From: Bacteroidia bacterium | Lineage (GTDB): Bacteria; Bacteroidota; Bacteroidia; J057 | Assembly (NCBI GenBank): GCA_033391075.1 | Contig: JAWPMV010000003.1 | Span: forward strand, 186,001 to 250,000 | Direction: 5' to 3' | DNA length: 64,000 bases | Shown here: positions 1 to 64,000 of the stretch, piece by piece | Layout of the letters: each line of letters begins with the position of its first letter | How positions within the stretch are numbered: position 1 is the stretch's first letter | The notes under the pieces: generated by a model | Database searches by the model: none | The model's input: the letters and a program-made list of their open reading frames with translations, nothing else | Told to the model about the DNA's origin: nothing | Position numbers and translations under genes: made by a program

Positions 1-116
1 TTCCTTGTCCAAAGCATAAGACTGGAAGTAGGCAAAGACTCAGGGCGAAGGAGAGTGTTTTTTTGTGCTTCATTTTGTTTTGGCTAACAGTCTTGAGATT
101 GAGGAGGTCTTTCCTA
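1..116. other. Window edge, no gene recognised
   Basis: This short stretch lies beyond the stop of the minus-strand hydrolase at the left edge. I see no convincing start, coding frame or terminator hairpin in it. Confidence 0.5.
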
Positions 117-1286
117 TTAGAAGTAAGTAGGATAGAGTTCCATATAAGTGGATACCTCGACTTTGAACAAACGTTTCAGCAGGGGAGGAGGGCCGAACTT
201 TCCGACAGCATTATTGGAGAAACCATAGCCTTCTTTGGGAACCCCGATGAAGTTGCGGTCAAATTCTCCATTCTCATTTTCGTCATGAAACCAGCTAAAG
301 GTGTAAGTTCCTTTTTCTATGTTTAGAAATTGGAGCTTTGCGCTGCGATTTTCAATCTTGGTACTGATCCTTTGTACAAGTTCTTCTTCGGGACTTTTCA
401 ATTCCACTACTACCTGTCCCTTGCTATTTCTCAGCTTTTGGATAGAAATATCGATTTGCAATCCATTGGCTGAATCATCCGCCAATAAGTCCGCAACTTT
501 CTGAAGGAAGGTTTCCGGATCATGTTGAGAGGCCTGGAGATGTTCCCCCTCATATTCCCAGAAAGTTTTGGGATCTCTAGCCAGTAGATAGATTTGTTCT
601 GATTGTTCAAAAGGAACCGCCTGATCTGCTCGGCTTGCAATAATAAGTTTGGGCAGCTTTTCTATTTGCTCAATGCTTTTAATCGCAGAGTAGGGGGAAC
701 TTAGGTATTGACGGATGATGGCTTTTTGTTCTTCCGGAGCATGGGCCAAAGCAATGTCTGTAAAAGAACGCATGGGACCATCCAGAATCAGGCCCTGAAT
801 CTTTTCAGGATTTCGAGCAGCTAAAGTAGTTGCGACTTGCGATCCCAGAGAAGCACCATAAATCAGAAGCGGCTGATCTTTTACTTCCCTTTTTAGAATG
901 AGTTCATCCAATACTTTCTGTGCATCCGCAAGATTGGCCTTGTGCGTAGGGCTCCCACTGGATTTGCCATAACCCCTGGGTTCGAAGACGAACACTTGAT
1001 AAGCATCTTTCAGCAAAGGTCGGATCATATCTGTATAGGTAGAGGCATTCCCTCCGCCTCCCAGAAAAAAGAGAACCGAAGCTTTGGCTTTTTCTTTTGG
1101 AAGTAAATGCAGTACATGAATCTCTTCCTCATCTATCCTAAAGAAGATGTCCTGATGCTTCAGATCGGCATCCAGTTTATAATCTTTGGAGGGGGAATAA
1201 AACTTATCGTCAAATTGCCCTTTTGCTGTCAGGGGAAGGAGAAAAAAACTCCCTATATATATAAAGGTGTAAAGGAGGTATTTCAT
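117..1286 (-). CDS. Exported alpha/beta hydrolase with C-terminal DUF2141 domain
   Basis: A predicted secreted serine hydrolase of unknown substrate. The start at 1286 is preferred over an in-frame ATG at 1340 because it opens directly into a signal peptide (MKYLLYTFIYIGSFFLLPL, cleavage near AKG). Residues about 65-265 form an alpha/beta hydrolase core: a glycine-rich oxyanion loop (LGGGGN, about 75-80), the nucleophile elbow GASLG with Ser146, a likely acid Asp221 (SRADQAVP) and His249 (EGEHLQ). The last ~120 residues look like a DUF2141 beta-sandwich, with the hallmark string HDENENGEFD followed by IGVPKEGYGFSNN and a KFGPP tail. DUF2141 is normally a free-standing exported protein, so this is a fusion. 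It is the last gene of a minus-strand pair with the LytTR regulator at 1392-2261. Hydrolase fold is confident; substrate is unknown. Confidence 0.8.
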   Translation of the reverse strand: MKYLLYTFIYIGSFFLLPLTAKGQFDDKFYSPSKDYKLDADLKHQDIFFRIDEEEIHVLHLLPKEKAKASVLFFLGGGGNASTYTDMIRPLLKDAYQVFVFEPRGYGKSSGSPTHKANLADAQKVLDELILKREVKDQPLLIYGASLGSQVATTLAARNPEKIQGLILDGPMRSFTDIALAHAPEEQKAIIRQYLSSPYSAIKSIEQIEKLPKLIIASRADQAVPFEQSEQIYLLARDPKTFWEYEGEHLQASQHDPETFLQKVADLLADDSANGLQIDISIQKLRNSKGQVVVELKSPEEELVQRISTKIENRSAKLQFLNIEKGTYTFSWFHDENENGEFDRNFIGVPKEGYGFSNNAVGKFGPPPLLKRLFKVEVSTYMELYPTYF

Positions 1287-1391
1287 AAGTCTTTCTATTT
1301 CTTTTTTCTCGAAATAGATGAAGCTTATGATTTGCCCCAAAGTTCTGGGACGAAATGCTGCGATCTGGGATATTTATTATCATTTAATGAG

Positions 1392-2261
1392 TCAAAGCTT
1401 TTCCCTCAGCCAATCCTTTACCTGATTTAGATGTCTTCGAGAAAGCGGGACTTCTTCTTTGATGTCGGAAAAATGAAGCTTATATGCATGGCCTGCTTTC
1501 TGAATCTTGCCGACCTGATTCAGATTGACTAAAAAGGCTCGGTGAACTTTAGCTAAAGCATTGAATTCAGCCAATTGTTTTTCAACATTTTTCAGGGTGT
1601 TTCTAAGCTTGAATTTTCGCAGTTTTTCCCCATCAAAAAGACATACCTGGAGATAGTTTTTACTTGACTCTATATATATAAGGTGTAGGGGGTTAAAAGT
1701 CAGCTGTTGTTTGCCGCTTTCTGAATACAAGGAAAGTCGTTTTTCTTCCGCCAATTTCATGACAGATTCTTCTGCTATTTCCCCCTTCGAAAGCTTCTTC
1801 GATTTCAAAACCTTAATGCGAGTCATGAGCAACAAAATGCCAACTGGAATAGAAGCCAGTAAACTGCTGTACAGTAGAAATTCTATCCAGACAGAAATGG
1901 CAAGATTGTCCTGTTCATAGATCCACTGGGATAAAATATAGTTGGCACTTCCCACCGTGGTGACATTCCAGATGAACCAGACCCCATGTTTCCATCTTGT
2001 CCACTTATCCGGATGAAAGAAACTTTTAAATACTCGAGGCAGTAGCTGGACATTGAAAAAGAGGGCCACTATAGTTACTCCTCCATGCAGCATCGTCCAA
2101 TAAGCTTTTTGACTCAGTTGGATAGGTCCAAATCCGAAGGGTTCGAAAAAGAACAAAAAGAAAGTCGTAAAAAGCCCAAAGAAGAGGACGACCTTCCAGC
2201 TTTGAAAAACGATGGGAAATCTTTTACGAAGTTGGAGGCGAGAGAGTTTGAGACTGGACAT
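1392..2261 (-). CDS. Membrane-anchored LytTR-domain transcriptional regulator
   Basis: A one-component regulator of the type common in Bacteroidota: four hydrophobic segments (about residues 20-45, 55-75, 95-115, 120-145) followed by a cytoplasmic LytTR DNA-binding domain at about 190-285. The LytTR hallmarks are visible: IYIESSKNYLQV, LRNTLKNVEKQL, KVHRAFLVNLNQV and LSRRHLNQVKDWL. No receiver domain is present, so any signal must enter through the membrane part or a partner kinase. I chose the ATG at 2261 (MSSLKL) because the longer frame up to 2333 adds a non-hydrophobic, poorly codon-biased extension. The gene is divergent from the Tat protein at 2377, so the 115-bp gap may carry both promoters. 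Confidence 0.8.
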   Translation of the reverse strand: MSSLKLSRLQLRKRFPIVFQSWKVVLFFGLFTTFFLFFFEPFGFGPIQLSQKAYWTMLHGGVTIVALFFNVQLLPRVFKSFFHPDKWTRWKHGVWFIWNVTTVGSANYILSQWIYEQDNLAISVWIEFLLYSSLLASIPVGILLLMTRIKVLKSKKLSKGEIAEESVMKLAEEKRLSLYSESGKQQLTFNPLHLIYIESSKNYLQVCLFDGEKLRKFKLRNTLKNVEKQLAEFNALAKVHRAFLVNLNQVGKIQKAGHAYKLHFSDIKEEVPLSRRHLNQVKDWLREKL

Positions 2262-2376
2262 GCGTGAGTTTTTTGAGATTTCGTATTTGCTTGTACGTGA
2301 GTAGGGTGGGAGAGGATGTAGAGTTCTCTGCAAAAAGATATGTAAATTCTCTTACCAACGGATAAGCCTACTCCCC

Positions 2377-4089
2377 ATGAAAAGAAGAAAATTCATCCAA
2401 TCCGCTACTACAGCCGGAGCTTTTTTGCCGATGATCGGCTCAGTTACTTTCTTATACAAGTCATCAAATGAAGAAGAACTCATCAGCCTATTCCTGGCCG
2501 AAAATGACAAAAGGGTTCGGAATATTCTGGATTTACAGCAAAAAGATAAAGCCCATCCCTTTTATGGAGGCTTCCCGGATAAATACGAAATCTATCATCC
2601 CAGCAGGCCCGCCGCCTATGCGCAGTCTTTGATTTCCGCCTTTGTATCCGAAGCATCCGAATTTTATAGATCGAGAGAAATAAAGGATTGCCTCAAAGTC
2701 GGGATGGAGTTTTTAGTAGAAAGGCAACATGAAGATGGAACCATAGATTTGCTAACCACCAATTTTCATTCTCCTCCCGACACCGCTTTTGCAGTAGAGC
2801 CTCTGAGTTTGGCGCTTCTTATCTTGAAGAAATATTCTCCCGAATACCTGCAAGACTTCCAACAAATTGCAAAAAGCTTCCTGCTTGAAGCCGGGAAAGC
2901 CATGAGCGTTGGCGGAATCCACACCCCCAATCATCGTTGGGTGGTTTGCCGTGCCCTTGCCCGCATCCATAGCCTTTTCCCCAATCAAGAGTACCTGGAT
3001 CGAATTGAAGCATGGTTAGCGGAGGGTATTGACATTGATCCAGATGGTCAGTACACAGAAAAGAGCAGTGTGGTTTATTCGCCCCTGACCAATAATTGCT
3101 TTATCAGCCTCGCAAGGATCTTGAAGAAAACCGAACTATATGAAGTAGTCCGAAAAAATTTACAAATGAGTCAGTATATGATGCATGCGAATGGAGAAGT
3201 TGTAACGGAAGCTTCTACCCGACAGGATAAATTTACAGTGGCTCATATGGGTCGCTATTATTATGCCTATCGCTATATGGCTCTGAAGGATCAGGATGCT
3301 AGCTTTTCCGCCATGGCTCACTCTATTGAAGAGACCGTAGGATTCAAATCTCTGTCCGGGAATCTTCCCTACTTTCTGGAGGACGAAGAGCTGGAAAAAC
3401 CCATGCCCAAAACCGCTACTCTTGACCTTTCTTATGAGAAAAGCTTCCCACACTCTCATATGGTCAGGATCAGAAGGGGGAAGATGGATGCTACAATTCT
3501 GGGAAGGAACAGCAGTTTCTTTACTTTTTTTCATGGATCGGCGGCACTGCAGGCGATTCGTTTTGCGACAGCCTTCTTTGGAAAGGGGCAGTTCAGTAGT
3601 CCTGAATTATCAAAGGAAGGCGAAAGTTATATGCTGAGTCAGGAACTTTGGGGTCCTTATTATCAGCCGCATGAAAAGGAGAATATAGCAGCAGATGGGG
3701 ATTGGCACAAGATGCCTCGAAGTAAAAGAAAACAAAGTGAAGTTCAATATTTGAAAAGTGTGGTCAGGATTTCAGAGCAAGAAGGAAAATGTAAGCTTCA
3801 TTTTTCCATACAGGGGACGGAGCATATACCGCTTGCCATTGAATTGGCTTTCAGGGCAGGAGGCAAACTCAAAGGGGTGGAAGCTGTAGCGGAAGTAGAG
3901 CATGCCTTTTTCCTCAAAGACGGATATGGCAGTTTTCAATCAGGGGAAGAAAGCATTCGCTTTGGACCGGCTATGCACAAACATAAATGGACGCAGCTTA
4001 GAGGCGCCAAAGCGAAATTGAATGGTGATAGTGTGTATTTGACTGCATATACCCCTTTGGAGTTTGAATTGGAGATAGAAGGCAGTTAA
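2377..4089 (+). CDS. Tat-exported protein, possible (alpha/alpha) toroid polysaccharide-active enzyme
   Basis: The protein begins MKRRKFIQSATTAGAF, a twin-arginine signal, so it should be folded before export to the periplasm. Residues about 30-330 are mostly amphipathic helices with repeated aromatic and His-containing turns (GGIHTPNHRWVV at about 190, EKSSVVYSPLTNNC at about 230, EASTRQDKFTVAHMGRYYYAYRYM at about 275-300). Residues 330-570 are rich in beta strands. This helical barrel plus beta-sandwich layout resembles heparinase II/III-like and related polysaccharide lyases, but I cannot pin a family or prove catalytic residues. It stands upstream of the T9SS/GH20 pair and may belong to the same glycan locus. 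An uronyl hydrolase or a non-catalytic homologue is also possible. Confidence 0.5.
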   Translation: MKRRKFIQSATTAGAFLPMIGSVTFLYKSSNEEELISLFLAENDKRVRNILDLQQKDKAHPFYGGFPDKYEIYHPSRPAAYAQSLISAFVSEASEFYRSREIKDCLKVGMEFLVERQHEDGTIDLLTTNFHSPPDTAFAVEPLSLALLILKKYSPEYLQDFQQIAKSFLLEAGKAMSVGGIHTPNHRWVVCRALARIHSLFPNQEYLDRIEAWLAEGIDIDPDGQYTEKSSVVYSPLTNNCFISLARILKKTELYEVVRKNLQMSQYMMHANGEVVTEASTRQDKFTVAHMGRYYYAYRYMALKDQDASFSAMAHSIEETVGFKSLSGNLPYFLEDEELEKPMPKTATLDLSYEKSFPHSHMVRIRRGKMDATILGRNSSFFTFFHGSAALQAIRFATAFFGKGQFSSPELSKEGESYMLSQELWGPYYQPHEKENIAADGDWHKMPRSKRKQSEVQYLKSVVRISEQEGKCKLHFSIQGTEHIPLAIELAFRAGGKLKGVEAVAEVEHAFFLKDGYGSFQSGEESIRFGPAMHKHKWTQLRGAKAKLNGDSVYLTAYTPLEFELEIEGS

Positions 4090-4189
4090 GAGAATCCCTA
4101 TTCCCCTATCCACAATTTTGAGTAAAGATTAGTATTTTAGAATAAGAGAGGAGCTTACATAAAAGTTTGTACAAAACACGCTAGTTGAA

Positions 4190-5566
4190 ATGAAAAAGCT
4201 GATATTTTTCTTTTCTATTTTTATCTATGTATCCGCATCCGGACAAAACCTGATTCCCAATCCAAGCTTTGAGGAGATTGATGCCTGTCAACTGACTTTC
4301 GCCCAATTATTTAAAGCCAGTCCCTGGAATACCCCCAACACCAAAACGCCCGATCTCTTTTATAGCTGTACAGTCAATGCTTGTGAGGTAAATGATAACA
4401 TATGTGTACCCGAAAATTTTGCAGGGAATCAGGAAGCCAGAACAGGTGTAGCCTATGCCGGGTTTTTTGCCGGGGCTGCAGATTCTGTTCGAGAATATGT
4501 GAGCGTTCCTCTTCTTAGTCCTTTAATAGCTGGAGAAGCCTATGTTTTGACATTTTTCATAAGCTTATCTGATGATTCTGGTAGAGCACTGGATCGAATA
4601 GGCGCATATTTCACTTCTTCACTTCCATCAAGAGACAATCAATTAGGTGTCATTCCCCAAATCCTGACCCCCAAAGATTCTTTCATTAGTGAGAAAGAGG
4701 GCTGGTTTATGATTCGAGATACAATGCTTGCGCAAGGAGGAGAAACCAGCATGACAGTTGGGAATTTTTTTGATGAAGATAACACCCACTCTCAATGGGT
4801 GGGTGGGGGTGGCGGAGCCTATTATTATGTGGATGATTTCAAACTGGTTCCCATTGATCAAAACATGTACATAGAAGGGGAAGAAGAAATCTGTGAGGGA
4901 GATAGCACTACTTTGATTGCGAGAAATGAGACGGTACTGGCCTGGGTAGACAGCATGGATCAAAACACGATTTTATCTCGAGAATCTTCTATCACAGTAT
5001 CTCCTGAAAGGAATACAACTTACCTCGCTTTTGGGGCTATATGCTCCACCTTTATTAGGGTAAAGGTGAAAGAGTTTCCAAGCATAGAATTGGGAAATGA
5101 CAGCCTCCTTTGTGAAGGAGAAAAGCTCCTATTGAATGCAGGAGACAAGCCTTATTCCTTTCTCTGGCAAGATGGTTCAATGGATTCAAGTTTTCTGGTG
5201 AGAGATCCCGGAATGTATCAAGTAGCCGCTTCAAATAGTTGTGGGACGATAGAAGACAGGGTAGAAATCGGCTATGAAAACTGCAATTGCCCGGTATTTT
5301 TCCCCTCTGCTTTCACTCCCAATCAGGATGGGTATAATGATTTATTCACAGGAGTTTCGGATTGTCCCTTTGATAGCTATGAGTTAAAGATATTTAATAG
5401 GTGGGGAGGCTTGATCTTTGAATCAAATGACCCTCAGAAAAGCTGGGATGGGAACTTTAGGGGAAAGCCTGTCCAAAGAGGAGTATATGTCTATTATTTA
5501 GCCTATAAATCCAGCAAAAGAAAATTCCCGGAAATTCGATCTGGTAGTCTGAGTGTAATCAGGTAA
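4190..5566 (+). CDS. Secreted protein with gliding-motility-type (T9SS type B) C-terminal domain
   Basis: A signal peptide (MKKLIFFFSIFIYVSASGQ) precedes a beta-rich ectodomain. The first ~210 residues (NLIPNPSFEE at 21-30, then FAGNQEARTGVAYAGFF and YYYVDDFKLVP) match the carbohydrate-binding-like jelly-roll often found ahead of gliding-motility C-terminal domains. About 220-360 contains Ig-like or PKD-like segments. The last ~90 residues are the type B sorting domain: CPVFFPSAFTPNQDGYNDLF, LKIFNRWGGLIFE, SWDGNFRGKPVQRGVYVYYL. This predicts export through the type IX secretion system and attachment or release at the cell surface. The GH20 gene begins 4 bp after its stop, so they are almost certainly co-transcribed. 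Ligand is unknown. Confidence 0.8.
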   Translation: MKKLIFFFSIFIYVSASGQNLIPNPSFEEIDACQLTFAQLFKASPWNTPNTKTPDLFYSCTVNACEVNDNICVPENFAGNQEARTGVAYAGFFAGAADSVREYVSVPLLSPLIAGEAYVLTFFISLSDDSGRALDRIGAYFTSSLPSRDNQLGVIPQILTPKDSFISEKEGWFMIRDTMLAQGGETSMTVGNFFDEDNTHSQWVGGGGGAYYYVDDFKLVPIDQNMYIEGEEEICEGDSTTLIARNETVLAWVDSMDQNTILSRESSITVSPERNTTYLAFGAICSTFIRVKVKEFPSIELGNDSLLCEGEKLLLNAGDKPYSFLWQDGSMDSSFLVRDPGMYQVAASNSCGTIEDRVEIGYENCNCPVFFPSAFTPNQDGYNDLFTGVSDCPFDSYELKIFNRWGGLIFESNDPQKSWDGNFRGKPVQRGVYVYYLAYKSSKRKFPEIRSGSLSVIR

Positions 5567-5570
5567 AATT

Positions 5571-8063
5571 ATGATGCAGAAAAGTTTATGCCTATCAACT
5601 CTATTGCTGCTCTTTGTTCATGCATGGACACAAAGGCTGCCCATTATTCCTCAACCACAATCCCATACCCTGAATGAGGGATATTTTGACCTGGATGCAA
5701 AGCCTGAACTTCAATATAAAGAGTCCAATGGCAAAGTTGCACAGAAGGCTATTTCCTTGTTAAAGGATTGGAATAAGACCAACTACTCTGAATCAAGTCG
5801 ATCCGAAAATATCATCCGACTGGGAATAGCCAGCAAGGAGGACTTGGCATTCAAAGGAAAAGGTGTAGGGCTTGATGAATTCCCGGCCGAGGGATATATC
5901 CTTTCTATTCACCAAGACGAGATTCTGATTCTTGGCAAGTCGGATGCGGGCATGTTATATGGACTTTACAGCTTCTTACAATTGGCTCAGGCTTATTCCG
6001 CAAAAGGAAGAATCCCTTGCATGGAAATTCTGGATTATCCTCTATTTGAGCATCGGGCAGTTATGGATGATATTAGTCGAGGCCCGCTCTCAAATATGGA
6101 TTTCCTGAAAAAACAGATCAGGCGTTTGTCCAGGCTAAAGATCAACTCTTTTAGTTTTTATATAGAGCATGTAGTAAAAACAAAAAAGCATCCCGCATTT
6201 GCTCCGGAAGATGGACTTAGTCCAAAGGAATTTCTGGAGCTTTCAACCTATGCTGAAGCCTATCATGTCAAATTGATCGGCAGCTTCCAATCCCTCGGAC
6301 ACTTCAGAAATATTTTGCGGTCTCCAGATTACAAAGACCTGGGAGCTAGTGATCGAATGTTAAGACCCGCTGATCCCGAAGCTCTGAAGTTTTTGACAGA
6401 AGTATATGGCGAAATGATCCCCTCCTTTTCGAGTGAGTTTTTCAATATAAATGCTGATGAAGCCTGGGATCTTGTTAGAGGCGAATCAAAGGCTTTAGCG
6501 GATAGCATCGGAGCGGGGAGTTTATTTGCCCGGCATGTAAACCCCTTACTTGCTTACGTTCAGCAGCAGAATAAAAAGCCCATGATTTGGGGAGATATGT
6601 TGCTTTCCTATCCTGATATACTTGATAAAATCCCCCGGGAGACGACTATTTTGACCTGGGACTATGCGGCTCGAGATTCCTTCTCAGACTGGATCGATCC
6701 TATCGCTGAAAAGGGCTTTGACTTTTGGGTTTGTCCAGGCGTATTGAATTCCAATTTGATGATGCCCAATTGGGAAGTCACGAGGAAAAACCTAAAAAAC
6801 TTCATCTCAGAAGGCTATAGGAAAGGAGCTCGGGGAGTTATGACTACGGTTTGGGACGATGGAGGCGGCCATTTTTTTAGCAAGGACTGGTATGGAATCG
6901 CTTATGCTGCTGATCAGAGTTGGAAACCTGCTAATTCCCGGCAAGAAGAATTCGATCAAAGATTTGGGGCCGTATACTATCAGGATGAAGAAGCCTTATT
7001 TGCGAAATGTCTGACAGTACTCAATAAACTAAAAGACCTGGCTCCTAGTCAGGAATTATTATATGCTTTCTTAAGCAAGAGGATATTGTCTCCGATAGGG
7101 CAATCTCATCAAATTGCTAGCCCAGGATTCTCCGAACTAGGAAGTCTTCTGGATCAGGCCAAGGATTTATTAACAAAGCTGGAAACAAAGAGGCAGGAGA
7201 ATGGGGATATGCTTTGGTTTGATGATCTCGATTATTGGCAATTTTTTATCCGCCATCTAGGCGCTATTCTGGAGAGCAATCAGGAATTAATAAAGCTGGC
7301 TGAAAAATATCGAGCAGCGCAAAAGCTAAAATCGGAAGGGAATCCGGAGTATCTGCAATCCCTAAGGTCCTGTCATTTCAAAGTTTCAAGTCTGCTTGAT
7401 CATTGGAAGGCATTGAAAATGGACTATCGAAGATTGTGGTTAAAAGAAAACCGCAACTACTGGCTTGAGGAGGCGAGTGCAGTGTTTGATGATAAAATTG
7501 AAGACCTTATTTCCTTAAAAAGTCTCCTGTCCTTTGCTCTGCAAATGCCTCAATCCCAAGGTCTCCCTGATCCTGCTGCTGTTCGATTGGATATCAGTCA
7601 GAGTCCCCATAGTTTTTTCACCTTTTGGTTATTGGCAGATCCGATACCATTTACTGCAGAAAAAGAATTTGAAAAAGACTATTTAGCAGAATTAGGGGGC
7701 GAACTAAAAGCACGTCCCACGCCTTATGACTGGTTAAAATATCAGTCTCCTTATATGGACAAAATTGATTTGAAGGAAATTAATACGAATAATACTCCCT
7801 ATATACAGTATGTATATTGTCAGATCAGCAGCCCTAAAGAAGAGCAGATTTTTGCGGAAGTTAGGTCTGATCTCCCTTTTGATTTTATATTAAATGGCAA
7901 AAAGAGTCTTGGCCAAAAAGATCGCATCCTGCTAGACTTGAAAGCAGGACCTAATCAGCTGATTCTTAAACTAAAGATCCCGCCCAATTCCCAACAATTT
8001 TCTATGCATATTCCTGACAAAGAAGTCAGGAATAAAAAACAAAGATATCGGCTGCTGGAATAA
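5571..8063 (+). CDS. Glycoside hydrolase family 20-type beta-N-acetylhexosaminidase
   Basis: An exported enzyme predicted to cleave terminal beta-linked N-acetylhexosamines. After a signal peptide, residues about 22-155 form the GH20b-like alpha/beta N-domain (PIIPQPQSHTL, then EGYILSIHQDEILILGKSDAGMLYGLYSF). The TIM barrel starts near 160 (HRAVMDDISRGP). The general-acid pair of GH20 is present as Asp296-Glu297 in FNINADEAWD. The helical and beta C-terminus (about 480-830) extends beyond a minimal GH20. The barrel resembles the divergent clade whose opening motif reads DxSRG rather than RGLMLDVAR. The 4-bp spacing to the T9SS protein upstream implies an operon, and convergent gene 8068-10131 lies only 4 bp away. 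With the NagB-like gene at 15999 it hints at an amino-sugar glycan; exact linkage is unknown. Confidence 0.75.
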   Translation: MMQKSLCLSTLLLLFVHAWTQRLPIIPQPQSHTLNEGYFDLDAKPELQYKESNGKVAQKAISLLKDWNKTNYSESSRSENIIRLGIASKEDLAFKGKGVGLDEFPAEGYILSIHQDEILILGKSDAGMLYGLYSFLQLAQAYSAKGRIPCMEILDYPLFEHRAVMDDISRGPLSNMDFLKKQIRRLSRLKINSFSFYIEHVVKTKKHPAFAPEDGLSPKEFLELSTYAEAYHVKLIGSFQSLGHFRNILRSPDYKDLGASDRMLRPADPEALKFLTEVYGEMIPSFSSEFFNINADEAWDLVRGESKALADSIGAGSLFARHVNPLLAYVQQQNKKPMIWGDMLLSYPDILDKIPRETTILTWDYAARDSFSDWIDPIAEKGFDFWVCPGVLNSNLMMPNWEVTRKNLKNFISEGYRKGARGVMTTVWDDGGGHFFSKDWYGIAYAADQSWKPANSRQEEFDQRFGAVYYQDEEALFAKCLTVLNKLKDLAPSQELLYAFLSKRILSPIGQSHQIASPGFSELGSLLDQAKDLLTKLETKRQENGDMLWFDDLDYWQFFIRHLGAILESNQELIKLAEKYRAAQKLKSEGNPEYLQSLRSCHFKVSSLLDHWKALKMDYRRLWLKENRNYWLEEASAVFDDKIEDLISLKSLLSFALQMPQSQGLPDPAAVRLDISQSPHSFFTFWLLADPIPFTAEKEFEKDYLAELGGELKARPTPYDWLKYQSPYMDKIDLKEINTNNTPYIQYVYCQISSPKEEQIFAEVRSDLPFDFILNGKKSLGQKDRILLDLKAGPNQLILKLKIPPNSQQFSMHIPDKEVRNKKQRYRLLE

Positions 8064-8067
8064 GTAA

Positions 8068-10131
8068 TTACCTGACCGAAAACTTCTTGACCAGGACCTC
8101 TCTACCTAAACGCAATCTCGCTCTATATTTTCCTTTGGGAAGATTTAGTTGTCCGAGTTTAAAAACGGCCTCCTTCCCATTTATCTCGGAGGGATAGAAT
8201 GCAGCGAGATCGTCTCCATCTTCGGAGTAGATTACGAGCCGATCCACAAAGTCAGGCTTCATTTCTTCCTTTGTTTTTATAAGTGCCCTGGCACTATCGG
8301 GGTAGGAGGGAAGCAGAATTTTCAGTCGGGTTTTGCTGAAATCGGGCACCTGCATATCAGGCTTCCGTTCGATGGGAATAGAGGAGAGTTCAGGGCTTTC
8401 CATCACTTTTTTACCATAGGGAATTGTTGAAGCCCACTTTGTTACAGCTAATCCATTTTCTCCCTTAATTTCATTTCCCATTTCAATCGAACACCGAGCT
8501 TCGGATAAAGAAGCCTTGGTTTGTATGTGTACTTCATAATTATCTCTGGGAAAATCGATACTTTCAACTTCAACAGCTTTGCCATCCTGATACACTTGTA
8601 TCGAATTAGCATCCAGGGTATTGGGATCAAGGGGAGCTGAAAAATAAAGCAGCAATCTATCATTGAGGACTTTATGCTTGCTAATTCTTGGCCGCTCTTC
8701 ATAGAGATCAAATCCTTGCGCAGGAATAAAGCGAAAAGGCGGGCCATCCGTCAATTGATTGCCCTCAAAAGCCCCAATATCCGGCGCATTTCCTTCATAG
8801 CTTTGAATCCAGTTGAATTCAGGTAAAACCATAACTTTAGCTGCATCTATCGCTGGGCTTTGTAGTTTCAGGCTAAAATCTCCTTCACTTCCATCCATGA
8901 ACATAGGATCTGTATTTTTCAATCCATGCCTTTCCTGATCGTGCTCATAGATGTTTGCTGGCCAATCCTGGTTGATGATATCATAATCAAATTCAAAGCC
9001 CTTTTGCCAGGCTTTTAAGTGGAAACGATTTTCCCCTTCGAAAAAATGATAGGCATTGTTAAAATGCTTGAGGAAGTGATTGGTCGATTCTCCTCTGCGT
9101 AAAACTTCGGCCTCTGTGTAATAGCTATTATTAAAGGCATAGCAGGGATGGCTAAGTGCCCCTTCTTCATATGCACTATATTTAAAAATCCCGCTAACCT
9201 CTTCGATGGCCCAGAGATCCTTGGTTTGGGTATAGGTGTTTCCGTAGATATAAATGTTCCCTCCTTTTACTCCATCTATAGAATACATCTTATGAACATT
9301 CAGATGTTCATTATAATAGTAATGCATGTTCCAGGCCCAGGTCTCAGGCTCGTATTCATTATCCCGAACATTGATCATGCGATTTCGATAGACTTCTGTA
9401 TTTCCATCTTCCAGGATGCTAACAGGTCGGGTTCGAAATCCATTGAACATATTGATCATCGTATTCCCCCTCATGATATGTCCGCCAGCACTTTTATTGG
9501 GATGCAAGAGGGCACCATTATAATGGCCGAGTTCTCCATGATGGAGGGATTCCCAACTCCATCCTCTCCAAACTTCTTCCGGTAACTCAACATGGCAGTT
9601 TTCAACCAAAACATGATGGGAGCCATGTCCAATAGGATGGACGATCCTTCTTCCCGTACTGAAATGGCAGTTTGCAACTTTTATATAGCTCGAATTTCGG
9701 ATCAGGATGACCGAAGCCCAACAATTTCTAAAAACAAGCTTCTCCAAGTTGAGCCAGGAGCTGTTTTTGATCACAAAACCTTCATTCCCATTTTCCTGAC
9801 TTGCGAGACTTTGGGCATCGATGACTGCATATTCTTCAGGATTGTCTGCGTAACTCATGATCACAAGAGGTCGATCGGGAAGTCCTGCTTTATTCTCTAT
9901 GAGATTTTTTCCGGAATAGGTACCCGGAAGTAAAAAGAGGGTATCTCCTGCTCCGGCTTGCTCCAGACCTTGTTCGATACTGGCAAATGCTTCATTTGGA
10001 TGCAAACCACTGGCTGATTCTTTTCCCTCTGGAGAGACAAAATAGCGGCCGGAGTTTTGGCTAAAAAGTGAGCTTGCACTTAGCCCTAAAAACCCCAGGA
10101 TCATAAGTTGAGAAAGGAAATATTTTGTCAT
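8068..10131 (-). CDS. Exported right-handed beta-helix protein, possible polysaccharide lyase
   Basis: A signal peptide (cleavage near LFSQN, residue 25) leads into a pectate-lyase-like opening: YFVSPEGKESASG, AFASIEQGLEQAGAGDTLFLLPGTY. Regular beta-helix rungs follow to about residue 440 (WLNLEKLVFRNC, YIKVANCHFS, HHVLVENCHVE, GGHIMRGNTMIN, NTEVYRNRMINV), with aromatic-rich loops that could line a substrate groove. The end of the helix shows the common SPAIDAA...PDIGAFE element. Residues about 470-570 look like an SbsA-type Ig fold (LLLYFSAPLDPNTLDANSI), and the rest is a beta domain without a T9SS sorting motif. It is the last gene of the minus-strand run that includes the duplicated beta-helix protein and the TonB receptor. 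The lyase role is inference; a binding role is possible. Confidence 0.65.
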   Translation of the reverse strand: MTKYFLSQLMILGFLGLSASSLFSQNSGRYFVSPEGKESASGLHPNEAFASIEQGLEQAGAGDTLFLLPGTYSGKNLIENKAGLPDRPLVIMSYADNPEEYAVIDAQSLASQENGNEGFVIKNSSWLNLEKLVFRNCWASVILIRNSSYIKVANCHFSTGRRIVHPIGHGSHHVLVENCHVELPEEVWRGWSWESLHHGELGHYNGALLHPNKSAGGHIMRGNTMINMFNGFRTRPVSILEDGNTEVYRNRMINVRDNEYEPETWAWNMHYYYNEHLNVHKMYSIDGVKGGNIYIYGNTYTQTKDLWAIEEVSGIFKYSAYEEGALSHPCYAFNNSYYTEAEVLRRGESTNHFLKHFNNAYHFFEGENRFHLKAWQKGFEFDYDIINQDWPANIYEHDQERHGLKNTDPMFMDGSEGDFSLKLQSPAIDAAKVMVLPEFNWIQSYEGNAPDIGAFEGNQLTDGPPFRFIPAQGFDLYEERPRISKHKVLNDRLLLYFSAPLDPNTLDANSIQVYQDGKAVEVESIDFPRDNYEVHIQTKASLSEARCSIEMGNEIKGENGLAVTKWASTIPYGKKVMESPELSSIPIERKPDMQVPDFSKTRLKILLPSYPDSARALIKTKEEMKPDFVDRLVIYSEDGDDLAAFYPSEINGKEAVFKLGQLNLPKGKYRARLRLGREVLVKKFSVR

Positions 10132-10148
10132 GCTATACTATAAAATAG

Positions 10149-10181
10149 GCAATTGACCGGAAAGCTTTTCCGGTCAATTGC
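10149..10181 (-). terminator. Perfect 15-bp hairpin between two beta-helix genes
   Basis: The arms GCAATTGACCGGAAA and TTTCCGGTCAATTGC are exact complements around a 3-nt centre. The hairpin lies 31 bp past the stop of the duplicated beta-helix gene and 17 bp before the start of the next. It lacks a long T-tract on the minus strand (only CTATTTTATAG follows), so it may be a partial terminator, an mRNA-stabilising hairpin or an attenuator rather than a full stop. Confidence 0.6.
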
Positions 10182-10212
10182 TAGGTAGGTTTTATTACTG
10201 AATCACTGCAAA

Positions 10213-12939
10213 TTATCTTCCCATCAGGATCAGCTTCTTGCTAAAGATGCGCCCGTTTACCTGAATTCTATATAAATAGATTCCGGGTCTTAATTCACCT
10301 GCATTCCAAAGGACCTCGTGACTGCCTGCGGGCTGTTTTTGGTCCACAATTTTGTTTATCATTCTTCCACTTAGATCAAAGATTGCCAATTCTACCTCGC
10401 TGGTATTAGCAAGCTCATAGGAAATCGTAGTCTGATCTCTGAAAGGATTGGGGTAATTGGAAAGCTGAATTTCTTCGGCAAAAACGGGATCGAATATACC
10501 AACAGCAACTTCCCCGACCCATTGCATAGAGCCCATGGCGATGCCTTTGGTACTACCTTCACTTACTATCGCATCAGCTTCATAACTAAAGTCAAAAGGA
10601 AGCTGCATCTGATTCATTCCAGGACCTCCATTACCATCATCCATATTATCAGGATTAGGATCGGGATCTGTGATGGTCGCATAATACGTAGTGACTACAT
10701 TGGTCGGTATAGAAGGAGGAGTCGTAAAACTTACCAAGCGTCCCTGGTTGGTGGGACCATAGCCTTGATTATTGATAAATCCAGCAGTAGTTGTGTCAAA
10801 TAAGGCAAATTCCTGAACGGAATCAGGATAAGCAGAAACGATAGCAGTATCCAGATGGAAGTTATTAAAGGAAATATTGACTCTCTGGATAAATCCCAGA
10901 TCCTGATTAGCCTGAGATAAAGAATCCATACGCATTCCTCCTACAACTTCATCAAAATTCTTCCCTAAGAAGCTGGTATTACTGAAGAGATTATTTACAC
11001 AGATCAATTCGGCGATTTCTCCAAAATGGATGGATCCCTGTCCAAGATTATAGAAGGTATTATGTACTACCCGGGCATAATTGGTCAGACCTCCATCATC
11101 TCTGATAAAGCGGCTAGTCAAATTGTAAATGGTACTATTCTCTACCACTATGGAATCAATAGGATTTCCTCTATCATCAATTCCTCTTCCATTATTAGGA
11201 CTGGACATGAGACCAATATTGCTGAAAATAGAATTGGTGATATAGATCTTCATCCCGGGATTGTCTACCCGTATGCCGGATTGTCCATCTTTATCAAAAT
11301 GACAATCATCAATGATGATGCGCATATCATCGCCGCGAGCACGCATGATTCGTGTATTTAGTCCTCCTAGTTCATCTAGATTGGTAACATAAAGTCCGCG
11401 CAAGGTGATATGTGCTCTGGGGGTAAGGGCTCTACTTGAACTTCCTCCAGTTGCAACTCCGGGTTGTAAGATGGGACGAGCTCCATCACCCTCTTCTGCG
11501 ACTATTGCTAAGGGAAATCTATTTTCAATCGTTCCGTCCAATAGATACAGGCCATCTCTTTCGAGGACATAGACCGTGTTGGTATCCACCCTTTCTCCAT
11601 TTGCAAGGGTATCCCCAAAGATTGCAGTATTCAGGCTCCCAAATCCCGGAGCGACAGTTACTACGCGAGGCGCTCGGGATGTATCAATCACTGCTGTCGA
11701 ATTCCCATCTCCCATTGCTCCACCGATATTACTGCCTTCTACAACTCCTGCCGGTCCCATATAATCGAAATTGAAAGGGAATTGCATTTGTCCCCCTGCT
11801 GCATTAGGTCCTCCATTACCATCATCCATATTATCCGGATTGGGGTCCGGATCAGTAAGGGTAGCATAATAAGAAGTCACAACATTGGTAGGACTGCCAG
11901 GAATGCTATCAAAGGTCAACCACTCGAAGGTATTGGTATTTGCATAGCCAGAGACTTCCATGAAATTCTGTGCCGGCACATTAAATAAGCGGAAAGAGCG
12001 AACAGTATCCGGATAGGCATTGGCTAATGCCGGATCATTGTAAAAGTTGTTATGGCTAATGATCACACATTGTTCCAATCCCGCATCAATATTTGCCTGA
12101 CTCAAAGAATCAAATCGCATACCTCCCGGAGATTCTTCTGTAGCATTCCCCAGAAAGCTGGTGTTCACAAAGAGGTTGTTTTGACAAAGGGCAAATACCG
12201 TTTCTCCAAAATGAATCGATCCCTGTCCCAGATTATAAAAGGTATTGTTGTTGACTTTGGCATAATTCAACAAGCCTCCATCATCCCTTAGGAATCTGCT
12301 GGTCAGGTTATATATCAAGCTGTTTTCTACAACCAAACTGTCTATAGGATTTCCTCTATCATCAATTCCTCTTCCATTGTTAGGGCTGGACATGAGGCCA
12401 ATATTGCTGAAAATAGAATTGGTGATATAGATCTTCATCCCGGGATTGTCTACCCGTATACCGGATTGCCCATCTTTATCAAAATGACAGTCATCAATGA
12501 TAATGCGCATATCATCGCCGCGAGCACGCATGATTCGTGTATTTAGTCCTCCTAGTTCATCTAGATTGGTTACATAAAGTCCGCGCAAGGTGATATGCGC
12601 TCTGGGAGTAAGGGCTCTACTTGAACTTCCTCCAGTTGCAACTCCAGGTTGCAAGATCGGACGAGCTCCATTTCCATCCTCGGCCACAATACTTAAGGGG
12701 AAACGATTTTCTATGGTACCATCCAGTAGGTAGAGGCCATCTCTTTCCAGTACATAAACCGTATTTGTATCTGTTCTTTCACCTGTACTAAGGGTATCCC
12801 CAAAAATTGCTGTGTTTAGGGTTCCAAAGCCTGGAGTAACCATGACCTCTCTTTGTCCAAAAGAGGGATTACAGAAAATGAACATAAAGGCTAATAAAAA
12901 GCATAGCTTGCTAGCGGTAAGTAGGTAGTTTTTTGTCAT
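10213..12939 (-). CDS. Tandemly duplicated beta-helix protein with T9SS type A sorting domain
   Basis: The signal peptide ends near FGQ (residue 29). Two copies of a ~395-residue beta-helix unit follow, beginning at about residue 30 (VTPGFGTLNTAIFGDTL) and 425 (VAPGFGSLNTAIFGDTL). Each has HITLRGLYVTNLDELGGLN, MRIIIDDCHFDKDGQSGIRV and IYITNSIFSNIGLMSSPNN rungs like the DUF4957/DUF5123-type helices found in polysaccharide-use loci. Each ends in a calcium-loop-like DPDPNPDNMDDGNGG. The last ~80 residues are a type A sorting domain (SNYPNPFRDQTTISYEL, VELAIFDLSGR, RPGIYLYRIQVNG, SKKLILM), so the protein should be secreted by the type IX system and anchored outside. It lies between the TonB receptor and the second beta-helix gene on the same strand. 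Glycan binding or cleavage is likely, but no active site is proved. Confidence 0.75.
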   Translation of the reverse strand: MTKNYLLTASKLCFLLAFMFIFCNPSFGQREVMVTPGFGTLNTAIFGDTLSTGERTDTNTVYVLERDGLYLLDGTIENRFPLSIVAEDGNGARPILQPGVATGGSSSRALTPRAHITLRGLYVTNLDELGGLNTRIMRARGDDMRIIIDDCHFDKDGQSGIRVDNPGMKIYITNSIFSNIGLMSSPNNGRGIDDRGNPIDSLVVENSLIYNLTSRFLRDDGGLLNYAKVNNNTFYNLGQGSIHFGETVFALCQNNLFVNTSFLGNATEESPGGMRFDSLSQANIDAGLEQCVIISHNNFYNDPALANAYPDTVRSFRLFNVPAQNFMEVSGYANTNTFEWLTFDSIPGSPTNVVTSYYATLTDPDPNPDNMDDGNGGPNAAGGQMQFPFNFDYMGPAGVVEGSNIGGAMGDGNSTAVIDTSRAPRVVTVAPGFGSLNTAIFGDTLANGERVDTNTVYVLERDGLYLLDGTIENRFPLAIVAEEGDGARPILQPGVATGGSSSRALTPRAHITLRGLYVTNLDELGGLNTRIMRARGDDMRIIIDDCHFDKDGQSGIRVDNPGMKIYITNSIFSNIGLMSSPNNGRGIDDRGNPIDSIVVENSTIYNLTSRFIRDDGGLTNYARVVHNTFYNLGQGSIHFGEIAELICVNNLFSNTSFLGKNFDEVVGGMRMDSLSQANQDLGFIQRVNISFNNFHLDTAIVSAYPDSVQEFALFDTTTAGFINNQGYGPTNQGRLVSFTTPPSIPTNVVTTYYATITDPDPNPDNMDDGNGGPGMNQMQLPFDFSYEADAIVSEGSTKGIAMGSMQWVGEVAVGIFDPVFAEEIQLSNYPNPFRDQTTISYELANTSEVELAIFDLSGRMINKIVDQKQPAGSHEVLWNAGELRPGIYLYRIQVNGRIFSKKLILMGR
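10570..12852 (-). repeat. 1,185-bp in-frame tandem duplication inside the beta-helix gene
   Basis: Copy 1 runs about 12852 to 11668 and copy 2 about 11667 to 10570 on the minus strand. Identical words sit exactly 1,185 bp (395 codons) apart, for example at 11162 and 12347. The stretch 11161-11460 against 12346-12645 differs at only about a dozen mostly third-base positions. The parts on either side differ clearly in both DNA and protein. Confidence 0.85.
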
Positions 12940-13011
12940 AGCGATTTTGACTTAATGGACGATAAATGAGTTGTTATCTATCTATGAAAATATTCACAGT
13001 ATTCATGGTTT

Positions 13012-13029
13012 AAAAAAGGGCTTTGCCCC
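13012..13029 (-). terminator. Short terminator after the TonB receptor
   Basis: On the minus strand the sequence GGGGCAAAGCCC is followed at once by TTTTTT, a compact stem with a T-tract, 5 bp past the stop of the receptor gene. The stem is only 4-5 bp, so strength is uncertain. Confidence 0.5.
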
Positions 13030-13033
13030 ATAT

Positions 13034-15901
13034 TTATTTCCCCCTTTTACCCGCCTCGAAATTATACTGGATGCCAATATCTCCCGTCCAGCCAAAAAAC
13101 TGCTCTTGTGTCAGGAAGGTATTGGAGCCCAAAAAGGTTCTTTCGGGAGTATTTGATAAATTATTTGCATTCAGGATGATGGTAAAGCCTGAATTCCCCA
13201 TTTTCTGTTTAAGGATGAGGTCCCATCTGATAAATTTGTCCGTAAAACCATCCAATTCTGCCCGGGTCCCAATTGTTCCCAGGGTTATTCCCTGATATAC
13301 CATAGAAACGCGACCGGAGAATCCATTTTTCTCATATCCCAGAGAAACATTTAAAATGTGGTCTGCCTGGCCGGGAAATCTATTCTGTCGAATTGTATCA
13401 ATTATCGTTGGTTGATAAGGAGGCTCTGTACTACGAGGGCCTATTTCAAACAGCGGGAAAAAGGTTTCTGATTGTACATAGGTATAATTTGCCCCAAGCA
13501 GGATTCCATTGAAAGGGCGAGGGAGGAAGCGCAAATTGGTTTGCAAATCTATTTCCAGGCCTTTTACTGTAGCTTTAAATTCTCCATTAACTGGACGGGT
13601 AATCTCAAATCCCCTGAATTGCCCGGCTTCAAGATTTCGGCTGACCCTTATGTAATCGATATCCTCCAATTCCTTATAAAAAGTACCAATTGTAAAGAGT
13701 CCGAGTTTATTGTAGAAGGAGAAAAAGGCATCATAATTCCATACTTGTGTATGCCGCAGGTCTGGATTTCCCTTGCTGAGTGTGCTTTCATTGTAATTGA
13801 TATTTTGCCAGGGAACCAGGTTGAAATAATTGGGCCGTGCAAGGCTCTTTGTCGCTGCCAATCTCAGATCAAACCAGTCTGTAAATTTGTAGCGCAGATG
13901 GAGCATAGGAAGCCATTCCGTATAGGCGCGATTTCCTACGGTATCTATCAATCCAAGCAGGCCTGCCGGACTTGTGCCATCCGGATTTACGATGGGGGTT
14001 CCAAAAACACTCCGGTAATTATTTCGGGTTTCTTCAAACCTTATCCCAGGTAGAAGCATTAATTTTTCCCCAAAATTAAATTCAAACATGCTGTAGGCGG
14101 CACGTATTTTCTCTCCCGCCTCATAGTCCTGCAAATCAAAGGTATTGTCCAGAACATAATAGCTTGAATAGGTTTCGGAAAATTCATTTAAAGCTTCCGT
14201 ATCCAGCTTTACTCCCAAATCATATTGGCCTGATAAAAAATCATCTTCCCTTTCTCCACTAATAAAATTGCTGATCCTGATGCGGTCTTCGGTATCCAGG
14301 TCAAATCTCTCTGGAAAATCAGCGATAATATCATTGATTCCTCCAAATGCTGTCCATCTCCGGGTCAGATCCCGGCTACGATCATTTTGTCGGTATTTAG
14401 CCCCTATCTTAAAATAGCCTTTCAAAAATTCGCCTGCCTGCAGCGGAATGCGAAGATCTATTTGACTCGTGAGATTTCTATCATCAATCTGATCCGTGTC
14501 AGCAAAAGCATCCTTGAACCAGGTATTGTCTAAATTGCTTTTGGCTCCCAAAGGAATAAATTCTGGTCCTCTGGCTTCCTCTAAATCTGCCGTAAAAGCT
14601 CCTAACTCTCTAAATCTGGCACTTCGTAAATAGGGAGTATTTCGATTTGTCAATCCATAAGAAGCCCGCCAGCTCAATTGGGCATTGAGGAATTTGAAAT
14701 TGTGCTCTCCACTGAGGGTATTACTCGAAAGGAGGGTGTTTATCTCACGATAACGGGTGTCAATTTCCTGATAAGAAGCAGCAACTCTGTACCTCCTTCT
14801 CCAGCGCGTCTCATTCCTTTCCAGGCCTCCCAGAAAACTACTAAGCAGGATAAATCCGTTTTTGAGTTGGTAATCAAGGGTGACACTTCCTCCATAGCGA
14901 TATCGTATTTCATCCCGATCTATCAAATTGAGATTGGACACAATAACCCTTGCAGATCCATCGGGATTTTCTCCACTTTGTGAATAATTGGCCTGCAGGA
15001 TATCCGAACTTCGGTTTGCCCGCTGTACATTTCCTGTTAGGATCAGCCCCATTTTACCCCCAAAGAATCGATCACTTAAACTTAGGCTTCCCCTGTATTG
15101 TCCCAGTTCAGATGCCTGGTCATTATAGCCCACTTGCAATTTGCCGGAAGCTCTAAATTCATTGGGGGCCTTTTTTATGGTAAAGTTGACCGTTCCTCCT
15201 ACCGCATCGCCATCCATATCTGGACGGAGGGCTTTGAAAACCTCTATTCCTTCAAGTGCATCTGTGGAAATCATACTCAAGTCAACCGATCTATCTTCTG
15301 CATCGGTAGAAGGAATTCGTTCTCCATTTACGGTAATCGAATTGAAGCGAGGGGAAAGTCCACGAACTACTACCTTCGTCCCTTCACCCGCATCTCTCTG
15401 CACGGCTATTCCCGCCAACCTGCCGACTGTCTCTGCAGCATTTTGATCGGGTAGTTCCTCTATCTTTTCTTTCGAAACGACATTGACTATGGTATTTGAT
15501 TGAATTTGACGATTGATCGCTGCTTGTTGGCCCTGAATCTGGGTACTGATTACCACTTCCTCTGTAGAGAAAACCTGTTCTTTCATCAGGATTTCTACCT
15601 CCAGCTTTTCTCCCGCTTTCAACTCAATATTCAGTCGTTTCTCTTCATAGCCCAAATAATTTATAATCAGCAGCTGAGGGCCTGGAGTCAGATTAAAGAG
15701 GCGGAAATTTCCATAGGCATCCGTATTAACTCCCTTTTTGGTATTCTCTACCTTAACGGAAGCAAAGGCTAGTGCTTTACCACTAATTTCTTCTTTTACA
15801 ATTCCGGAAATACTAGCCCTACTTTGGGCAAATATTGAGTTGAGCCCAAAGAAAAAGAGAAAGCCTATCAGTACGACTTGACAGTAGTAGAGCCTATCCA
15901 T
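13034..15901 (-). CDS. TonB-dependent receptor, Caulobacter/Xanthomonas type
   Basis: An outer-membrane importer driven by the proton motive force through TonB. A signal peptide (cleavage near FAQS, residue 26) is followed by a carboxypeptidase-regulatory-like domain at about 28-110 (ISGIVKEEISGKALAFASV). A plug at about 130-245 carries the signature of the TonB-Xanth-Caul subfamily: LPDQNAAETVGRLAGIAVQRD, VVVRGLSPRFNSITVNGER and VFKALRPDMDGDAVGG. The rest is a 22-strand-type barrel ending in an aromatic-rich strand (WTGDIGIQYNFEAGKRGK). Receptors of this subfamily are linked to glycan or chitooligosaccharide uptake in other phyla and do not use SusD, matching the absence of susD here. The gene lies 97 bp downstream of the NagB-like gene; the gap is AT-rich and may hold its promoter. 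Confidence 0.85.
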   Translation of the reverse strand: MDRLYYCQVVLIGFLFFFGLNSIFAQSRASISGIVKEEISGKALAFASVKVENTKKGVNTDAYGNFRLFNLTPGPQLLIINYLGYEEKRLNIELKAGEKLEVEILMKEQVFSTEEVVISTQIQGQQAAINRQIQSNTIVNVVSKEKIEELPDQNAAETVGRLAGIAVQRDAGEGTKVVVRGLSPRFNSITVNGERIPSTDAEDRSVDLSMISTDALEGIEVFKALRPDMDGDAVGGTVNFTIKKAPNEFRASGKLQVGYNDQASELGQYRGSLSLSDRFFGGKMGLILTGNVQRANRSSDILQANYSQSGENPDGSARVIVSNLNLIDRDEIRYRYGGSVTLDYQLKNGFILLSSFLGGLERNETRWRRRYRVAASYQEIDTRYREINTLLSSNTLSGEHNFKFLNAQLSWRASYGLTNRNTPYLRSARFRELGAFTADLEEARGPEFIPLGAKSNLDNTWFKDAFADTDQIDDRNLTSQIDLRIPLQAGEFLKGYFKIGAKYRQNDRSRDLTRRWTAFGGINDIIADFPERFDLDTEDRIRISNFISGEREDDFLSGQYDLGVKLDTEALNEFSETYSSYYVLDNTFDLQDYEAGEKIRAAYSMFEFNFGEKLMLLPGIRFEETRNNYRSVFGTPIVNPDGTSPAGLLGLIDTVGNRAYTEWLPMLHLRYKFTDWFDLRLAATKSLARPNYFNLVPWQNINYNESTLSKGNPDLRHTQVWNYDAFFSFYNKLGLFTIGTFYKELEDIDYIRVSRNLEAGQFRGFEITRPVNGEFKATVKGLEIDLQTNLRFLPRPFNGILLGANYTYVQSETFFPLFEIGPRSTEPPYQPTIIDTIRQNRFPGQADHILNVSLGYEKNGFSGRVSMVYQGITLGTIGTRAELDGFTDKFIRWDLILKQKMGNSGFTIILNANNLSNTPERTFLGSNTFLTQEQFFGWTGDIGIQYNFEAGKRGK

Positions 15902-15998
15902 TCGGCTAGCGTGTAATTAGTAAATATTGGTCCTGAATTAATTAATCTAGTTAATAATTAAGACTATTTCAAAATTGTTATGCGCTGAGGTTTATTAT

Positions 15999-16763
15999 TT
16001 ATGCCAGTAGTTCTGCAGATGATTCTTCGTCCAGAAAAAGGCTTGCGTGTGGATGTCTTCTCAAAATACTGGCAGGGCAGCTAGTTTCTATCTCATTATA
16101 CAAGCTGTTCTTCACGGCTCTGGCCTTCCTTGCTTCAGGCACAACACAACTAATTATTCGGGCACTCATAATTGCAGGAATAGTCAGGGTAAGGGCCGTT
16201 CGAGGAACCTTATCCAGACTTGGAAACCAGCCTTCGCCAAACTGCTGCTTCCTACAATCTTCATCCAGTTCGACGATTTTAACCGTAAGAGGATCTTCAA
16301 AATCTGCTACCGGAGGATCATTGAAAGCTAAATGCCCATTTTCCCCTATACCGATACAGGCTATATCTACAGGCTGCGTTTTCAACAAAGAGCTATATCT
16401 CCCCATTTCCTTATCAATATCTTCTGCATCTCCTGCCAAAAAATGAACCTGCCCAGGCTTTAGCTCATCCAGTATCCTTTCCTTTAGGTATTTTCGGAAG
16501 CTTGCAGGGTGAGTAGGAGGGAGGCCAATGTATTCATCCAAATGAAAAACGCTTACTTTTGACCAATCAAGATTTTCCTTTTTCAAAGCTTCCAGAAAGG
16601 TGAATTGTGAAGTCCCCGTTGCCAGGATCATTCGTGCTTTGCCCTGTGTATCGATGGCCTCTTTTAGATGCTTTGTTACAAATTGGGCTGCTGCTTTGCC
16701 CAGCTGTATGGAGTCTGGATAGATCTCCAGCTTGAGTTGATCAATTTTCATCTGCTTGTTCAT
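15999..16763 (-). CDS. nagB-like: Glucosamine-6-phosphate deaminase-like protein (NagB family)
   Basis: A cytoplasmic enzyme of the NagB/RpiA/phosphogluconolactonase fold. NagB converts glucosamine-6-phosphate to fructose-6-phosphate and ammonia. Recognisable blocks are the phosphate-binding ILATGTSQFTFLEAL (about 47-60), HLDEYIGLPPTHPASFRKYL (about 74-93, Asp76 aligning with the E. coli catalytic Asp72) and GIGENGHLAFNDP (138-150, His144 aligning with His143). Two positions differ: E. coli Asp141 is Asn142 here, as in Bacillus-type enzymes, and the catalytic Glu148 is Asp149. The family lysine survives in EARKARAV. The gene begins 10 bp after the stop of the Nramp-fold transporter, so the two form an operon. 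A related amino-sugar or sugar phosphate substrate is possible. Confidence 0.75.
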   Translation of the reverse strand: MNKQMKIDQLKLEIYPDSIQLGKAAAQFVTKHLKEAIDTQGKARMILATGTSQFTFLEALKKENLDWSKVSVFHLDEYIGLPPTHPASFRKYLKERILDELKPGQVHFLAGDAEDIDKEMGRYSSLLKTQPVDIACIGIGENGHLAFNDPPVADFEDPLTVKIVELDEDCRKQQFGEGWFPSLDKVPRTALTLTIPAIMSARIISCVVPEARKARAVKNSLYNEIETSCPASILRRHPHASLFLDEESSAELLA

Positions 16764-16773
16764 AAGAATTTTT

Positions 16774-18015
16774 TTAGAGGAAATCGGCTATCACGAAGTA
16801 GGTAGTCAGAAATGAAAAAATGATCACAGCAATTATTCCCATGTTGAGGGTCTTACTAGCGACATGTTCTTTCATCAAACTTTTCTTATTGATTAACATA
16901 AAGATAGGAATTGCCACTGCTGGCAAAATACAGGCTTGAAATGCCTGTGAAAAAATCATCAATGCAGGAGGCCTTTGCTCCAGTAAAACCGATCCGAATG
17001 CGAAAACAAGGGCTATAGCAATGAGAAGCTGAGACTGTGAGCTTTGAATATTCCGTTCTTTGCCCTGATAATCAGCAATCAGCCAGGGGGCAATCAAAAC
17101 GATAGGAAAAATCGTAGAAAGTCCCGCACCGGTAATTCCGATTATGAGCATAAAGGCAGCAGCACGACCTCCAATCGGTTCCAGTAGATGGATCATATCC
17201 GTGGTTTTCTCCAAACTCAATCCCAATACCTTGAGGGTTCCAGCACCCAGCGCCATGATAATAGCACTTAAAAAAAGCATCATGGCTGCAGATACGAAGG
17301 CATCCTTTTTCTCCTTTTTCAGATCCTTGATGCCCCAGCCTTTTTCTGCGAGCACCGAACTGCGCATGACAAAGACAGCCGCAGAACAAGTAGTTCCTGC
17401 GATGGCTGCAATGAGTCCAAGCGCACCGGGAGTATCAGGAATACTGGGGACCAATCCTGATAGCAAAGCATTCCAATCCGGTTTTAGCATAAAAAAAACG
17501 AGCAGAAAAGATAAGCCCATCAGGATCACCAGTATCGTCAGGACTTTCTCAAAATTTGCAAAACTCCCCTTCCTGATTAGTAAAAAAATCAGGACAGAGA
17601 AAAAGAGAATAATCCAAAATCGAGAAGCAATAAAACCATTACTCAGCAGACTTATTCCTTCCTGAACCAGGTCTGCCACTATTCCCATGACTCCCATCAA
17701 GGCAAGCAATTCGCCTAAAACTAAAGCAATGATAATGTAGATGGATAGCCATTTCCCCCAGCTAAATTCCTGATTGAAATTGAATAAAATAGTCTTTCCC
17801 GAAACGAGGTTCACCTTCCCATAAGCGATCATAAGGATATAAGTGAAAATACAGGAAAGCAATAAGGCCCAAAACAAACTCATCCCATAATTGGCACCTG
17901 TTTTGGCCATCGTAGTTACACTACCTGTTCCAATGTTATATCCTATCAGGAATAAACCGGGACCTACGGCGCTCAATCCCAGAAGTATCTTTTTGAGTAA
18001 GGGCGGGCTTTGCAT
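16774..18015 (-). CDS. Divergent Nramp-fold (LeuT-type) inner-membrane transporter
   Basis: An integral membrane protein with about 11 hydrophobic helices and the Nramp family opening VGPGLFLIGYNIGTGSVTTM. Aligned by eye to the family, the metal-binding DPGN of helix 1 is GTGS (residues 29-32) and the MPHN of helix 6 is SAAV (211-214). All three usual side-chain metal ligands (Asp, Asn, Met) are therefore gone. The later helices (GLSTIFPIVLIAPWLIAD at about 310-330) still resemble Nramp. Automatic pipelines would call this a divalent metal transporter, but the lost ligands argue against that. It is directly upstream of and probably co-transcribed with the NagB-like gene (10 bp gap), suggesting an organic, perhaps sugar-related, substrate. 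That role is inference. Confidence 0.75.
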   Translation of the reverse strand: MQSPPLLKKILLGLSAVGPGLFLIGYNIGTGSVTTMAKTGANYGMSLFWALLLSCIFTYILMIAYGKVNLVSGKTILFNFNQEFSWGKWLSIYIIIALVLGELLALMGVMGIVADLVQEGISLLSNGFIASRFWIILFFSVLIFLLIRKGSFANFEKVLTILVILMGLSFLLVFFMLKPDWNALLSGLVPSIPDTPGALGLIAAIAGTTCSAAVFVMRSSVLAEKGWGIKDLKKEKKDAFVSAAMMLFLSAIIMALGAGTLKVLGLSLEKTTDMIHLLEPIGGRAAAFMLIIGITGAGLSTIFPIVLIAPWLIADYQGKERNIQSSQSQLLIAIALVFAFGSVLLEQRPPALMIFSQAFQACILPAVAIPIFMLINKKSLMKEHVASKTLNMGIIAVIIFSFLTTYFVIADFL

Positions 18016-18238
18016 GTGGATACATTAAACTGCTGTAAATAAGAATTCCTATATAGAAAGTATAGATATTCATGGAAACAAAGCAAGCCTGAAGCTGAAA
18101 GACTTCATTTGATCTACATACTCGGACGCATTATCGTCAACTGTCTTCTGTCTTTACGGTTTGATGGCTGGGGAAACTCAAGGGAATTAGCATTACTACT
18201 ATAAAAGCCTCTCAAGCGGAAAGGTTAATAGGTTGAAA

Positions 18239-19510
18239 TCACTTCAGGATCACCCCCTCTTTGATTTTCAAGTCAATATGTTTGTTGATCTCGCTGATGT
18301 CTTCCAAAGGATTTTTATTCAACACCAGGAAATTTGCCTCATATCCCTCTTTTAGATAAGCAATCTTTCTATTGGGGAAGGTCGTAATTGCAGCATTCTC
18401 ACACCACATTTTCAGCAGTTCCCTCTCACTAAAGATTTGGAGGCTATGCAAGAATTGGAACTCTTCAACCGAAGTATCATTGTACATATCTGAACCAATG
18501 GCAAGTCTCACTCCTTCCTCTTTCAGGATTTGTAAGTTGGAGCGGATGTTTTGAAGTAAATCCTTGTACTCGGGTGAATCTTCTCTCTTTTTCAGTAGAG
18601 AAATGGTCGTAACCAGGGTAATATCTTTTTCTTTGGCCAATTTGGCATCTGCTCGAGAGATGGATTTGCCATTGCGTATTTCCGGCAAGTGGGCAATTTC
18701 ATCCACCCCTGCTTCAATCGCTACATGAAAATCATGGGCCGTATTTACATGAGCACTTACTCGCAAATTGCTTTTATGTGCCAGGGCAACAATTTCGGGA
18801 ACCAGCGCCGGATTCAACCCTTTCTGACCGAAATAGGCTGTATCATTTTTGCGTTTCTCATATTCTTCTGAATACAGGAGATTTAGTTTAATGAAGTCGG
18901 GCGAAAAGGAGAGAACCTGAGGCCATTTGGATTTTAGCTGATTCAGATCGTCCATGACAAAATAGCCATGTGATTCGACCTCTTCGAGGGTATTAAAAAG
19001 ACCCCTGAAATATCCTCGATCCAGGTACAATTTCCGAATGGCTATCGGGTGTCCGCCTGAAGCTGTCAAGGGCGCATGGGCCATACTTACATCCACTCCT
19101 TCTGCATTATTATAATGATGCATGAGGGGATCGATCCGTTTTTTGATGGAGGAAAGCAGTTTTACATAGTAAACTCCATTGTTTAAATAAGAGTCTATAC
19201 GCTCTTCCAGTTGATAATCACTTTCTAAATTGTGATTGTGAGCTTCAGCGAATGGGGGAATTACATACTTCCCACCAAGGTCTATGAGGGTATCATATGA
19301 ATCTGCCTTTCCTTCAAAACTCAATAGGCCATTTTCGACCCAGACTGTTCGCTGATCAAAAGATTCTCCATTGAACCAGTTCCCATTAATCAGCTTTATG
19401 CTTTTAGACTCCTGGAAAGAGGAAGGAAGTCTGGAATCTTTCTGGATTTGACTGTTTCCCAGGAGGAAAAAAGGAAGGATGAGCAGGAGTAGCAGTCTGT
19501 GGAATTTCAT
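18239..19510 (-). CDS. Exported amidohydrolase-superfamily metalloenzyme
   Basis: A signal peptide (MKFHRLLLLLILPFFLLGNS) precedes an amidohydrolase fold. The small beta domain (INGNWFNGESF...GLLSFEGK) leads to the metal-binding HNH at His91/His93 (AEAHNHN). A candidate carboxylated lysine is Lys208 (DFIKLN), followed by His254 (VSAHVNT), His274 (IAHLPE) and the catalytic Asp341 (AIGSDMY). A C-terminal FLVLNKNPLEDI strand completes the sandwich. The pattern is of the imidazolonepropionase/prolidase-like subgroup rather than cytosolic NagA, whose HLEGP motif is absent. Substrate is unknown; possible reactions include hydrolysis of peptides, lactams or acyl-amides. It is the first gene of the minus-strand run, with a 223-bp gap before the transporter. 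Confidence 0.75.
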   Translation of the reverse strand: MKFHRLLLLLILPFFLLGNSQIQKDSRLPSSFQESKSIKLINGNWFNGESFDQRTVWVENGLLSFEGKADSYDTLIDLGGKYVIPPFAEAHNHNLESDYQLEERIDSYLNNGVYYVKLLSSIKKRIDPLMHHYNNAEGVDVSMAHAPLTASGGHPIAIRKLYLDRGYFRGLFNTLEEVESHGYFVMDDLNQLKSKWPQVLSFSPDFIKLNLLYSEEYEKRKNDTAYFGQKGLNPALVPEIVALAHKSNLRVSAHVNTAHDFHVAIEAGVDEIAHLPEIRNGKSISRADAKLAKEKDITLVTTISLLKKREDSPEYKDLLQNIRSNLQILKEEGVRLAIGSDMYNDTSVEEFQFLHSLQIFSERELLKMWCENAAITTFPNRKIAYLKEGYEANFLVLNKNPLEDISEINKHIDLKIKEGVILK

Positions 19511-19711
19511 TTTTTCTTAGTTATGAGCAATGCCTGAATAAGGCTAACCGACATGATGTGTAATGACATGAATAGGATGCTCCATTTCCTCTAATAGTTC
19601 TCTGCTTTCAAAAAAAAATATAGAACTACAATTCTAATCTGGCGAAACTGTAAGTATAGCTATCACCTTTGCGACCTATTTTATAGCGCATCTTGCTAAA
19701 GAACAAAAGCT

Positions 19712-20545
19712 ATGAAACTACGAATCCCGATCTGGCTACGATCTATCTTGATAGGTTTTCTCATCCTTGAACTGGGCACCAGGCTTTGGTCTCTCTTGGC
19801 TTTGGCAAATATAAAGAGCACTCCTTCTATTCCCTGGGCTTTCCCTCTTATGGCGCTGTGTCTTTGGTTCATTTGGAATTATCTGAATGGAAAATGGAAA
19901 CCCAAATCTACTCAGGAAAAACGCCAGCTTTGGATGCGAGCATATAAGCTTGAACCTCGCAAAAAATTATGGGCATGGATTTCTGCCATTTTATTGGGAT
20001 GTAGTCTGCTTCTATTAATCCTAATCAGTACTCGGCTAATCGACTTCCCTTCCGGGCAAATTGAGCAGATAGAACGGATCAGTGTCTATTCAGACTTCAT
20101 GGTAATGGCTCTGATAATTATGACCTCTGTAGTTGCAGGGGTAATTGAAGAAATTGCCTTTCGAGCCTATATGCAAAAACCGATGGAAAATGAATATGCT
20201 CCTGCCATTGCCATATTGATCGTTGCGCTTTTCTTTAGCCTATTACACCTTCCCAATGCGACCATTGCGCCTCAATTGCTCTTGTTGTTTTTTCTGGGAT
20301 CTTTAGGATGGGGAGTCCTGGCTTATCTCACAAATTCAATTATACCAGGAGTTATCATCCATAGCCTGGTCGATATCATCAGTTACTTCTGGTTATGGCA
20401 GAATCTGGAGTTAGCAAAATCCCTGGCTGCAGAAAACATCTTTCAAGAAGGCATAGACAAATCCTTTGTCCTCCTGCTTCTCTTCGCTGTCGCTTCTATC
20501 TCGGCTTTGGTATTCTCCTTTTGGAAATTGAGCAAAATCAGATAA
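19712..20545 (+). CDS. CPBP family intramembrane metalloprotease
   Basis: A polytopic membrane protein with about seven hydrophobic segments and the Abi/CPBP core: Glu146-Glu147-xxx-Arg151 (VIEEIAFRAYM), His179 in FFSLLHLPN, and His217 in GVIIHSLVDI. The family includes Rce1-like CAAX proteases and bacteriocin-immunity proteins; most bacterial members have no known substrate. It is divergent from the amidohydrolase (201-bp gap) and precedes the TonB receptor/kinase/regulator operon by 131 bp. It is one of three CPBP genes in this window. Confidence 0.8.
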   Translation: MKLRIPIWLRSILIGFLILELGTRLWSLLALANIKSTPSIPWAFPLMALCLWFIWNYLNGKWKPKSTQEKRQLWMRAYKLEPRKKLWAWISAILLGCSLLLLILISTRLIDFPSGQIEQIERISVYSDFMVMALIIMTSVVAGVIEEIAFRAYMQKPMENEYAPAIAILIVALFFSLLHLPNATIAPQLLLLFFLGSLGWGVLAYLTNSIIPGVIIHSLVDIISYFWLWQNLELAKSLAAENIFQEGIDKSFVLLLLFAVASISALVFSFWKLSKIR

Positions 20546-20560
20546 GCCCTTAGGGTTTTT
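20544..20560 (+). terminator. Weak terminator overlapping the CPBP stop codon
   Basis: AAGCCC, a TTA loop and GGGTTT with a five-T run form a small stem that starts inside the TAA stop. Short stem and tight loop make this tentative. Confidence 0.35.
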
Positions 20561-20582
20561 CTTAAAATCAGTCTTTTTCCTG

Positions 20583-20647
20583 ATGTTGACAGATGCAGGG
20601 CAAAGGTTGACAGACTATTTTTTTAATCTACCCATTAGGAATATAAT
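20583..20647 (+). promoter_or_regulatory. Candidate LytTR-type tandem operator and -10 element
   Basis: The 9-mer GTTGACAGA occurs twice, at 20585-20593 and 20606-20614, so the starts are 21 bp apart with a 12-bp gap. LytTR proteins bind two 9-bp direct repeats with a GTT core separated by about 12 bp, which is this geometry, although the flanking bases fit the published consensus only partly. TATAAT stands at 20642-20647, 30 bp before the ATG of the TonB receptor whose operon encodes a LytTR regulator. Autoregulation is the natural inference. Confidence 0.45.
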
Positions 20648-20676
20648 TTGGGGATGGAACAAAATAATCTCCAACT

Positions 20677-22986
20677 ATGACCCGAGCCATACTCCTTTTC
20701 CTTTCAATCTTCTTCATGTGCTCTTTCCCTTTGGCACTACATTCACAATCCCTATCTGGAAAAATCAGGGATAGCAAAACAGGAGAAGGAATTCCATTTG
20801 CAACCCTTGTATTATCAGATAGTAGCCAGAACTTTGTCGATGGTGTTTCGAGTGGAAAAGATGGAAGCTATCAGTTGAATATTCCGAAGGGGAATTATTC
20901 CCTGAAGGTTGATTTCATTGGATATGAAAGTTATACCCAGAAGCTTGAAATACAAGCTGATAAAAAGCTTGATATTGAAATGAATGTGGAAGTCCTTTCA
21001 CTGGAAGAGCAAACAATCGAAGGGCAAAGAACCACTATAGAGCAATTTATTGACAAGAAAGTCATTACGGTCGGGAATGATTTATTATCTGTAGGAGGCG
21101 ATGCAAATACAGTTCTTGAACAATTGGCCGAAGTGCAAGTCGATCCCAGAGGTGGTATATCTCTCAGGGGAAGTAGCAATGTCAATGTTCTGGTCAATGG
21201 CAAACCCTCTCCACTCAGTAATGCGGAATTATTGCAACAGATCCCATCCAATGAAATTGAATCCATAGAAATCATAACTTCTCCCTCTGCCAAATACCAG
21301 GCGGATGGATTGACGGGTATTATCAATATCATTACCCATAAAAAAGTAAAAAGAGGAATAAACGGAAGCCTGAATGCAGGAGTGAATACCTTAAAAGGAG
21401 GAAATCTCGGCACAACACTCAGCTATGGGAGCAAGAAATTCAATTATAGATTGGGCAGTTCTTATCGAAACAACATTTTCAGGCATGAGAATTATAGAAT
21501 TCGGAGCGGGATCGGTCCTTTTGAACAATGGAACAGTTTTTTATTTGATGGAGATGTTTGGGGAATAAATGGATCCATCGACTGGTTTGCGAATGAACAT
21601 AATGAGTTTACCCTGGGCCTGAATTTTACCGATAACCGCCATGCGATGAGCAATGAGGGGAACATCATTCAAGAGAATGATACCGTATTTCAATCATCGC
21701 TCTCAAATCACATCCACAGAACCCTAAATCTCAATGCTAACTATCGGCATTATTTTGAGTCCAAAGATCACTACCTGGAGATAGATGCCCAGGCCTCCGA
21801 CAATTCGAATGTATTATCTGCCAGTTTCAAACCCAATCTGGAAATAAGAGACAATTTCTCAGATAATGATGTGGCGATTTCAAATGTGGCGGTCGATTAT
21901 GGTAAAAAGATCGGAGAATCCTCAAAATTTGAAGCGGGCTATTTATGGAACAATCAACGACTAAGCAATAATCGCCTTTTCTTTAATACCTTAGATGAAA
22001 TCGAAACTCAAGATCGCTTTCAGAATCAGGAGTCTACCCATGCACTTTACCTAATCTCCACTTTTTCGCTGGACAAACTAACGGTCAAGGCTGGCCTAAG
22101 AGGAGAATTGTTTAAAAGGGAAGTAAGTTTTTCTTCAACTGAACCTCAGCTAAAAAATGATTATGCCAACCTTTTTCCCTCTGTCCACCTTAGCTATAAA
22201 ATCAATAAGCAACTGACATTGGTAGGAGGATACAATAGAAGGACCTCTCGTCCTCGCATGTATCAGGTGAATCCTATTCGAATTCAATCCAATGAATTTA
22301 CTGTTGATCAGGGCAATCCGGATCTAAAGCCAGAATTCTCCAATAATTTCGACTTATCCTTTATCCTCCAAACCGAAAACTTCAGGATTAGCCCTTCTTT
22401 TTCTTATCGTCAAAAGCAGGACCTCATTATTCAGAACAATAACATAAATGAGGAAGGAGTAACCATTTACTCTTATTTCAATAATGGGAAAAGTGATGTT
22501 TTGGGTACGGGACTGGATCTGAGTGCGACTTTCGCAAAGTGGTGGAATTACACAATCGGCTTTAATTGGAATTATGAAAAATTCAGGAACGACCAGATTG
22601 GATTCATCCGAAATTTCAAACGCAGATATTCCCTTCTTTTCAGAAACCAGTTTAGCCTGGGTTCCAAATTAGCGATCAACCTTTCCTGGAGGTATAATTC
22701 TCCGGAAAGCTCCTTTTATTACACCCGTGCATTTAACCAGAAATGGGATATGGGTGTAAGCTACAAGCTCCTGGAAAACAGAGCTAATCTGGGCTTTAGG
22801 CTGACTGATATTCTCAATACCCAGGTTCGGGAAGGCTTAAATTCGGGGGATGGATTTCAGCAATTTTTCATCACCAATCCTCGCTCAAGAGTGGCTTATT
22901 TATCCTTCTCTTATCTATTCGGCAAAAACGATCTCAAAAAACGAAACAAGAAATCGAGAAGATACGGCAGCGGAATCATTGATTAA
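20677..22986 (+). CDS. TonB-dependent receptor with outer-membrane beta-barrel family 3 C-terminus
   Basis: A signal peptide (cleavage near LHSQS, residue 24) is followed by a carboxypeptidase-regulatory-like domain at about 27-105 (LSGKIRDSKTGEGIPFATL). The plug-like region runs to about 215 (VLEQLAEVQVDPRGGISLRG, VNVLVNGKPSPLS, IESIEIITSPSAKYQADG). The barrel carries GGYNRRTSRPRMYQVNP and DQGNPDLKPEFSNNFDL, the signature of the outer membrane beta-barrel family found in Bacteroidota. Such proteins are linked to siderophore, peptide or unknown ligand uptake and signalling. It is the first gene of a three-gene operon: the kinase starts 6 bp after its stop. The pairing with a LytS/LytTR system suggests it is the sensed or regulated output. 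Confidence 0.8.
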   Translation: MTRAILLFLSIFFMCSFPLALHSQSLSGKIRDSKTGEGIPFATLVLSDSSQNFVDGVSSGKDGSYQLNIPKGNYSLKVDFIGYESYTQKLEIQADKKLDIEMNVEVLSLEEQTIEGQRTTIEQFIDKKVITVGNDLLSVGGDANTVLEQLAEVQVDPRGGISLRGSSNVNVLVNGKPSPLSNAELLQQIPSNEIESIEIITSPSAKYQADGLTGIINIITHKKVKRGINGSLNAGVNTLKGGNLGTTLSYGSKKFNYRLGSSYRNNIFRHENYRIRSGIGPFEQWNSFLFDGDVWGINGSIDWFANEHNEFTLGLNFTDNRHAMSNEGNIIQENDTVFQSSLSNHIHRTLNLNANYRHYFESKDHYLEIDAQASDNSNVLSASFKPNLEIRDNFSDNDVAISNVAVDYGKKIGESSKFEAGYLWNNQRLSNNRLFFNTLDEIETQDRFQNQESTHALYLISTFSLDKLTVKAGLRGELFKREVSFSSTEPQLKNDYANLFPSVHLSYKINKQLTLVGGYNRRTSRPRMYQVNPIRIQSNEFTVDQGNPDLKPEFSNNFDLSFILQTENFRISPSFSYRQKQDLIIQNNNINEEGVTIYSYFNNGKSDVLGTGLDLSATFAKWWNYTIGFNWNYEKFRNDQIGFIRNFKRRYSLLFRNQFSLGSKLAINLSWRYNSPESSFYYTRAFNQKWDMGVSYKLLENRANLGFRLTDILNTQVREGLNSGDGFQQFFITNPRSRVAYLSFSYLFGKNDLKKRNKKSRRYGSGIID

Positions 22987-22992
22987 TATTTA

Positions 22993-24003
22993 ATGGAAAC
23001 TCTTAATCGTCCCAGGCTATTACAAATTGAAATACTCTTTCATCTTGTCTTTTGGTTGGTCTATTTCTTTTATCCAGTCATCAAATTCGGGGATCAGTAT
23101 GATTTTGGGTTCGAACTCTATGAATCTCTTTTAAATCTGGGCCTGATTGCTACTTCTGTCTATCTGACTTACTTTTCCTTTAAGTTTCTCACCCAACATC
23201 CCGGATTTATTCCCATTCTTCTTGCTTTGATCGGGGCCTTGATTTATTTGAATTGTTCCCTGAAAGTGAGCGATTGCAATTGCAGTTTCCGCCTGTGTTT
23301 AATCAACAAATCTGTAGAATATGCTTTTGTCAATACCTTCTTTCTGGCGATTGTCGGTTTTAAAAAATACATTTTGAGTCAGCAAGCCTTACAAAAAAGC
23401 GAAGAGGAAAGAGTGAGGGCCGAACTAAAAGGTTTGAAAGCTCAAATCAATCCTCATTTTTTGTTCAACACCCTCAATATGCTCTATGCCAATGCTACTG
23501 AGATTGATAAGTCCCTCGCTGAGAAAATATTGAAACTCTCAGACAATTTGCATTATCTCCTACACGAAGGAGGAAAACAAGAGGTTCCTTTGATACAAGA
23601 GGTTAATTTTATAGAAGATTATATAAGTCTTCAGAAAGCCAGATTAGGTGAAAAAATAGCCGTAGATTTTCAGGTACAAACCGACAAACCCCATACACTT
23701 ATTCCTCCTCTTCTCTTAATTCCTTTTGTAGAGAATGCCTTTAAATATACCAGCATGATGAAAGGGGAAAATTTATTGCTGAATATCTTTTTACGTATTG
23801 AAAAGAAGCAGCTTGAATTTATCGTACAAAATCAATTTCGTCCGGAACTTGCCTCATCCCAATCAGAAAATTTAAAAAGAAGTGGAATAGGCATAAAAAC
23901 GACCCTCAGACGCTTGCATTTATTATACCCGGATCGATTTAGTTTACATACAGCTCAGGAAGAGGAGCTTTATAAGGTCATTATGAAAGTGGATTTAGCA
24001 TGA
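22993..24003 (+). CDS. LytS-type sensor histidine kinase
   Basis: Four hydrophobic segments (about residues 12-32, 48-66, 72-88, 108-125) are followed by a His_kinase/HATPase pair of the LytS/YehU type. The phosphoacceptor lies in LKAQINPHFLFNTLNML (His155). The N-box is PFVENAFKY (about 244-252), and a short G-box GIGIKTTLRRL is near 300. No extracellular sensor domain is present, so the membrane segments or the TonB receptor may provide the signal. Its last codons overlap the response regulator start by 4 bp (ATGA), so the two are translationally coupled. Confidence 0.9.
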   Translation: METLNRPRLLQIEILFHLVFWLVYFFYPVIKFGDQYDFGFELYESLLNLGLIATSVYLTYFSFKFLTQHPGFIPILLALIGALIYLNCSLKVSDCNCSFRLCLINKSVEYAFVNTFFLAIVGFKKYILSQQALQKSEEERVRAELKGLKAQINPHFLFNTLNMLYANATEIDKSLAEKILKLSDNLHYLLHEGGKQEVPLIQEVNFIEDYISLQKARLGEKIAVDFQVQTDKPHTLIPPLLLIPFVENAFKYTSMMKGENLLLNIFLRIEKKQLEFIVQNQFRPELASSQSENLKRSGIGIKTTLRRLHLLYPDRFSLHTAQEEELYKVIMKVDLA

Positions 24004-24683
24004 AATGTATCATAATAGAGGACGAATTACCCGCTCAACAATTACTCTTGAATTATATTGAGCGCACCGCTGATTTATCATGTGTAGGAGTCTATACCTC
24101 TGTATCAGAAGTTTCTTTGCCTGGCCTGGCTAAAATTGATCTCTTATTTCTGGATATTCAATTGCCTGAGCTAAACGGCCTGGATTTTTTGAGGACGTTG
24201 GAAAAAAGACCTTCTATCATTATCACAACTGCCTATCGCGAATATGCCATTGATGCATTTGAAGAAGCCGTATCTGATTATTTGCTGAAGCCTTTCTCTT
24301 ATCAGCGATTTCTTAAGGCGATCTTTCGGGTTCAAAAAGAAATACTACCCGAACAGGAAGAAAGCTCTCCCGATTCCATATTTGTGTATGCAGACAGAAC
24401 TTTCAAGAAAATAGTAAAATCAGATATCCTCTACATAAAGGCTGAGGTAGATTATGTCATGATATACTTTGGGGAAAATAAATTCCTCATTAAAGACAGC
24501 CTCAACAATTGGGAAGAGAAACTAAAGGATGCAGGATTTATACGGGTCCATCGTTCTTACCTCATTAATTTTGAAAAGGTAGAGAGTATCGAGGGCAATG
24601 TGATCAAGATTGCTACAGCCGATATACCTATTGGAAAAACCTTTAGAGAGCCCTTTTTTGCCCTGGTCAAGTCTCGTCATTAG
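24000..24683 (+). CDS. LytTR-family response regulator
   Basis: The receiver domain covers residues 1-115, with the acidic pocket at Glu7/Asp8 (IIEDE), phosphoacceptor Asp52 (LLFLDIQLPELNG), Thr/Ala switch residues (ITTAYREYAIDAF) and Lys97 (YLLKPFS). The LytTR DNA-binding domain covers about 125-227 (FVYADRTFKKIVKSDILYIKA, RVHRSYLINFEKVE). It is the output partner of the overlapping kinase. The paired 9-bp repeats upstream of the operon at 20585 and 20606 are a candidate target. Confidence 0.9.
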   Translation: MKCIIIEDELPAQQLLLNYIERTADLSCVGVYTSVSEVSLPGLAKIDLLFLDIQLPELNGLDFLRTLEKRPSIIITTAYREYAIDAFEEAVSDYLLKPFSYQRFLKAIFRVQKEILPEQEESSPDSIFVYADRTFKKIVKSDILYIKAEVDYVMIYFGENKFLIKDSLNNWEEKLKDAGFIRVHRSYLINFEKVESIEGNVIKIATADIPIGKTFREPFFALVKSRH

Positions 24684-24837
24684 TAGGGTAGGAGCTGATC
24701 TTTCTGGGTTTGAGTGATAAGCACTTGATACGTTTAAAAAAATCATCCCCCCATTTCATCCCGCTTCCCAACTCATTCGTCACATAAACTTTATCCTCTA
24801 AGCCGCTTCCCTCATTTTGGGATCAAAAGAGGTGTCC

Positions 24838-26679
24838 ATGAAAAAACTTTGTAGCCAATCACTCATCTTAGCTTTATTGCTGATCCATTCATCTCTAGCT
24901 TTCGGACAAAAAAATACGGAAGTCCTTATAGATAGTCTGGAAAGTTTTATTCAGGAGAAGCTGATTCCGGGTGCAATGATTAGCATTGTGAAATCGGATA
25001 GCCTGATTTTTGTAGGAGGAATTGGCTATGCAGATATTGAAAAGAATGAAAAAGTTAGCGCGCAACATCTGTTTCGACAGGCTTCCATTTCTAAATCATT
25101 TACGGCTTTGGGCCTATTTCAATTGCTCAAAGATTCACCTTACAAACTGAATAGTCCCATACGAGAAATAGATCCGGAAATTCCATTCACAAACCCCTGG
25201 CAAGCTGATGCTCCCGTGCGAGTTTCACATCTCTTAGAACACACTTCAGGTTTTGAAGATTTTCATCTGCATGCCATTTATAATAAAAAAGACAGTACGC
25301 TCCCTCCCATAAGAAATATGCTGGAAGACCATCGAAAATCTTTACACGCAAGATGGCAAGCGGGTACAAAGAAGGCATATGCAAATCCCAACTATATTCT
25401 AGCTGGACATTTGATCGAAAAAATAGCTGGGGGCTCATTTGATCAGTATATCAAAGAAAATATCCTGCATCCTATAGGCATGAATTTGTCGGGCTTTTAT
25501 TTTAAAAAACCTGAGGATAAATTATTTGCCCAAGGATATCAAAGAATCGGCATAAGCCTTAGCCCCATAGAATTCACCACTATAAATGGAGGGCCGGCAG
25601 GGGATTTTTGTACCAATGCAAGCGATATGGCTGCCTACCTTCAGTACATGCTAAGGCGTGATACTTCGATTTTTACAAGGGCTGAACTAGAAAGGATCGA
25701 AAATCCCAGAACAAGTATTGCCGCAAAGCATGGTTTGTCTGTGGGATATGGATTGGGAAATTATTCCTTATGGAAAAACGGCTTCCTCTTTCACGGTCAT
25801 GGCGGGCAAATTGAAGGATTTACTTCGAGATATGTCTATTCAAAAGAGGCTGATATTGGCGTAGCGGTAGCCATCAATCGAAACGGAAATGCAAATGAAT
25901 TGATCGATGAAATCCTGAGGCACCTCCTCGGCAACCAAAATCATGCTCCAAAAGGGAGGCTTACTTATGCTATTCCCGATTCTATAAAAAACAAATTTTC
26001 CGGTTTCTATGAATTCAATAGCCCCAAGAGTGAACTTATTGGCTTTACAGATAAAATGCTTGCCGGTTTGATCCTGGATTTTCAAAAAGAAAAACTGATT
26101 ACGAGAACGCTTCTGGGTAAAGCCAAAGACACCTTATATTATGCGGGCAATAATCAATTTTATGTAAATAATGAAGGAGTCCCCTCTGCCATCTTGATAG
26201 AGACGGATTCTGAAGAAGCTGTTTTTTGGATAAATGATCATTACACGGAAAAGAAATCAAGACTGAAAAGATTACTCATCTTTTTTGGCCTGCTTTTTTC
26301 CTTCTTGTTTTTAGCGGCTTTTACCATCTATGCTTTGGTCTGGTTCATTAGAAATGCATTTAAAAAAGATAAAGCATATCCTTTCAATCATCTGGCGCTT
26401 CTAGGGGTTGCTGTCTTTTTTAGCCTGACTTTTGTCGGATTTGGAGGCTCAGTAAGTGATCCAAAGTCCTTCACAGGTTTAAGTTTCTCTTCATTGCTCA
26501 TGTATGTGAGTTCGTATGCCCTGATCGCAATGACGTTATTCTCCATATATAGGTGCTTTAAATTACCCAAGAAAAGAGGCTTTCAACTTTTTTATGTCGC
26601 CACTTCTTTTGGGGCATTAGCAATTTCAATGTACTTGTGGGACATCGGTATTATTGGATTGAAATTGTGGAGTTATTGA
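24838..26679 (+). CDS. Serine hydrolase (class C beta-lactamase fold) with C-terminal membrane domain
   Basis: The start at 24838 gives a clean signal peptide (MKKLCSQSLILALLLIHSSLAFGQ) and is preferred to the upstream in-frame GTG/ATG at 24817. The beta-lactamase/DD-peptidase fold is shown by Ser83-Ile-Ser-Lys86 (QASISKSFTALGLF), Tyr181-Ala-Asn183 (KKAYANPNY) and His320-Gly-Gly (HGHGGQIEGF). About residues 375-470 form a lipocalin-like extension. The last ~140 residues contain four hydrophobic helices, so the catalytic domain is tethered in the inner membrane facing the periplasm. Substrates of this family include cell-wall peptides, D-amino-acid peptides and esters. It is a stand-alone plus-strand gene after the LytTR operon. 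Confidence 0.85.
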   Translation: MKKLCSQSLILALLLIHSSLAFGQKNTEVLIDSLESFIQEKLIPGAMISIVKSDSLIFVGGIGYADIEKNEKVSAQHLFRQASISKSFTALGLFQLLKDSPYKLNSPIREIDPEIPFTNPWQADAPVRVSHLLEHTSGFEDFHLHAIYNKKDSTLPPIRNMLEDHRKSLHARWQAGTKKAYANPNYILAGHLIEKIAGGSFDQYIKENILHPIGMNLSGFYFKKPEDKLFAQGYQRIGISLSPIEFTTINGGPAGDFCTNASDMAAYLQYMLRRDTSIFTRAELERIENPRTSIAAKHGLSVGYGLGNYSLWKNGFLFHGHGGQIEGFTSRYVYSKEADIGVAVAINRNGNANELIDEILRHLLGNQNHAPKGRLTYAIPDSIKNKFSGFYEFNSPKSELIGFTDKMLAGLILDFQKEKLITRTLLGKAKDTLYYAGNNQFYVNNEGVPSAILIETDSEEAVFWINDHYTEKKSRLKRLLIFFGLLFSFLFLAAFTIYALVWFIRNAFKKDKAYPFNHLALLGVAVFFSLTFVGFGGSVSDPKSFTGLSFSSLLMYVSSYALIAMTLFSIYRCFKLPKKRGFQLFYVATSFGALAISMYLWDIGIIGLKLWSY

Positions 26680-26750
26680 TAAAGGATGATTTCCCACTTA
26701 CTGTCCAGGCGATTTGCTTGCTTCAGGAAACAGACCTCCATCATCTTATT

Positions 26751-27767
26751 TCAAGGCGTTTGAACATAATTCTCCACATAGAACTTATCCTTAAGGTATT
26801 TCTTTTTCCATTCCTTATTGAGTTTGTCCAAAAGGATTCCTTCCCCAAAACCGATAGAATAGAAAGAAGTCCTCTGACCGGTATCCAGCTTTAATCTTAT
26901 GAGTCGGGCCAATTCTCTTGCATACAGATCCTCCGTAACTTTGGGAAAGGGGACAAAGTCTTCCAATTGCTGACAATCCTGGCTCGGAAGGTAATTTTTC
27001 ATTTCCTGTAAAAAGGCCCATTCATTATAGCGGGCAATTCCTTCCTGCCATACTTGAAAAGAGAAATAGCTGTAGTCTTTTTCTGATAAGGTTTCTTTAA
27101 GCTTTTTCCGACTCTGCCGGTATTCTTTTAAGACTGACTGAAAGGATTCTTTTTCTCCTTCCTGGATCAGTAGAGATAGAGACATAGCGTATTCCTGAAA
27201 AACTTCTTGTACTGATGAATCTGTATATGGAAAGGGATAGTTTAACATCCACATTCCACTTTGATCCTCTCCTTGCAAACCCAATTCCGCAACTGCCGAT
27301 TGATAACTTTTATCGGACATTTGAAATTGGTGGAAATGCTCATGAAGCAAGGTGATGATCCATTCGGAAGAAGATTTGCCCGTGTTTTCGGGGGTTCCTA
27401 CAATTACGACAGGGATATGATCAAATAGAGGGAAAGTTGCCAGAAATCCCGGATTCAATTCCTGAGGTCTCCCATAAATTTCTGTATCCAACATAGGATC
27501 ATGCCCCAATGATTTAAATTCTGCACTGGGATTGGGATGAAACATCAGGTATTCAACACTATCTGTAATTAGCAGCAAGGCGAAAGGCGTATTTTCCATG
27601 CCCTCCCAGATATTTTTAGCAAAACGATCCTTGATTGAAATGGCTTCCTTGATTCGAATTTTGTCTTCTACGGAAGGGCCCTTGGGAAGAGCAGCAGTAG
27701 CCTGAACAATAAGTGAATGGCAAAAGAAGAGTAATACGCTAGCAGTGTATATTTTTTTTCGTCTCAT
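26751..27767 (-). CDS. Exported HExxH putative metalloprotease of unknown family
   Basis: A signal peptide starts at the ATG at 27767 (MRRKKIYTASVLLFFCHSLIVQATA); the frame extends to 27824 but the extra residues break the signal. The key feature is His142-Glu143-xx-His146 in WIITLLHEHFHQFQM, the zinc-binding helix of gluzincin-type proteases. A downstream helix with Glu (YFSFQVWQEGIARYNEWAFL, around residue 245-265) is a candidate third ligand. The rest is helical and I cannot assign a MEROPS family. It converges with the serine hydrolase upstream. A non-peptidase zinc protein is possible. Confidence 0.6.
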   Translation of the reverse strand: MRRKKIYTASVLLFFCHSLIVQATAALPKGPSVEDKIRIKEAISIKDRFAKNIWEGMENTPFALLLITDSVEYLMFHPNPSAEFKSLGHDPMLDTEIYGRPQELNPGFLATFPLFDHIPVVIVGTPENTGKSSSEWIITLLHEHFHQFQMSDKSYQSAVAELGLQGEDQSGMWMLNYPFPYTDSSVQEVFQEYAMSLSLLIQEGEKESFQSVLKEYRQSRKKLKETLSEKDYSYFSFQVWQEGIARYNEWAFLQEMKNYLPSQDCQQLEDFVPFPKVTEDLYARELARLIRLKLDTGQRTSFYSIGFGEGILLDKLNKEWKKKYLKDKFYVENYVQTP

Positions 27768-27854
27768 TTGTATAAAGCTTTTGATGAATATCCAGTACAA
27801 AACTATTGACTGGGAGGGGCTCAATACAAGAGGAGAGAGGAGGTAAAAAGTATG

Positions 27855-27880
27855 AAAAAAGGCCTATTTAGACCTTTTTT
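27855..27880. terminator. Bidirectional A/T-flanked terminator hairpin
   Basis: AAAAAAGG and CCTTTTTT pair around a 10-nt centre, giving a T-tract on either strand. It lies 16 bp past the stop of the QueA-like gene and should end the SDR/QueA-like transcript. Confidence 0.7.
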
Positions 27881-27895
27881 CCATACATCTCAGGA

Positions 27896-28951
27896 CTATT
27901 TCAACATCAAATGCAAATCTCCAAACTGATGCCAGTGATAAGCCGAACGAATCGCCTCTTTATAGGCTCTTTCTATATGCTTGAAACCCAGTAAAGCCTG
28001 TAGAATATGTAAATGAGAGGCTTTAGGCTCATGAAAGCCACTCAATAATCCATCCGTCACTTTTATGGGGTAACTTTCATGGATATATAAGTCGGTCTTC
28101 CCTCTGTAAGGCTCTATGATCCCCGCTTCATTTACAGCACTTTCTATAGCTCTTATGGCGGTTGTTCCGACTGCAATTATTCTTTTTCCCATTCGTTTTG
28201 CCTCATTGATACGCAAGGCAGAAAGGGGATTTACCTCCATGTATTCGCTATAGGGTTTTTCTCCTTCTTCCAGGCTGGAGACCCCGCAGTGCAAAAGGAT
28301 AGGCGCGAATACAATTCCCTTCCTGATTAATCTTTTCATCAATTCTAAACTAAAGGCCCTTCCGGCTGAAGGCATTTCAACACTGCCGGGATGAAAGGAA
28401 AATTGAGTCTGATAATAGGAGAGGGGATAGGACTCATTTAGCTGGGTATATTTGATTGGACGTCCATGCTTAGCCAAGTAAGTTTCCAGCTCCTGATCCA
28501 GATGGATTTCTGCCTTCCAAAGATCAAGCAAATGTTCTTCTCTATAATGCCGCTCTTGCAATTGGATCCTTCCTCCTGCTGGCAAATCAAAAATCATCCC
28601 TTGCTCGCCCTCTTTCCAACGTATACTTTTATCGCCCTGAATTTCTCTAATCTCAACCAGCCATTTTCTCTCCGATAGTCTGGTACTCAGGTGTAATTTT
28701 GCAGGAATTCCTCCGGATAGTTTTAGGGGAAGCGCAGCAGGAATAGTTGCTGAGGTATTGACGACCAAAACATCTCCGGGAGATAAATAATGATCAAGCT
28801 GATGAAAATGATCATGTAGAAGTTCTCCAGAATCTTTACTGACCAATAATCGAACCTCATCTCTTTTTATGTTTCGCCTTTCCGTAGGCAGGGGACAGGC
28901 AAGAGAATCAGGAAGGTCAAATTGAATGATATTATTGACTAAGGTTTTCAT
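27896..28951 (-). CDS. QueA-like S-adenosylmethionine:tRNA ribosyltransferase-isomerase, divergent paralogue
   Basis: QueA transfers and rearranges the ribosyl part of SAM onto 7-aminomethyl-7-deazaguanine in tRNA to form epoxyqueuosine. The start at 28951 (MKTLVNN) is preferred; it lies inside the end of the SDR gene, overlapping by 20 bp. The overall order of QueA blocks is kept: GDVLVVNTSATIPAALP, YYQTQFSFHPGSVEMPSAGRAF, RIIAVGTTAIRAIES, DGLLSGFHEP and AYKEAI...GDLHLML. Several signature motifs are altered compared with classical QueA: APTAGLHF is MPSAGRAF, LHVGAGTF is LHCGVSSL, and TNFHLP is SGFHEP. This points to a paralogue with a changed substrate rather than the housekeeping enzyme. 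Context (SDR oxidoreductase, GAF-LuxR) does not resemble a queuosine operon. Confidence 0.75.
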   Translation of the reverse strand: MKTLVNNIIQFDLPDSLACPLPTERRNIKRDEVRLLVSKDSGELLHDHFHQLDHYLSPGDVLVVNTSATIPAALPLKLSGGIPAKLHLSTRLSERKWLVEIREIQGDKSIRWKEGEQGMIFDLPAGGRIQLQERHYREEHLLDLWKAEIHLDQELETYLAKHGRPIKYTQLNESYPLSYYQTQFSFHPGSVEMPSAGRAFSLELMKRLIRKGIVFAPILLHCGVSSLEEGEKPYSEYMEVNPLSALRINEAKRMGKRIIAVGTTAIRAIESAVNEAGIIEPYRGKTDLYIHESYPIKVTDGLLSGFHEPKASHLHILQALLGFKHIERAYKEAIRSAYHWHQFGDLHLMLK

Positions 28952-29651
28952 AATTCTTTTCTGTTTGTAATTGTGGGGTGTATCTGCCTCCGGGCAAGTC
29001 ATTTTCTATGAGTTTCAATATTGCGGGCAGGGCAAATTCTTCTGGAGAAGGTCGATCTGAGATATCATCCTGGGGAAAGGCAGCCTGGTGCATATCGGTA
29101 CGCATATCTCCGGGATCAAAAGCATAGAATCTGTATTGGGGATTTTCCTTCCCAAGTATAGCGCTCATGTGATCCAAGCCGGCTTTACTTGCTCCATATA
29201 CGCCCCAACTTTCATAGGCCTCGACAGCAGCATCACTACTCAGGTTTATGATTTTCGCAGCCTCTTGTAATTGATCTTTTACTTTCTGTAAAAGAGAAAT
29301 GGGAGCAATCATATTGGTATGTAGGACGATATGCATTTGCTCAATGGGATGCTCAAAAAGAGGAAGCATTGGACTTGGGCCCAGGGCAGAGGCATTGTTT
29401 ACCAACAGATCGAGTTTCCAGGATTTATCCATTAGTAATTGGGCCAGCTCTAAAAGGTGAACTTCATCTCTGACATCACCGGATACAGCTATTACTTCAG
29501 TATAGGTGGAAAGCTCTGTTTTTACCCTGAATAGTTGGGAAGAATTTCTGGCAGTTATCAGCAACTTCCAGCCTTTGCTGGCGAGGGATTTTGCGAGGGC
29601 ATATCCAAATCCTTTGGATGCTCCCGTGATTAAGGCAATTTTTTCTGACAT
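28932..29651 (-). CDS. Short-chain dehydrogenase/reductase
   Basis: A classical SDR of 239 residues. Visible features are the dinucleotide-binding TGASKGFGYALA (about 9-20), the structural NNASALG (about 87-93), a catalytic Ser in IINLSSDAAVEA (about 137) and the YxxxK motif in WGVYGASKAGL (Tyr about 151, Lys about 155). The coenzyme is probably NADP(H), judged from the basic residues after the first beta strand (TARNSSQLFRVK). The substrate is unknown. Its 3' end overlaps the start of the QueA-like gene by 20 bp, so translation is coupled. A lux-box-like palindrome lies 76-95 bp upstream of its start. Confidence 0.85.
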   Translation of the reverse strand: MSEKIALITGASKGFGYALAKSLASKGWKLLITARNSSQLFRVKTELSTYTEVIAVSGDVRDEVHLLELAQLLMDKSWKLDLLVNNASALGPSPMLPLFEHPIEQMHIVLHTNMIAPISLLQKVKDQLQEAAKIINLSSDAAVEAYESWGVYGASKAGLDHMSAILGKENPQYRFYAFDPGDMRTDMHQAAFPQDDISDRPSPEEFALPAILKLIENDLPGGRYTPQLQTEKNYENLSQ

Positions 29652-29724
29652 GATATTCGTGTTATTATTTGATACAAATATCCTGTGCTGCCCACTCGCG
29701 TAAAACGTACCTGTGACTAGAAAT

Positions 29725-29748
29725 CTACCTGTACTTATGTACAGGTAG
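29725..29748. promoter_or_regulatory. Lux-box-like palindrome upstream of the SDR/QueA-like operon
   Basis: A perfect 10-bp inverted repeat with a 4-nt centre. Its inner 20 bp, ACCTGTACTTATGTACAGGT at 29727-29746, agree with the classical lux box except in the five central bases. Another half-site, ACCTGT, lies at 29709-29714. The palindrome sits 19 bp past the stop of a LuxR-type regulator gene and 74 bp before the SDR start. No T-tract follows on the minus strand, which argues against a simple terminator. Confidence 0.5.
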
Positions 29749-29766
29749 CAATAAAAAAGTCTAGGA

Positions 29767-30714
29767 CTACAGACTGAGGAGGCCTCGCCTAAGGGCCGTA
29801 TCTACCGCCTCGGTTCGAGTCTCTGCCTGTAATTTTGAAAGAATAGAGGAGAGGTGAAATTTGATCGTCCGCTCTGTGATATACAGATGTTCTGCGATCT
29901 GTTTGTTCGTATGTCCCTTGCGGACCAATTGCAAAACTTCCAGTTCCCTGCTAGTTAGGGGTGAAGAGGGATACTGAAATTGGATAGCTTTTTCCTGCTT
30001 TTTCTGCTCCTTATGAAGTCCTTGACGGATCAGTGCTATTTGTTCGGCGATCTCTTCCAGCAATTCAAGAGAAGCATTGATTCTTTCTGATTCTGGAAGT
30101 TCGGATTTAAACTTCAGCAAATTTGATGAGAGTTCATCTAATCTGGGTGTCAGAACGCGCCCCAGAATTTCGCGGATCGAATGATTGTTTTCGGGTAAAT
30201 GGCTGCTATACAAATCTTGCAGACGAGTCCTTTGAATGGCAATCCCTATGAGTTCACTAATCGTGTTTAACATCGATAGCTGTTCCTCGCTCAATTTTTG
30301 GCTTTCCTTACTCAGGAGGTTTAGGATACCAGCTTTTTCTCCCTGTATAAAAATGGGAACGGTCGCATGAAATTTCAGATCACGGGTTTCCGATTTGATG
30401 TCTTTGAGGCGAGTACAGGTGATTTCGCTAATATTTTCGGCTTCAGAAACTGTATTGGATAAATATTTTTCAATGCAACTGCACCAGCCGGAAAGCCTCT
30501 CTGGATAATTGGAGAGGGCAGGAGGCAAATTATAGGATGCAGCCAGATACACAGATTTATTATCCTTCTGGATCAACCATATCCATCCTGTCTCCAGATT
30601 CAGTAAGCTCACCGTTTTATGCAAGGCTTTCCTCAGGGCAGCTTGCAAAGAATACTCCTGGTTCAGATGGCTCGCTATCTCATACAAATGGGAAAAATAT
30701 TCTTTATCTCTCAT
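29767..30714 (-). CDS. GAF-domain LuxR/NarL-type transcriptional regulator
   Basis: An N-terminal GAF sensor (about residues 18-168) is joined through a helical, possibly coiled-coil linker (about 185-245) to a LuxR-type helix-turn-helix (about 250-312: LTSRELEVLQLVRKGHTNKQ, then IAEHLYITERTIKFHLSSIL). There is no phosphoacceptor receiver and no acyl-homoserine-lactone domain. The GAF domain has Cys78-Ser-Cys80 (SGWCSC), Cys100 (EITCTRL) and His116 (FHATVP), a set that could bind a metal or iron-sulfur cluster, so a redox or gas signal is plausible. The gene starts 32 bp after the CPBP stop. The palindrome at 29727-29746 just beyond its 3' end is a candidate binding site. Confidence 0.8.
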   Translation of the reverse strand: MRDKEYFSHLYEIASHLNQEYSLQAALRKALHKTVSLLNLETGWIWLIQKDNKSVYLAASYNLPPALSNYPERLSGWCSCIEKYLSNTVSEAENISEITCTRLKDIKSETRDLKFHATVPIFIQGEKAGILNLLSKESQKLSEEQLSMLNTISELIGIAIQRTRLQDLYSSHLPENNHSIREILGRVLTPRLDELSSNLLKFKSELPESERINASLELLEEIAEQIALIRQGLHKEQKKQEKAIQFQYPSSPLTSRELEVLQLVRKGHTNKQIAEHLYITERTIKFHLSSILSKLQAETRTEAVDTALRRGLLSL

Positions 30715-30746
30715 AGCTATTCTCGGATTCCCATTAGCAAGCTAGT

Positions 30747-31592
30747 CTATTTTTCGGATATGGGTAGTTTGCCGTTTTTCTTTTTCCATCCATTTAGCAA
30801 TATCAATCCTAGCCCTGCTGCCAGAACCATATTTAAGATATAGGCAATCGTAAGGGTTAAGGTATCCGAAGATTCCAGGAAAAATTCTAAGGCGATGTTT
30901 GAAGCAGCATTAAAAAAGGCGTGGAGCAAGATGGCCAAAAAGACGCTAGCCTTTGACACAAAATGGATGTAGGTAAAAAGGATACTCAGCGATATGGTAT
31001 TCAGCATATACAAGCCAATTGTCCATACATTTACCGACAGAAAAGAGGGGATAGCTGCTCCGGGGAAAGTAAAAGAAGCCAGATGCCATACTCCCCAGGC
31101 CAAGCCAACATATAGGGTGCTTTTCAGAATGGAATGCTTTTCCAGGAGCTTTGGCAACATAAAGCCTCGCCAACCCAATTCTTCTCCCATAGGCCCAAAA
31201 GGCAAGGCAGCCAAAAACCAAAGAGGAATGGAAGTCAGGCCCGCCCATACATCAAGTCCCAGCATTTCTCCCTGATACAATACACTAGCGGCATAAGCCA
31301 GACAATAAAGGAGGATGGGTAGAAAAATGACATATAGATAAACCTTCGGCTTTGCCTTAAATCTTAGGAGTTTTCCAAGCAATACCTTTAGCTGCGTTTT
31401 GTCGATTATATACTGTACCCAAATAGCCGCGATACTTGGACCATAAGCTCCTATGAAACCAATCAAAGCCATAGGAGTAATAGACTCTTCGGCCAGAATA
31501 ATCTGGTAACTAATATATAGCGTTGGCCAGGAGATCAAGTAGTTGATCAATAGAAAGGAGGCAATCGGATGCTTTTTAATCAGGGCTTTCAT
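30747..31592 (-). CDS. CPBP family intramembrane metalloprotease
   Basis: About seven to eight hydrophobic segments and the family core: Glu137-Glu138-xxx-Arg142 (MGEELGWRGFMLP), His170 in WGVWHLASF and a distal His in ILLHAFFNAASN (around residue 245). The GWRG variant is the typical bacterial CPBP form. An in-frame ATG at 31610 would add six residues; MKALIKKH at 31592 is preferred. It is followed at 32 bp by the GAF-LuxR gene. Substrate is unknown. Confidence 0.8.
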   Translation of the reverse strand: MKALIKKHPIASFLLINYLISWPTLYISYQIILAEESITPMALIGFIGAYGPSIAAIWVQYIIDKTQLKVLLGKLLRFKAKPKVYLYVIFLPILLYCLAYAASVLYQGEMLGLDVWAGLTSIPLWFLAALPFGPMGEELGWRGFMLPKLLEKHSILKSTLYVGLAWGVWHLASFTFPGAAIPSFLSVNVWTIGLYMLNTISLSILFTYIHFVSKASVFLAILLHAFFNAASNIALEFFLESSDTLTLTIAYILNMVLAAGLGLILLNGWKKKNGKLPISEK

Positions 31593-31661
31593 AGGATATC
31601 TTTTCCACAAAACATTCGAAATTTTACCGCTAAATCGTCCTCCCCACTTAAATCGAACCTC

Positions 31662-32708
31662 TTAATGGGGATTTTTTTGTTGGCGGATGAAAGCCGAGGG
31701 GGTTACTCCTTTGATCTTTTTGAAGGCTGTATTAAAGGAAGATTTGGATTGGTATCCGCAATCAAAAGCTATTCCCAGGATACTGTAATTCTTATGCCTG
31801 GAAGAAAGTAACTGCCTGCAAACTTCTTCAATTCGGTACTGATTTAAAAGATCATAAAAACTCGCATCGAAATAATCTCCCAAAATTTGAGATACCTTAT
31901 GCTTTTCCAGGGCTAAATCCTTTGACAGGCGATTCAGATTAAATTCCGGATCAACAAAAATCCGCTGGTTCTCAAAGTAATCTTTAATCTTCAGACCGTA
32001 CTTTTCAATATCCTGCTTGCTGAGGGAAGATTTCGCATACTTTTCTTTTTGGTACAGGAAATCTGGCTGATAAATGATTTTGACACTTATCAGGTAGATA
32101 AGAATTGCTGCCCCCAGGTAGAGGTAGTTTTCAAGAAAACTCCATTCCAATAAATAAAACTGACTCATGATCCTCCGAATGAAGAAGAGGACGTTATAAG
32201 CGGCAAATATCCCTAGGAGAGATTTGATTAAGGCGAGCAGTTTTTGGTTTGCCCTTTTCCTCTGATCAGCAGCTAATAATTTAACACTCAATCCTATGTA
32301 GATCAGGTTATACAGGATCAGAAAGTAATTCAGGAAAGTACCTAAGAAAATGAATGTGTCATCTTGATAGACGTTTTGAACATGGACAAAAATCACCAAT
32401 CCTTTGATCAAGAAGAAGCATAAGAAATGGCCTAGAATTCCTGGGTTTACAGGCCTGGGGTTTAGAGAAAAGCTAATGTATAAATAGAGTAGGGGGGAAA
32501 GCAGGAGGGAATTTCCTGCCCAAACCCATATAAACAGGTCGAGAGAGAGGGGGTGTAAATTATTATCAAAGAGGCAGCCTAAGCCCAGAATAAAAATGAA
32601 AAAGGCTAAAAACTTATTGGCCAGAAAGCCGGGCTTTTTAAAATAAACAATAAAGGACAGGATCAGGCCTTGTATACCTCCTAGCGTCAAGATATAATTC
32701 AGAAGCAT
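31662..32708 (-). CDS. AraC-family regulator with 7-helix membrane N-terminus
   Basis: Residues 1-215 contain about seven hydrophobic helices. Residues about 240-345 form an AraC DNA-binding domain, with two helix-turn-helix units (LNRLSKDLALEKHKVSQIL and SILGIAFDCGYQSKSSFNTA, then FKKIKGVTPSAFIRQ). This layout is widespread in Bacteroidota, where the membrane part is assumed to sense a signal. A close architectural relative is encoded at 50250-51392. The neighbours are a CPBP protease downstream and an esterase upstream; the target is not evident. Confidence 0.85.
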   Translation of the reverse strand: MLLNYILTLGGIQGLILSFIVYFKKPGFLANKFLAFFIFILGLGCLFDNNLHPLSLDLFIWVWAGNSLLLSPLLYLYISFSLNPRPVNPGILGHFLCFFLIKGLVIFVHVQNVYQDDTFIFLGTFLNYFLILYNLIYIGLSVKLLAADQRKRANQKLLALIKSLLGIFAAYNVLFFIRRIMSQFYLLEWSFLENYLYLGAAILIYLISVKIIYQPDFLYQKEKYAKSSLSKQDIEKYGLKIKDYFENQRIFVDPEFNLNRLSKDLALEKHKVSQILGDYFDASFYDLLNQYRIEEVCRQLLSSRHKNYSILGIAFDCGYQSKSSFNTAFKKIKGVTPSAFIRQQKNPH

Positions 32709-32879
32709 AGACCTAAATTATGATTTTTGGGCCGATTTGTGAAGCGAAACACTTAGCCGTCAGATCATAATTAGCGGGTTTTATTAAGAATAAATTTCCA
32801 TTGGGGATTTTGAGCAGGCCCATAAAGACAGTAATCCAAAAAAGAATTTCATGCCTTAGGACAAATAAATAGTAGGCAT

Positions 32880-34046
32880 TCATTCATTTCTTAGTTCATT
32901 AATTCTCCTCCTTGCATGTTCATTCCCTGGATTTATCTCTACTGATTTCATGAAATGCTTTAAGGCCAGTTCTTCATTCTCTTGGATTAAATATGCCTCT
33001 CCCAAGCTATTGTACGGAATGTATGAATTTGAATAATACTTTTTGTTCAACTCCAATAATGCGATTCCTTTTTCAATAGATTCATTCCTTAATAGATACA
33101 ATCCTACCTGATTTAACAATTTCCCCGGTGGTAAAACTTCACCTCCTAATCGAGTCATTAAGCTCTTGTAATGCTCGTCTATTTCCTTGATCTCTTTACT
33201 CTTGATCTCGTTTAAAGGATATTTATACCCTTTAAACAAATATTGAAGGCCTTCATAAAGACTTATCAAGGGTATGGAAAAGTGGTCTTCCTTTTCGAAA
33301 AAATCAAACTTGTACCGCAAGTCTCTGCTTGAAGTTTGTTCCAATATTCTTTTAAACCCTTGAATCGCTTTCCCCAATCGCCCTGTAGCAAGTCCTTCAT
33401 CAAAGGGATTATTAGATTGACTTATGTAAATCGATAGGGGTCTTAAGTCTCGGTTTTGAAGAATTTCTTTAGCCCTCAAATTCAATATTTCATCTGCCCA
33501 CCATAAACTGGGGTCTATGGCTAAGTAGCCTTCGTAATTATTTGATTCTAAAAAACTTTCAATTACAAATAATCCTCCAAAGGAATGGCCAACTATGATC
33601 CTGCAATCAATGGTTCGATATTTTCTTTCTATTTCCGGGACAAGCTCTTCCTCAATAAATCTTCTGAAATCTTTTGAACTAATCCTTCTTTGTTCATCAT
33701 CACTTTCCAATGGGACTAATTCCTGGTTCCTATTTATCTGATTTACTCCAACAACTATCATTTCTGGTATCTGTTCTATCCCTCCGGAACTCATAGAATG
33801 TATCATAGCACTTACCAAATGAAATAATCTTTGACCATCCAAGAGGATGAGTACAGGATAATTTTTTTCGACATAAAACTCATCCCCCTGATAAGAAGCT
33901 GGCAGACTCACGATATATTCTCTCTTTTCGCCTAATGCCTTTGAATCCATTTCAAAAATTTCTCCAATGGTAAAATCTGTACTCTCTTGCCCTAGTAATG
34001 GAGCAGTAGTCAAGAGAAGCAATATTATGAGCGTGTATTTATTCAT
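32880..34046 (-). CDS. Exported alpha/beta-fold esterase (enterochelin esterase-like) with C-terminal TPR
   Basis: The start at 34046 gives a signal peptide (MNKYTLIILLLLTTAPLLGQ); the frame reaches 34082. The core resembles the esterase D/IroE-like family: YPVLILLDGQRLF (about 63-75), DFRRFIEEELVPEIE and the nucleophile elbow IIVGHSFGGLF with Ser155. A conserved FDEG and a distal His (KEDHFSIP) complete a likely triad. Residues about 320-385 form one or two tetratricopeptide repeats (NSYIPYNSLGEAYLIQ, LALKHFMKSVEINPGNEHA). Its promoter region faces the IS3 element. The substrate may be a siderophore ester, acyl ester or peptide. Confidence 0.8.
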   Translation of the reverse strand: MNKYTLIILLLLTTAPLLGQESTDFTIGEIFEMDSKALGEKREYIVSLPASYQGDEFYVEKNYPVLILLDGQRLFHLVSAMIHSMSSGGIEQIPEMIVVGVNQINRNQELVPLESDDEQRRISSKDFRRFIEEELVPEIERKYRTIDCRIIVGHSFGGLFVIESFLESNNYEGYLAIDPSLWWADEILNLRAKEILQNRDLRPLSIYISQSNNPFDEGLATGRLGKAIQGFKRILEQTSSRDLRYKFDFFEKEDHFSIPLISLYEGLQYLFKGYKYPLNEIKSKEIKEIDEHYKSLMTRLGGEVLPPGKLLNQVGLYLLRNESIEKGIALLELNKKYYSNSYIPYNSLGEAYLIQENEELALKHFMKSVEINPGNEHARRRINELRNE

Positions 34047-34357
34047 CCTAAAGGTTTTTTTAATCCTATCATATTTATTCAAATATCTTCCAAATGATCA
34101 TCATTGGGGAAGAAACAAAATTGCACGTTTATTTTGGACTAGCTGCTGCACGCAAGCTCTCTATACTAAATCTATTTCGATTGAAAATGGTCTAATATTA
34201 TAATGTTGAAGTTCAATCTTATAGATGGGGACAGCTTTATGATTTTGCGTAAGCTTCTGGTCAGGAATTCCCCATTCATTATACTAACTTAACATAATTA
34301 TGATTATATGCCCGAAGGTCTTGCGCTGGATAAAGGGGACACTTAGTAAGTAAGTGT

Positions 34358-34765
34358 ATGAAGATTAACGATTTAGAGAAGCTTAGTAGCGAGCTGCATT
34401 CTGGTGAGTTTAAATACCGGCTTGTCAGTCGCTATCGTATGGGCTTGTATAGTCCGTTGGAAATTTGGCAAAGCTATGGAGTAAGTCGTAGCTTATTACA
34501 TAAGTGGAACTGCCAGTACTACCGAAATTTCATTTTATCTGTAAAACCACCTAACTCTATGAATTCCAGGAAAAACTCCAACAAGCAGCGCATCGCTCAG
34601 CTAGAGCGTCAGCTTCGCGAGCTCAAAGCCGCCTATGCAGAAGAAAAACTCAAACGTCAGATGTACGAGAAAGTCATCCGTATAGCTGAAGAAGAATTTG
34701 AGATGCCGGTTAGAAAAAAGGCTGGCGCCAAGCAGTTGCGGAAGGACGCAGGGACTACCCCTTAG
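34358..34765 (+). CDS. IS3-family transposase OrfA
   Basis: The DNA-binding subunit of the transposase. The N-terminal helix-turn-helix is at about residues 20-55 (YRLVSRYRMGLYSPLEIWQS, GVSRSLLHKWN). A leucine-zipper-like coiled coil (about 72-110, RIAQLERQLRELKAAYAEEK) serves for dimerisation. Near its 3' end is the heptamer A AAA AAG at 34714-34720 in the correct phase for a -1 slip into orfB. OrfA alone would end at the TAG at 34763-34765. Confidence 0.85.
   Translation: MKINDLEKLSSELHSGEFKYRLVSRYRMGLYSPLEIWQSYGVSRSLLHKWNCQYYRNFILSVKPPNSMNSRKNSNKQRIAQLERQLRELKAAYAEEKLKRQMYEKVIRIAEEEFEMPVRKKAGAKQLRKDAGTTP
34714..34720 (+). promoter_or_regulatory. Programmed -1 frameshift heptamer
   Basis: A_AAA_AAG is phased X_XXY_YYZ relative to orfA. 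Slipping back one base reads on without a stop through GWRQAVAEGRRDYPLVSM into orfB, and the inferred junction RRDYPLVSMTQLC is the usual N-terminal sequence of IS3 OrfB. This directly supports an OrfAB fusion transposase. Confidence 0.8.
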
Positions 34766-35781
34766 TGAGTATGACACAACTCTGCCGCGTGTTTGGCCGA
34801 CATCGTCAGGCCTGGTATCGAGCCACCCTGACTAAAGAGCGTCAAGATATGCAGGAGCTACTGATCCTGGAGAAAGTTCGGCGCATCCGCAAGGAACTTC
34901 CTCGCATGGGAACAGAAAAGCTCCACGTCTGTTTGAAGCATTTTTATCGGGATCACTACATCAAAATGGGTCGAGATCGGCTGAATCGAATTCTGAAGTC
35001 AGCGGGTTTATTGGTTCCCAAGCACAGCCGTAGAGCGCGTACAACGCATTCCCGGCACAGATTCCGGAAATACGCCAACCTGATCAAGGGGCTGCAACCT
35101 GCTCGAGCTAATGAGCTCTGGGTCAGTGATATAACCTACATATCTGTAGGCGGATACTTCTGTTATCTCAGCCTGGTAACAGATGCTTACTCTCGTAAGA
35201 TCGTTGGCTGGAATCTGGGCAGAACGCTCGAAGCCAAGGGCCCTATAGCTGCCCTAAACATGGCCATTAAGCAGCGAAAGGATCCTAAGCAAACCCTCAT
35301 CCATCATTCTGATAGAGGCATCCAATACTGCTCTCATGCTTATGTGGAAATCCTGGAAGAAAACCAGATACAAATTAGTATGACAGAGGGAGAATCCTAT
35401 GAAAATGCCATTGCTGAACGGGTCAATGGGATGCTCAAGAATGAGGTGTTTATGACACAAGGCTTCCCCAATTTTGAACTGGCCCTGGCAGAAGTACAAA
35501 GAGGTATCAAAGCCTACAATACCCTGATGCCACATAGATCCTGTGATATGCTAACACCAGCTAAGGCGCACAAAAAGAAAGGTGTGCTCAAAAGAAGATG
35601 GAAGGACTATCGCAAACTCAAACTTCAGGCCCTGGATTACGAACGAGACTCCCACGATCCAGTATCGTCCGTCTCTCCTCCCCTGCCCCGCAAGACGCCA
35701 GACACAGAGTCCGGGAGGAGAATGAATACCTTTTTGAATCTTGAACAATCAATTAAAAACAGTCCGAATAATCCAGGGTAA
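34765..35781 (+). CDS. IS3-family transposase OrfB (DDE integrase core)
   Basis: The catalytic half of the IS3 transposase, normally made as an OrfAB frameshift product. An HTH_21-like segment (about 35-90) precedes the rve integrase core. The catalytic triad is Asp122 (LWVSDITYI), Asp183 (IHHSDRGIQY) and Glu218 (YENAIAERVNGMLKNE), with 34 residues between the last two, the D-x34-E usual in the family. It can begin independently at GTG 34765 or ATG 34771, overlapping the orfA stop. The basic C-terminal tail (about 275-338) is the part that recurs as a decayed copy at 46726-46885. Confidence 0.9.
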   Translation: MSMTQLCRVFGRHRQAWYRATLTKERQDMQELLILEKVRRIRKELPRMGTEKLHVCLKHFYRDHYIKMGRDRLNRILKSAGLLVPKHSRRARTTHSRHRFRKYANLIKGLQPARANELWVSDITYISVGGYFCYLSLVTDAYSRKIVGWNLGRTLEAKGPIAALNMAIKQRKDPKQTLIHHSDRGIQYCSHAYVEILEENQIQISMTEGESYENAIAERVNGMLKNEVFMTQGFPNFELALAEVQRGIKAYNTLMPHRSCDMLTPAKAHKKKGVLKRRWKDYRKLKLQALDYERDSHDPVSSVSPPLPRKTPDTESGRRMNTFLNLEQSIKNSPNNPG

Positions 35782-35835
35782 GAGTGAAGGTCCTGTCGCA
35801 AAATAGCTTGACAGTCTAAGATTATGTTAACGGAA

Positions 35836-35886
35836 ATGAAACGATTAAAAAGTCCCTTAGAAATTTGGCAAAGCTATAGAGTTGAG
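35836..35886 (+). pseudogene. Remnant of an IS3 orfA
   Basis: The reading MKRLKSPLEIWQSYRVE matches the SPLEIWQSYGV helix of the intact OrfA, with nearly identical DNA (35851-35885 against 34452-34486). Only this scrap survives. It has the same orientation as the intact element and lies just outside its right end. Confidence 0.7.
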
Positions 35887-35916
35887 TATCTATTCTATAA
35901 GCAGATAAATGGTATC

Positions 35917-38900
35917 CTAGTTTTCTATGACCAGCTTCCTTTTCCTACCTTTAGAATCCTCAATTTCTACGGATATCACATTCTTCGGTAAAAATAAGCG
36001 ACGTGTCGATTGGGAAAGAAAGCTATTGCCATACGGTAATTCTTCCCGATATGATTTTCCGTCTTTTAACTGTATCCTTGCGACGCAATCCAGCTGGTCC
36101 AGGGTGATCACCTTTTTGGGATCCACTGCTTGACTGAAAGCTTTTAATGGACCTTGGTTTTGCCCGGCAAGGAGCACTAGATTATCTGTTTGAGTAAAAA
36201 GTTTTACCAGACTTTTGCCATCTCCAGGAATTGAAATACCGCTTTCTTCTAATGAAAGCGGACTAAATTCTCCATTCCCATCATTAATCAGTACCAAGCC
36301 ATTGAGCGCATCATATCTTCCCATTCCCAGTTCTGTTCCATAATCATTGCCTGTTAGGAGCATGTCAGCTAGGTTGTCCTGGTTGAAATCACCTGTAGCT
36401 ATTGCATAAACCGGAGCAAGCTGAGCTTCCTGGGGCAGACTTCGTATTTGAAACTTTCCCTCTCCCAAATTCTCTATGTAGGCACTTTGTAAATAAGTCG
36501 CCTGTAATACTAGCGGTTCAATATCTGGAAATTGCATTAGGATTTCCGGTACACTTGCCAAAGCGTAATCTCTGTGATAGAGGTATAATTTTTTAATGGT
36601 TATGAGCTGTTTTTCCATATCCGTCTTTCCGAAGTACGGAAATTCAGTAAGTTCTCCCTGCGTATTGGGGAAATATGCACTAGGGATGGCGTCAAGCCCT
36701 GCACCTTGTGCTCGATGATTATTGGCATCAAAATCTGCGACGTAAATGGAAATTGGTCTTTCATGGCTGGCTTTTAGCAAACTGTTTGTACCTAAATTGC
36801 CTGCGATATAGTCTACATCTCCATCCAGGTCAAAGTCAGCGGCTGCCAGACTATTCCAAAATCCTGTAGATGACTCCAGGGCTGGGACAGAATGCTTGAG
36901 TAAAACACCTGCTTCATTTCGGAGAAATGTCAGGGGCATCCATTCCCCCGCGAGCATTAGGTCGATCCAACCATCATTGTCAAAGTCTGTCCATAATGCG
37001 TCGCTAACAAGTCCCATGTCGATAAGCGCGGTTGCATGACTTTCATTGCCTATACTGAACTTCCCAGAACCATCATTTATCAATAGATAGCTAGACACAG
37101 GCCGAGGGTATTGGGCGGGATGAACGCGACCACCCACAAACAAATCCAGGTCTCCATCCCTATCAAAGTCGCTCGCTTTTACACAAGATCCGCTGCTCAA
37201 AAAATCGGGGAGAGATTCGTCTTTTGGAGTGAAATTTCCGCCTTCATTGAAAAAGAGCCTATCCTTATACATGCTATCCAGTTGGTTGGATTCATATCCC
37301 CCACTGACACAGTACAAATCCTGGTCACCATCATTATCCGCATCGAAGAATAAAAGTCCAAGTTCTTCTCTTATATTATCTTGAGAAGATTCAGCCATTA
37401 AGTCCCTGGATTCGAAACTTCCGTCTGATTGCTGGATAAAGAATTTTCCTGCTTTTTGGGAAGATCCGCCCTTATATATGTCGTCCAATCCATCTCCATT
37501 CACATCCCCCACAGCCAATCCTGGACCATATTGAGAAAATTTATGAAGCAGAAGTCTTTGAATATTAAAGTCTATGAAATCATTCTCTTTGTGAACATGG
37601 TTTAATCCGTGCGTATTGGTGATGTCTGTAAAGAGGGGATTTGATGTAACAGAATGCTGAGAAGTATTTTCTATTTCCAGTGCTTCCGTAAAGGATAAGT
37701 TTAGCTGCTGATTGACATCAAGCTTATAAAGGGTCTGTTTCCTGCCTTCTTGCCAGATTACCACCAGGCTATCAATCATAGTAGTAGCTCCTAGTCCAAA
37801 ATGGGCACCGATTTCTACAGAGGAAAGATAGCCTCTATAGGGAGTATTTTCCCATGTCTGAAATTTCCCATTTGAATAGTAGATGTCAACGATGGCACCC
37901 AAACCCTGGAGATTTTTTTCACTTCCTGCAAATCTTACCTTTAACCAATTGTTTTGTGGGTTATCTTGTTCGACAAGTGTATTCCTGTAAATAAAAGCAC
38001 TGTCATTTATATTATTAGAAATAAAATCCAGGTCTCCATCATTATCCAAATCTGCATAAGCAGCTCCATTAGAGAAAGAATGTCGGTCTAGTCCCCAGTC
38101 TTGCGTAACATTCTCGAAAAAAGGAACGCCCCCTACTGTATCCAGGCGGTTTCTAAAAGCATAATTACTGATTTTGACCGAGGGAATCATTTTTTCGAGG
38201 CGCTCACGTTCTATAAGCGCGGAATTCTTTCCACTAAATTCCATAAAGTCCCGATCTGTGACATCCTTGGGAAAGCCATTGGTAATGATGAGGTCACGCA
38301 TACCGTCCTGATCAAAGTCTGCAATCAGAGGTGTCCAGCTCCAATCCGTTGACGATATACCAGCCAACATACTGATCTCGCTAAAAATCGGTTCTTTTGT
38401 TCCGGGAGTATTCCCCTGATTCAATTGTAGGCTATTCCGCACGTACTGATATTGATAGCCATATCGCTCATTGTTGACATAAAACATGTAATTATTTGGG
38501 CCCAACATGGACTTCCGCCTGAGGTTGTCTTCTGGAAGCATATCCAGAGCAATAATTTCTAGTAAACCATCATTATTCAGGTCTGCGATATTGTTCCCCA
38601 TAGCTGAATAGGAAGTATGTTTCATGTAAGCAGAGGCTTTGTTCTCAAAACCCAGGAGGCTGTCTTTTTTGTAGCCATTATTGACCCAAAGCAGATCATT
38701 GGTCAGGTAGTCATTGCTTACATAAATATCTTTCCACCCATCTCGATTGAGATCGCTGATATTTACCCCCAAACCGTAGCCTTCAATAGAAATCCCGGCT
38801 TCTTTTGAAATATCAGTAAAAACTGCATGCCCTAGCTCCTCATTGAATTCATTTCTGTAGAGTTTGTCTGTGCGGTGAGAAGTGCTATCTGAAACAATTT

Positions 38901-39531
38901 TACGGAAATAAGAAGGTATGGCATTTTCATCCATTTGATTTATCAAAAGATACAAGTCCAGGTCTCCATCATTATCATAATCGAAAAATGCTGCATTAGT
39001 CGTATGTGATTCGTCGGCAATTCCATATGCCGCAGCTTCTTCCTGAAAGGTAATAGAGGTCTTATCGCCTGATTCCTGTAATCCCTGGTTGATATAAAGT
39101 CTATTACGCCTCCGGGATCCGGGTTCATAGGTTGTCGCGCAAACATAGAGGTCAAGCCAGCCATCATTATTGATATCTACCACCGCTACGCCTGAATTCC
39201 AATGGTCTTTTGACCTGATACCGGCCTGAGTAGAAATATCCTTAAACCTAAAATCCCCTTGATTGAGGTAAAGTTTGTTGCCGACCATATTTCCTGTAAA
39301 AAACAAATCTTCGAGCCCATCCGCATTAAAATCTCCTACTCCCACTCCCCCACCATTGTACACATATTCGAATGAAATTATGTTGAAAGTATCGTTTTCT
39401 ATAATTCTGTTAGAAAAATCTACCCCTGTATGAGAAACAGGCATTTGTTCGAATAGCGTTTGCTTCTTCTGACAAGCATTCAGGCAAAATGTATGGATCA
39501 ATGCAAGAAGAATAAAAGATCGAATGCGCAT
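35917..39531 (-). CDS. Surface lipoprotein with FG-GAP/VCBS repeats and ASPIC/UnbV domain
   Basis: A lipoprotein signal ends in LNACQKK (Cys20). The body is a series of FG-GAP/VCBS-type calcium-binding beta-propeller repeats; DFNADGLEDLFFTGN, DINNDGWLDLYVC, DYDNDGDLDLYL, DLNRDGWKDIYVSND and DADNDGDQDLYCVS are examples. An ASPIC/UnbV-type segment sits mid-protein (LKVRFAGSEKNLQGLGAIV, then WQEGRKQTLYKLDVNQ at about 540-640), followed by a second propeller. Proteins of this kind commonly accompany SusC/SusD pairs in aquatic Bacteroidota and are presumed to bind substrate at the surface. It follows susD by 139 bp, separated by a strong terminator, so it probably has its own promoter. Confidence 0.85.
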   Translation of the reverse strand: MRIRSFILLALIHTFCLNACQKKQTLFEQMPVSHTGVDFSNRIIENDTFNIISFEYVYNGGGVGVGDFNADGLEDLFFTGNMVGNKLYLNQGDFRFKDISTQAGIRSKDHWNSGVAVVDINNDGWLDLYVCATTYEPGSRRRNRLYINQGLQESGDKTSITFQEEAAAYGIADESHTTNAAFFDYDNDGDLDLYLLINQMDENAIPSYFRKIVSDSTSHRTDKLYRNEFNEELGHAVFTDISKEAGISIEGYGLGVNISDLNRDGWKDIYVSNDYLTNDLLWVNNGYKKDSLLGFENKASAYMKHTSYSAMGNNIADLNNDGLLEIIALDMLPEDNLRRKSMLGPNNYMFYVNNERYGYQYQYVRNSLQLNQGNTPGTKEPIFSEISMLAGISSTDWSWTPLIADFDQDGMRDLIITNGFPKDVTDRDFMEFSGKNSALIERERLEKMIPSVKISNYAFRNRLDTVGGVPFFENVTQDWGLDRHSFSNGAAYADLDNDGDLDFISNNINDSAFIYRNTLVEQDNPQNNWLKVRFAGSEKNLQGLGAIVDIYYSNGKFQTWENTPYRGYLSSVEIGAHFGLGATTMIDSLVVIWQEGRKQTLYKLDVNQQLNLSFTEALEIENTSQHSVTSNPLFTDITNTHGLNHVHKENDFIDFNIQRLLLHKFSQYGPGLAVGDVNGDGLDDIYKGGSSQKAGKFFIQQSDGSFESRDLMAESSQDNIREELGLLFFDADNDGDQDLYCVSGGYESNQLDSMYKDRLFFNEGGNFTPKDESLPDFLSSGSCVKASDFDRDGDLDLFVGGRVHPAQYPRPVSSYLLINDGSGKFSIGNESHATALIDMGLVSDALWTDFDNDGWIDLMLAGEWMPLTFLRNEAGVLLKHSVPALESSTGFWNSLAAADFDLDGDVDYIAGNLGTNSLLKASHERPISIYVADFDANNHRAQGAGLDAIPSAYFPNTQGELTEFPYFGKTDMEKQLITIKKLYLYHRDYALASVPEILMQFPDIEPLVLQATYLQSAYIENLGEGKFQIRSLPQEAQLAPVYAIATGDFNQDNLADMLLTGNDYGTELGMGRYDALNGLVLINDGNGEFSPLSLEESGISIPGDGKSLVKLFTQTDNLVLLAGQNQGPLKAFSQAVDPKKVITLDQLDCVARIQLKDGKSYREELPYGNSFLSQSTRRLFLPKNVISVEIEDSKGRKRKLVIEN

Positions 39532-39588
39532 AGTAGAGGACTAGGTAATATGAGTTCGGAATGGAATCTACACAGGAATACATATAAA

Positions 39589-39631
39589 AACCCCCTGTGC
39601 TTTGTTTAGATTCAAATCTACACAGGGGGTT
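39589..39631 (-). terminator. Strong rho-independent terminator after susCD
   Basis: The 11-bp arms AACCCCCTGTG and CACAGGGGGTT enclose a 21-nt centre, and the minus strand continues as TTTTTATAT. It lies about 40 bp past the SusD stop and separates the susCD transcript from the ASPIC gene. Confidence 0.8.
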
Positions 39632-39670
39632 ATTTATCTATTCTCAACAGGAATAGTTTCTTGTTTTGGA

Positions 39671-41410
39671 TTAATTATAAGAAGGATCCTGGGTCAAAGT
39701 GGCTACACCATCTTTGAATGATCTATCGATAGCTTCCGTAGGAATAGGATAGAATTCATTTTTACCTGCGGTGAAAGATCTCCCTTGGAGATAGACACGG
39801 GTTCTGGATTCACTTTGTATGTAGGCGTTAAGAACATTTGACTGAACCCCCCAACGTTGGAGGTCAAAGAATCTGTGCCCTTCCATCGCGAATTCCAGAC
39901 GGCTTTCAAAGCGAACGGCTTTACGTGCAGTAGCTTGATCTGTCCAGGGTTCATTATACTCACCGACGGTATAGTTAGCGGCATCCTCATTGGTAAGGGT
40001 AAAGCTTTGACGGTTATCTGTTCCTTGTATTGCTTTAGGTATAAAGTCTTCTGGATTAGAAGCACGTTCGCGAATTTGGTTGACCAAATCCCTGGCAACT
40101 TCCAGGTTACCTAATTCAACTTCCACTTCCGCCAACCAAAGAATTACCATAGAAAGACGCATCATCCTGTAATTATTAGCTGTTAGGTTACCCCAACCAC
40201 CAATCCCGAAAGCCTCTGGCTCCCCTACGTGTTTCATAGGAGAATAAGGACCTGCATAGGATAAATCACGAATAAAATCTGTTTGGTGGATTTGGAATTC
40301 TTTGTATAGGATTCCAGGTCTTCCCAACGTATGATCGATACGCGGATCTATGGGACCTGTGTACTCAGTTTCATAAGGAATATCTTCATCATTAAAGTTA
40401 TCTAATAAAGGTAAACCTGAGGCATCTGTTTTAAAGGCATTTACCAGATTTTGAGATGCTTGGTAAAATCCGCAGCATCCCCAGGGAGCTATATAAGGAT
40501 GGGCCAGACCAATTCCTGAGTTAGCGTTATCAGTGGATGCGGAATTTACTGCAAACTGTACTTCCCAAATAGATTCAGAATTGTTATTGGTTCTAACGAA
40601 GAAGTTCTCGGAGAATTTCTCCATAAGGCTATATCTCCCGGAATTAATGACTTCTTCCAGCAAAGGCTTGGCTTCTTGCAATTTTGCCGTATTTGCAGCG
40701 CCACTTTCGTTCCAACCCTGGTACATGATGGCTTTTGCCTGAAAAGCTTTTGCCGCCCAGCTGGTAGGTCTGCCAACGAGTGCTTGCTCTACAGGAAGAA
40801 CACTTGCAGCAGCCGCAAAATCAGCTTCAATTTTGTCCCAAATTTTCCCTTCATTAGGTACTTTGGTACTTTCTACATCATTAATGTCATAAACAGAATC
40901 GTCAATGTAGGGAGGGAATTTCCACATTTTTTGGGCTTCAAAATGGAAAAGGCCACGAAGGAATCTTGCCTCTGCAATAATTTGGGCTTTCCTATCCGGA
41001 TCAAGATCCTCAACAGAATTTGCAGTAACTATTGCATCATTACAGCGAGCAATTCCTTTATATACTCCCCGCCATTTGTTTCTGATATGGTTATTGAATG
41101 AGTTGAAATCGTAGGCTTCAATAAAAGATTGTTCCGGTTGGTCACCTGCATCAGTTCCTTTAAGAGCATTGTCGGAAGAAATTCCTCCAAATACCCAGTT
41201 ATGAATATCATTTTCCCAGGGAGCCTGTCCATCCAGACCACTTCCATCAACCATATTATAGGCTCCTAATAAAATTCCTTCTACTCCTTCCGGTGTCTGG
41301 AGTCCCACGGTACTGAATTGAGCCTGAGGTGTCTTGTCGAGAAACTCCTCACTACAAGCAAAGGAGAATGACGCAACTAATAGTGTTATAGATATTATTT
41401 TAAATTTCAT
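39671..41410 (-). CDS. SusD/RagB family outer-membrane glycan- or peptide-binding lipoprotein
   Basis: The start at 41410 gives a lipoprotein signal (MKFKIISITLLVASFSFACSEEFLDKTPQ, Cys19); the longer frame to 41503 is an unlikely extension. The SusD-like N-domain (TVGLQTPEGVEGILLGAYNM) and C-terminal RagB/SusD domain with the closing ARKAVRFESRLEFAMEGHRF, FDLQRWG and YPIPTEAIDRS blocks are all present. Helical TPR-like units between them form the ligand platform. With SusC it makes a lid-and-barrel importer; the substrate cannot be read. It begins 100 bp after the susC stop and is co-transcribed. Confidence 0.9.
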   Translation of the reverse strand: MKFKIISITLLVASFSFACSEEFLDKTPQAQFSTVGLQTPEGVEGILLGAYNMVDGSGLDGQAPWENDIHNWVFGGISSDNALKGTDAGDQPEQSFIEAYDFNSFNNHIRNKWRGVYKGIARCNDAIVTANSVEDLDPDRKAQIIAEARFLRGLFHFEAQKMWKFPPYIDDSVYDINDVESTKVPNEGKIWDKIEADFAAAASVLPVEQALVGRPTSWAAKAFQAKAIMYQGWNESGAANTAKLQEAKPLLEEVINSGRYSLMEKFSENFFVRTNNNSESIWEVQFAVNSASTDNANSGIGLAHPYIAPWGCCGFYQASQNLVNAFKTDASGLPLLDNFNDEDIPYETEYTGPIDPRIDHTLGRPGILYKEFQIHQTDFIRDLSYAGPYSPMKHVGEPEAFGIGGWGNLTANNYRMMRLSMVILWLAEVEVELGNLEVARDLVNQIRERASNPEDFIPKAIQGTDNRQSFTLTNEDAANYTVGEYNEPWTDQATARKAVRFESRLEFAMEGHRFFDLQRWGVQSNVLNAYIQSESRTRVYLQGRSFTAGKNEFYPIPTEAIDRSFKDGVATLTQDPSYN

Positions 41411-41510
41411 CTGTGGTTTATGTTTAGAGTATCCAAAGAAACTTTGGTTTATAATCCTTCCCAGCTTTGGGGATTGCAGATATATTTTTCCTTTGGATGC
41501 CATAAGTTAA

Positions 41511-44500
41511 TTATAAACTAATATTTAGGCCAAGAATAATAGTTCTTGCTACAGGCATATAGCCCCCGTCAAAACCTAATGTTCTATCATTTCCTGTTTG
41601 AATTTCAGGATTTAGCCCCGTGTAGTCTGTAATCGTAAGAACATTCTGCCCCTGAATATATACCTGCCCAGATCTCATCCCCAATTTTTGAGCAAGAGTT
41701 GTAGGAAAGTTGTATGTCAATTGAACATTTCTCAGGCGGAAGAAACTTCCATCTTCAATCAAGTAGGTAGAAACCCGGCTACTGATTTGATCGTTTGCAT
41801 CCATAATAGGTGAAGTCGCATTAGGATTAGCTGCTACCCATTGCTCTCTCGGAGCTGTAGGATTTGTAGGTTGCCATGCCTCATATAGGGCTCTTGTTGA
41901 CCTGTTACCCTGGAAAGAGTTGAAATCTGCAAAGAAACGTACATAGTTAAAGATGTCATTTCCATGAGAACCATTTCCGAATAACGTAAGTTCAAAATCC
42001 TTATAACCAACACTCAAATTTAATCCATAGGTAAAGTCCGGGTGAGGATTACCAATGATGGTTCTGTCATCATCATTGATCTGTCCGTCCCCATTCACAT
42101 CTTCTACTTTGAATTTTCCGGGTGCATTATATGAACCATATTCAGGCCATGCTGCAGCTTCTTCAACAGATTGGAATATTCCTACCACATTAAACCCAAA
42201 GAAAGAGGAAATGGGATTACCTATTTGGGTAACTGTCATAGAAGGTACCCTTGAACTATTACCGAATATTCTGGAATCGTCCGTATTTAATGCGTCAATG
42301 TTGTTTCTGTAAGTAGAAAAATTACCATCGATGCTGTAGTAGAAATCTCCTCGACGGTCTGAAAATCCAATCCCTAAGTCAAGCCCTTTATTAGTTACCT
42401 GCCCTACATTAAAAGAAGGCGCTCTTGCATCTCCCGCAGAAAAGGTAATCGGAACTTGCAAAAGCATGTCGGTAGTGACACGGTTCCATAAGTCAAACTC
42501 TACCGTCAACTTATTATTGAACATCGATGCGTCAAATCCCAGGTTATTTGAAGTTGTCGTCTCCCATCTTGCATTGGGGTTACCAAAAGAGGCTGCATCA
42601 AATCCGATGGTCGGGCTGCTATTACTTCCATCAATAGGATATCCTGCGTGGAAGATACTGGAACGGTAGGTTGTGAAGGCGTTGTAGTCTCCAATCTCCT
42701 GGTTACCAGTTTGTCCCCAACCATACCTGATTTTGAAATCATTGAAGAAAGGAAAAGCATTGTAAAAGAATGGTTCTTCAGAAATCCTCCATCCCAGACT
42801 GAAGGCAGGGAATACCGCACTCCTTGCCGCTTGCCTAAATCTTGATGAGGCATCGTTTCTGATCGTAAACTGTACCAGGTATTTTTGGTCATAGCTATAG
42901 TTAAACTGACCGAATTGAGAGAAGAGTGAAAAATCTCGGGATACGTTACCAAAGTTGGAGGAGGTAGTTGCATCACCCAGATCCAGATAACTGATGATTT
43001 CATTAGTTTCAAAGGCAAACCTTTGTCTTCCTGCTCCAAAAAATTCGGCAAACTGCTCGATGGCTTCGATACCCACGTTCGCATTTACGGTATGAATCTG
43101 GTTAAATGTCTTATTATAATTTAAGGTATTAGACCAAACCCATTGGTAATCGTAGCTGCTACTTGCACTCGAGCTATTGATGAAGTTTCCTTCTACGTAC
43201 TCAGGTTGAGGACGACCGATATCGCGCCGACGTGAGGCATTTAAGTCAATTCCAAAACTGGTTCTTACGGACAGATCCTTAACTATTTCGAGTTCTGCAT
43301 ATACATTTCCGAAAGCACGAAGATTGTAAGTTCTGTCATCCTGATTTCTTGCCAGACTTGCATAAGGGTTGAAGTTATTACCCAGGTTTGCACCCCGGCT
43401 TCCTGCAAAATTACCTGCAATATCAAATACTGGTAGGAGCGGGTGGTGCTTGTATGAACCAGAAACAGCGTTTTGCTCTCCATTGTTTCCAAAGCCTCCT
43501 TGTCTATTACCTAGAGCAACGGTAAAGTTTTCCCCTACTTTTAATCTTCCATTAGCAACATCAAATTCTGTGTTAGCACGAAGTGAAACCCGATCATAAC
43601 TCACAAATCTGGTAATCGCATCTTGTTTAAAGTAGTTTACACTGAAAGCGTATCTGGCATTTTCGGATGCTCCTGTCGCGGCCAATTGATGACTCATGAT
43701 TGGCGCATTGTCTCGCGTAACTTCCCCCCACCAATCAGTATCAGCAGATCGGGTAATTGCGAAAATATTATCAGGCGTCAAAGAATATAGACTTTCATCC
43801 ACCGTATTGGCACCACTCGGGAATACGTAAGTAGGAATGGTGACTTGACCATTTGCTCCAAAGGAATATTGACCATGCGAAGGCGTTTTTCCTGCATATA
43901 AATCAGCCAGGTACAAGTACTCCCCTAATTCTGCTGCATTGAGGGCTTCAACATCGTTCGTTCCTGATTGAAAGCCATAAAATCCATTATAACTCAAGGT
44001 CGGCTTTCCTAATTTTCCTTTACGTGTAGTAACAATAATTACCCCGTTCGCAGCACGAGATCCATAAATAGAGGCAGCCGATGCATCTTTCAATACCTGT
44101 ATGGTCTCGATATCATTGGGATTCAAGGTAGCCTGACTTGTTGAGGGTACCCCATCGATAATGTAGAGGGGGTTGTTGTTACCTACTGTACCAAATCCTC
44201 TAATACGCACAGTGGCCTCTCCACCGGGAGTTGCATCATTGATAATGGTAAGACCTGAAGCCCTACCCTGAAGTTGTTGTGCGAAGGTTGTTGCTGGCAC
44301 AGCCAATAATTCTTTGCTATCCACAGTTGCAACGGCCCCTGTAATGTCCCGTTTACTTTGTGCTGTGTATCCTGTAATTACGACCTCATCAAGTACTTGG
44401 TCTGATGAAAGTTTTACATTTACAACAGATTGGCCGTTTACAGCTACCTCAATTTTAGTATAGGTAATATAAGAGAATACAAGTACCGCATCAGTACCTG

Positions 44501-44702
44501 CATCTAAGGAGAATGCTCCTTTGTCATCGGTCAGAGTCCCCGTTGTTGTTCCTTTAATAACAACAGAAACTCCAGTAAGCGGATCGCCTGATTCAGAATC
44601 AGTCACCACTCCCGTTACCTGTGCCATGGCTACATTAGAAAGAAATAAAAATGACAGGGCGAAAACAGACAATCTTATCACATTAAGATTAAGATTTCTC
44701 AT
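41511..44702 (-). CDS. SusC/RagA family TonB-linked outer-membrane importer
   Basis: Signal peptide to AMAQ (28), a carboxypeptidase-regulatory-like domain at about 29-105 (VTGVVTDSESGDPLTGVSVV), a TonB-box-like LDEVVITGYTAQ (about 108-118) and a plug at about 120-230 with the SusC hallmarks VRIRGFGTVGNNNPLYIIDG, DIETIQVLKDASAASIYGSR and NGVIIVTTRKG. The remaining ~830 residues form the barrel, ending RTIILGLNISL. It pairs with SusD downstream. Its 5' flank is a ~730-bp gene-free AT-rich region with a candidate Bacteroidota -7 element. Confidence 0.95.
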   Translation of the reverse strand: MRNLNLNVIRLSVFALSFLFLSNVAMAQVTGVVTDSESGDPLTGVSVVIKGTTTGTLTDDKGAFSLDAGTDAVLVFSYITYTKIEVAVNGQSVVNVKLSSDQVLDEVVITGYTAQSKRDITGAVATVDSKELLAVPATTFAQQLQGRASGLTIINDATPGGEATVRIRGFGTVGNNNPLYIIDGVPSTSQATLNPNDIETIQVLKDASAASIYGSRAANGVIIVTTRKGKLGKPTLSYNGFYGFQSGTNDVEALNAAELGEYLYLADLYAGKTPSHGQYSFGANGQVTIPTYVFPSGANTVDESLYSLTPDNIFAITRSADTDWWGEVTRDNAPIMSHQLAATGASENARYAFSVNYFKQDAITRFVSYDRVSLRANTEFDVANGRLKVGENFTVALGNRQGGFGNNGEQNAVSGSYKHHPLLPVFDIAGNFAGSRGANLGNNFNPYASLARNQDDRTYNLRAFGNVYAELEIVKDLSVRTSFGIDLNASRRRDIGRPQPEYVEGNFINSSSASSSYDYQWVWSNTLNYNKTFNQIHTVNANVGIEAIEQFAEFFGAGRQRFAFETNEIISYLDLGDATTSSNFGNVSRDFSLFSQFGQFNYSYDQKYLVQFTIRNDASSRFRQAARSAVFPAFSLGWRISEEPFFYNAFPFFNDFKIRYGWGQTGNQEIGDYNAFTTYRSSIFHAGYPIDGSNSSPTIGFDAASFGNPNARWETTTSNNLGFDASMFNNKLTVEFDLWNRVTTDMLLQVPITFSAGDARAPSFNVGQVTNKGLDLGIGFSDRRGDFYYSIDGNFSTYRNNIDALNTDDSRIFGNSSRVPSMTVTQIGNPISSFFGFNVVGIFQSVEEAAAWPEYGSYNAPGKFKVEDVNGDGQINDDDRTIIGNPHPDFTYGLNLSVGYKDFELTLFGNGSHGNDIFNYVRFFADFNSFQGNRSTRALYEAWQPTNPTAPREQWVAANPNATSPIMDANDQISSRVSTYLIEDGSFFRLRNVQLTYNFPTTLAQKLGMRSGQVYIQGQNVLTITDYTGLNPEIQTGNDRTLGFDGGYMPVARTIILGLNISL

Positions 44703-44749
44703 AGCGAAATGTTTTTTTGTAGTAGATTAGTTTTAACAGGTGATTCTCT

Positions 44750-44757
44750 CAAACATA
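44750..44757 (-). promoter_or_regulatory. Candidate Bacteroidota -7 box for susC
   Basis: The minus strand reads TATGTTTG, matching the TAnnTTTG consensus of the primary sigma factor in this phylum, about 47 bp upstream of the susC start. I do not see a TTTG -33 element at normal spacing, so this is tentative. Confidence 0.35.
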
Positions 44758-45409
44758 AATGTCAATCTAATTCTATTGGGAAGCCCAAATCCTTAGAGAA
44801 TATATTCGAGGAAATCCTATCCCAGAAACTTATTTTGATCCTTACTCATATTTCTTTACAAATCCTCTTACAATCAAGCTCTTGAGAGATAATTAAAAGA
44901 AGAAACTGTACATATGTGTTAGGAAATAGTATCCGGTGTCTTGGGACACTCAATCTTGAAGAGTCAAATAAAAAATACCTCAAGTAGTAAGTAAGTCCAT
45001 GTCCAATAACTCGCAATATTCAGGCTTGGCTTTAAAAAATATGCGAGATGGCTAGTTCTAGCCTAATTGTGTTTGAAAAAAACTAGGGGATGCGGTTTAA
45101 CGTTTGCATTTAATTAGTTAGTGTGAAAAATATGAATACTTAGTTTTTGGGTTAAGAACGATTATCTCTACTAAAGATATAAATTCCTTAATTAAATCGG
45201 ATTAAAAATAATTATTTGTCAATTCTCCCTTAAATCAATAAGCAGATTTGAAAGAGGACAATGGTGTAATCCTCATTTTCAATAGGCAAATAATTCCAGA
45301 TGCCTTGAAACGAATTTGCACTTAGGGAATAAAAAAAACAGTAGCCTGAAAGGTTTGCATCCCCCATCGAGAGGCAACAGCAAGTGCCAATAATCTGGCG
45401 CATGAGCCC

Positions 45410-45431
45410 AAGGGGTTGTTTTTATCCCCTT
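45410..45431 (-). terminator. Weak hairpin after the leucine-rich protein gene
   Basis: AAGGGG and CCCCTT pair around a 10-nt A/T-rich loop, 5 bp past the stop of the 45436-46581 gene. No T-tract follows, so termination is uncertain. Confidence 0.35.
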
Positions 45432-45435
45432 TGAG

Positions 45436-46581
45436 TTATAAGAATCTTTGTTTCACAAACTTCTGGCTTGCCCATTTGTCTCCCGATTGGATGTAAAGAA
45501 AATAGATTCCGCTGGACAATTCAGAAAGATCCAGGAAAGAGGTTGAGAATCTTTTTTCAAGAACAACTTCCCCTATCATATTTATTACCTTCAGATTTCC
45601 GTAAGCAAGACCTTCAAGTTTCACTCTTCCTGTACTTGGATTAGGATAAATAGAAACATCAATCCTATTATAATCCTCAAGGCCTACTAAAGAAGCACAG
45701 GCATTTTCGATTTGTGCCCGATTACTGCAACCCATTGCATTTCCCCTTAAAAAAACCTGATTCGTGGTCGTGGATAGATAATCACAAATACTTCTTACAC
45801 CACAAATGGATAAGCGAGGAGAGCCCGTAATACTTAAGTCCGTAATTGTATATCCATCAAGATTTTCCAAGCCATACAGGCTGCTAAGCGAACTATTATC
45901 CAATACCCTCAAGGGACCATTTATTGTCATGAGATTTCCCAAACTATTCAGGTCCATGAGGCTACTATTATTCATTATCCGCAGGCCTCTGCCAATAGCA
46001 TTCAGCTTGTCCAGTCCATTTAGGTTTTGTAAGCCTGGATTTGATTGTAGCAGCAAATTGTCTCCTATACTTGTCAGATTTTCCAGGCCCCTTAAGTTTG
46101 TTATGGATGCATTTTCACTTATAGCCAAAAAATTGCCAATAGAATCTAAATTGCTCAAGCCGCCCAAGTCCAGGAGGGCATCATTGGAAAATATGGATAC
46201 AGATCCTCCTACAGATGTTAGGTTTCTCAATCCGTTTAGGCTCGATAAAACAGTATTTGTGATCAAAAAAAGATCCCCTCCAATAAACTCAAGTTGCTGT
46301 AAACCTTTCAAACTACCCAAGGCATTGTTATATCGGATAGCTAAGTTGCCACTGATAGAATCTATTTGTACCAGACTATCCAAATTTGTAATGGCTCCGA
46401 AAAGAGCTTCTTCTATAAATACATTTCCCAATATATGCCTGCATCCAGGATAGTTTGCCGGAAAGGCATCAACCTGAGCCTGAGAAGCAAAAGTAAATCC
46501 TGTAGGGAGACAGCTCTGGGCTGTAGTATGACAAAAAGAATAAAAGGTCGTAATGAGTAGAAGCAGGATAGACTTTTTCAT
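45436..46581 (-). CDS. Secreted leucine-rich (receptor L-like) repeat protein with T9SS sorting domain
   Basis: The start at 46581 gives the signal peptide MKKSILLLLITTFYSFCHTTAQ. Residues about 45-280 consist of ~24-residue repeats with the pattern GxLxIxxNxxLxxLxGLxxLxxIGG (NLAIRYNNALGSLKGLQQL, DLFLITNTVLSSLNGLRNL, SVSIFSNDALLDLGGLSNL and so on), a solenoid related to receptor L-domains. A Cys-rich cap (ICGVRSICDYL, GCSNRAQIENAC) closes it. The C-terminal ~75 residues are a type A sorting domain (VSIYPNPSTGRVKLEG, KVINMIGEVV, SSGIYFLYIQSGD). It is predicted to be secreted through the type IX system, with a binding role. It is a stand-alone gene between the susC promoter region and an IS scrap. 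Confidence 0.8.
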   Translation of the reverse strand: MKKSILLLLITTFYSFCHTTAQSCLPTGFTFASQAQVDAFPANYPGCRHILGNVFIEEALFGAITNLDSLVQIDSISGNLAIRYNNALGSLKGLQQLEFIGGDLFLITNTVLSSLNGLRNLTSVGGSVSIFSNDALLDLGGLSNLDSIGNFLAISENASITNLRGLENLTSIGDNLLLQSNPGLQNLNGLDKLNAIGRGLRIMNNSSLMDLNSLGNLMTINGPLRVLDNSSLSSLYGLENLDGYTITDLSITGSPRLSICGVRSICDYLSTTTNQVFLRGNAMGCSNRAQIENACASLVGLEDYNRIDVSIYPNPSTGRVKLEGLAYGNLKVINMIGEVVLEKRFSTSFLDLSELSSGIYFLYIQSGDKWASQKFVKQRFL

Positions 46582-46725
46582 TGGGGGTAGTTCTTTCAAG
46601 ATTTGCATAGCTGATTAGATCCTTCCTTCATAATCATAAAATAATTTAATGAGGCCTATTTCATGTCTGCTGGCTTACAAAATAAGCTTTAGTTCGTCTT
46701 GCTATTAATAAAATTAAAGAAAAGA

Positions 46726-46885
46726 AATGGAGAGGCTATCGCATCTCAATCTTCAAGCCCAGGAGTACGAACCACACACGCACAATCCGGTATCTTCTGT
46801 CTCTCCTCCCCTGCCCCAAAGAAGGTCAAACACAGAGTCCGGAAGGAAAATCAACCCCTTTTTAATCTTGACCATTCCATAAACA
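46726..46885 (+). pseudogene. Decayed 3' end of an IS3 orfB
   Basis: With one inferred base loss, the reading is WRGYRISI...QEYEPHTHNPVSSVSPPLPQRR, then NTESGRKINPFL. It parallels the intact OrfB tail (WKDYRKLKLQALDYERDSHD, then PVSSVSPPLPRKTPDTESGR). The DNA word GTCTCTCCTCCCCTGCCCC is shared exactly. It has the same orientation as the intact element 11 kb away. No other part of an IS is visible here. Confidence 0.75.
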
Positions 46886-46904
46886 ACCTTAGCAATAAAT
46901 CCCT

Positions 46905-48011
46905 TTACTCTAAGCCAGCCTCCAAGAGTTTAATCAAATCCAATTCGTGTTGCCGATTCAATCCCAAACCTACTTCCGCAGCTCCAAAATCAATCGTTCT
47001 CTGAACATTCTGGCTATACCACTTCAGGCAATCATCCAGGGTTTCTGTCATCGGTCTATACGTAAATCCACTACTGATCAGTTTCTCATTGCTGATTTGC
47101 ATAAATCCAGGATCTTCAGACAAGGGCGCCCATAAAGGCATATCAGAAAAGGAGTAAATCTTGTGTTTTTTGAAAAATTCTTCACTGGCCCAATAAACCT
47201 TAGCATTTGAATTGAAATGTGATTGAGCAGTTTGTATAAAGTCTTTCCACAGCAATTTCTCTTCTCCTGGACCCACACAGTTATAAGTCCCCAGTAGTTT
47301 CTGCTCAGCTGCCTGTATTGCAAATCGGCCCACATCTTTGACATCGATAAATTGCAAAGGATCCTGTCCACTACCAGGCGCAATAAAGGGTTCATGTGAA
47401 CTGAGCTTTAAACACCAGTAGAGCAGATCATATGCAGGATTCCTCCATCCTGTGATCGGTCCCGGTCTCAGGATGCTATGATTAGAAGGGAATCTTTCGC
47501 GTACAAAGTTTTCAGCCGCATGTTTCTCTTCTGGGTATTCCCAATCCACTTTATCCAGTTCAAGGCTTACCAAATTTGAGGATTCATGAAGACCTACTTC
47601 CTGAAAATTATTATAAACCGCTATACTTGAAATAAATACATAGTGCCTGGCTTTCTCTTGAAATACTTTCGTTGCATCATCCACCAGTCTCGATTTTTCC
47701 GGCCAGACATCTATCACCAAATCCCATTCCTGATCCGCAAGAGAACTATATCCTTCTATCCCACTTTCACGATCTCCTTTGAATAATTGCAATTGGGGAT
47801 ACAAAGTCGGATTACTAATCCCACGGTTGAATAAACTTATTTGATGATTTCTGGCAATTGCGGCTTCTACAATTGATGGGCCAAGAAAATTGGTTCCACC
47901 TAAAACGAGGATTTTCAAAGATTCTTCCTCGGTTACACAGGAACTCAAAGAGAGGCTACTGGCCAATGCTGCGGTTCCTGCCAGAGATTTTACAAACTGA
48001 CGACGTTTCAT
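46905..48011 (-). CDS. Exported NAD-dependent epimerase/dehydratase-like protein
   Basis: The N-terminus MKRRQFVKSLAGTAALASSLSLSSC combines a twin-arginine signal with a lipobox, so the protein should be exported folded and possibly lipid-anchored, unusual for a cofactor-binding fold. An extended-SDR Rossmann domain follows: ILVLGGTNFLGPSIVEAA (about 34-51), FISSIAVY (about 125-132), then LRPGPITGW and PLQFIDVKDVGRFAI. The usual YxxxK is replaced by a less clear YPEEKHAAE (Tyr and Lys four residues apart, around 158-162). Sugar-nucleotide or sugar oxidoreduction is likely; the substrate is unknown. Its stop lies 20 bp from the IS scrap. Confidence 0.75.
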   Translation of the reverse strand: MKRRQFVKSLAGTAALASSLSLSSCVTEEESLKILVLGGTNFLGPSIVEAAIARNHQISLFNRGISNPTLYPQLQLFKGDRESGIEGYSSLADQEWDLVIDVWPEKSRLVDDATKVFQEKARHYVFISSIAVYNNFQEVGLHESSNLVSLELDKVDWEYPEEKHAAENFVRERFPSNHSILRPGPITGWRNPAYDLLYWCLKLSSHEPFIAPGSGQDPLQFIDVKDVGRFAIQAAEQKLLGTYNCVGPGEEKLLWKDFIQTAQSHFNSNAKVYWASEEFFKKHKIYSFSDMPLWAPLSEDPGFMQISNEKLISSGFTYRPMTETLDDCLKWYSQNVQRTIDFGAAEVGLGLNRQHELDLIKLLEAGLE

Positions 48012-48191
48012 AGTATTCGGTAGCTTATCACATGCGTTTTAATAGAAAATTTAGCTTATATGCACCTATCTTAGGCCATAGCCTCTAAATTTATGTACTG
48101 CTCATGCATTATTTAGTTGTGGCAATCAGCTTTTTAACAAAACATTAAGCAGTCAAGCTTCAGGATTTCGCAGCAAGAAGATTAGGTTGAA

Positions 48192-49037
48192 ATGGAAAAT
48201 ATCAGCGTACGTAGATCCATTTTAAGAGATTTAATATTACCCATTTTGGTATGGGCTGCTATCATTGTCATTTTCTCGAGTGTAAAGAAACTCCCTTTTG
48301 AATTTCCTGAAGAAGGAAAAATTCTGCTGAGGTACCTGACAAAAATTCTGACTACCGTTTTTATCCCCCTTATACTGATCAGAATTATATATAAAGATGA
48401 GGCCGAATTTGGAATATATTTTCCGCCATTTCCAGACTCTTTTAAACTTTCTTTTAGGGCTTATTCGATCGGTGGGCCCGCAGGCATGAGTTTTTTATTG
48501 ATTGCTTTTCTGGGCTGGGGATTTGACGATTGGTATGGATCTGCTATACTAAGTATTACCTATTTACTGGTTTTCTATTTTGTCCCAAAAGTCTGCCGTA
48601 AGCTTCCGAGTCGTTCGGAAATTACTATTCCCAATAAGCAGATTTATGTATATGTCCTGCTTAGTCTGCTCAGCTGGATAATCGCATTCTTTAGTTATAG
48701 CTACTTCCCCCTGATCTCAAAGATTTTGTATTATGTTTTCATTGTAGGCTTAGGGGAGGAATTACTATTCAGGGGATATCTTCAATCTGCATTTAACAGA
48801 TATTTTGGAAAGCCTTTTCAGGTTGGGAATGTCAAATTCGGATATGGATTATTGCTTGCCTCCCTACTATTTGGCCTCATTCATGCCCTGGTTGTTGTTC
48901 CTCCTGTCTGGCCCTGGGCCTTATTTACCTTCTTCATGGGATTGACCCTGGGATATATACGAGAGAAAGATGGATCTATCCTTGCGCCACTTTTGTTACA
49001 CGCTATGCTGGATATGCCCCTTGCATTTATGTCCTGA
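48192..49037 (+). CDS. CPBP family intramembrane metalloprotease
   Basis: A membrane protein with about eight hydrophobic segments. The core motifs are Glu-Glu-xxx-Arg in VGLGEELLFRGYLQSAF (around residues 190-200), His in LFGLIHALVV (around 233) and HAMLDMP near the C-terminus. It is divergent from the epimerase-like gene and convergent with the YceI-TPR gene. Its substrate is unknown; it is the third CPBP gene in the window and only distantly similar to the other two. Confidence 0.8.
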   Translation: MENISVRRSILRDLILPILVWAAIIVIFSSVKKLPFEFPEEGKILLRYLTKILTTVFIPLILIRIIYKDEAEFGIYFPPFPDSFKLSFRAYSIGGPAGMSFLLIAFLGWGFDDWYGSAILSITYLLVFYFVPKVCRKLPSRSEITIPNKQIYVYVLLSLLSWIIAFFSYSYFPLISKILYYVFIVGLGEELLFRGYLQSAFNRYFGKPFQVGNVKFGYGLLLASLLFGLIHALVVVPPVWPWALFTFFMGLTLGYIREKDGSILAPLLLHAMLDMPLAFMS

Positions 49038-49042
49038 AGACA

Positions 49043-49114
49043 TTTGCCCCTATATAAAAAGAGGCAAAAGTCAGGACCTAATGAAGCAGGGAAGTTCCAC
49101 AACATTAGGTCCTG
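49043..49114. terminator. Two consecutive hairpins between convergent genes
   Basis: TTTGCC/GGCAAA (49043-49048 with 49063-49068) is followed by CAGGACCTAATG/CATTAGGTCCTG (49072-49083 with 49103-49114), the latter a perfect 12-bp stem. They fill the 87-bp gap between convergent genes, so they probably end transcription from both sides. T-tracts are lacking. Confidence 0.55.
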
Positions 49115-49124
49115 CGCGTCCGTA

Positions 49125-50102
49125 TTAGTTCAAATGCTTCAAAGCTTCGGCAGCATTCATATTATTGGGATCAAGTTCAAGAGCTTTCCGATAATGCTTT
49201 TGCGCTTCTTTTAAATTTTTCATCCGGGCATAAACTTCGCCCAGGGAATCATAGACATTTGCATCCTCAGGAAATTCCGCTTGATTCCTCTGCATCAAAC
49301 TCAGAGCTTCTTCATGTTTATCTTGTTTTAGCAGCATATAAGCAACCATATTCAAGGCATTGGCATTTATTTCTGTCTCCTTTTTCAATGCTTCAAAACG
49401 ATCGAATGCTCCGCTAAGACCCTCTGTTTTGTAGGCAGCATAAATAGAGCCCGGAGGCCTGTTCTCATTACGTAGGAAATTCTTGAAATTATCCTCCTTG
49501 ATTTGTTTACCCAATAGACTGAAATTCACCGTAACCTCATCCGATAGAGCTACGATTCCCTCTTTCACCTGGCTCCAATTATCTCCCATTACACCATACT
49601 CCTTTCTGTTGAGGGTATAAGAGCCTGTAAAAATTACCTGATGGTCTCCCCGCATATCTTCTATTACCCCTACTGCCGGAGCAATTAGAAAACTGATGCT
49701 TTTTGTGGTTTCTTTTACCGTCAAATTTCCCTTTACCCTTAATCCCTTTCCCTCTGCTTCTACCCTTGTGCTCGTAAAGGTGATATGGGGATATTTCTCA
49801 GCAAGAAACCAATTATCCGATTTCAAATCACGGTCTCTCCAATCATTGTTGGTATCAATGCTTTCTACCTCGATTTGAAAACTTACGGATGTCTGAGATA
49901 GGGATTCGGGATTGTAATAAATGCTTCCGTAGAAGTTTCCAAAATTTCCCCTGACTTTCGCATATCCCATATAAGTCGTTTCAAACTCAAAGTAGCTATG
50001 CATGCCTTCAATTGGATAAAGATGGTCGATATCAAAATTTTGAGCGGGAAGGAGGTTTATCAATCCTAACCCTAAGAATAAAATAAGTGAGACTTTGTTC
50101 AT
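49125..50102 (-). CDS. Periplasmic YceI-like protein with C-terminal TPR
   Basis: A signal peptide (MNKVSLILFLGLGLINLLPAQ) is followed by a YceI-type lipocalin-like domain at about 22-185 (IEGMHSYFEFETTYMGYAKV, SVSFQIEVESIDTNNDWRD, LKSDNWFLAEKYPHITFTST, LTVKETTKSISFL), a fold that binds polyisoprenoid or fatty-acyl ligands. After a linker, tetratricopeptide repeats occupy about 230-325 (ALNMVAYMLLKQDKHEEALS, ANVYDSLGEVYARMKNLKEA). The fusion suggests a lipid-binding protein that docks to a partner. Between its start and the AraC gene is an inverted repeat at 50106-50132. Confidence 0.8.
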   Translation of the reverse strand: MNKVSLILFLGLGLINLLPAQNFDIDHLYPIEGMHSYFEFETTYMGYAKVRGNFGNFYGSIYYNPESLSQTSVSFQIEVESIDTNNDWRDRDLKSDNWFLAEKYPHITFTSTRVEAEGKGLRVKGNLTVKETTKSISFLIAPAVGVIEDMRGDHQVIFTGSYTLNRKEYGVMGDNWSQVKEGIVALSDEVTVNFSLLGKQIKEDNFKNFLRNENRPPGSIYAAYKTEGLSGAFDRFEALKKETEINANALNMVAYMLLKQDKHEEALSLMQRNQAEFPEDANVYDSLGEVYARMKNLKEAQKHYRKALELDPNNMNAAEALKHLN

Positions 50103-50105
50103 AAT

Positions 50106-50132
50106 CTTTTAGGCCAAATATTCACCTAAAAG
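50106..50132 (-). promoter_or_regulatory. Inverted repeat just upstream of the YceI-TPR gene
   Basis: CTTTTAGG and CCTAAAAG are separated by 11 bp and begin 4 bp upstream of the start codon. It may be an operator or a 5'-leader hairpin over the start. Confidence 0.35.
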
Positions 50133-50249
50133 AGCAAGGAATCGCCCAATCCGATAGGATTTACCTCTTTTTTTCAGAAATGCTTATTTTGAATAATTTG
50201 GCCCCTGTGAATTGGCCTGTATGGAGAGCAGAAAGTTCAGGTATTCTAA

Positions 50250-51392
50250 TCAAACACTTTTCTTAAAGGCGGAAGGTGTCATCCCCTCATTCTTTTTAAA
50301 GGCATTATTAAAAGAGTTTTTGCTATTGAAACCGACTTCAAAAGCTACTTCGAGTAAGGTCCGGGAAGAACCATTTGTAATTTTATCCTTGGCCTCATTT
50401 ATTCGATAGGTATTGATCAGATCAAAAAAGTTCTGCTTCAATTCCTCATTGATAAGTTGGGACAAATGATGAGTTGAAACTCCTAGTTCTTTCGCAAGAG
50501 CCGATAATCTTAACTCATTGTTTCTATATACCTTGTCAACTTCTAATTTCTCTTTTAACTTTTTGATAAGGCTATCCTTAGCCCCCTTGCTTAGGCCTGA
50601 TTTTGCATATTTTGTTTGGGGAATATCTGCTTTAATCAGGAAAACAGAATTGGGGTATTTCATCGCACGATATGCCAGTCCAAATACAAAAACAAGAGTT
50701 GGCAGGACATATAGATAATCAAAGGTCCTTTGCCACATTTTGGTGGCATATTGATAGATAACAAAAGCGGAGCAAAATAGAATGATCAGCAAGGCAAGCA
50801 AATAAAGGTATTGGAGGCTCTTGATTTTGTCCAGAGGAATATTGGCTTGACGCTCCTTCGCCTCAGCAAGCAATTGCTTACTTTCACGATAAGCAAGAAA
50901 TAGATACATCAGTGCATGGAGAAACTGAAGGATGAAAACATAGGCATAGAGATAATGCTTAGCAGTAATCGCTTCCTGATTCCAGGAGTCAAAAACGGTC
51001 AACATCCCGTAGTTCACCGCCCGATCTGTAATGAAATCATCAAAAAATACAGGAAGTAAAAAGGTAAATAGCAGGATGGGAAAGAAATGCAATAGGTCCC
51101 TCTTTTTAAGCTTAAAATCTTTTATCAGAATGGCCCGATTATATAAATAAATCAGAGGCCCTACGATGAACCAGGATCCATATCGAGTACTGAAAATAAA
51201 GGGTATCCGGGAGTCAAGGGTATGCCTTAGTAAAAAGAATTCCACCTGATACCACAAAAAAGCAAATAGAAGTGCAGCTAAAAGATAATTGGCGGGCCTG
51301 ACAGTTTTTCGGTCAAGCAAAACCGTTACCATCAAAAAGAGGCATTGCCCCATCCCCAGAAAAAGTAGTATAGAAACGAAATCAATATTCAA
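50250..51392 (-). CDS. AraC-family regulator with 7-helix membrane N-terminus
   Basis: Residues 1-240 hold about seven hydrophobic helices, and residues about 275-378 an AraC DNA-binding domain (LRLSALAKELGVSTHHLSQL, then SRTLLEVAFEVGFNSKNSFN, then FKKNEGMTPSAFKKS). Same architecture as the gene at 31662-32708, with an equivalent KYAKSGLSKGAKDSLIKKLK linker. Its target may be the downstream YceI-TPR gene (148-bp gap) or the divergent AsmA-like gene. Confidence 0.85.
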   Translation of the reverse strand: MNIDFVSILLFLGMGQCLFLMVTVLLDRKTVRPANYLLAALLFAFLWYQVEFFLLRHTLDSRIPFIFSTRYGSWFIVGPLIYLYNRAILIKDFKLKKRDLLHFFPILLFTFLLPVFFDDFITDRAVNYGMLTVFDSWNQEAITAKHYLYAYVFILQFLHALMYLFLAYRESKQLLAEAKERQANIPLDKIKSLQYLYLLALLIILFCSAFVIYQYATKMWQRTFDYLYVLPTLVFVFGLAYRAMKYPNSVFLIKADIPQTKYAKSGLSKGAKDSLIKKLKEKLEVDKVYRNNELRLSALAKELGVSTHHLSQLINEELKQNFFDLINTYRINEAKDKITNGSSRTLLEVAFEVGFNSKNSFNNAFKKNEGMTPSAFKKSV

Positions 51393-51685
51393 GATACAGC
51401 CTGATGTTTTCTTTATAAGTTAGAGAAAAACCAAATGCCGACAAATTCCTCTTCGTTTTCGGGAACTCAATACTATATGGGCAGCCTTGAGTTCCAATCC
51501 CATGAGGATGCTAGTTCAAAAGGCTTCTACCTGAGAAATCTTGCTATCCGCAATCTCTGGCCCGAGAGGATGAACATATTCAACCTATCATTAGATTTAT
51601 TAATCCTATTAAATGCAAAATCCAAATTTTTTGAGTCCCCTAGCCTGAGATTTCGTAATTTGGAATTCTTATAAAAACAGCCCTA

Positions 51686-54600
51686 ATGAAACGGAAAAAA
51701 ATTCGGTGGGTTTTTTTCTTTGCCTTTCTCATCCCTATCAGCTTGCTAGGATTCACTTTGGTCTATGTTTATCAAAATCAACAGACCATCGTGCAAGCCG
51801 AAATAGATGCCTTGAACCAGGGGTTTCAAGGAAAGATTAGCATTGGTGAAACCCATTTGGCCCCTTTTGAGAACTTCCCTTATATCTCCATCAAGGTGGA
51901 TAGTGTTAAGGTATTTGAGTCCAAGAAGGAAAATGCGTACAGTATTTTGGAAGTGGCTGACATTTATGTGGGCCTGGATATCTCGGATATTATTCAAGGG
52001 AAAATCGACATCAAAAAACTCCTGATAGAAGATGGATTTTTTGACATCGTACTTCATGAAGACGGAACAAACAATTTAAGCAATGCTCTAGCCAGCCAGG
52101 GAGAGGAAGAGGAATCCGAGCCTTTACACATCCATCTGCAAAATATTGAGCTAAGAAACTTAGACGTCCATAAAATCAATGAGAGTAGCGGCCTGGATGT
52201 CGAAGCCTACATTTATTGGGCAGAAGGAAGCTTTAAAAGTACCGAAGGTCATATAGCAGCCAACATCGATACGGGTTTTGATCTGAATATCATGGTCGAT
52301 GGCGATACCACCTTTATAAAACATAAGCATATTGAATTTCATACGGATGTCGATTTTGATGAACGTACAGGCCAATTAAGCATAGCACCTTCGGACATCG
52401 TAACGGAATATGCCGATTTTGATCTTACGGGCACAGTGAATACCAAAAACAAGATGGATTTGGACCTGGAAATAAAAGGGACAAAACCCAATTTTGATCT
52501 GTTCATTGCCTTTGCTCCAGCTGAGATTATTCCTATTCTCGAGCGCTACAAAAATGCCGGGAAGATCTACTTTAATTCCACTATTCAGGGCCCCGCGGCA
52601 TTTGGCTACAGTCCCTTTGTTAATATTGACTTTGGAGCGAGTGAGGCTTTTTTAGAAAATACCCGTTTTGGACGCCGGGTAGAAGAGATGGGATTTGAAG
52701 GTCATTTCAGCAATGGTGGGAAAAGAGACCTTTCTACCATGCAATTCTCCATGAGCAATATGACCGCCAATCTGGAAAAAGGGAAGTTTATCGGTAATGT
52801 AGAGGTCAAAAATTTCGAAGAGCCAGACATCAAGATGGAGGTCGATGCGCAATTCGAATTAGATTTTATTGCAGAATTTCTCAACCTAAACGAATACGAA
52901 GATGCTGAGGGAACGGTCGATCTTAAAATGAATTTTCATGACATCATTGATTTAGACAATCCCGAAGAAGTCCTGAACAATTTGGATCAGGCCTACTACA
53001 GCGAACTGACCTTAAAAAACCTAAGCATAAACGCTGCTCAATTACCAGCTCCCTTGAAAAATCTTAATGCGCACATGATTATCAAGGGAAAACGAGCAGA
53101 ATTGGATCAATTTGAAGTCAAATTTGGGGAGTCCGATTTGTCCATGCGTGGTTACCTCACAGATTTACCCGCCATCATCCACCACAGCGATGTGCCTGTT
53201 TTTACCCATCTGGAGATCAAATCTGATGTGCTGGATATAGCTGAAATAAGTTCTTTTTCAGCAGAAGATAGCACAGGTATAGATGAAAGGATAGAAGACT
53301 TAAGATTAGGTCTGTCATTTCAAGCTTCGGCCCGAGATTTTACTGAGGCTAAACACCTCCCGAGTGGGGAGTTTTTCGTAGACAGCTTGCATGCACAACT
53401 CAAGCACTATCCGCATGAATTACATGATTTTCATGTGGATCTTTTGATTGATGAGCATGACATCCGAATCAAAGATTTCACGGGCTATATCGATAAGTCA
53501 GATTTTCATGTGGATGGGGAAATTCATGAGTATGCCTTTTGGATGAAAGACACCCTCAATGGGGATGTCGACTTGGATATTGGTATTACCTCCCGGCTTC
53601 TTCGTCTGGAGGACATCTTTAGCTATCAAGGAGAGAATTATGTGCCGGAGGATTATCGCCATGAAGAGTTTGATAATCTGGCTCTACACTTTTCTTCCAG
53701 CATGCATTACAAGGATTCGGAATTACAATCCATCGATATCGATCTGGATAAATTCGATGCCAAAATGCATTTGCATCCCATGCGTTTCAAAGACTTTAAC
53801 GGACGCATACATTATGAAGATGAACATCTCTTGCTGGAAAACTTTCACGCGCAAATGGGGAGAAGCATATTCAATGTGAACATGGATTACTTTTTGGGAG
53901 CAGATTCGACGATCAAAAAGAGAGATAATTATCTGAGTTTAAAGACTAATTACATTGATTTTGACCAACTCAGCAATTACAATCTTGCTCCGCCCCAAAA
54001 AAATAAGGCGGTAGCCGTGGAACAAAAAACTGTCCAGACAGATACAGCAGATGTCGCTGAACATGCAGAGGCCTTCAACTTATATGAATTGCCTTTTACC
54101 GATATGCGCTTTGATGTAGATATTGGCCATTTCATCTACCACCGACTGGATCTCCAAAACATTAATGCAGATTTACGGATTACGCAGGATCATTATGTTT
54201 ATGTGGACACCTTAAGCCTGAATGCCGCTGGTGGGGAATTTCACATGAAGGGCTATTTCAACGGAAGCGACCCCAAACATATTTACCTGAAACCGGATAT
54301 AGATGTTCAACATGTGGATCTGGACAAACTCTTATTCAAATTTGAGAATTTCGGTCAGGATGTGATTGTCTCAGAAAATTTGCACGGCGAACTCTCAGCA
54401 AAGATCACGGGCAATATTCGCGTTTATCCTGATTTTGTTCCTGACCTGGATCAATCAGAAGTGCACATGGATGTTGTAGCGGTGAATGGGCGATTGGAGA
54501 ACTATGACTATATGTTGATGCTATCAGATTATTTTGGGGATAAGGATTTGTCCAATGTTCGTTTTGACACCCTGAGAAATCATCTGGATGTAACCAATGG

Positions 54601-54889
54601 CGTGCTGTCTATTCCCAACATGACCATAGAATCTACTCTGGGACATATGGATATTTCGGGAAGCCAGGACATGAATGACAACATCGAATACTATATGCGC
54701 ATTCCCTGGAAATTGATCAAACAAGGAGCACGCAATCGAATATTTGGAAGTAAGAAAAATAAGGAGGATTCGACTACAGAAGATGAAATCATTGAGGTCG
54801 ATCCCAATAAGAAAGTCCGCTATTTGAATGTAAAAATCATGGGGACCCTGGATGATTTTGATGTAAAAATGGGGAAGAAGAAGGAATGA
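51686..54889 (+). CDS. AsmA/TamB-like inner-membrane-anchored lipid-transfer protein
   Basis: A single N-terminal transmembrane anchor (about residues 8-28) precedes a ~1,000-residue periplasmic region of repeated beta strands. The AsmA-like start is visible in AEIDALNQGFQGKISIGETH and SIKVDSVKVFES, and an AsmA_2-type end in VNGRLENYDYMLMLSDYFGD, FDTLRNHLDVTNGVLSIPNM and STLGHMDISGSQ. Proteins of this family form long grooves thought to carry phospholipids between membranes and influence outer-membrane assembly. It is unusually rich in Asp and His. The acidic, Lys-rich C-terminus (KKNKEDSTTEDEIIEVDPNKK) is typical of Bacteroidota members. It converges with the outer-membrane protein gene. Confidence 0.8.
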   Translation: MKRKKIRWVFFFAFLIPISLLGFTLVYVYQNQQTIVQAEIDALNQGFQGKISIGETHLAPFENFPYISIKVDSVKVFESKKENAYSILEVADIYVGLDISDIIQGKIDIKKLLIEDGFFDIVLHEDGTNNLSNALASQGEEEESEPLHIHLQNIELRNLDVHKINESSGLDVEAYIYWAEGSFKSTEGHIAANIDTGFDLNIMVDGDTTFIKHKHIEFHTDVDFDERTGQLSIAPSDIVTEYADFDLTGTVNTKNKMDLDLEIKGTKPNFDLFIAFAPAEIIPILERYKNAGKIYFNSTIQGPAAFGYSPFVNIDFGASEAFLENTRFGRRVEEMGFEGHFSNGGKRDLSTMQFSMSNMTANLEKGKFIGNVEVKNFEEPDIKMEVDAQFELDFIAEFLNLNEYEDAEGTVDLKMNFHDIIDLDNPEEVLNNLDQAYYSELTLKNLSINAAQLPAPLKNLNAHMIIKGKRAELDQFEVKFGESDLSMRGYLTDLPAIIHHSDVPVFTHLEIKSDVLDIAEISSFSAEDSTGIDERIEDLRLGLSFQASARDFTEAKHLPSGEFFVDSLHAQLKHYPHELHDFHVDLLIDEHDIRIKDFTGYIDKSDFHVDGEIHEYAFWMKDTLNGDVDLDIGITSRLLRLEDIFSYQGENYVPEDYRHEEFDNLALHFSSSMHYKDSELQSIDIDLDKFDAKMHLHPMRFKDFNGRIHYEDEHLLLENFHAQMGRSIFNVNMDYFLGADSTIKKRDNYLSLKTNYIDFDQLSNYNLAPPQKNKAVAVEQKTVQTDTADVAEHAEAFNLYELPFTDMRFDVDIGHFIYHRLDLQNINADLRITQDHYVYVDTLSLNAAGGEFHMKGYFNGSDPKHIYLKPDIDVQHVDLDKLLFKFENFGQDVIVSENLHGELSAKITGNIRVYPDFVPDLDQSEVHMDVVAVNGRLENYDYMLMLSDYFGDKDLSNVRFDTLRNHLDVTNGVLSIPNMTIESTLGHMDISGSQDMNDNIEYYMRIPWKLIKQGARNRIFGSKKNKEDSTTEDEIIEVDPNKKVRYLNVKIMGTLDDFDVKMGKKKE

Positions 54890-54948
54890 TTCGATACCGA
54901 GCATTCTTGAGCTGGATACCCTCAGCATCCTCCTTCTACCAGAACTAA

Positions 54949-54981
54949 AACACAAGAGCAGAAATGTACTGCTCCTGTGTT
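54949..54981. terminator. Hairpin terminator between convergent genes
   Basis: AACACAAGAGCAG and CTGCTCCTGTGTT pair at 12 of 13 positions around a 7-nt loop. On the minus strand TTTTAGTT follows. It lies between the AsmA-like gene and the outer-membrane protein gene. Confidence 0.65.
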
Positions 54982-55003
54982 CATCCTCTTTCGGAAACAA
55001 TTC

Positions 55004-55897
55004 CTACCACTTCTTAAAGGTTCCAAAAGTAATAGGTCCAGCAAATCCTATATAATTGGCAGAAAAAGCCCCTGCAGTGCCTAAGGTAAATCCAATTTGA
55101 TTTTTCCCTTCGTACAGCAATTTAATCGCATAACCTTTCCATTCCTGATCATTAGGGTAAAGTCCGGTTTGAAGCAGATTCTCATTCAGAAAATCGCCAT
55201 TTTCCATGGACTCCCTAAGGGTGATATTCAACACTATCCATAAATTCCTGGCTTTGGCTGCTTTGAATCCAAACTCCACATTTGCATTGAAAAAGTCACT
55301 ATAATCATGGGTAGATACATTATAGCCCAAGTCCAGAAAAGAATATATGCGGGGAGAGAGGCTTCCGCCAATATGTCCAAATAGGCCGAAAGAATTTGAG
55401 AGGTAACCTGTAGTTAAGCCTTTTTCCAGTTCACTGGAAGCGGTATTCCAACTTGTTTGTATAGAAACGGCAAGCTGTAGTCCTTTGTCCAAAATCCCAT
55501 ACTTTACTCCTAATTGATAATTACTCAAGCCAAATAAGCTACCCTCCTCAAGCAAAGTAGGATAGTACAATGAGTCAGTCGCTTCTTTAGTTGCGACATA
55601 TTTAAAGGGTAGATGAGAGAAAAGAGTCAGCTTATCCGTAAGACCATATATCGCATATATTCCTACATCTGAACTAGCAACTTCTCTGTTAATATTGGTT
55701 TCAGTATCTGTAACCCCTATGCCGTTCAGGATTAAGCCATCATAGGTGCCCTGAGCTTGCAAAGTAGTTTGTAATTGAATGAAACCAGTATTCTTTTTTT
55801 GTACCCAGGGTCCTTGTGCGTGAGCATTAAGAGATATCATGCAGCCAATTAGGCTAAGCAAAAATCCAGGATAAAAGTGCTTTAGAAAAATTTTCAT
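55004..55897 (-). CDS. Outer-membrane beta-barrel protein, possible transporter
   Basis: Signal peptide to NAHAQ (28), then alternating beta strands throughout (GFIQLQTTLQAQG, DVGIYAIYGLTDKLTLFSHL, SNYQLGVKYGILDKGLQLAV, IYSFLDLGYNVS, NVEFGFKAAKARNLWIVLNI). The pattern resembles the meta-pathway phenol-degradation/porin-like family of Bacteroidota and proteobacterial outer-membrane proteins; a specific substrate cannot be read. Its ATG overlaps the stop of the upstream small membrane gene by 4 bp, so it is the last gene of an operon with the two small membrane proteins. Confidence 0.65.
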   Translation of the reverse strand: MKIFLKHFYPGFLLSLIGCMISLNAHAQGPWVQKKNTGFIQLQTTLQAQGTYDGLILNGIGVTDTETNINREVASSDVGIYAIYGLTDKLTLFSHLPFKYVATKEATDSLYYPTLLEEGSLFGLSNYQLGVKYGILDKGLQLAVSIQTSWNTASSELEKGLTTGYLSNSFGLFGHIGGSLSPRIYSFLDLGYNVSTHDYSDFFNANVEFGFKAAKARNLWIVLNITLRESMENGDFLNENLLQTGLYPNDQEWKGYAIKLLYEGKNQIGFTLGTAGAFSANYIGFAGPITFGTFKKW

Positions 55898-56304
55898 GTG
55901 TTTTGAATTTTAGGGCTTATGCTTTCCGTATTTACAATGGCTTTCCATGTGAGATATAAAGCCATACTGTGGAGTATCACCGAGACACCCACTACAACAT
56001 ACAGGCGAGTCGGTGTATCTGTGAGTCTGAAAAAATCAATAAAATCAAGCGTCTCACGAATCCAGGAACCAAATAGAACCGCCATAATAACTCGCGCATC
56101 TCGCAAAAAGAATACAGCAAGCAAACAGGATAAACCCAATCCCAGCTCTCTGCCGGACCATGATAAAACTGATTTTACCTCCCCTAAAAACTGGGGATGT
56201 GTTTCTGGCGAAAGAGACGCCCATATTCCTAGCACGGTAGCTATGAGTCCCGTAAGGAAGGTGATGATTAATACAAACTTTGGAACCTCAATATTTGTCT
56301 TCAT
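55894..56304 (-). CDS. Small four-helix membrane protein
   Basis: 136 residues with four hydrophobic stretches (about 8-28, 48-66, 70-84, 102-122) and a cytoplasmic-looking end. I do not recognise a named family with certainty. The segment FGSWIRETLDFIDFFR between helices 3 and 4 is the most distinctive. It starts 6 bp after the DUF4345-like gene and overlaps the outer-membrane protein gene by 4 bp. Confidence 0.65.
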   Translation of the reverse strand: MKTNIEVPKFVLIITFLTGLIATVLGIWASLSPETHPQFLGEVKSVLSWSGRELGLGLSCLLAVFFLRDARVIMAVLFGSWIRETLDFIDFFRLTDTPTRLYVVVGVSVILHSMALYLTWKAIVNTESISPKIQNT

Positions 56305-56309
56305 AGCTT

Positions 56310-56735
56310 TTATTGTTGAGAGATTACATGAGCTTGTTCGACGATCTCTTTACTGAGAACTTTGTGGGCGAAGCTTAGAACTACAGCCATGAATAATGAT
56401 ATAGCAATCCCTCCCAGGATTACATTTATGTCGAAACCGTCCATAAATAAGCTAAGAAGTCGCCCAAGGGTCCATCCCAAAAGGATGATGACAACCGGAT
56501 GCAACAACTCCAATTTTGATTTAAAAATTGCCCAGAGGCTAAGGAGGCCTGTAGCTACCATAGACCCACCTATAATTCCTCGAATGGTACTGAAACCAAA
56601 GGCATTATTGGCTGAAATCTGGGAATGCCCCATTACGGATTCGGGACTAAACATAAAGAGGAAGCCATTGGCAAAAATGAAAAGCCCAATGAGCGACACA
56701 ACAATTTTGAAAACAATTTTCATTGATGGATACAT
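56310..56735 (-). CDS. Small membrane protein, DUF4345-like
   Basis: 141 residues with four hydrophobic helices. The blocks LFIFANGFLFMFSPESVMG and NAFGFSTIRGIIGGSMVATG, then LGWTLGRLLSLFMDGF, resemble DUF4345 proteins, whose role is unknown. A second ATG at 56723 is possible. It is the first of a three-gene run following the AraC gene at 56841-57647 (105-bp gap), which may control it. Confidence 0.65.
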   Translation of the reverse strand: MYPSMKIVFKIVVSLIGLFIFANGFLFMFSPESVMGHSQISANNAFGFSTIRGIIGGSMVATGLLSLWAIFKSKLELLHPVVIILLGWTLGRLLSLFMDGFDINVILGGIAISLFMAVVLSFAHKVLSKEIVEQAHVISQQ

Positions 56736-56840
56736 AATTTTTATGATGAAGCCGAGACGAGGAGACTGTCTCTATTACATCACAAAAATCTGGAGGTATT
56801 TTTCAAAAAAGTTGTAAAAAACTATCAAAGGTTTGAGAGT

Positions 56841-57647
56841 TTATTTCAATAGCTTTTTTCTATAGTCAGAAGGAGAGGTGGAAAAAGCGGCTGAAAAAGC
56901 ATTTGAAAAATAGGCTACATCCTGAAAGCCGCAGGAATAAGCGATTTCTTTTATACGAACATCTGGCTTTGCCAATAAATTCCGAGCTCTGTCTAGCCTT
57001 TTTGAATTGATGTATTTTCTGGGGGTAGTCTTATATAAAGCTTTAAACTTTCGTTGGAAAGAAGAGAGACTTAAGCCAGCCATGAAGGCTAAATCCTCTA
57101 AATTCAGATTCTCAAAAATATGGGCTTCAATGATTTGCTTAAAATTGTAGTCGTTGTGGTTAAATAAGGTGCTAAGTATCCCTTTAATGGAGGCATCATG
57201 GTCCACTTGCATCAAGAGGAAAATTAACTCTCGGGTTTTGACCTTTAGCAATTCCTCTTTCATGAGTTGAGGATGGTCAATATAGTGGGAGATTTCCTTT
57301 GCAAACCTAATCAGCATTTCATTTGGAGGGATTCTTTTTAGAGAAGAGGTTTCAGCAATTGTAGGCTTTTGGAGAAAGTCAGGAAGATGATTGTCATAGA
57401 TGTATTCCAGCGTTTCAGGTTCCAGCTCAAAGATGATAACCTCCGTGAAGCTATTGTCCTGATTTGGGAACCAGTTATTTACAAAATTATCACACTTCAT
57501 GATTAAACTGTCTCCCGTGAATAATTCTACACTTTTGACAGGGGCATATATCTTTGAATGTCCATTTATCACATGGGCAAACAATGCCGAATTCACCAAT
57601 GAATTGCTGACCTTATGCGGAGGTTGAAATCTTGCTTTCCCAACCAC
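56841..57647 (-). CDS. AraC-family regulator with ExsA-like N-terminal domain
   Basis: A soluble regulator. Residues about 15-145 form a cupin-like/ExsA-type N-domain (ALFAHVINGHSKIYAPVKSV, GDSLIMKCDNFVNNWFP). The C-terminal DNA-binding pair is at about 165-266 (IFENLNLEDLAFMAGLSLSS, then RKFKALYKTTPRKYINSKRL, then VRIKEIAYSCGFQDVAYFSN). The N-terminal domain family often binds a partner protein or ligand. It is the gene immediately upstream of the small-membrane-protein/outer-membrane-protein operon on the same strand. Confidence 0.8.
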   Translation of the reverse strand: MVGKARFQPPHKVSNSLVNSALFAHVINGHSKIYAPVKSVELFTGDSLIMKCDNFVNNWFPNQDNSFTEVIIFELEPETLEYIYDNHLPDFLQKPTIAETSSLKRIPPNEMLIRFAKEISHYIDHPQLMKEELLKVKTRELIFLLMQVDHDASIKGILSTLFNHNDYNFKQIIEAHIFENLNLEDLAFMAGLSLSSFQRKFKALYKTTPRKYINSKRLDRARNLLAKPDVRIKEIAYSCGFQDVAYFSNAFSAAFSTSPSDYRKKLLK

Positions 57648-57748
57648 CTCTTGATTTAATATTTTAAATGATCTCTGAAAAATAGGAACTGCTTATTAAT
57701 GGCTAAGTATTTCTTCTGAAAAGAAAATAACAATCCATAAGTATTCCT

Positions 57749-57771
57749 AAAAACTCCCTTAATTCAAGGGA
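57749..57771 (-). terminator. Terminator after the S41 protease gene
   Basis: On the minus strand TCCCTT-GAATT-AAGGGA is followed by GTTTTTAGG, a 6-bp stem with a T-tract, starting right after the stop codon. Confidence 0.6.
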
Positions 57772-57772
57772 C

Positions 57773-59128
57773 TCATTCCCTAATCTCTACGCGTTCTTCC
57801 TTGCCATCTCTGATCGTAGTTACTGAAACGATCTTTCCATTCTCTCTATCAAATCGAAGATCGGGAACATTCCCTCTTGCACCTGGAGGTAATAATATTT
57901 CAAAAACATCCCCTTGCTTGCGTTTCAATTCCAGTTTCATGGGTACGGTAGGCCTTTTGGTAAACAACTTCCCATTTTCCCAACTGATAAGAGTTTCTCC
58001 GTAGGTACCGCTATACTCGGATAAATCTTCTGCAGCTTTTTCAGCAGTAGGTTTTTGAGAAGTTTCTTCAAGATTCTTTAAGGCTTCCCTAAGCTCCTTT
58101 TTCACCTCCTTATCGGTGCTTTCCTGTTCAAGATTGTTAAGCATTTCCTTTAAGGCTATCTCTAAGGCATCATCCGGATCACAGGGAAAGTCAGGATCAA
58201 CCCCCTTTGCCCGCCAATTGGTCTGAGTCTTGGCATTCATCACCCGTCCTATGGGAATGAGTCCAACCAAATCCTGACCCAGTGGATAGATGGATGCACT
58301 ATGCGCACCTCTGTAGCCTGATCCGGTATTTTCTCCGAAGAGGATCGCACGCTCAAAACTACTCATGCAATAAGCCATATTGGTAGCTGCCGAACCCGTA
58401 AAGCGATCTATCAGGATAAATATGGGTTTTGAAAGGTAGCGATCCAGGGGAAGTTCTTTATGCGTGCGGTGATGGGAAACCGAATCCCAGGCCAGATATT
58501 CCCGTGTGTACAGCAACTTGTTTTCCTCTTCAAAAAAGTAACTCATTAAATAGGGAATAAATCCTCCTACCCCTCCCCTATTTCCTCTCAGGTCAATGAT
58601 CATTCCATCTGTATATGAGAGAAATTGCATAGCTGCATCCACCGTAGCTTTTGCCTCTTCCAGGGCTGGCATTTGTTCCAATTTCAAATAGCCAACATTG
58701 CCCTCTAGTACCTCAAGTTTCCGGAAGAAAAAATTGCGACGCACATTGGATAAACTACGATTGCCTATAGCCATATTTTGCATGTTCACATCTCCATCCC
58801 CTGATTGGAGGAGCTGAGCGGTTTTGAATAAAGAGGGATTATGAAGTACAGCGAAATGAGCATCTTGGGTAATGCCGCGAAGTAAAACCGTGAGATAGGA
58901 AGCAAAGCTATCCCTATTGTAATCCTTGGCAAATTCTGCGGACTTCCTGCTCTTCTTCAATTCCGCTAAAATAAGGGGCACGGAATCTTGAAGCACATAA
59001 TTTTCAGAAATATGTTTGGAGAACTCTTCGAGTATGTCTTGCTTTTCTTTTGAAGTTAAATTTTGTCCCATTGCTGAAAAGGACAAACTAAAAAGTATGA
59101 AAAGGGAGATTTTTTGTAAGAGGACCAT
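57773..59128 (-). CDS. Exported S41-family (tail-specific-like) peptidase
   Basis: A signal peptide ends near SAMGQ (22). Helical N-domain at about 25-130, then the S41 core: GNVGYLKLEQM (about 143-153), GMIIDLRGNRGG (175-186), and the nucleophile region IDRFTGSAATNMAY with Ser246. The lysine of classical tail-specific proteases is not found in the expected GxxTxGKG position (GENTGSGYR), so the catalytic arrangement is closer to the IRBP/tricorn-like S41 branch or the protein has altered activity. A beta-rich C-domain (about 360-451) is typical of Bacteroidota S41 proteins. It is divergent from the winged-helix gene. Confidence 0.8.
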   Translation of the reverse strand: MVLLQKISLFILFSLSFSAMGQNLTSKEKQDILEEFSKHISENYVLQDSVPLILAELKKSRKSAEFAKDYNRDSFASYLTVLLRGITQDAHFAVLHNPSLFKTAQLLQSGDGDVNMQNMAIGNRSLSNVRRNFFFRKLEVLEGNVGYLKLEQMPALEEAKATVDAAMQFLSYTDGMIIDLRGNRGGVGGFIPYLMSYFFEEENKLLYTREYLAWDSVSHHRTHKELPLDRYLSKPIFILIDRFTGSAATNMAYCMSSFERAILFGENTGSGYRGAHSASIYPLGQDLVGLIPIGRVMNAKTQTNWRAKGVDPDFPCDPDDALEIALKEMLNNLEQESTDKEVKKELREALKNLEETSQKPTAEKAAEDLSEYSGTYGETLISWENGKLFTKRPTVPMKLELKRKQGDVFEILLPPGARGNVPDLRFDRENGKIVSVTTIRDGKEERVEIRE

Positions 59129-59221
59129 AGCTCAATATTTGCGGGATTATTCGATCAATTTTGAGCAAGAAAGAGCATTTATTTTAAAATATATGTTCAG
59201 AAAAGCTTCTTTTTTCCTTCT

Positions 59222-59240
59222 AAATGTTAAAAAATGTTAA
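59222..59240. promoter_or_regulatory. Tandem 9-bp direct repeat in the winged-helix/S41 intergenic region
   Basis: AAATGTTAA occurs at 59222-59230 and 59232-59240, a 10-bp period of about one helical turn. OmpR-type winged helices bind tandem repeats of about 10-11 bp, so this is a candidate site for the regulator encoded 50 bp downstream. Confidence 0.35.
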
Positions 59241-59292
59241 GGATCCCAATTGCCAGGCCTGAATATGTATCTTAGGTAAAAGAAGATTGATT

Positions 59293-59820
59293 ATGGCTAC
59301 ACAAAAAAGGGGAATTCTCAGATTCAGGAATCATAATATATTCATAGACACCCATGAAATTGAAATCCAAGGAAGAATACACAAACTTTCTCCCAAGGAA
59401 ATGGAAGTCCTGGTCATGCTGGTGAAGAATAGTGATAAAACCCTGACCCGCAAAGAAATTTTGGAGCAGGTATGGGGAGATGAATTTGGAAATGACCTGG
59501 GGATAACCCAGATCGTTTCAAAACTGAGGCAATTGCTCGGAGATAAAGAAAAAACAATCATACGAACGATTCCTAAAAAGGGCTATCTCCTAAGTGCTGA
59601 AAAAGTCAAAGTGAAAAAATCCTTTCGGCCATCCCCACTCGCATTAGCATTACTAGTTGTTGGCCTACTAATTTCTGGCTTCATTATATATAAGCCTGTA
59701 AGTGTAAGAATACAGCTTGCAAAAGCTGCTGAGGAAAAATCAGTCGTTGAAAATGATGCTAAGGAAGAACCAAAAGTTATCAAAAGGAAAAGGATTAGGG
59801 TCTTGAAGTCCGCTGAATAA
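59293..59820 (+). CDS. Membrane-anchored OmpR-type winged-helix regulator (CadC/ToxR-like)
   Basis: Residues about 5-98 form an OmpR/PhoB-type winged helix: HEIEIQGRIHKLSPKEMEVL, NSDKTLTRKEILEQVWGDEF, ITQIVSKLRQLLG and IIRTIPKKGYLLS. One transmembrane helix follows (about 115-135, LALALLVVGLLISGFIIY) and then a short Lys/Glu-rich periplasmic tail. It is a one-component DNA-binding protein tethered to the membrane, without a receiver, and much shorter than CadC or ToxR, with almost no sensory domain. The ATG at 59293 is preferred to the TTG at 59287. Confidence 0.8.
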   Translation: MATQKRGILRFRNHNIFIDTHEIEIQGRIHKLSPKEMEVLVMLVKNSDKTLTRKEILEQVWGDEFGNDLGITQIVSKLRQLLGDKEKTIIRTIPKKGYLLSAEKVKVKKSFRPSPLALALLVVGLLISGFIIYKPVSVRIQLAKAAEEKSVVENDAKEEPKVIKRKRIRVLKSAE

Positions 59821-59912
59821 AGTTTTGCGCAGATAATTTATGTGGATTTATGAAGTCATTTGGGATCACTAGCTCGGGTCTATTCAGAAAAATAAGCCAA
59901 GCAATAAGTGTT

Positions 59913-59931
59913 TCGATCATGAAATGATCGA
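59913..59931. terminator. Perfect 8-bp hairpin between convergent genes
   Basis: TCGATCAT and ATGATCGA pair around a GAA loop, between the winged-helix gene and the convergent small membrane gene. There is no T-tract, so termination is not certain. Confidence 0.4.
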
Positions 59932-59980
59932 TTACAGGAATAGCAGTCCCGAAAATCTATGCTAGCAAATACAGACTGAC

Positions 59981-60382
59981 TCAGGCAATCGAAGTAGAGG
60001 GAAGGCTCCCTCTCGAAGCAAGATATCCGGCTCCCAGTATCCCAACTATCAGCGTCAGTTCAGAAAGGAGTTCAAACCATAAGGGATTGGTAAGTGCTCC
60101 TTCCATGAGCAAAGCTGTCGTTTCAAAAATGGTAAAGCCAGCCATGATAATTTGTGGAATCAGCTTTTTCGATTTACTGATTAGAAAGGCAACCCAACCT
60201 CCCAAAGCAGCAGAAGCTAAGGCTCCAATTCCTACTAAGGGAATTTTCCATAAGGGCGTAATCCCAAATTCAACTCTGCCCAGACTGAGGTCTTGTGTAA
60301 GAAGAAGTCCAAGGATCATTACAGCATAGCCAGCAACTACTGCCAATGCGATGAGGGCGATTTTGCGAATTTTTTCATTCAT
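59981..60382 (-). CDS. Small four-helix membrane protein of unknown function
   Basis: 133 residues with four hydrophobic helices (about 7-27, 45-68, 78-95, 102-122). No family is recognised. The spacing and glycine-rich third helix (GIGALASAALGGWVAFLI) resemble generic small inner-membrane proteins of Bacteroidota. It converges with the winged-helix gene and is preceded on the same strand by the DUF4838 gene (126-bp gap). Confidence 0.6.
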   Translation of the reverse strand: MNEKIRKIALIALAVVAGYAVMILGLLLTQDLSLGRVEFGITPLWKIPLVGIGALASAALGGWVAFLISKSKKLIPQIIMAGFTIFETTALLMEGALTNPLWFELLSELTLIVGILGAGYLASRGSLPSTSIA

Positions 60383-60508
60383 CTTAATGCGAGTAATAGG
60401 GTGAATATGCTCCTTCTTATTCTATATTATAAGATCCTTTAATCAGCACTTCAACTTATTTAGACCAGTTGATAGAAATTCTAGATGAGTTTTCCTCCAA
60501 ATACATGC

Positions 60509-62695
60509 CTAGCTGACCTCAAATTCATCAATAAATACCCAGGCAGGCAGTCCGGCAGCATTATGCCAATCCGGAGCCACATCCATATTTCGACCGATGA
60601 TTTTGATATAGCGGAATGTTCCGGGCGATACTTGAAGTTCAAAATACTGGATGTCATTGATCTTACTCTCTTTTGTCAGAGGTGCCTGATTATTTACCTT
60701 CCCCAGCAATTCAAAATTCACTCCGTCAAGCGAGCCATAATACAAGACTTCCTCCGGGAAAAAGACGATGTGATTGCTGACTTGTAAAAATGCCGCAGAG
60801 AATCGGCTAAGGCTTTGTGGTGATTCTAAATCTACTATGGCTTCCAGGTCATTCCCCTCAAAACCCAGCCAATTCGCATAAAAATTATTTCCTCCATATG
60901 CGCCATCGGTGAGCGTAAGAGGATTTTCGCCTGCATATTTTTTGGCTTTCGTAAATAGCTTCACCGACTTACCCGAAGCCAGATTGGAGGCCTGAGCTCG
61001 GTCCAGACTTTTTTGGTACATCTCCAGGTATTCAGCTACTGTAAAGCGCATCTCATTCATGGCTGTAATTTCTCCTCTTTCGGTAGTCTCCTTGAAACGA
61101 TTGAGGCGATTTTCCAGGTCAAAAAAAGCATCGACGCCGGCAGCTTTCATGTCTCGCTTTGCATATTCCAAAATAGCATAATCTACACTTAGTCGAGCTT
61201 CCGCGACTCTCTCTGCAAGAGCCGCATTATTTGTCACCGCCTCCCGGGCTTTCTCAAAATAATTATCATACTCTTTTAGCAAATCCAGCTGCAAAAAACT
61301 TTCGAAAGCCTGCGAAGGATCACCATATAAGAAGAGGAAAAAACTACTATCCTTCCCCAGTTCTTCATGCACCCGATCAATATAAGATCGAACAAATGGA
61401 GCTGCTTCTTCATAGTAGCCTTTTAAAAAATCATCCATGATAAGCGATATATCAGCCTCTGGATTCCACAAGAGTTTTGCGGTTACATAGGAGCGGAGTT
61501 CAAACAATTCGCTGGGCTGATTGCTGTGTTGCTCAAAGATCCATTTGGCATTATTATCTGTGAATAATTGAATATTGGGTTGAAGGGTATGAAGGTTGGG
61601 GAAAGGAGCCAGGAAATTGGTGAACTGCGTTGTGTAATCCCATATCCTGATATTATCTGTCAATTTTGCCCAGGCCTGCAGATCCCTCGTAAAATCCTGA
61701 CACTTCTCCCCTATTGCTGCACTCCGATCACATTCAATCGAACATAAAGTTATCAGCACATTCGCGGCGGGTTTTATATGTCTGGGAGCCTTGCGGGTAT
61801 ATTGATAAGCAAGGGTGGAAATACTTTTATCCGGAAACTCATGGGCAATTTTATTAACGAAATAAATCATCGAACCTGCAGGAGAATCTTCTCGCTCATG
61901 AATCGCCTCACAGGATTCACACTGACAGTACTGGGTATTGTCATCCTGGCTCACCGAAATAACATTCGATTCCGGATATGCCTGTAACAAGGCTTCAACA
62001 CTGTCACTTACTATATGAAAAACGGCTTCATTGCTCAGGCAAAGTTGGGTGGTGAGTCGCCTTCCCTTCCTTAGCGCATAATATTCCGGATGTTCCTCAT
62101 AAAATTGCTCAGCCGGAAGAAAGCGGTGAAAGGTATGTACCCTCGCTCTGGGCACATAGCCGGGGAAAGCTTCTGTAGTTACTTTCTGCTTTTCTGCAAA
62201 TCGAGGGTTTTTATAATACAAACGGGAATGAACGGTCCTGACATGAATCGGGGGACTGTAATGATAATGTAGATCCTCCGGAAAAACGAATGAGCTTTGG
62301 CGGGGAATCCTCTCCACCTTCGGACTATAAAATCTAGCCCCCAATTCATTCTCCAAAAAAGTATAGACTGCATCCAATAGCGCTTCCGAACTCCCGGCCT
62401 TTAGGTACAGGTTTCCTCCTTCAACTCCATAAGAAATTCCATGCTCAGGCAGACTTTCATCCTTTCCTAAGAGAATCATGCCCTGAGATCCTTTTTCTCT
62501 GGAAATCGCTATATCACTCCCACTAATCCTATTCAGGTAGTGTTGTAATTCATTTGCAGCCTTTGTCTCGGCGACATGCTCATCCAGAACAATCGTGGTC
62601 AAAGGATGTGAGCCTACATAAAGGCCGGAAAGATGATTACAATTGCTGAAAAGCAGAATCAAGCAGATTAACAGGAAGTGAGTTGGACTTTTCAT
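60509..62695 (-). CDS. DUF4838 lipoprotein, putative carbohydrate-active enzyme
   Basis: The start at 62695 gives a lipoprotein signal (MKSPTHFLLICLILLFSNCNH, Cys19). Residues about 25-140 resemble the N-terminal domain of glucuronidase/hexosaminidase-type glycosidases (TIVLDEHVAETKAANELQHY). Then comes the DUF4838 barrel (about 150-480), with VISVSQDDNTQYCQCESCEA and the repeated Cys-x-Cys-x-x-Cys typical of the family, and LLWNPEADISLIMDDFLKGY near its end. A C-terminal F5/8-type carbohydrate-binding jelly-roll lies at about 575-728. The family is related to GH67/GH20-like enzymes; substrate and activity are not established. It follows the HExxH gene at a gap of 80 bp on the same strand. 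Confidence 0.7.
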   Translation of the reverse strand: MKSPTHFLLICLILLFSNCNHLSGLYVGSHPLTTIVLDEHVAETKAANELQHYLNRISGSDIAISREKGSQGMILLGKDESLPEHGISYGVEGGNLYLKAGSSEALLDAVYTFLENELGARFYSPKVERIPRQSSFVFPEDLHYHYSPPIHVRTVHSRLYYKNPRFAEKQKVTTEAFPGYVPRARVHTFHRFLPAEQFYEEHPEYYALRKGRRLTTQLCLSNEAVFHIVSDSVEALLQAYPESNVISVSQDDNTQYCQCESCEAIHEREDSPAGSMIYFVNKIAHEFPDKSISTLAYQYTRKAPRHIKPAANVLITLCSIECDRSAAIGEKCQDFTRDLQAWAKLTDNIRIWDYTTQFTNFLAPFPNLHTLQPNIQLFTDNNAKWIFEQHSNQPSELFELRSYVTAKLLWNPEADISLIMDDFLKGYYEEAAPFVRSYIDRVHEELGKDSSFFLFLYGDPSQAFESFLQLDLLKEYDNYFEKAREAVTNNAALAERVAEARLSVDYAILEYAKRDMKAAGVDAFFDLENRLNRFKETTERGEITAMNEMRFTVAEYLEMYQKSLDRAQASNLASGKSVKLFTKAKKYAGENPLTLTDGAYGGNNFYANWLGFEGNDLEAIVDLESPQSLSRFSAAFLQVSNHIVFFPEEVLYYGSLDGVNFELLGKVNNQAPLTKESKINDIQYFELQVSPGTFRYIKIIGRNMDVAPDWHNAAGLPAWVFIDEFEVS

Positions 62696-62775
62696 GAGGA
62701 ATCTTTGAGCAGTATGAGACAAAAGGGCTTAGGATTCCAATATAGAAGGAAAATTGAAATACAATGCCTTTTCTC

Positions 62776-63756
62776 CTATCTATCCGGCATAATTCCTTTT
62801 TCGGCCATTTCTGCTGCCTGTCCACTGGGATCCGTGAGCCCATGTCCTCCTTTTCTATAATCTCTATGTCTGCTTTCTCGGTAATGGAGGTATTCATCCC
62901 AGTTATGATAGAGGTAATACAGATGTCCTAATTCATGAGAAAGAATGGAACCGGAGACACCCTTTTTCAGATGAATAGACAAAGCATTCTTTTTCTGGAT
63001 CAGGCCGGGATAACTTTGGACAAAATTAGGGGAAGCAGAAGTAAACAAGCCTTTATAGGTAGCAAATAATGCCATACCTGCTACTGAACGACCTCTTCCT
63101 GAGAAAACCTTGGGATAGGATATAACATAAACGGGCAAGTCAGTGCCATCCAGATTTTGCAGAGAATTCATATAGCAGTAGAGTTCAGGAAGGTGCTCCT
63201 TTTGCTCCCGAATGACACGTTCTGTAGATAAGATCAACTCCAGCTGCTTTTTATACATCTTAAAAGCCCTTCCCAAACTTAAACGCCTCTGAAAAAAGAA
63301 AGTCCAGACCCTCCCTTTGCCTTTTTGGTTTTTGGCCACACTATTCCACCTCTTGAAAAACTCTTTTCTACTGATATCCATGGGGAGATCCAGAGAATCA
63401 CTCAGATGCATAAATCTCTTCAACAAAGATTGGTATTGACTGCTTATTTCCTCTGCCTGATCAAGATTTCCATTGCGGATCAAATTCTCAGCATTCCGTT
63501 TTCGTATCTTTTTTAGAAATCGAAGAGGAGTCTTCGAATCGCTAAAAGGAGTTATTGAGTCATTGAGATATCGGTCAATCAGCTGCATCTCAACCAGACT
63601 ATCATTGTCAACAGGAGGAAGATCTGAGACTTTCTCAAAAAAGAAGGCTCCCAGCTCAACATGTCTGGCTCCTTTTTTATTGGAAAGGTAAATGGAAATA
63701 AACAAGAGTACTACCAGCGTAATAAGCAGGGCAAGGTAAGTGTTACGTTTTTTCAT
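62776..63756 (-). CDS. Membrane-anchored HExxH putative zinc metalloprotease
   Basis: A single N-terminal hydrophobic helix (about residues 8-25, LALLITLVVLLFISIYL) followed by a soluble domain. The zinc motif is His-Glu-Leu-Gly-His in GVSGSILSHELGHLYYLYHN (around residues 272-276). Nearby WDEYLHYRESRHRDY and DPSGQAAEMAEKG may supply further ligands. Its family is not recognised with certainty; it differs from the HExxH protein at 26751-27767. It is the first gene of a run with DUF4838 on the minus strand. Confidence 0.6.
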   Translation of the reverse strand: MKKRNTYLALLITLVVLLFISIYLSNKKGARHVELGAFFFEKVSDLPPVDNDSLVEMQLIDRYLNDSITPFSDSKTPLRFLKKIRKRNAENLIRNGNLDQAEEISSQYQSLLKRFMHLSDSLDLPMDISRKEFFKRWNSVAKNQKGKGRVWTFFFQRRLSLGRAFKMYKKQLELILSTERVIREQKEHLPELYCYMNSLQNLDGTDLPVYVISYPKVFSGRGRSVAGMALFATYKGLFTSASPNFVQSYPGLIQKKNALSIHLKKGVSGSILSHELGHLYYLYHNWDEYLHYRESRHRDYRKGGHGLTDPSGQAAEMAEKGIMPDR

Positions 63757-64000
63757 TTTGGACAGTTTTAAAACATGAAAACTTATTCAGTTCTATGCCT
63801 GTCAATAGAAATGGTGCATACATTAGCATATGATAGCTTGCTTCTGTAGGCTTAAAAAAACGTTAGATTCGAAAAGGATAGAAAAGCGAAGGATAAGTAA
63901 AGATGGTTAGACTTAGCTTTATGCGTCTCTTATATGTAAATATTCTAGAGATTAGACTCTGCACCAAAACTAAATTCAAACATATTCATCTTTATAAAAA
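63757..64000. other. Right edge, no gene recognised
   Basis: AT-rich and without a credible coding frame; it probably contains the promoter of the HExxH gene. I see no hairpin or repeat of note. Confidence 0.5.

Follow-up and report, generated by a model that had tools for sequence, protein, structure and literature searches.

Does a palindrome that closely resembles the lux box of Vibrio fischeri act in a Bacteroidota genome as the operator of the LuxR-type regulator encoded beside it, and does that regulator descend from the quorum-sensing proteins that such a box calls to mind? The locus lies in a 64,000-nucleotide stretch of DNA from a Bacteroidia bacterium, here referred to as the window. 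Judged by comparison across genomes, the palindrome is a real and widely conserved predicted operator. We hold it to be probable that this operator serves a dedicated activator, the adjacent GAF-HTH protein, which would have arisen from a merged kinase and response regulator.

Position and rarity of the palindrome

The sequence-only reading of the window had drawn attention to ACCTGTACTTATGTACAGGT at 29727-29746. This sequence is present and forms part of a 24-nt palindrome at 29725..29748 (no strand assigned), CTACCTGTAC-TTAT-GTACAGGTAG, which has a 10-bp stem and a 4-nt loop and is predicted to be an operator; the conserved operator core, CTGTAC-N4-GTACAG, occupies 29729-29744 inside it. By sequence, the 20-bp ACCTGTA...TACAGGT has the dyad of a lux box, and the palindrome core is identical at 11/12 positions to the lux box of V. 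fischeri, ACCTGTAGGATCGTACAGGT. The exact pattern ACCTGTAN6TACAGGT occurs at a single place in the 9,489,248-base genome (one in the reversed control) and, with one mismatch, at three further places, and the related CTGTMCN4GKACAG has its sole site in the 9.49-Mb genome here (reversed control, 0). Within the window, the palindrome pattern with up to two mismatches was seen twice against 1.19 expected, which is chance level, so that the case for the palindrome rests on the exact match and on conservation. The third half-site that had been pointed out at 29709, ACCTGT, is also there, but it is not conserved, its ACAGGTACGT context appearing in 1/11 aligned Bacteroidota rows.

As the same reading had it, the palindrome lies between luxR (29767..30714, minus strand) and the gene for an SDR oxidoreductase (28932..29651, minus strand). 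The arrangement requires one correction: the three genes, luxR, SDR and the QueA-like one, are read in the same direction from the minus strand, and the box is thus downstream of luxR and upstream of the SDR gene. It is found ~20 bp past the luxR stop, at a distance of 85 nt from its centre to the ATG of the SDR gene.

The SDR gene is the first of the predicted target operon. The second (27896..28951, minus strand) encodes a tRNA ribosyltransferase-isomerase paralogue; its listed ORF starts at 29002, the likelier start being the ATG at 28951, with a 20-bp overlap with the end of the SDR gene. The QueA-like product is a member of Pfam Queuosine_synth and falls far under the NCBIfam cut-offs for QueA (182 vs 324 bits and 167 vs 267 bits). 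The canonical QueA is probably encoded by another gene of this type, which stands elsewhere in the genome and is 30% identical to that of the operon. The SDR-QueA pair is widespread, and in Saprospiraceae-type Bacteroidota it mostly comes with a GAF-HTH gene.

Several side observations concern these genes and their surroundings. Haloarchaea (Haladaptatus, L081 and L085) also have the pair of SDR and QueA-like genes; in these loci neither a linked regulator nor a box within 250 nt was found. In two Chloroflexota genomes (L234 at 643, L235 at 2890), CTGTCCTTTTGGACAG or its complement stands ~320 nt from a second, more QueA-like gene, which may therefore be in the same regulon. One relative (L089, 3620-4714) encodes an SDR with an N-terminal extension of ~125 residues that by eye is SnoaL/NTF2-like. 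Elsewhere in the window (34358-35781, plus strand), two overlapping ORFs resemble by eye an IS3-type transposase pair.

The box tracks the promoter of the operon

Conservation of the palindrome upstream of orthologous operons, the check that had been proposed, was examined in a scan seeded with the window's SDR, from which the best 80 of 104 relatives were kept. The first nine Bacteroidota loci looked at (L035-L042, L071) all keep CTGTMC-N4-GTACAG upstream of the SDR gene, and across 11 aligned Bacteroidota rows CTGTAC-N4-GTACAG is conserved, with variation in the outermost bases of its left side. Eleven Bacteroidota genomes contained the motif 15 times, 11 of these at the SDR promoter and one per genome, as paired by hand with the SDR loci; the reversed control gave 9. 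Among four other genomes scanned, G070 has its sole strict motif match on a contig stretch without any of these genes, and its own cassette (L088) scores 11/12 for the box. The palindrome is kept even where the regulator is distant or unlinked: the box remains at the SDR promoter with luxR ~1 kb off (L039, L071), with luxR 3-4 kb off (L132, L139) and with an unlinked regulator (L035, L042). Between regulator and SDR promoter, L039 (~2850-3560) and L071 (~2960-3700) have a reverse-strand stretch that by eye resembles a REP-associated/IS200-like transposase.

The promoter geometry is equally regular. In the window, GATATTTG (29675..29682, minus strand), which we take to be a -7 element of the Bacteroidota TAnnTTTG type, has its TTTG beginning 58 nt from the box centre. 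This distance recurs in 14/16 Bacteroidota loci, kinase-type L226 included, the exceptions being L132 (59 nt) and L042 (81 nt); in the window, 0.8% of positions carry a TTTG. The fixed 58-nt spacing fits the operator of an upstream activator, not a terminator, and bears out the earlier suggestion that the palindrome sits where an activator of the SDR/QueA-like operon would. In one subgroup of Bacteroidota SDR promoters, a further element with partial conservation, TTCTATCC...TTTGNCNGATG, lies ~23-31 nt past the box centre and before the -7 element.

The hairpin had alternatively been viewed as a terminator, in this arrangement an intrinsic one of the luxR transcript. Its 10-bp stem, its 4-nt loop and its location just past the luxR stop would suit that role, and a lax terminator scan lists the palindrome. 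However, the tail, ATTTCTAGTC, holds only three consecutive Ts, and it is the sequence itself that is conserved, beyond the pairing of the stem. Since the box keeps to the SDR promoter, and to its fixed distance from the -7 element, even where luxR lies 1-4 kb away or has no linkage to it, we regard a terminator as highly improbable and the upstream operator as the preferred reading.

Co-occurrence of box and regulator

The box was looked for, with 11 of 12 as the lowest accepted score and 250 nt as the greatest distance from the SDR gene, in 76 SDR loci with at least 16 nt upstream of the SDR, namely 72 with a QueA-like hit plus the exceptions L075, L177, L203 and L204, the window itself being excluded. 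It was present in 23/26 loci with a linked GAF regulator vs 2/50 without (Fisher p = 4e-14, a value that overstates independence, as the loci are related by descent). Both box-bearing loci without a linked regulator have one elsewhere in the genome: an unlinked intact GAF kinase (L131/L138) with a 52% response regulator in the genome of L042, and an unlinked fused regulator (L278) in that of L035. Locus L089 was counted as boxless in this tally because its SDR starts further upstream; a box was found later ~100 bp before the longer SDR start, and the genome has a 58% kinase and a response regulator elsewhere (L275). The loci with a linked regulator and no box are L198, L200 and L087, the last labelled as fused in the tally and actually a kinase cut by the contig end. 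L080, tallied as without a regulator, has a cut kinase and a box score of 9.

Genomes lacking the box at the SDR promoter were inspected from the side of the sensor. In the eight with a promoter score of at most 10 (L043, L045, L054, L055, L064, L076, L081 and L084), no kinase match begins before query residue 113 (8/8), and hence none covers the GAF domain. Where kinase/regulator genes are present and unlinked, the box was found at 8/13 SDR promoters; L213 scores 10 of 12, and L214, L219, L222 and L223 are without a box. This count leaves out L216 and L220 (no upstream sequence) and L221 (no SDR), and L224 is L042 again. In G704, a fused regulator (L136) has no SDR-QueA pair nearby, and the genome has no QueA-like match.

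Some regulator-bearing loci or genomes do without the box, and this would suit a reading in which some other conserved factor binds the box and the presence of the GAF regulator is incidental. Against this, the box accompanies the regulator in three phyla, whether or not the two are linked, and no box at a score of at least 11 was found in the Actinomycetota SDR-QueA loci among the 76. From these comparisons another factor seems quite unlikely, and the GAF regulator is the preferred candidate for binding the box.

A one-component regulator with two-component relatives

The window regulator, a fused one-component protein of 315 aa, consists of a GAF domain (residues 22-161), linker helices (177-204 and 208-234) and a GerE/NarL-type HTH (252-307). 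Pfam confirmed the earlier description of a GAF and GerE-HTH protein without an AHL domain: GAF and GerE (PF00196, E=2.1e-19) were found, and no autoinducer-binding family matched at E<=10. The predicted model (mean pLDDT 69.6, pTM 0.56) has the linker as two successive helices. In the eight fused proteins scanned, the Response_reg receiver, present in the L082 response regulator, is absent, and neither HATPase nor HisKA_3 gave a match, the latter even at E<=10. By domain content, this is a one-component regulator, with sensor and DNA-binding domain in one chain and no phosphotransfer domains.

Cassettes from Chloroflexota (L082, L088) and Gemmatimonadota (L044, L075), among others, encode a GAF kinase and a NarL-type response regulator as two genes; the kinases have an H-box and ATPase region, and the response regulators are of receiver-HTH build (Pfam domains shown for L082). 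Fused proteins share 40-45% identity with the L082 kinase over the GAF domain and, where listed, 51-67% with the L082 response regulator over the HTH. An intact kinase of 388 aa with its H-box is encoded in two Bacteroidota genomes (G066, G582), together with a response regulator 52-54% identical to that of Chloroflexota L180; in seven fused genomes searched, the best match to the L180 response regulator was 33%. Residues C78, C80, C100 and H116 are kept in 14/14 fused proteins and in 43-44/45 kinases. By sequence, the whole window protein is homologous to the kinase/response-regulator pair. A strict-E search for the fused regulator gave 2/13 genomes in the family and 2/22 in the order; a phylum draw, with part of the candidates per genome scored, gave 1/395 (the window's own), and the order of G065 gave 9/298, made up of 7 fused proteins and 2 kinases. 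The fused form was confined to one Bacteroidota clade in the genomes searched.

A 59-row GAF tree, which leaves out kinases L205, L206 and L080, united the 14 fused proteins in a single clade (99/89), whose sisters are the two Bacteroidota kinases (98/83) and which is nested in Chloroflexota kinases. The fused clade stayed (99/93) upon addition of 13 more distant GAF proteins, in a tree that also leaves out L207 and L208, and a tree holding this outgroup together with the fused rows was rejected (p-AU 0.0015); the 13 rows do not all lie on the same side of any branch, since L087 is placed among them, long branches occur in some and, with an H-box in 4/13, they are not all shown to be kinases. 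The trees do not include fused protein L278, which came to light later. The HTH tree (64 columns) placed the fused HTHs within the cassette response-regulator family, with little resolved and the HTH source traced no finer than that.

The phospho-acceptor His of the H-box is present in 45/45 kinases vs 0/14 fused proteins. Likeness to the kinase DHp region nevertheless persists in 7/14 fused linkers, where 0 of 1000 shuffles were as good, as illustrated by the L133 linker (EERQRLSQRLQDSLIQ) beside the kinase sequence (EERNRLAREIHDTLAQ); L133 branches first among the fused proteins in the 59-row tree, with weak support. For the linker of the window protein, likeness to DHp is not significant, 142 of 1000 shuffles scoring as well, and the same holds for six other fused linkers. 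Because the HisKA_3 profile found no match, the claim of an H-box relic rests on the alignment and the shuffle test. It seems that a sensor kinase and the regulator that it partnered became one protein, with the phosphate relay lost and the DNA site and targets kept.

Two-component systems are commonly held to descend from one-component regulators, a one-component-first view reportedly put forward by Ulrich et al. in 2005. Applied here, the one-component form would be ancestral and the two-component pair would have arisen by gaining kinase and receiver modules, an order in keeping with the general view and with an ingroup tree that by itself is unrooted. The rejection of the tree joining outgroup and fused rows, the H-box remnants in half of the fused linkers (7/14) and the restriction of the fused form to one Bacteroidota clade among the genomes searched all argue against this order, which we judge very unlikely in comparison with a merger.

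A second alternative takes the protein for a true quorum-sensing regulator of the LuxR lineage that kept its lux box after the AHL domain was swapped for GAF. The 11/12 match of the box core would agree with this, as would the Foldseek search on overall topology, which has AHL-type LuxR proteins among its top matches. But the nearest solved structures of the HTH are VraR/ComA/DevR-type response regulators, and the full-length kin is the kinase/response-regulator pair. The boxes themselves are also telling: the full CTGTAC...GTACAG form is found in 11/14 fused Bacteroidota-lineage boxes vs 1/19 kinase-type ones (L082), and position 5 is A in 12/14 of the former and C in 13/19 of the latter (counts by hand on a hand-compiled list of 14 fused-lineage and 19 kinase-type boxes). 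As the full form is frequent in the fused lineage and nearly absent from kinase-type boxes, the likeness to the lux box looks convergent within a common HTH superfamily. The notion of a LuxR-type regulator that "still" uses a lux box is not supported; descent from the LuxR lineage is barely credible, and the merger of kinase and response regulator remains our reading.

Proposed mechanism and implications

We propose that a NarL-type response regulator and its cytoplasmic partner, a GAF histidine kinase, became a single chain. The merger would have kept the GAF domain of the kinase and, at first, its dimerisation helices, and would have lost the phospho-acceptor histidine, the ATPase domain and the receiver, with the response-regulator HTH joined on. 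In the resulting protein, the GAF domain would perceive a signal and the helical linker would transmit it to a dimeric HTH. Bound to CTGTAC-N4-GTACAG ~65 bp upstream of the putative start site, the HTH dimer would recruit RNA polymerase and thereby activate the SDR/QueA-like operon. That the regulator binds the box, that it activates and does not repress, that it dimerises by way of its linker, where transcription starts and what kind of signal is perceived are all inferred from sequence. A regulator that represses the operon instead is unlikely, given a box centre that far upstream of the predicted start, outside the core promoter and at a fixed distance; activation is preferred.

Taken as a whole, the likely course of events is that a two-component pair collapsed once to a one-component activator that uses the dimerisation helices of the dead kinase as a signal lever, with operator, promoter spacing and target operon unchanged, and that the same sensor family controls the SDR and QueA-like pathway in at least three phyla. 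A literature search of titles and abstract openings returned no report of an SDR-QueA operon with a GAF-HTH regulator, nor of such a kinase/regulator fusion. If true, this would be a traceable reversal of the usual evolution of signalling, with living kinase-type relatives and fused proteins that bear the H-box remnant. The unchanged operator and promoter geometry would make removal of the phosphorelay without rewiring of targets testable. The box also provides a clean search motif for a pathway of SDR and QueA-like enzymes that is conserved and uncharacterised, as well as for the sensor of that pathway. It is a caution, too, that a palindrome resembling the lux box can arise in regulators of other than quorum-sensing descent.

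Comparison with known systems

With the AHL-responsive LuxR of V. fischeri and its lux box, the window regulator shares a GerE HTH, a near-identical palindrome and the union of sensor and HTH in one chain; it differs in its GAF sensor, in having no autoinducer domain and in showing no sign of descent from the LuxR lineage. EL222, a light-activated DNA-binding protein, joins a LOV/PAS light sensor to a GerE-type HTH and uses no phosphorelay. It is among the structure matches of the window HTH (PDB 8a5r), only its HTH matching. On the side of the target, the operon enzyme shares Pfam Queuosine_synth with QueA, the tRNA preQ1 ribosyltransferase-isomerase, and differs from it in staying below the QueA cut-offs.

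A possible hint to the signal comes from Staphylococcus aureus AirSR, whose kinase has a cysteine cluster, CX7CXCX17C, that binds [2Fe-2S] (PMC4601167). The window family has CxC-X19-C plus a His, and this conserved CxC...C...H set, which recalls the AirS cluster, suggests as a reasonable guess that the GAF domain responds to a redox, metal or nitric-oxide cue. The comparison is one of motifs, and the window family does not conserve a counterpart to the first Cys of AirS.

Among two-component systems, NarL/VraR/DevR-type response regulators and GAF HisKA_3 kinases have HTH and GAF domains homologous to those of the window regulator, and the Chloroflexota and Gemmatimonadota cassettes share with it the same operator core and target operon. 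In contrast to the GAF HisKA_3 systems, however, the window regulator is one protein, without the kinase catalytic domain, the phospho-acceptor His and the receiver.
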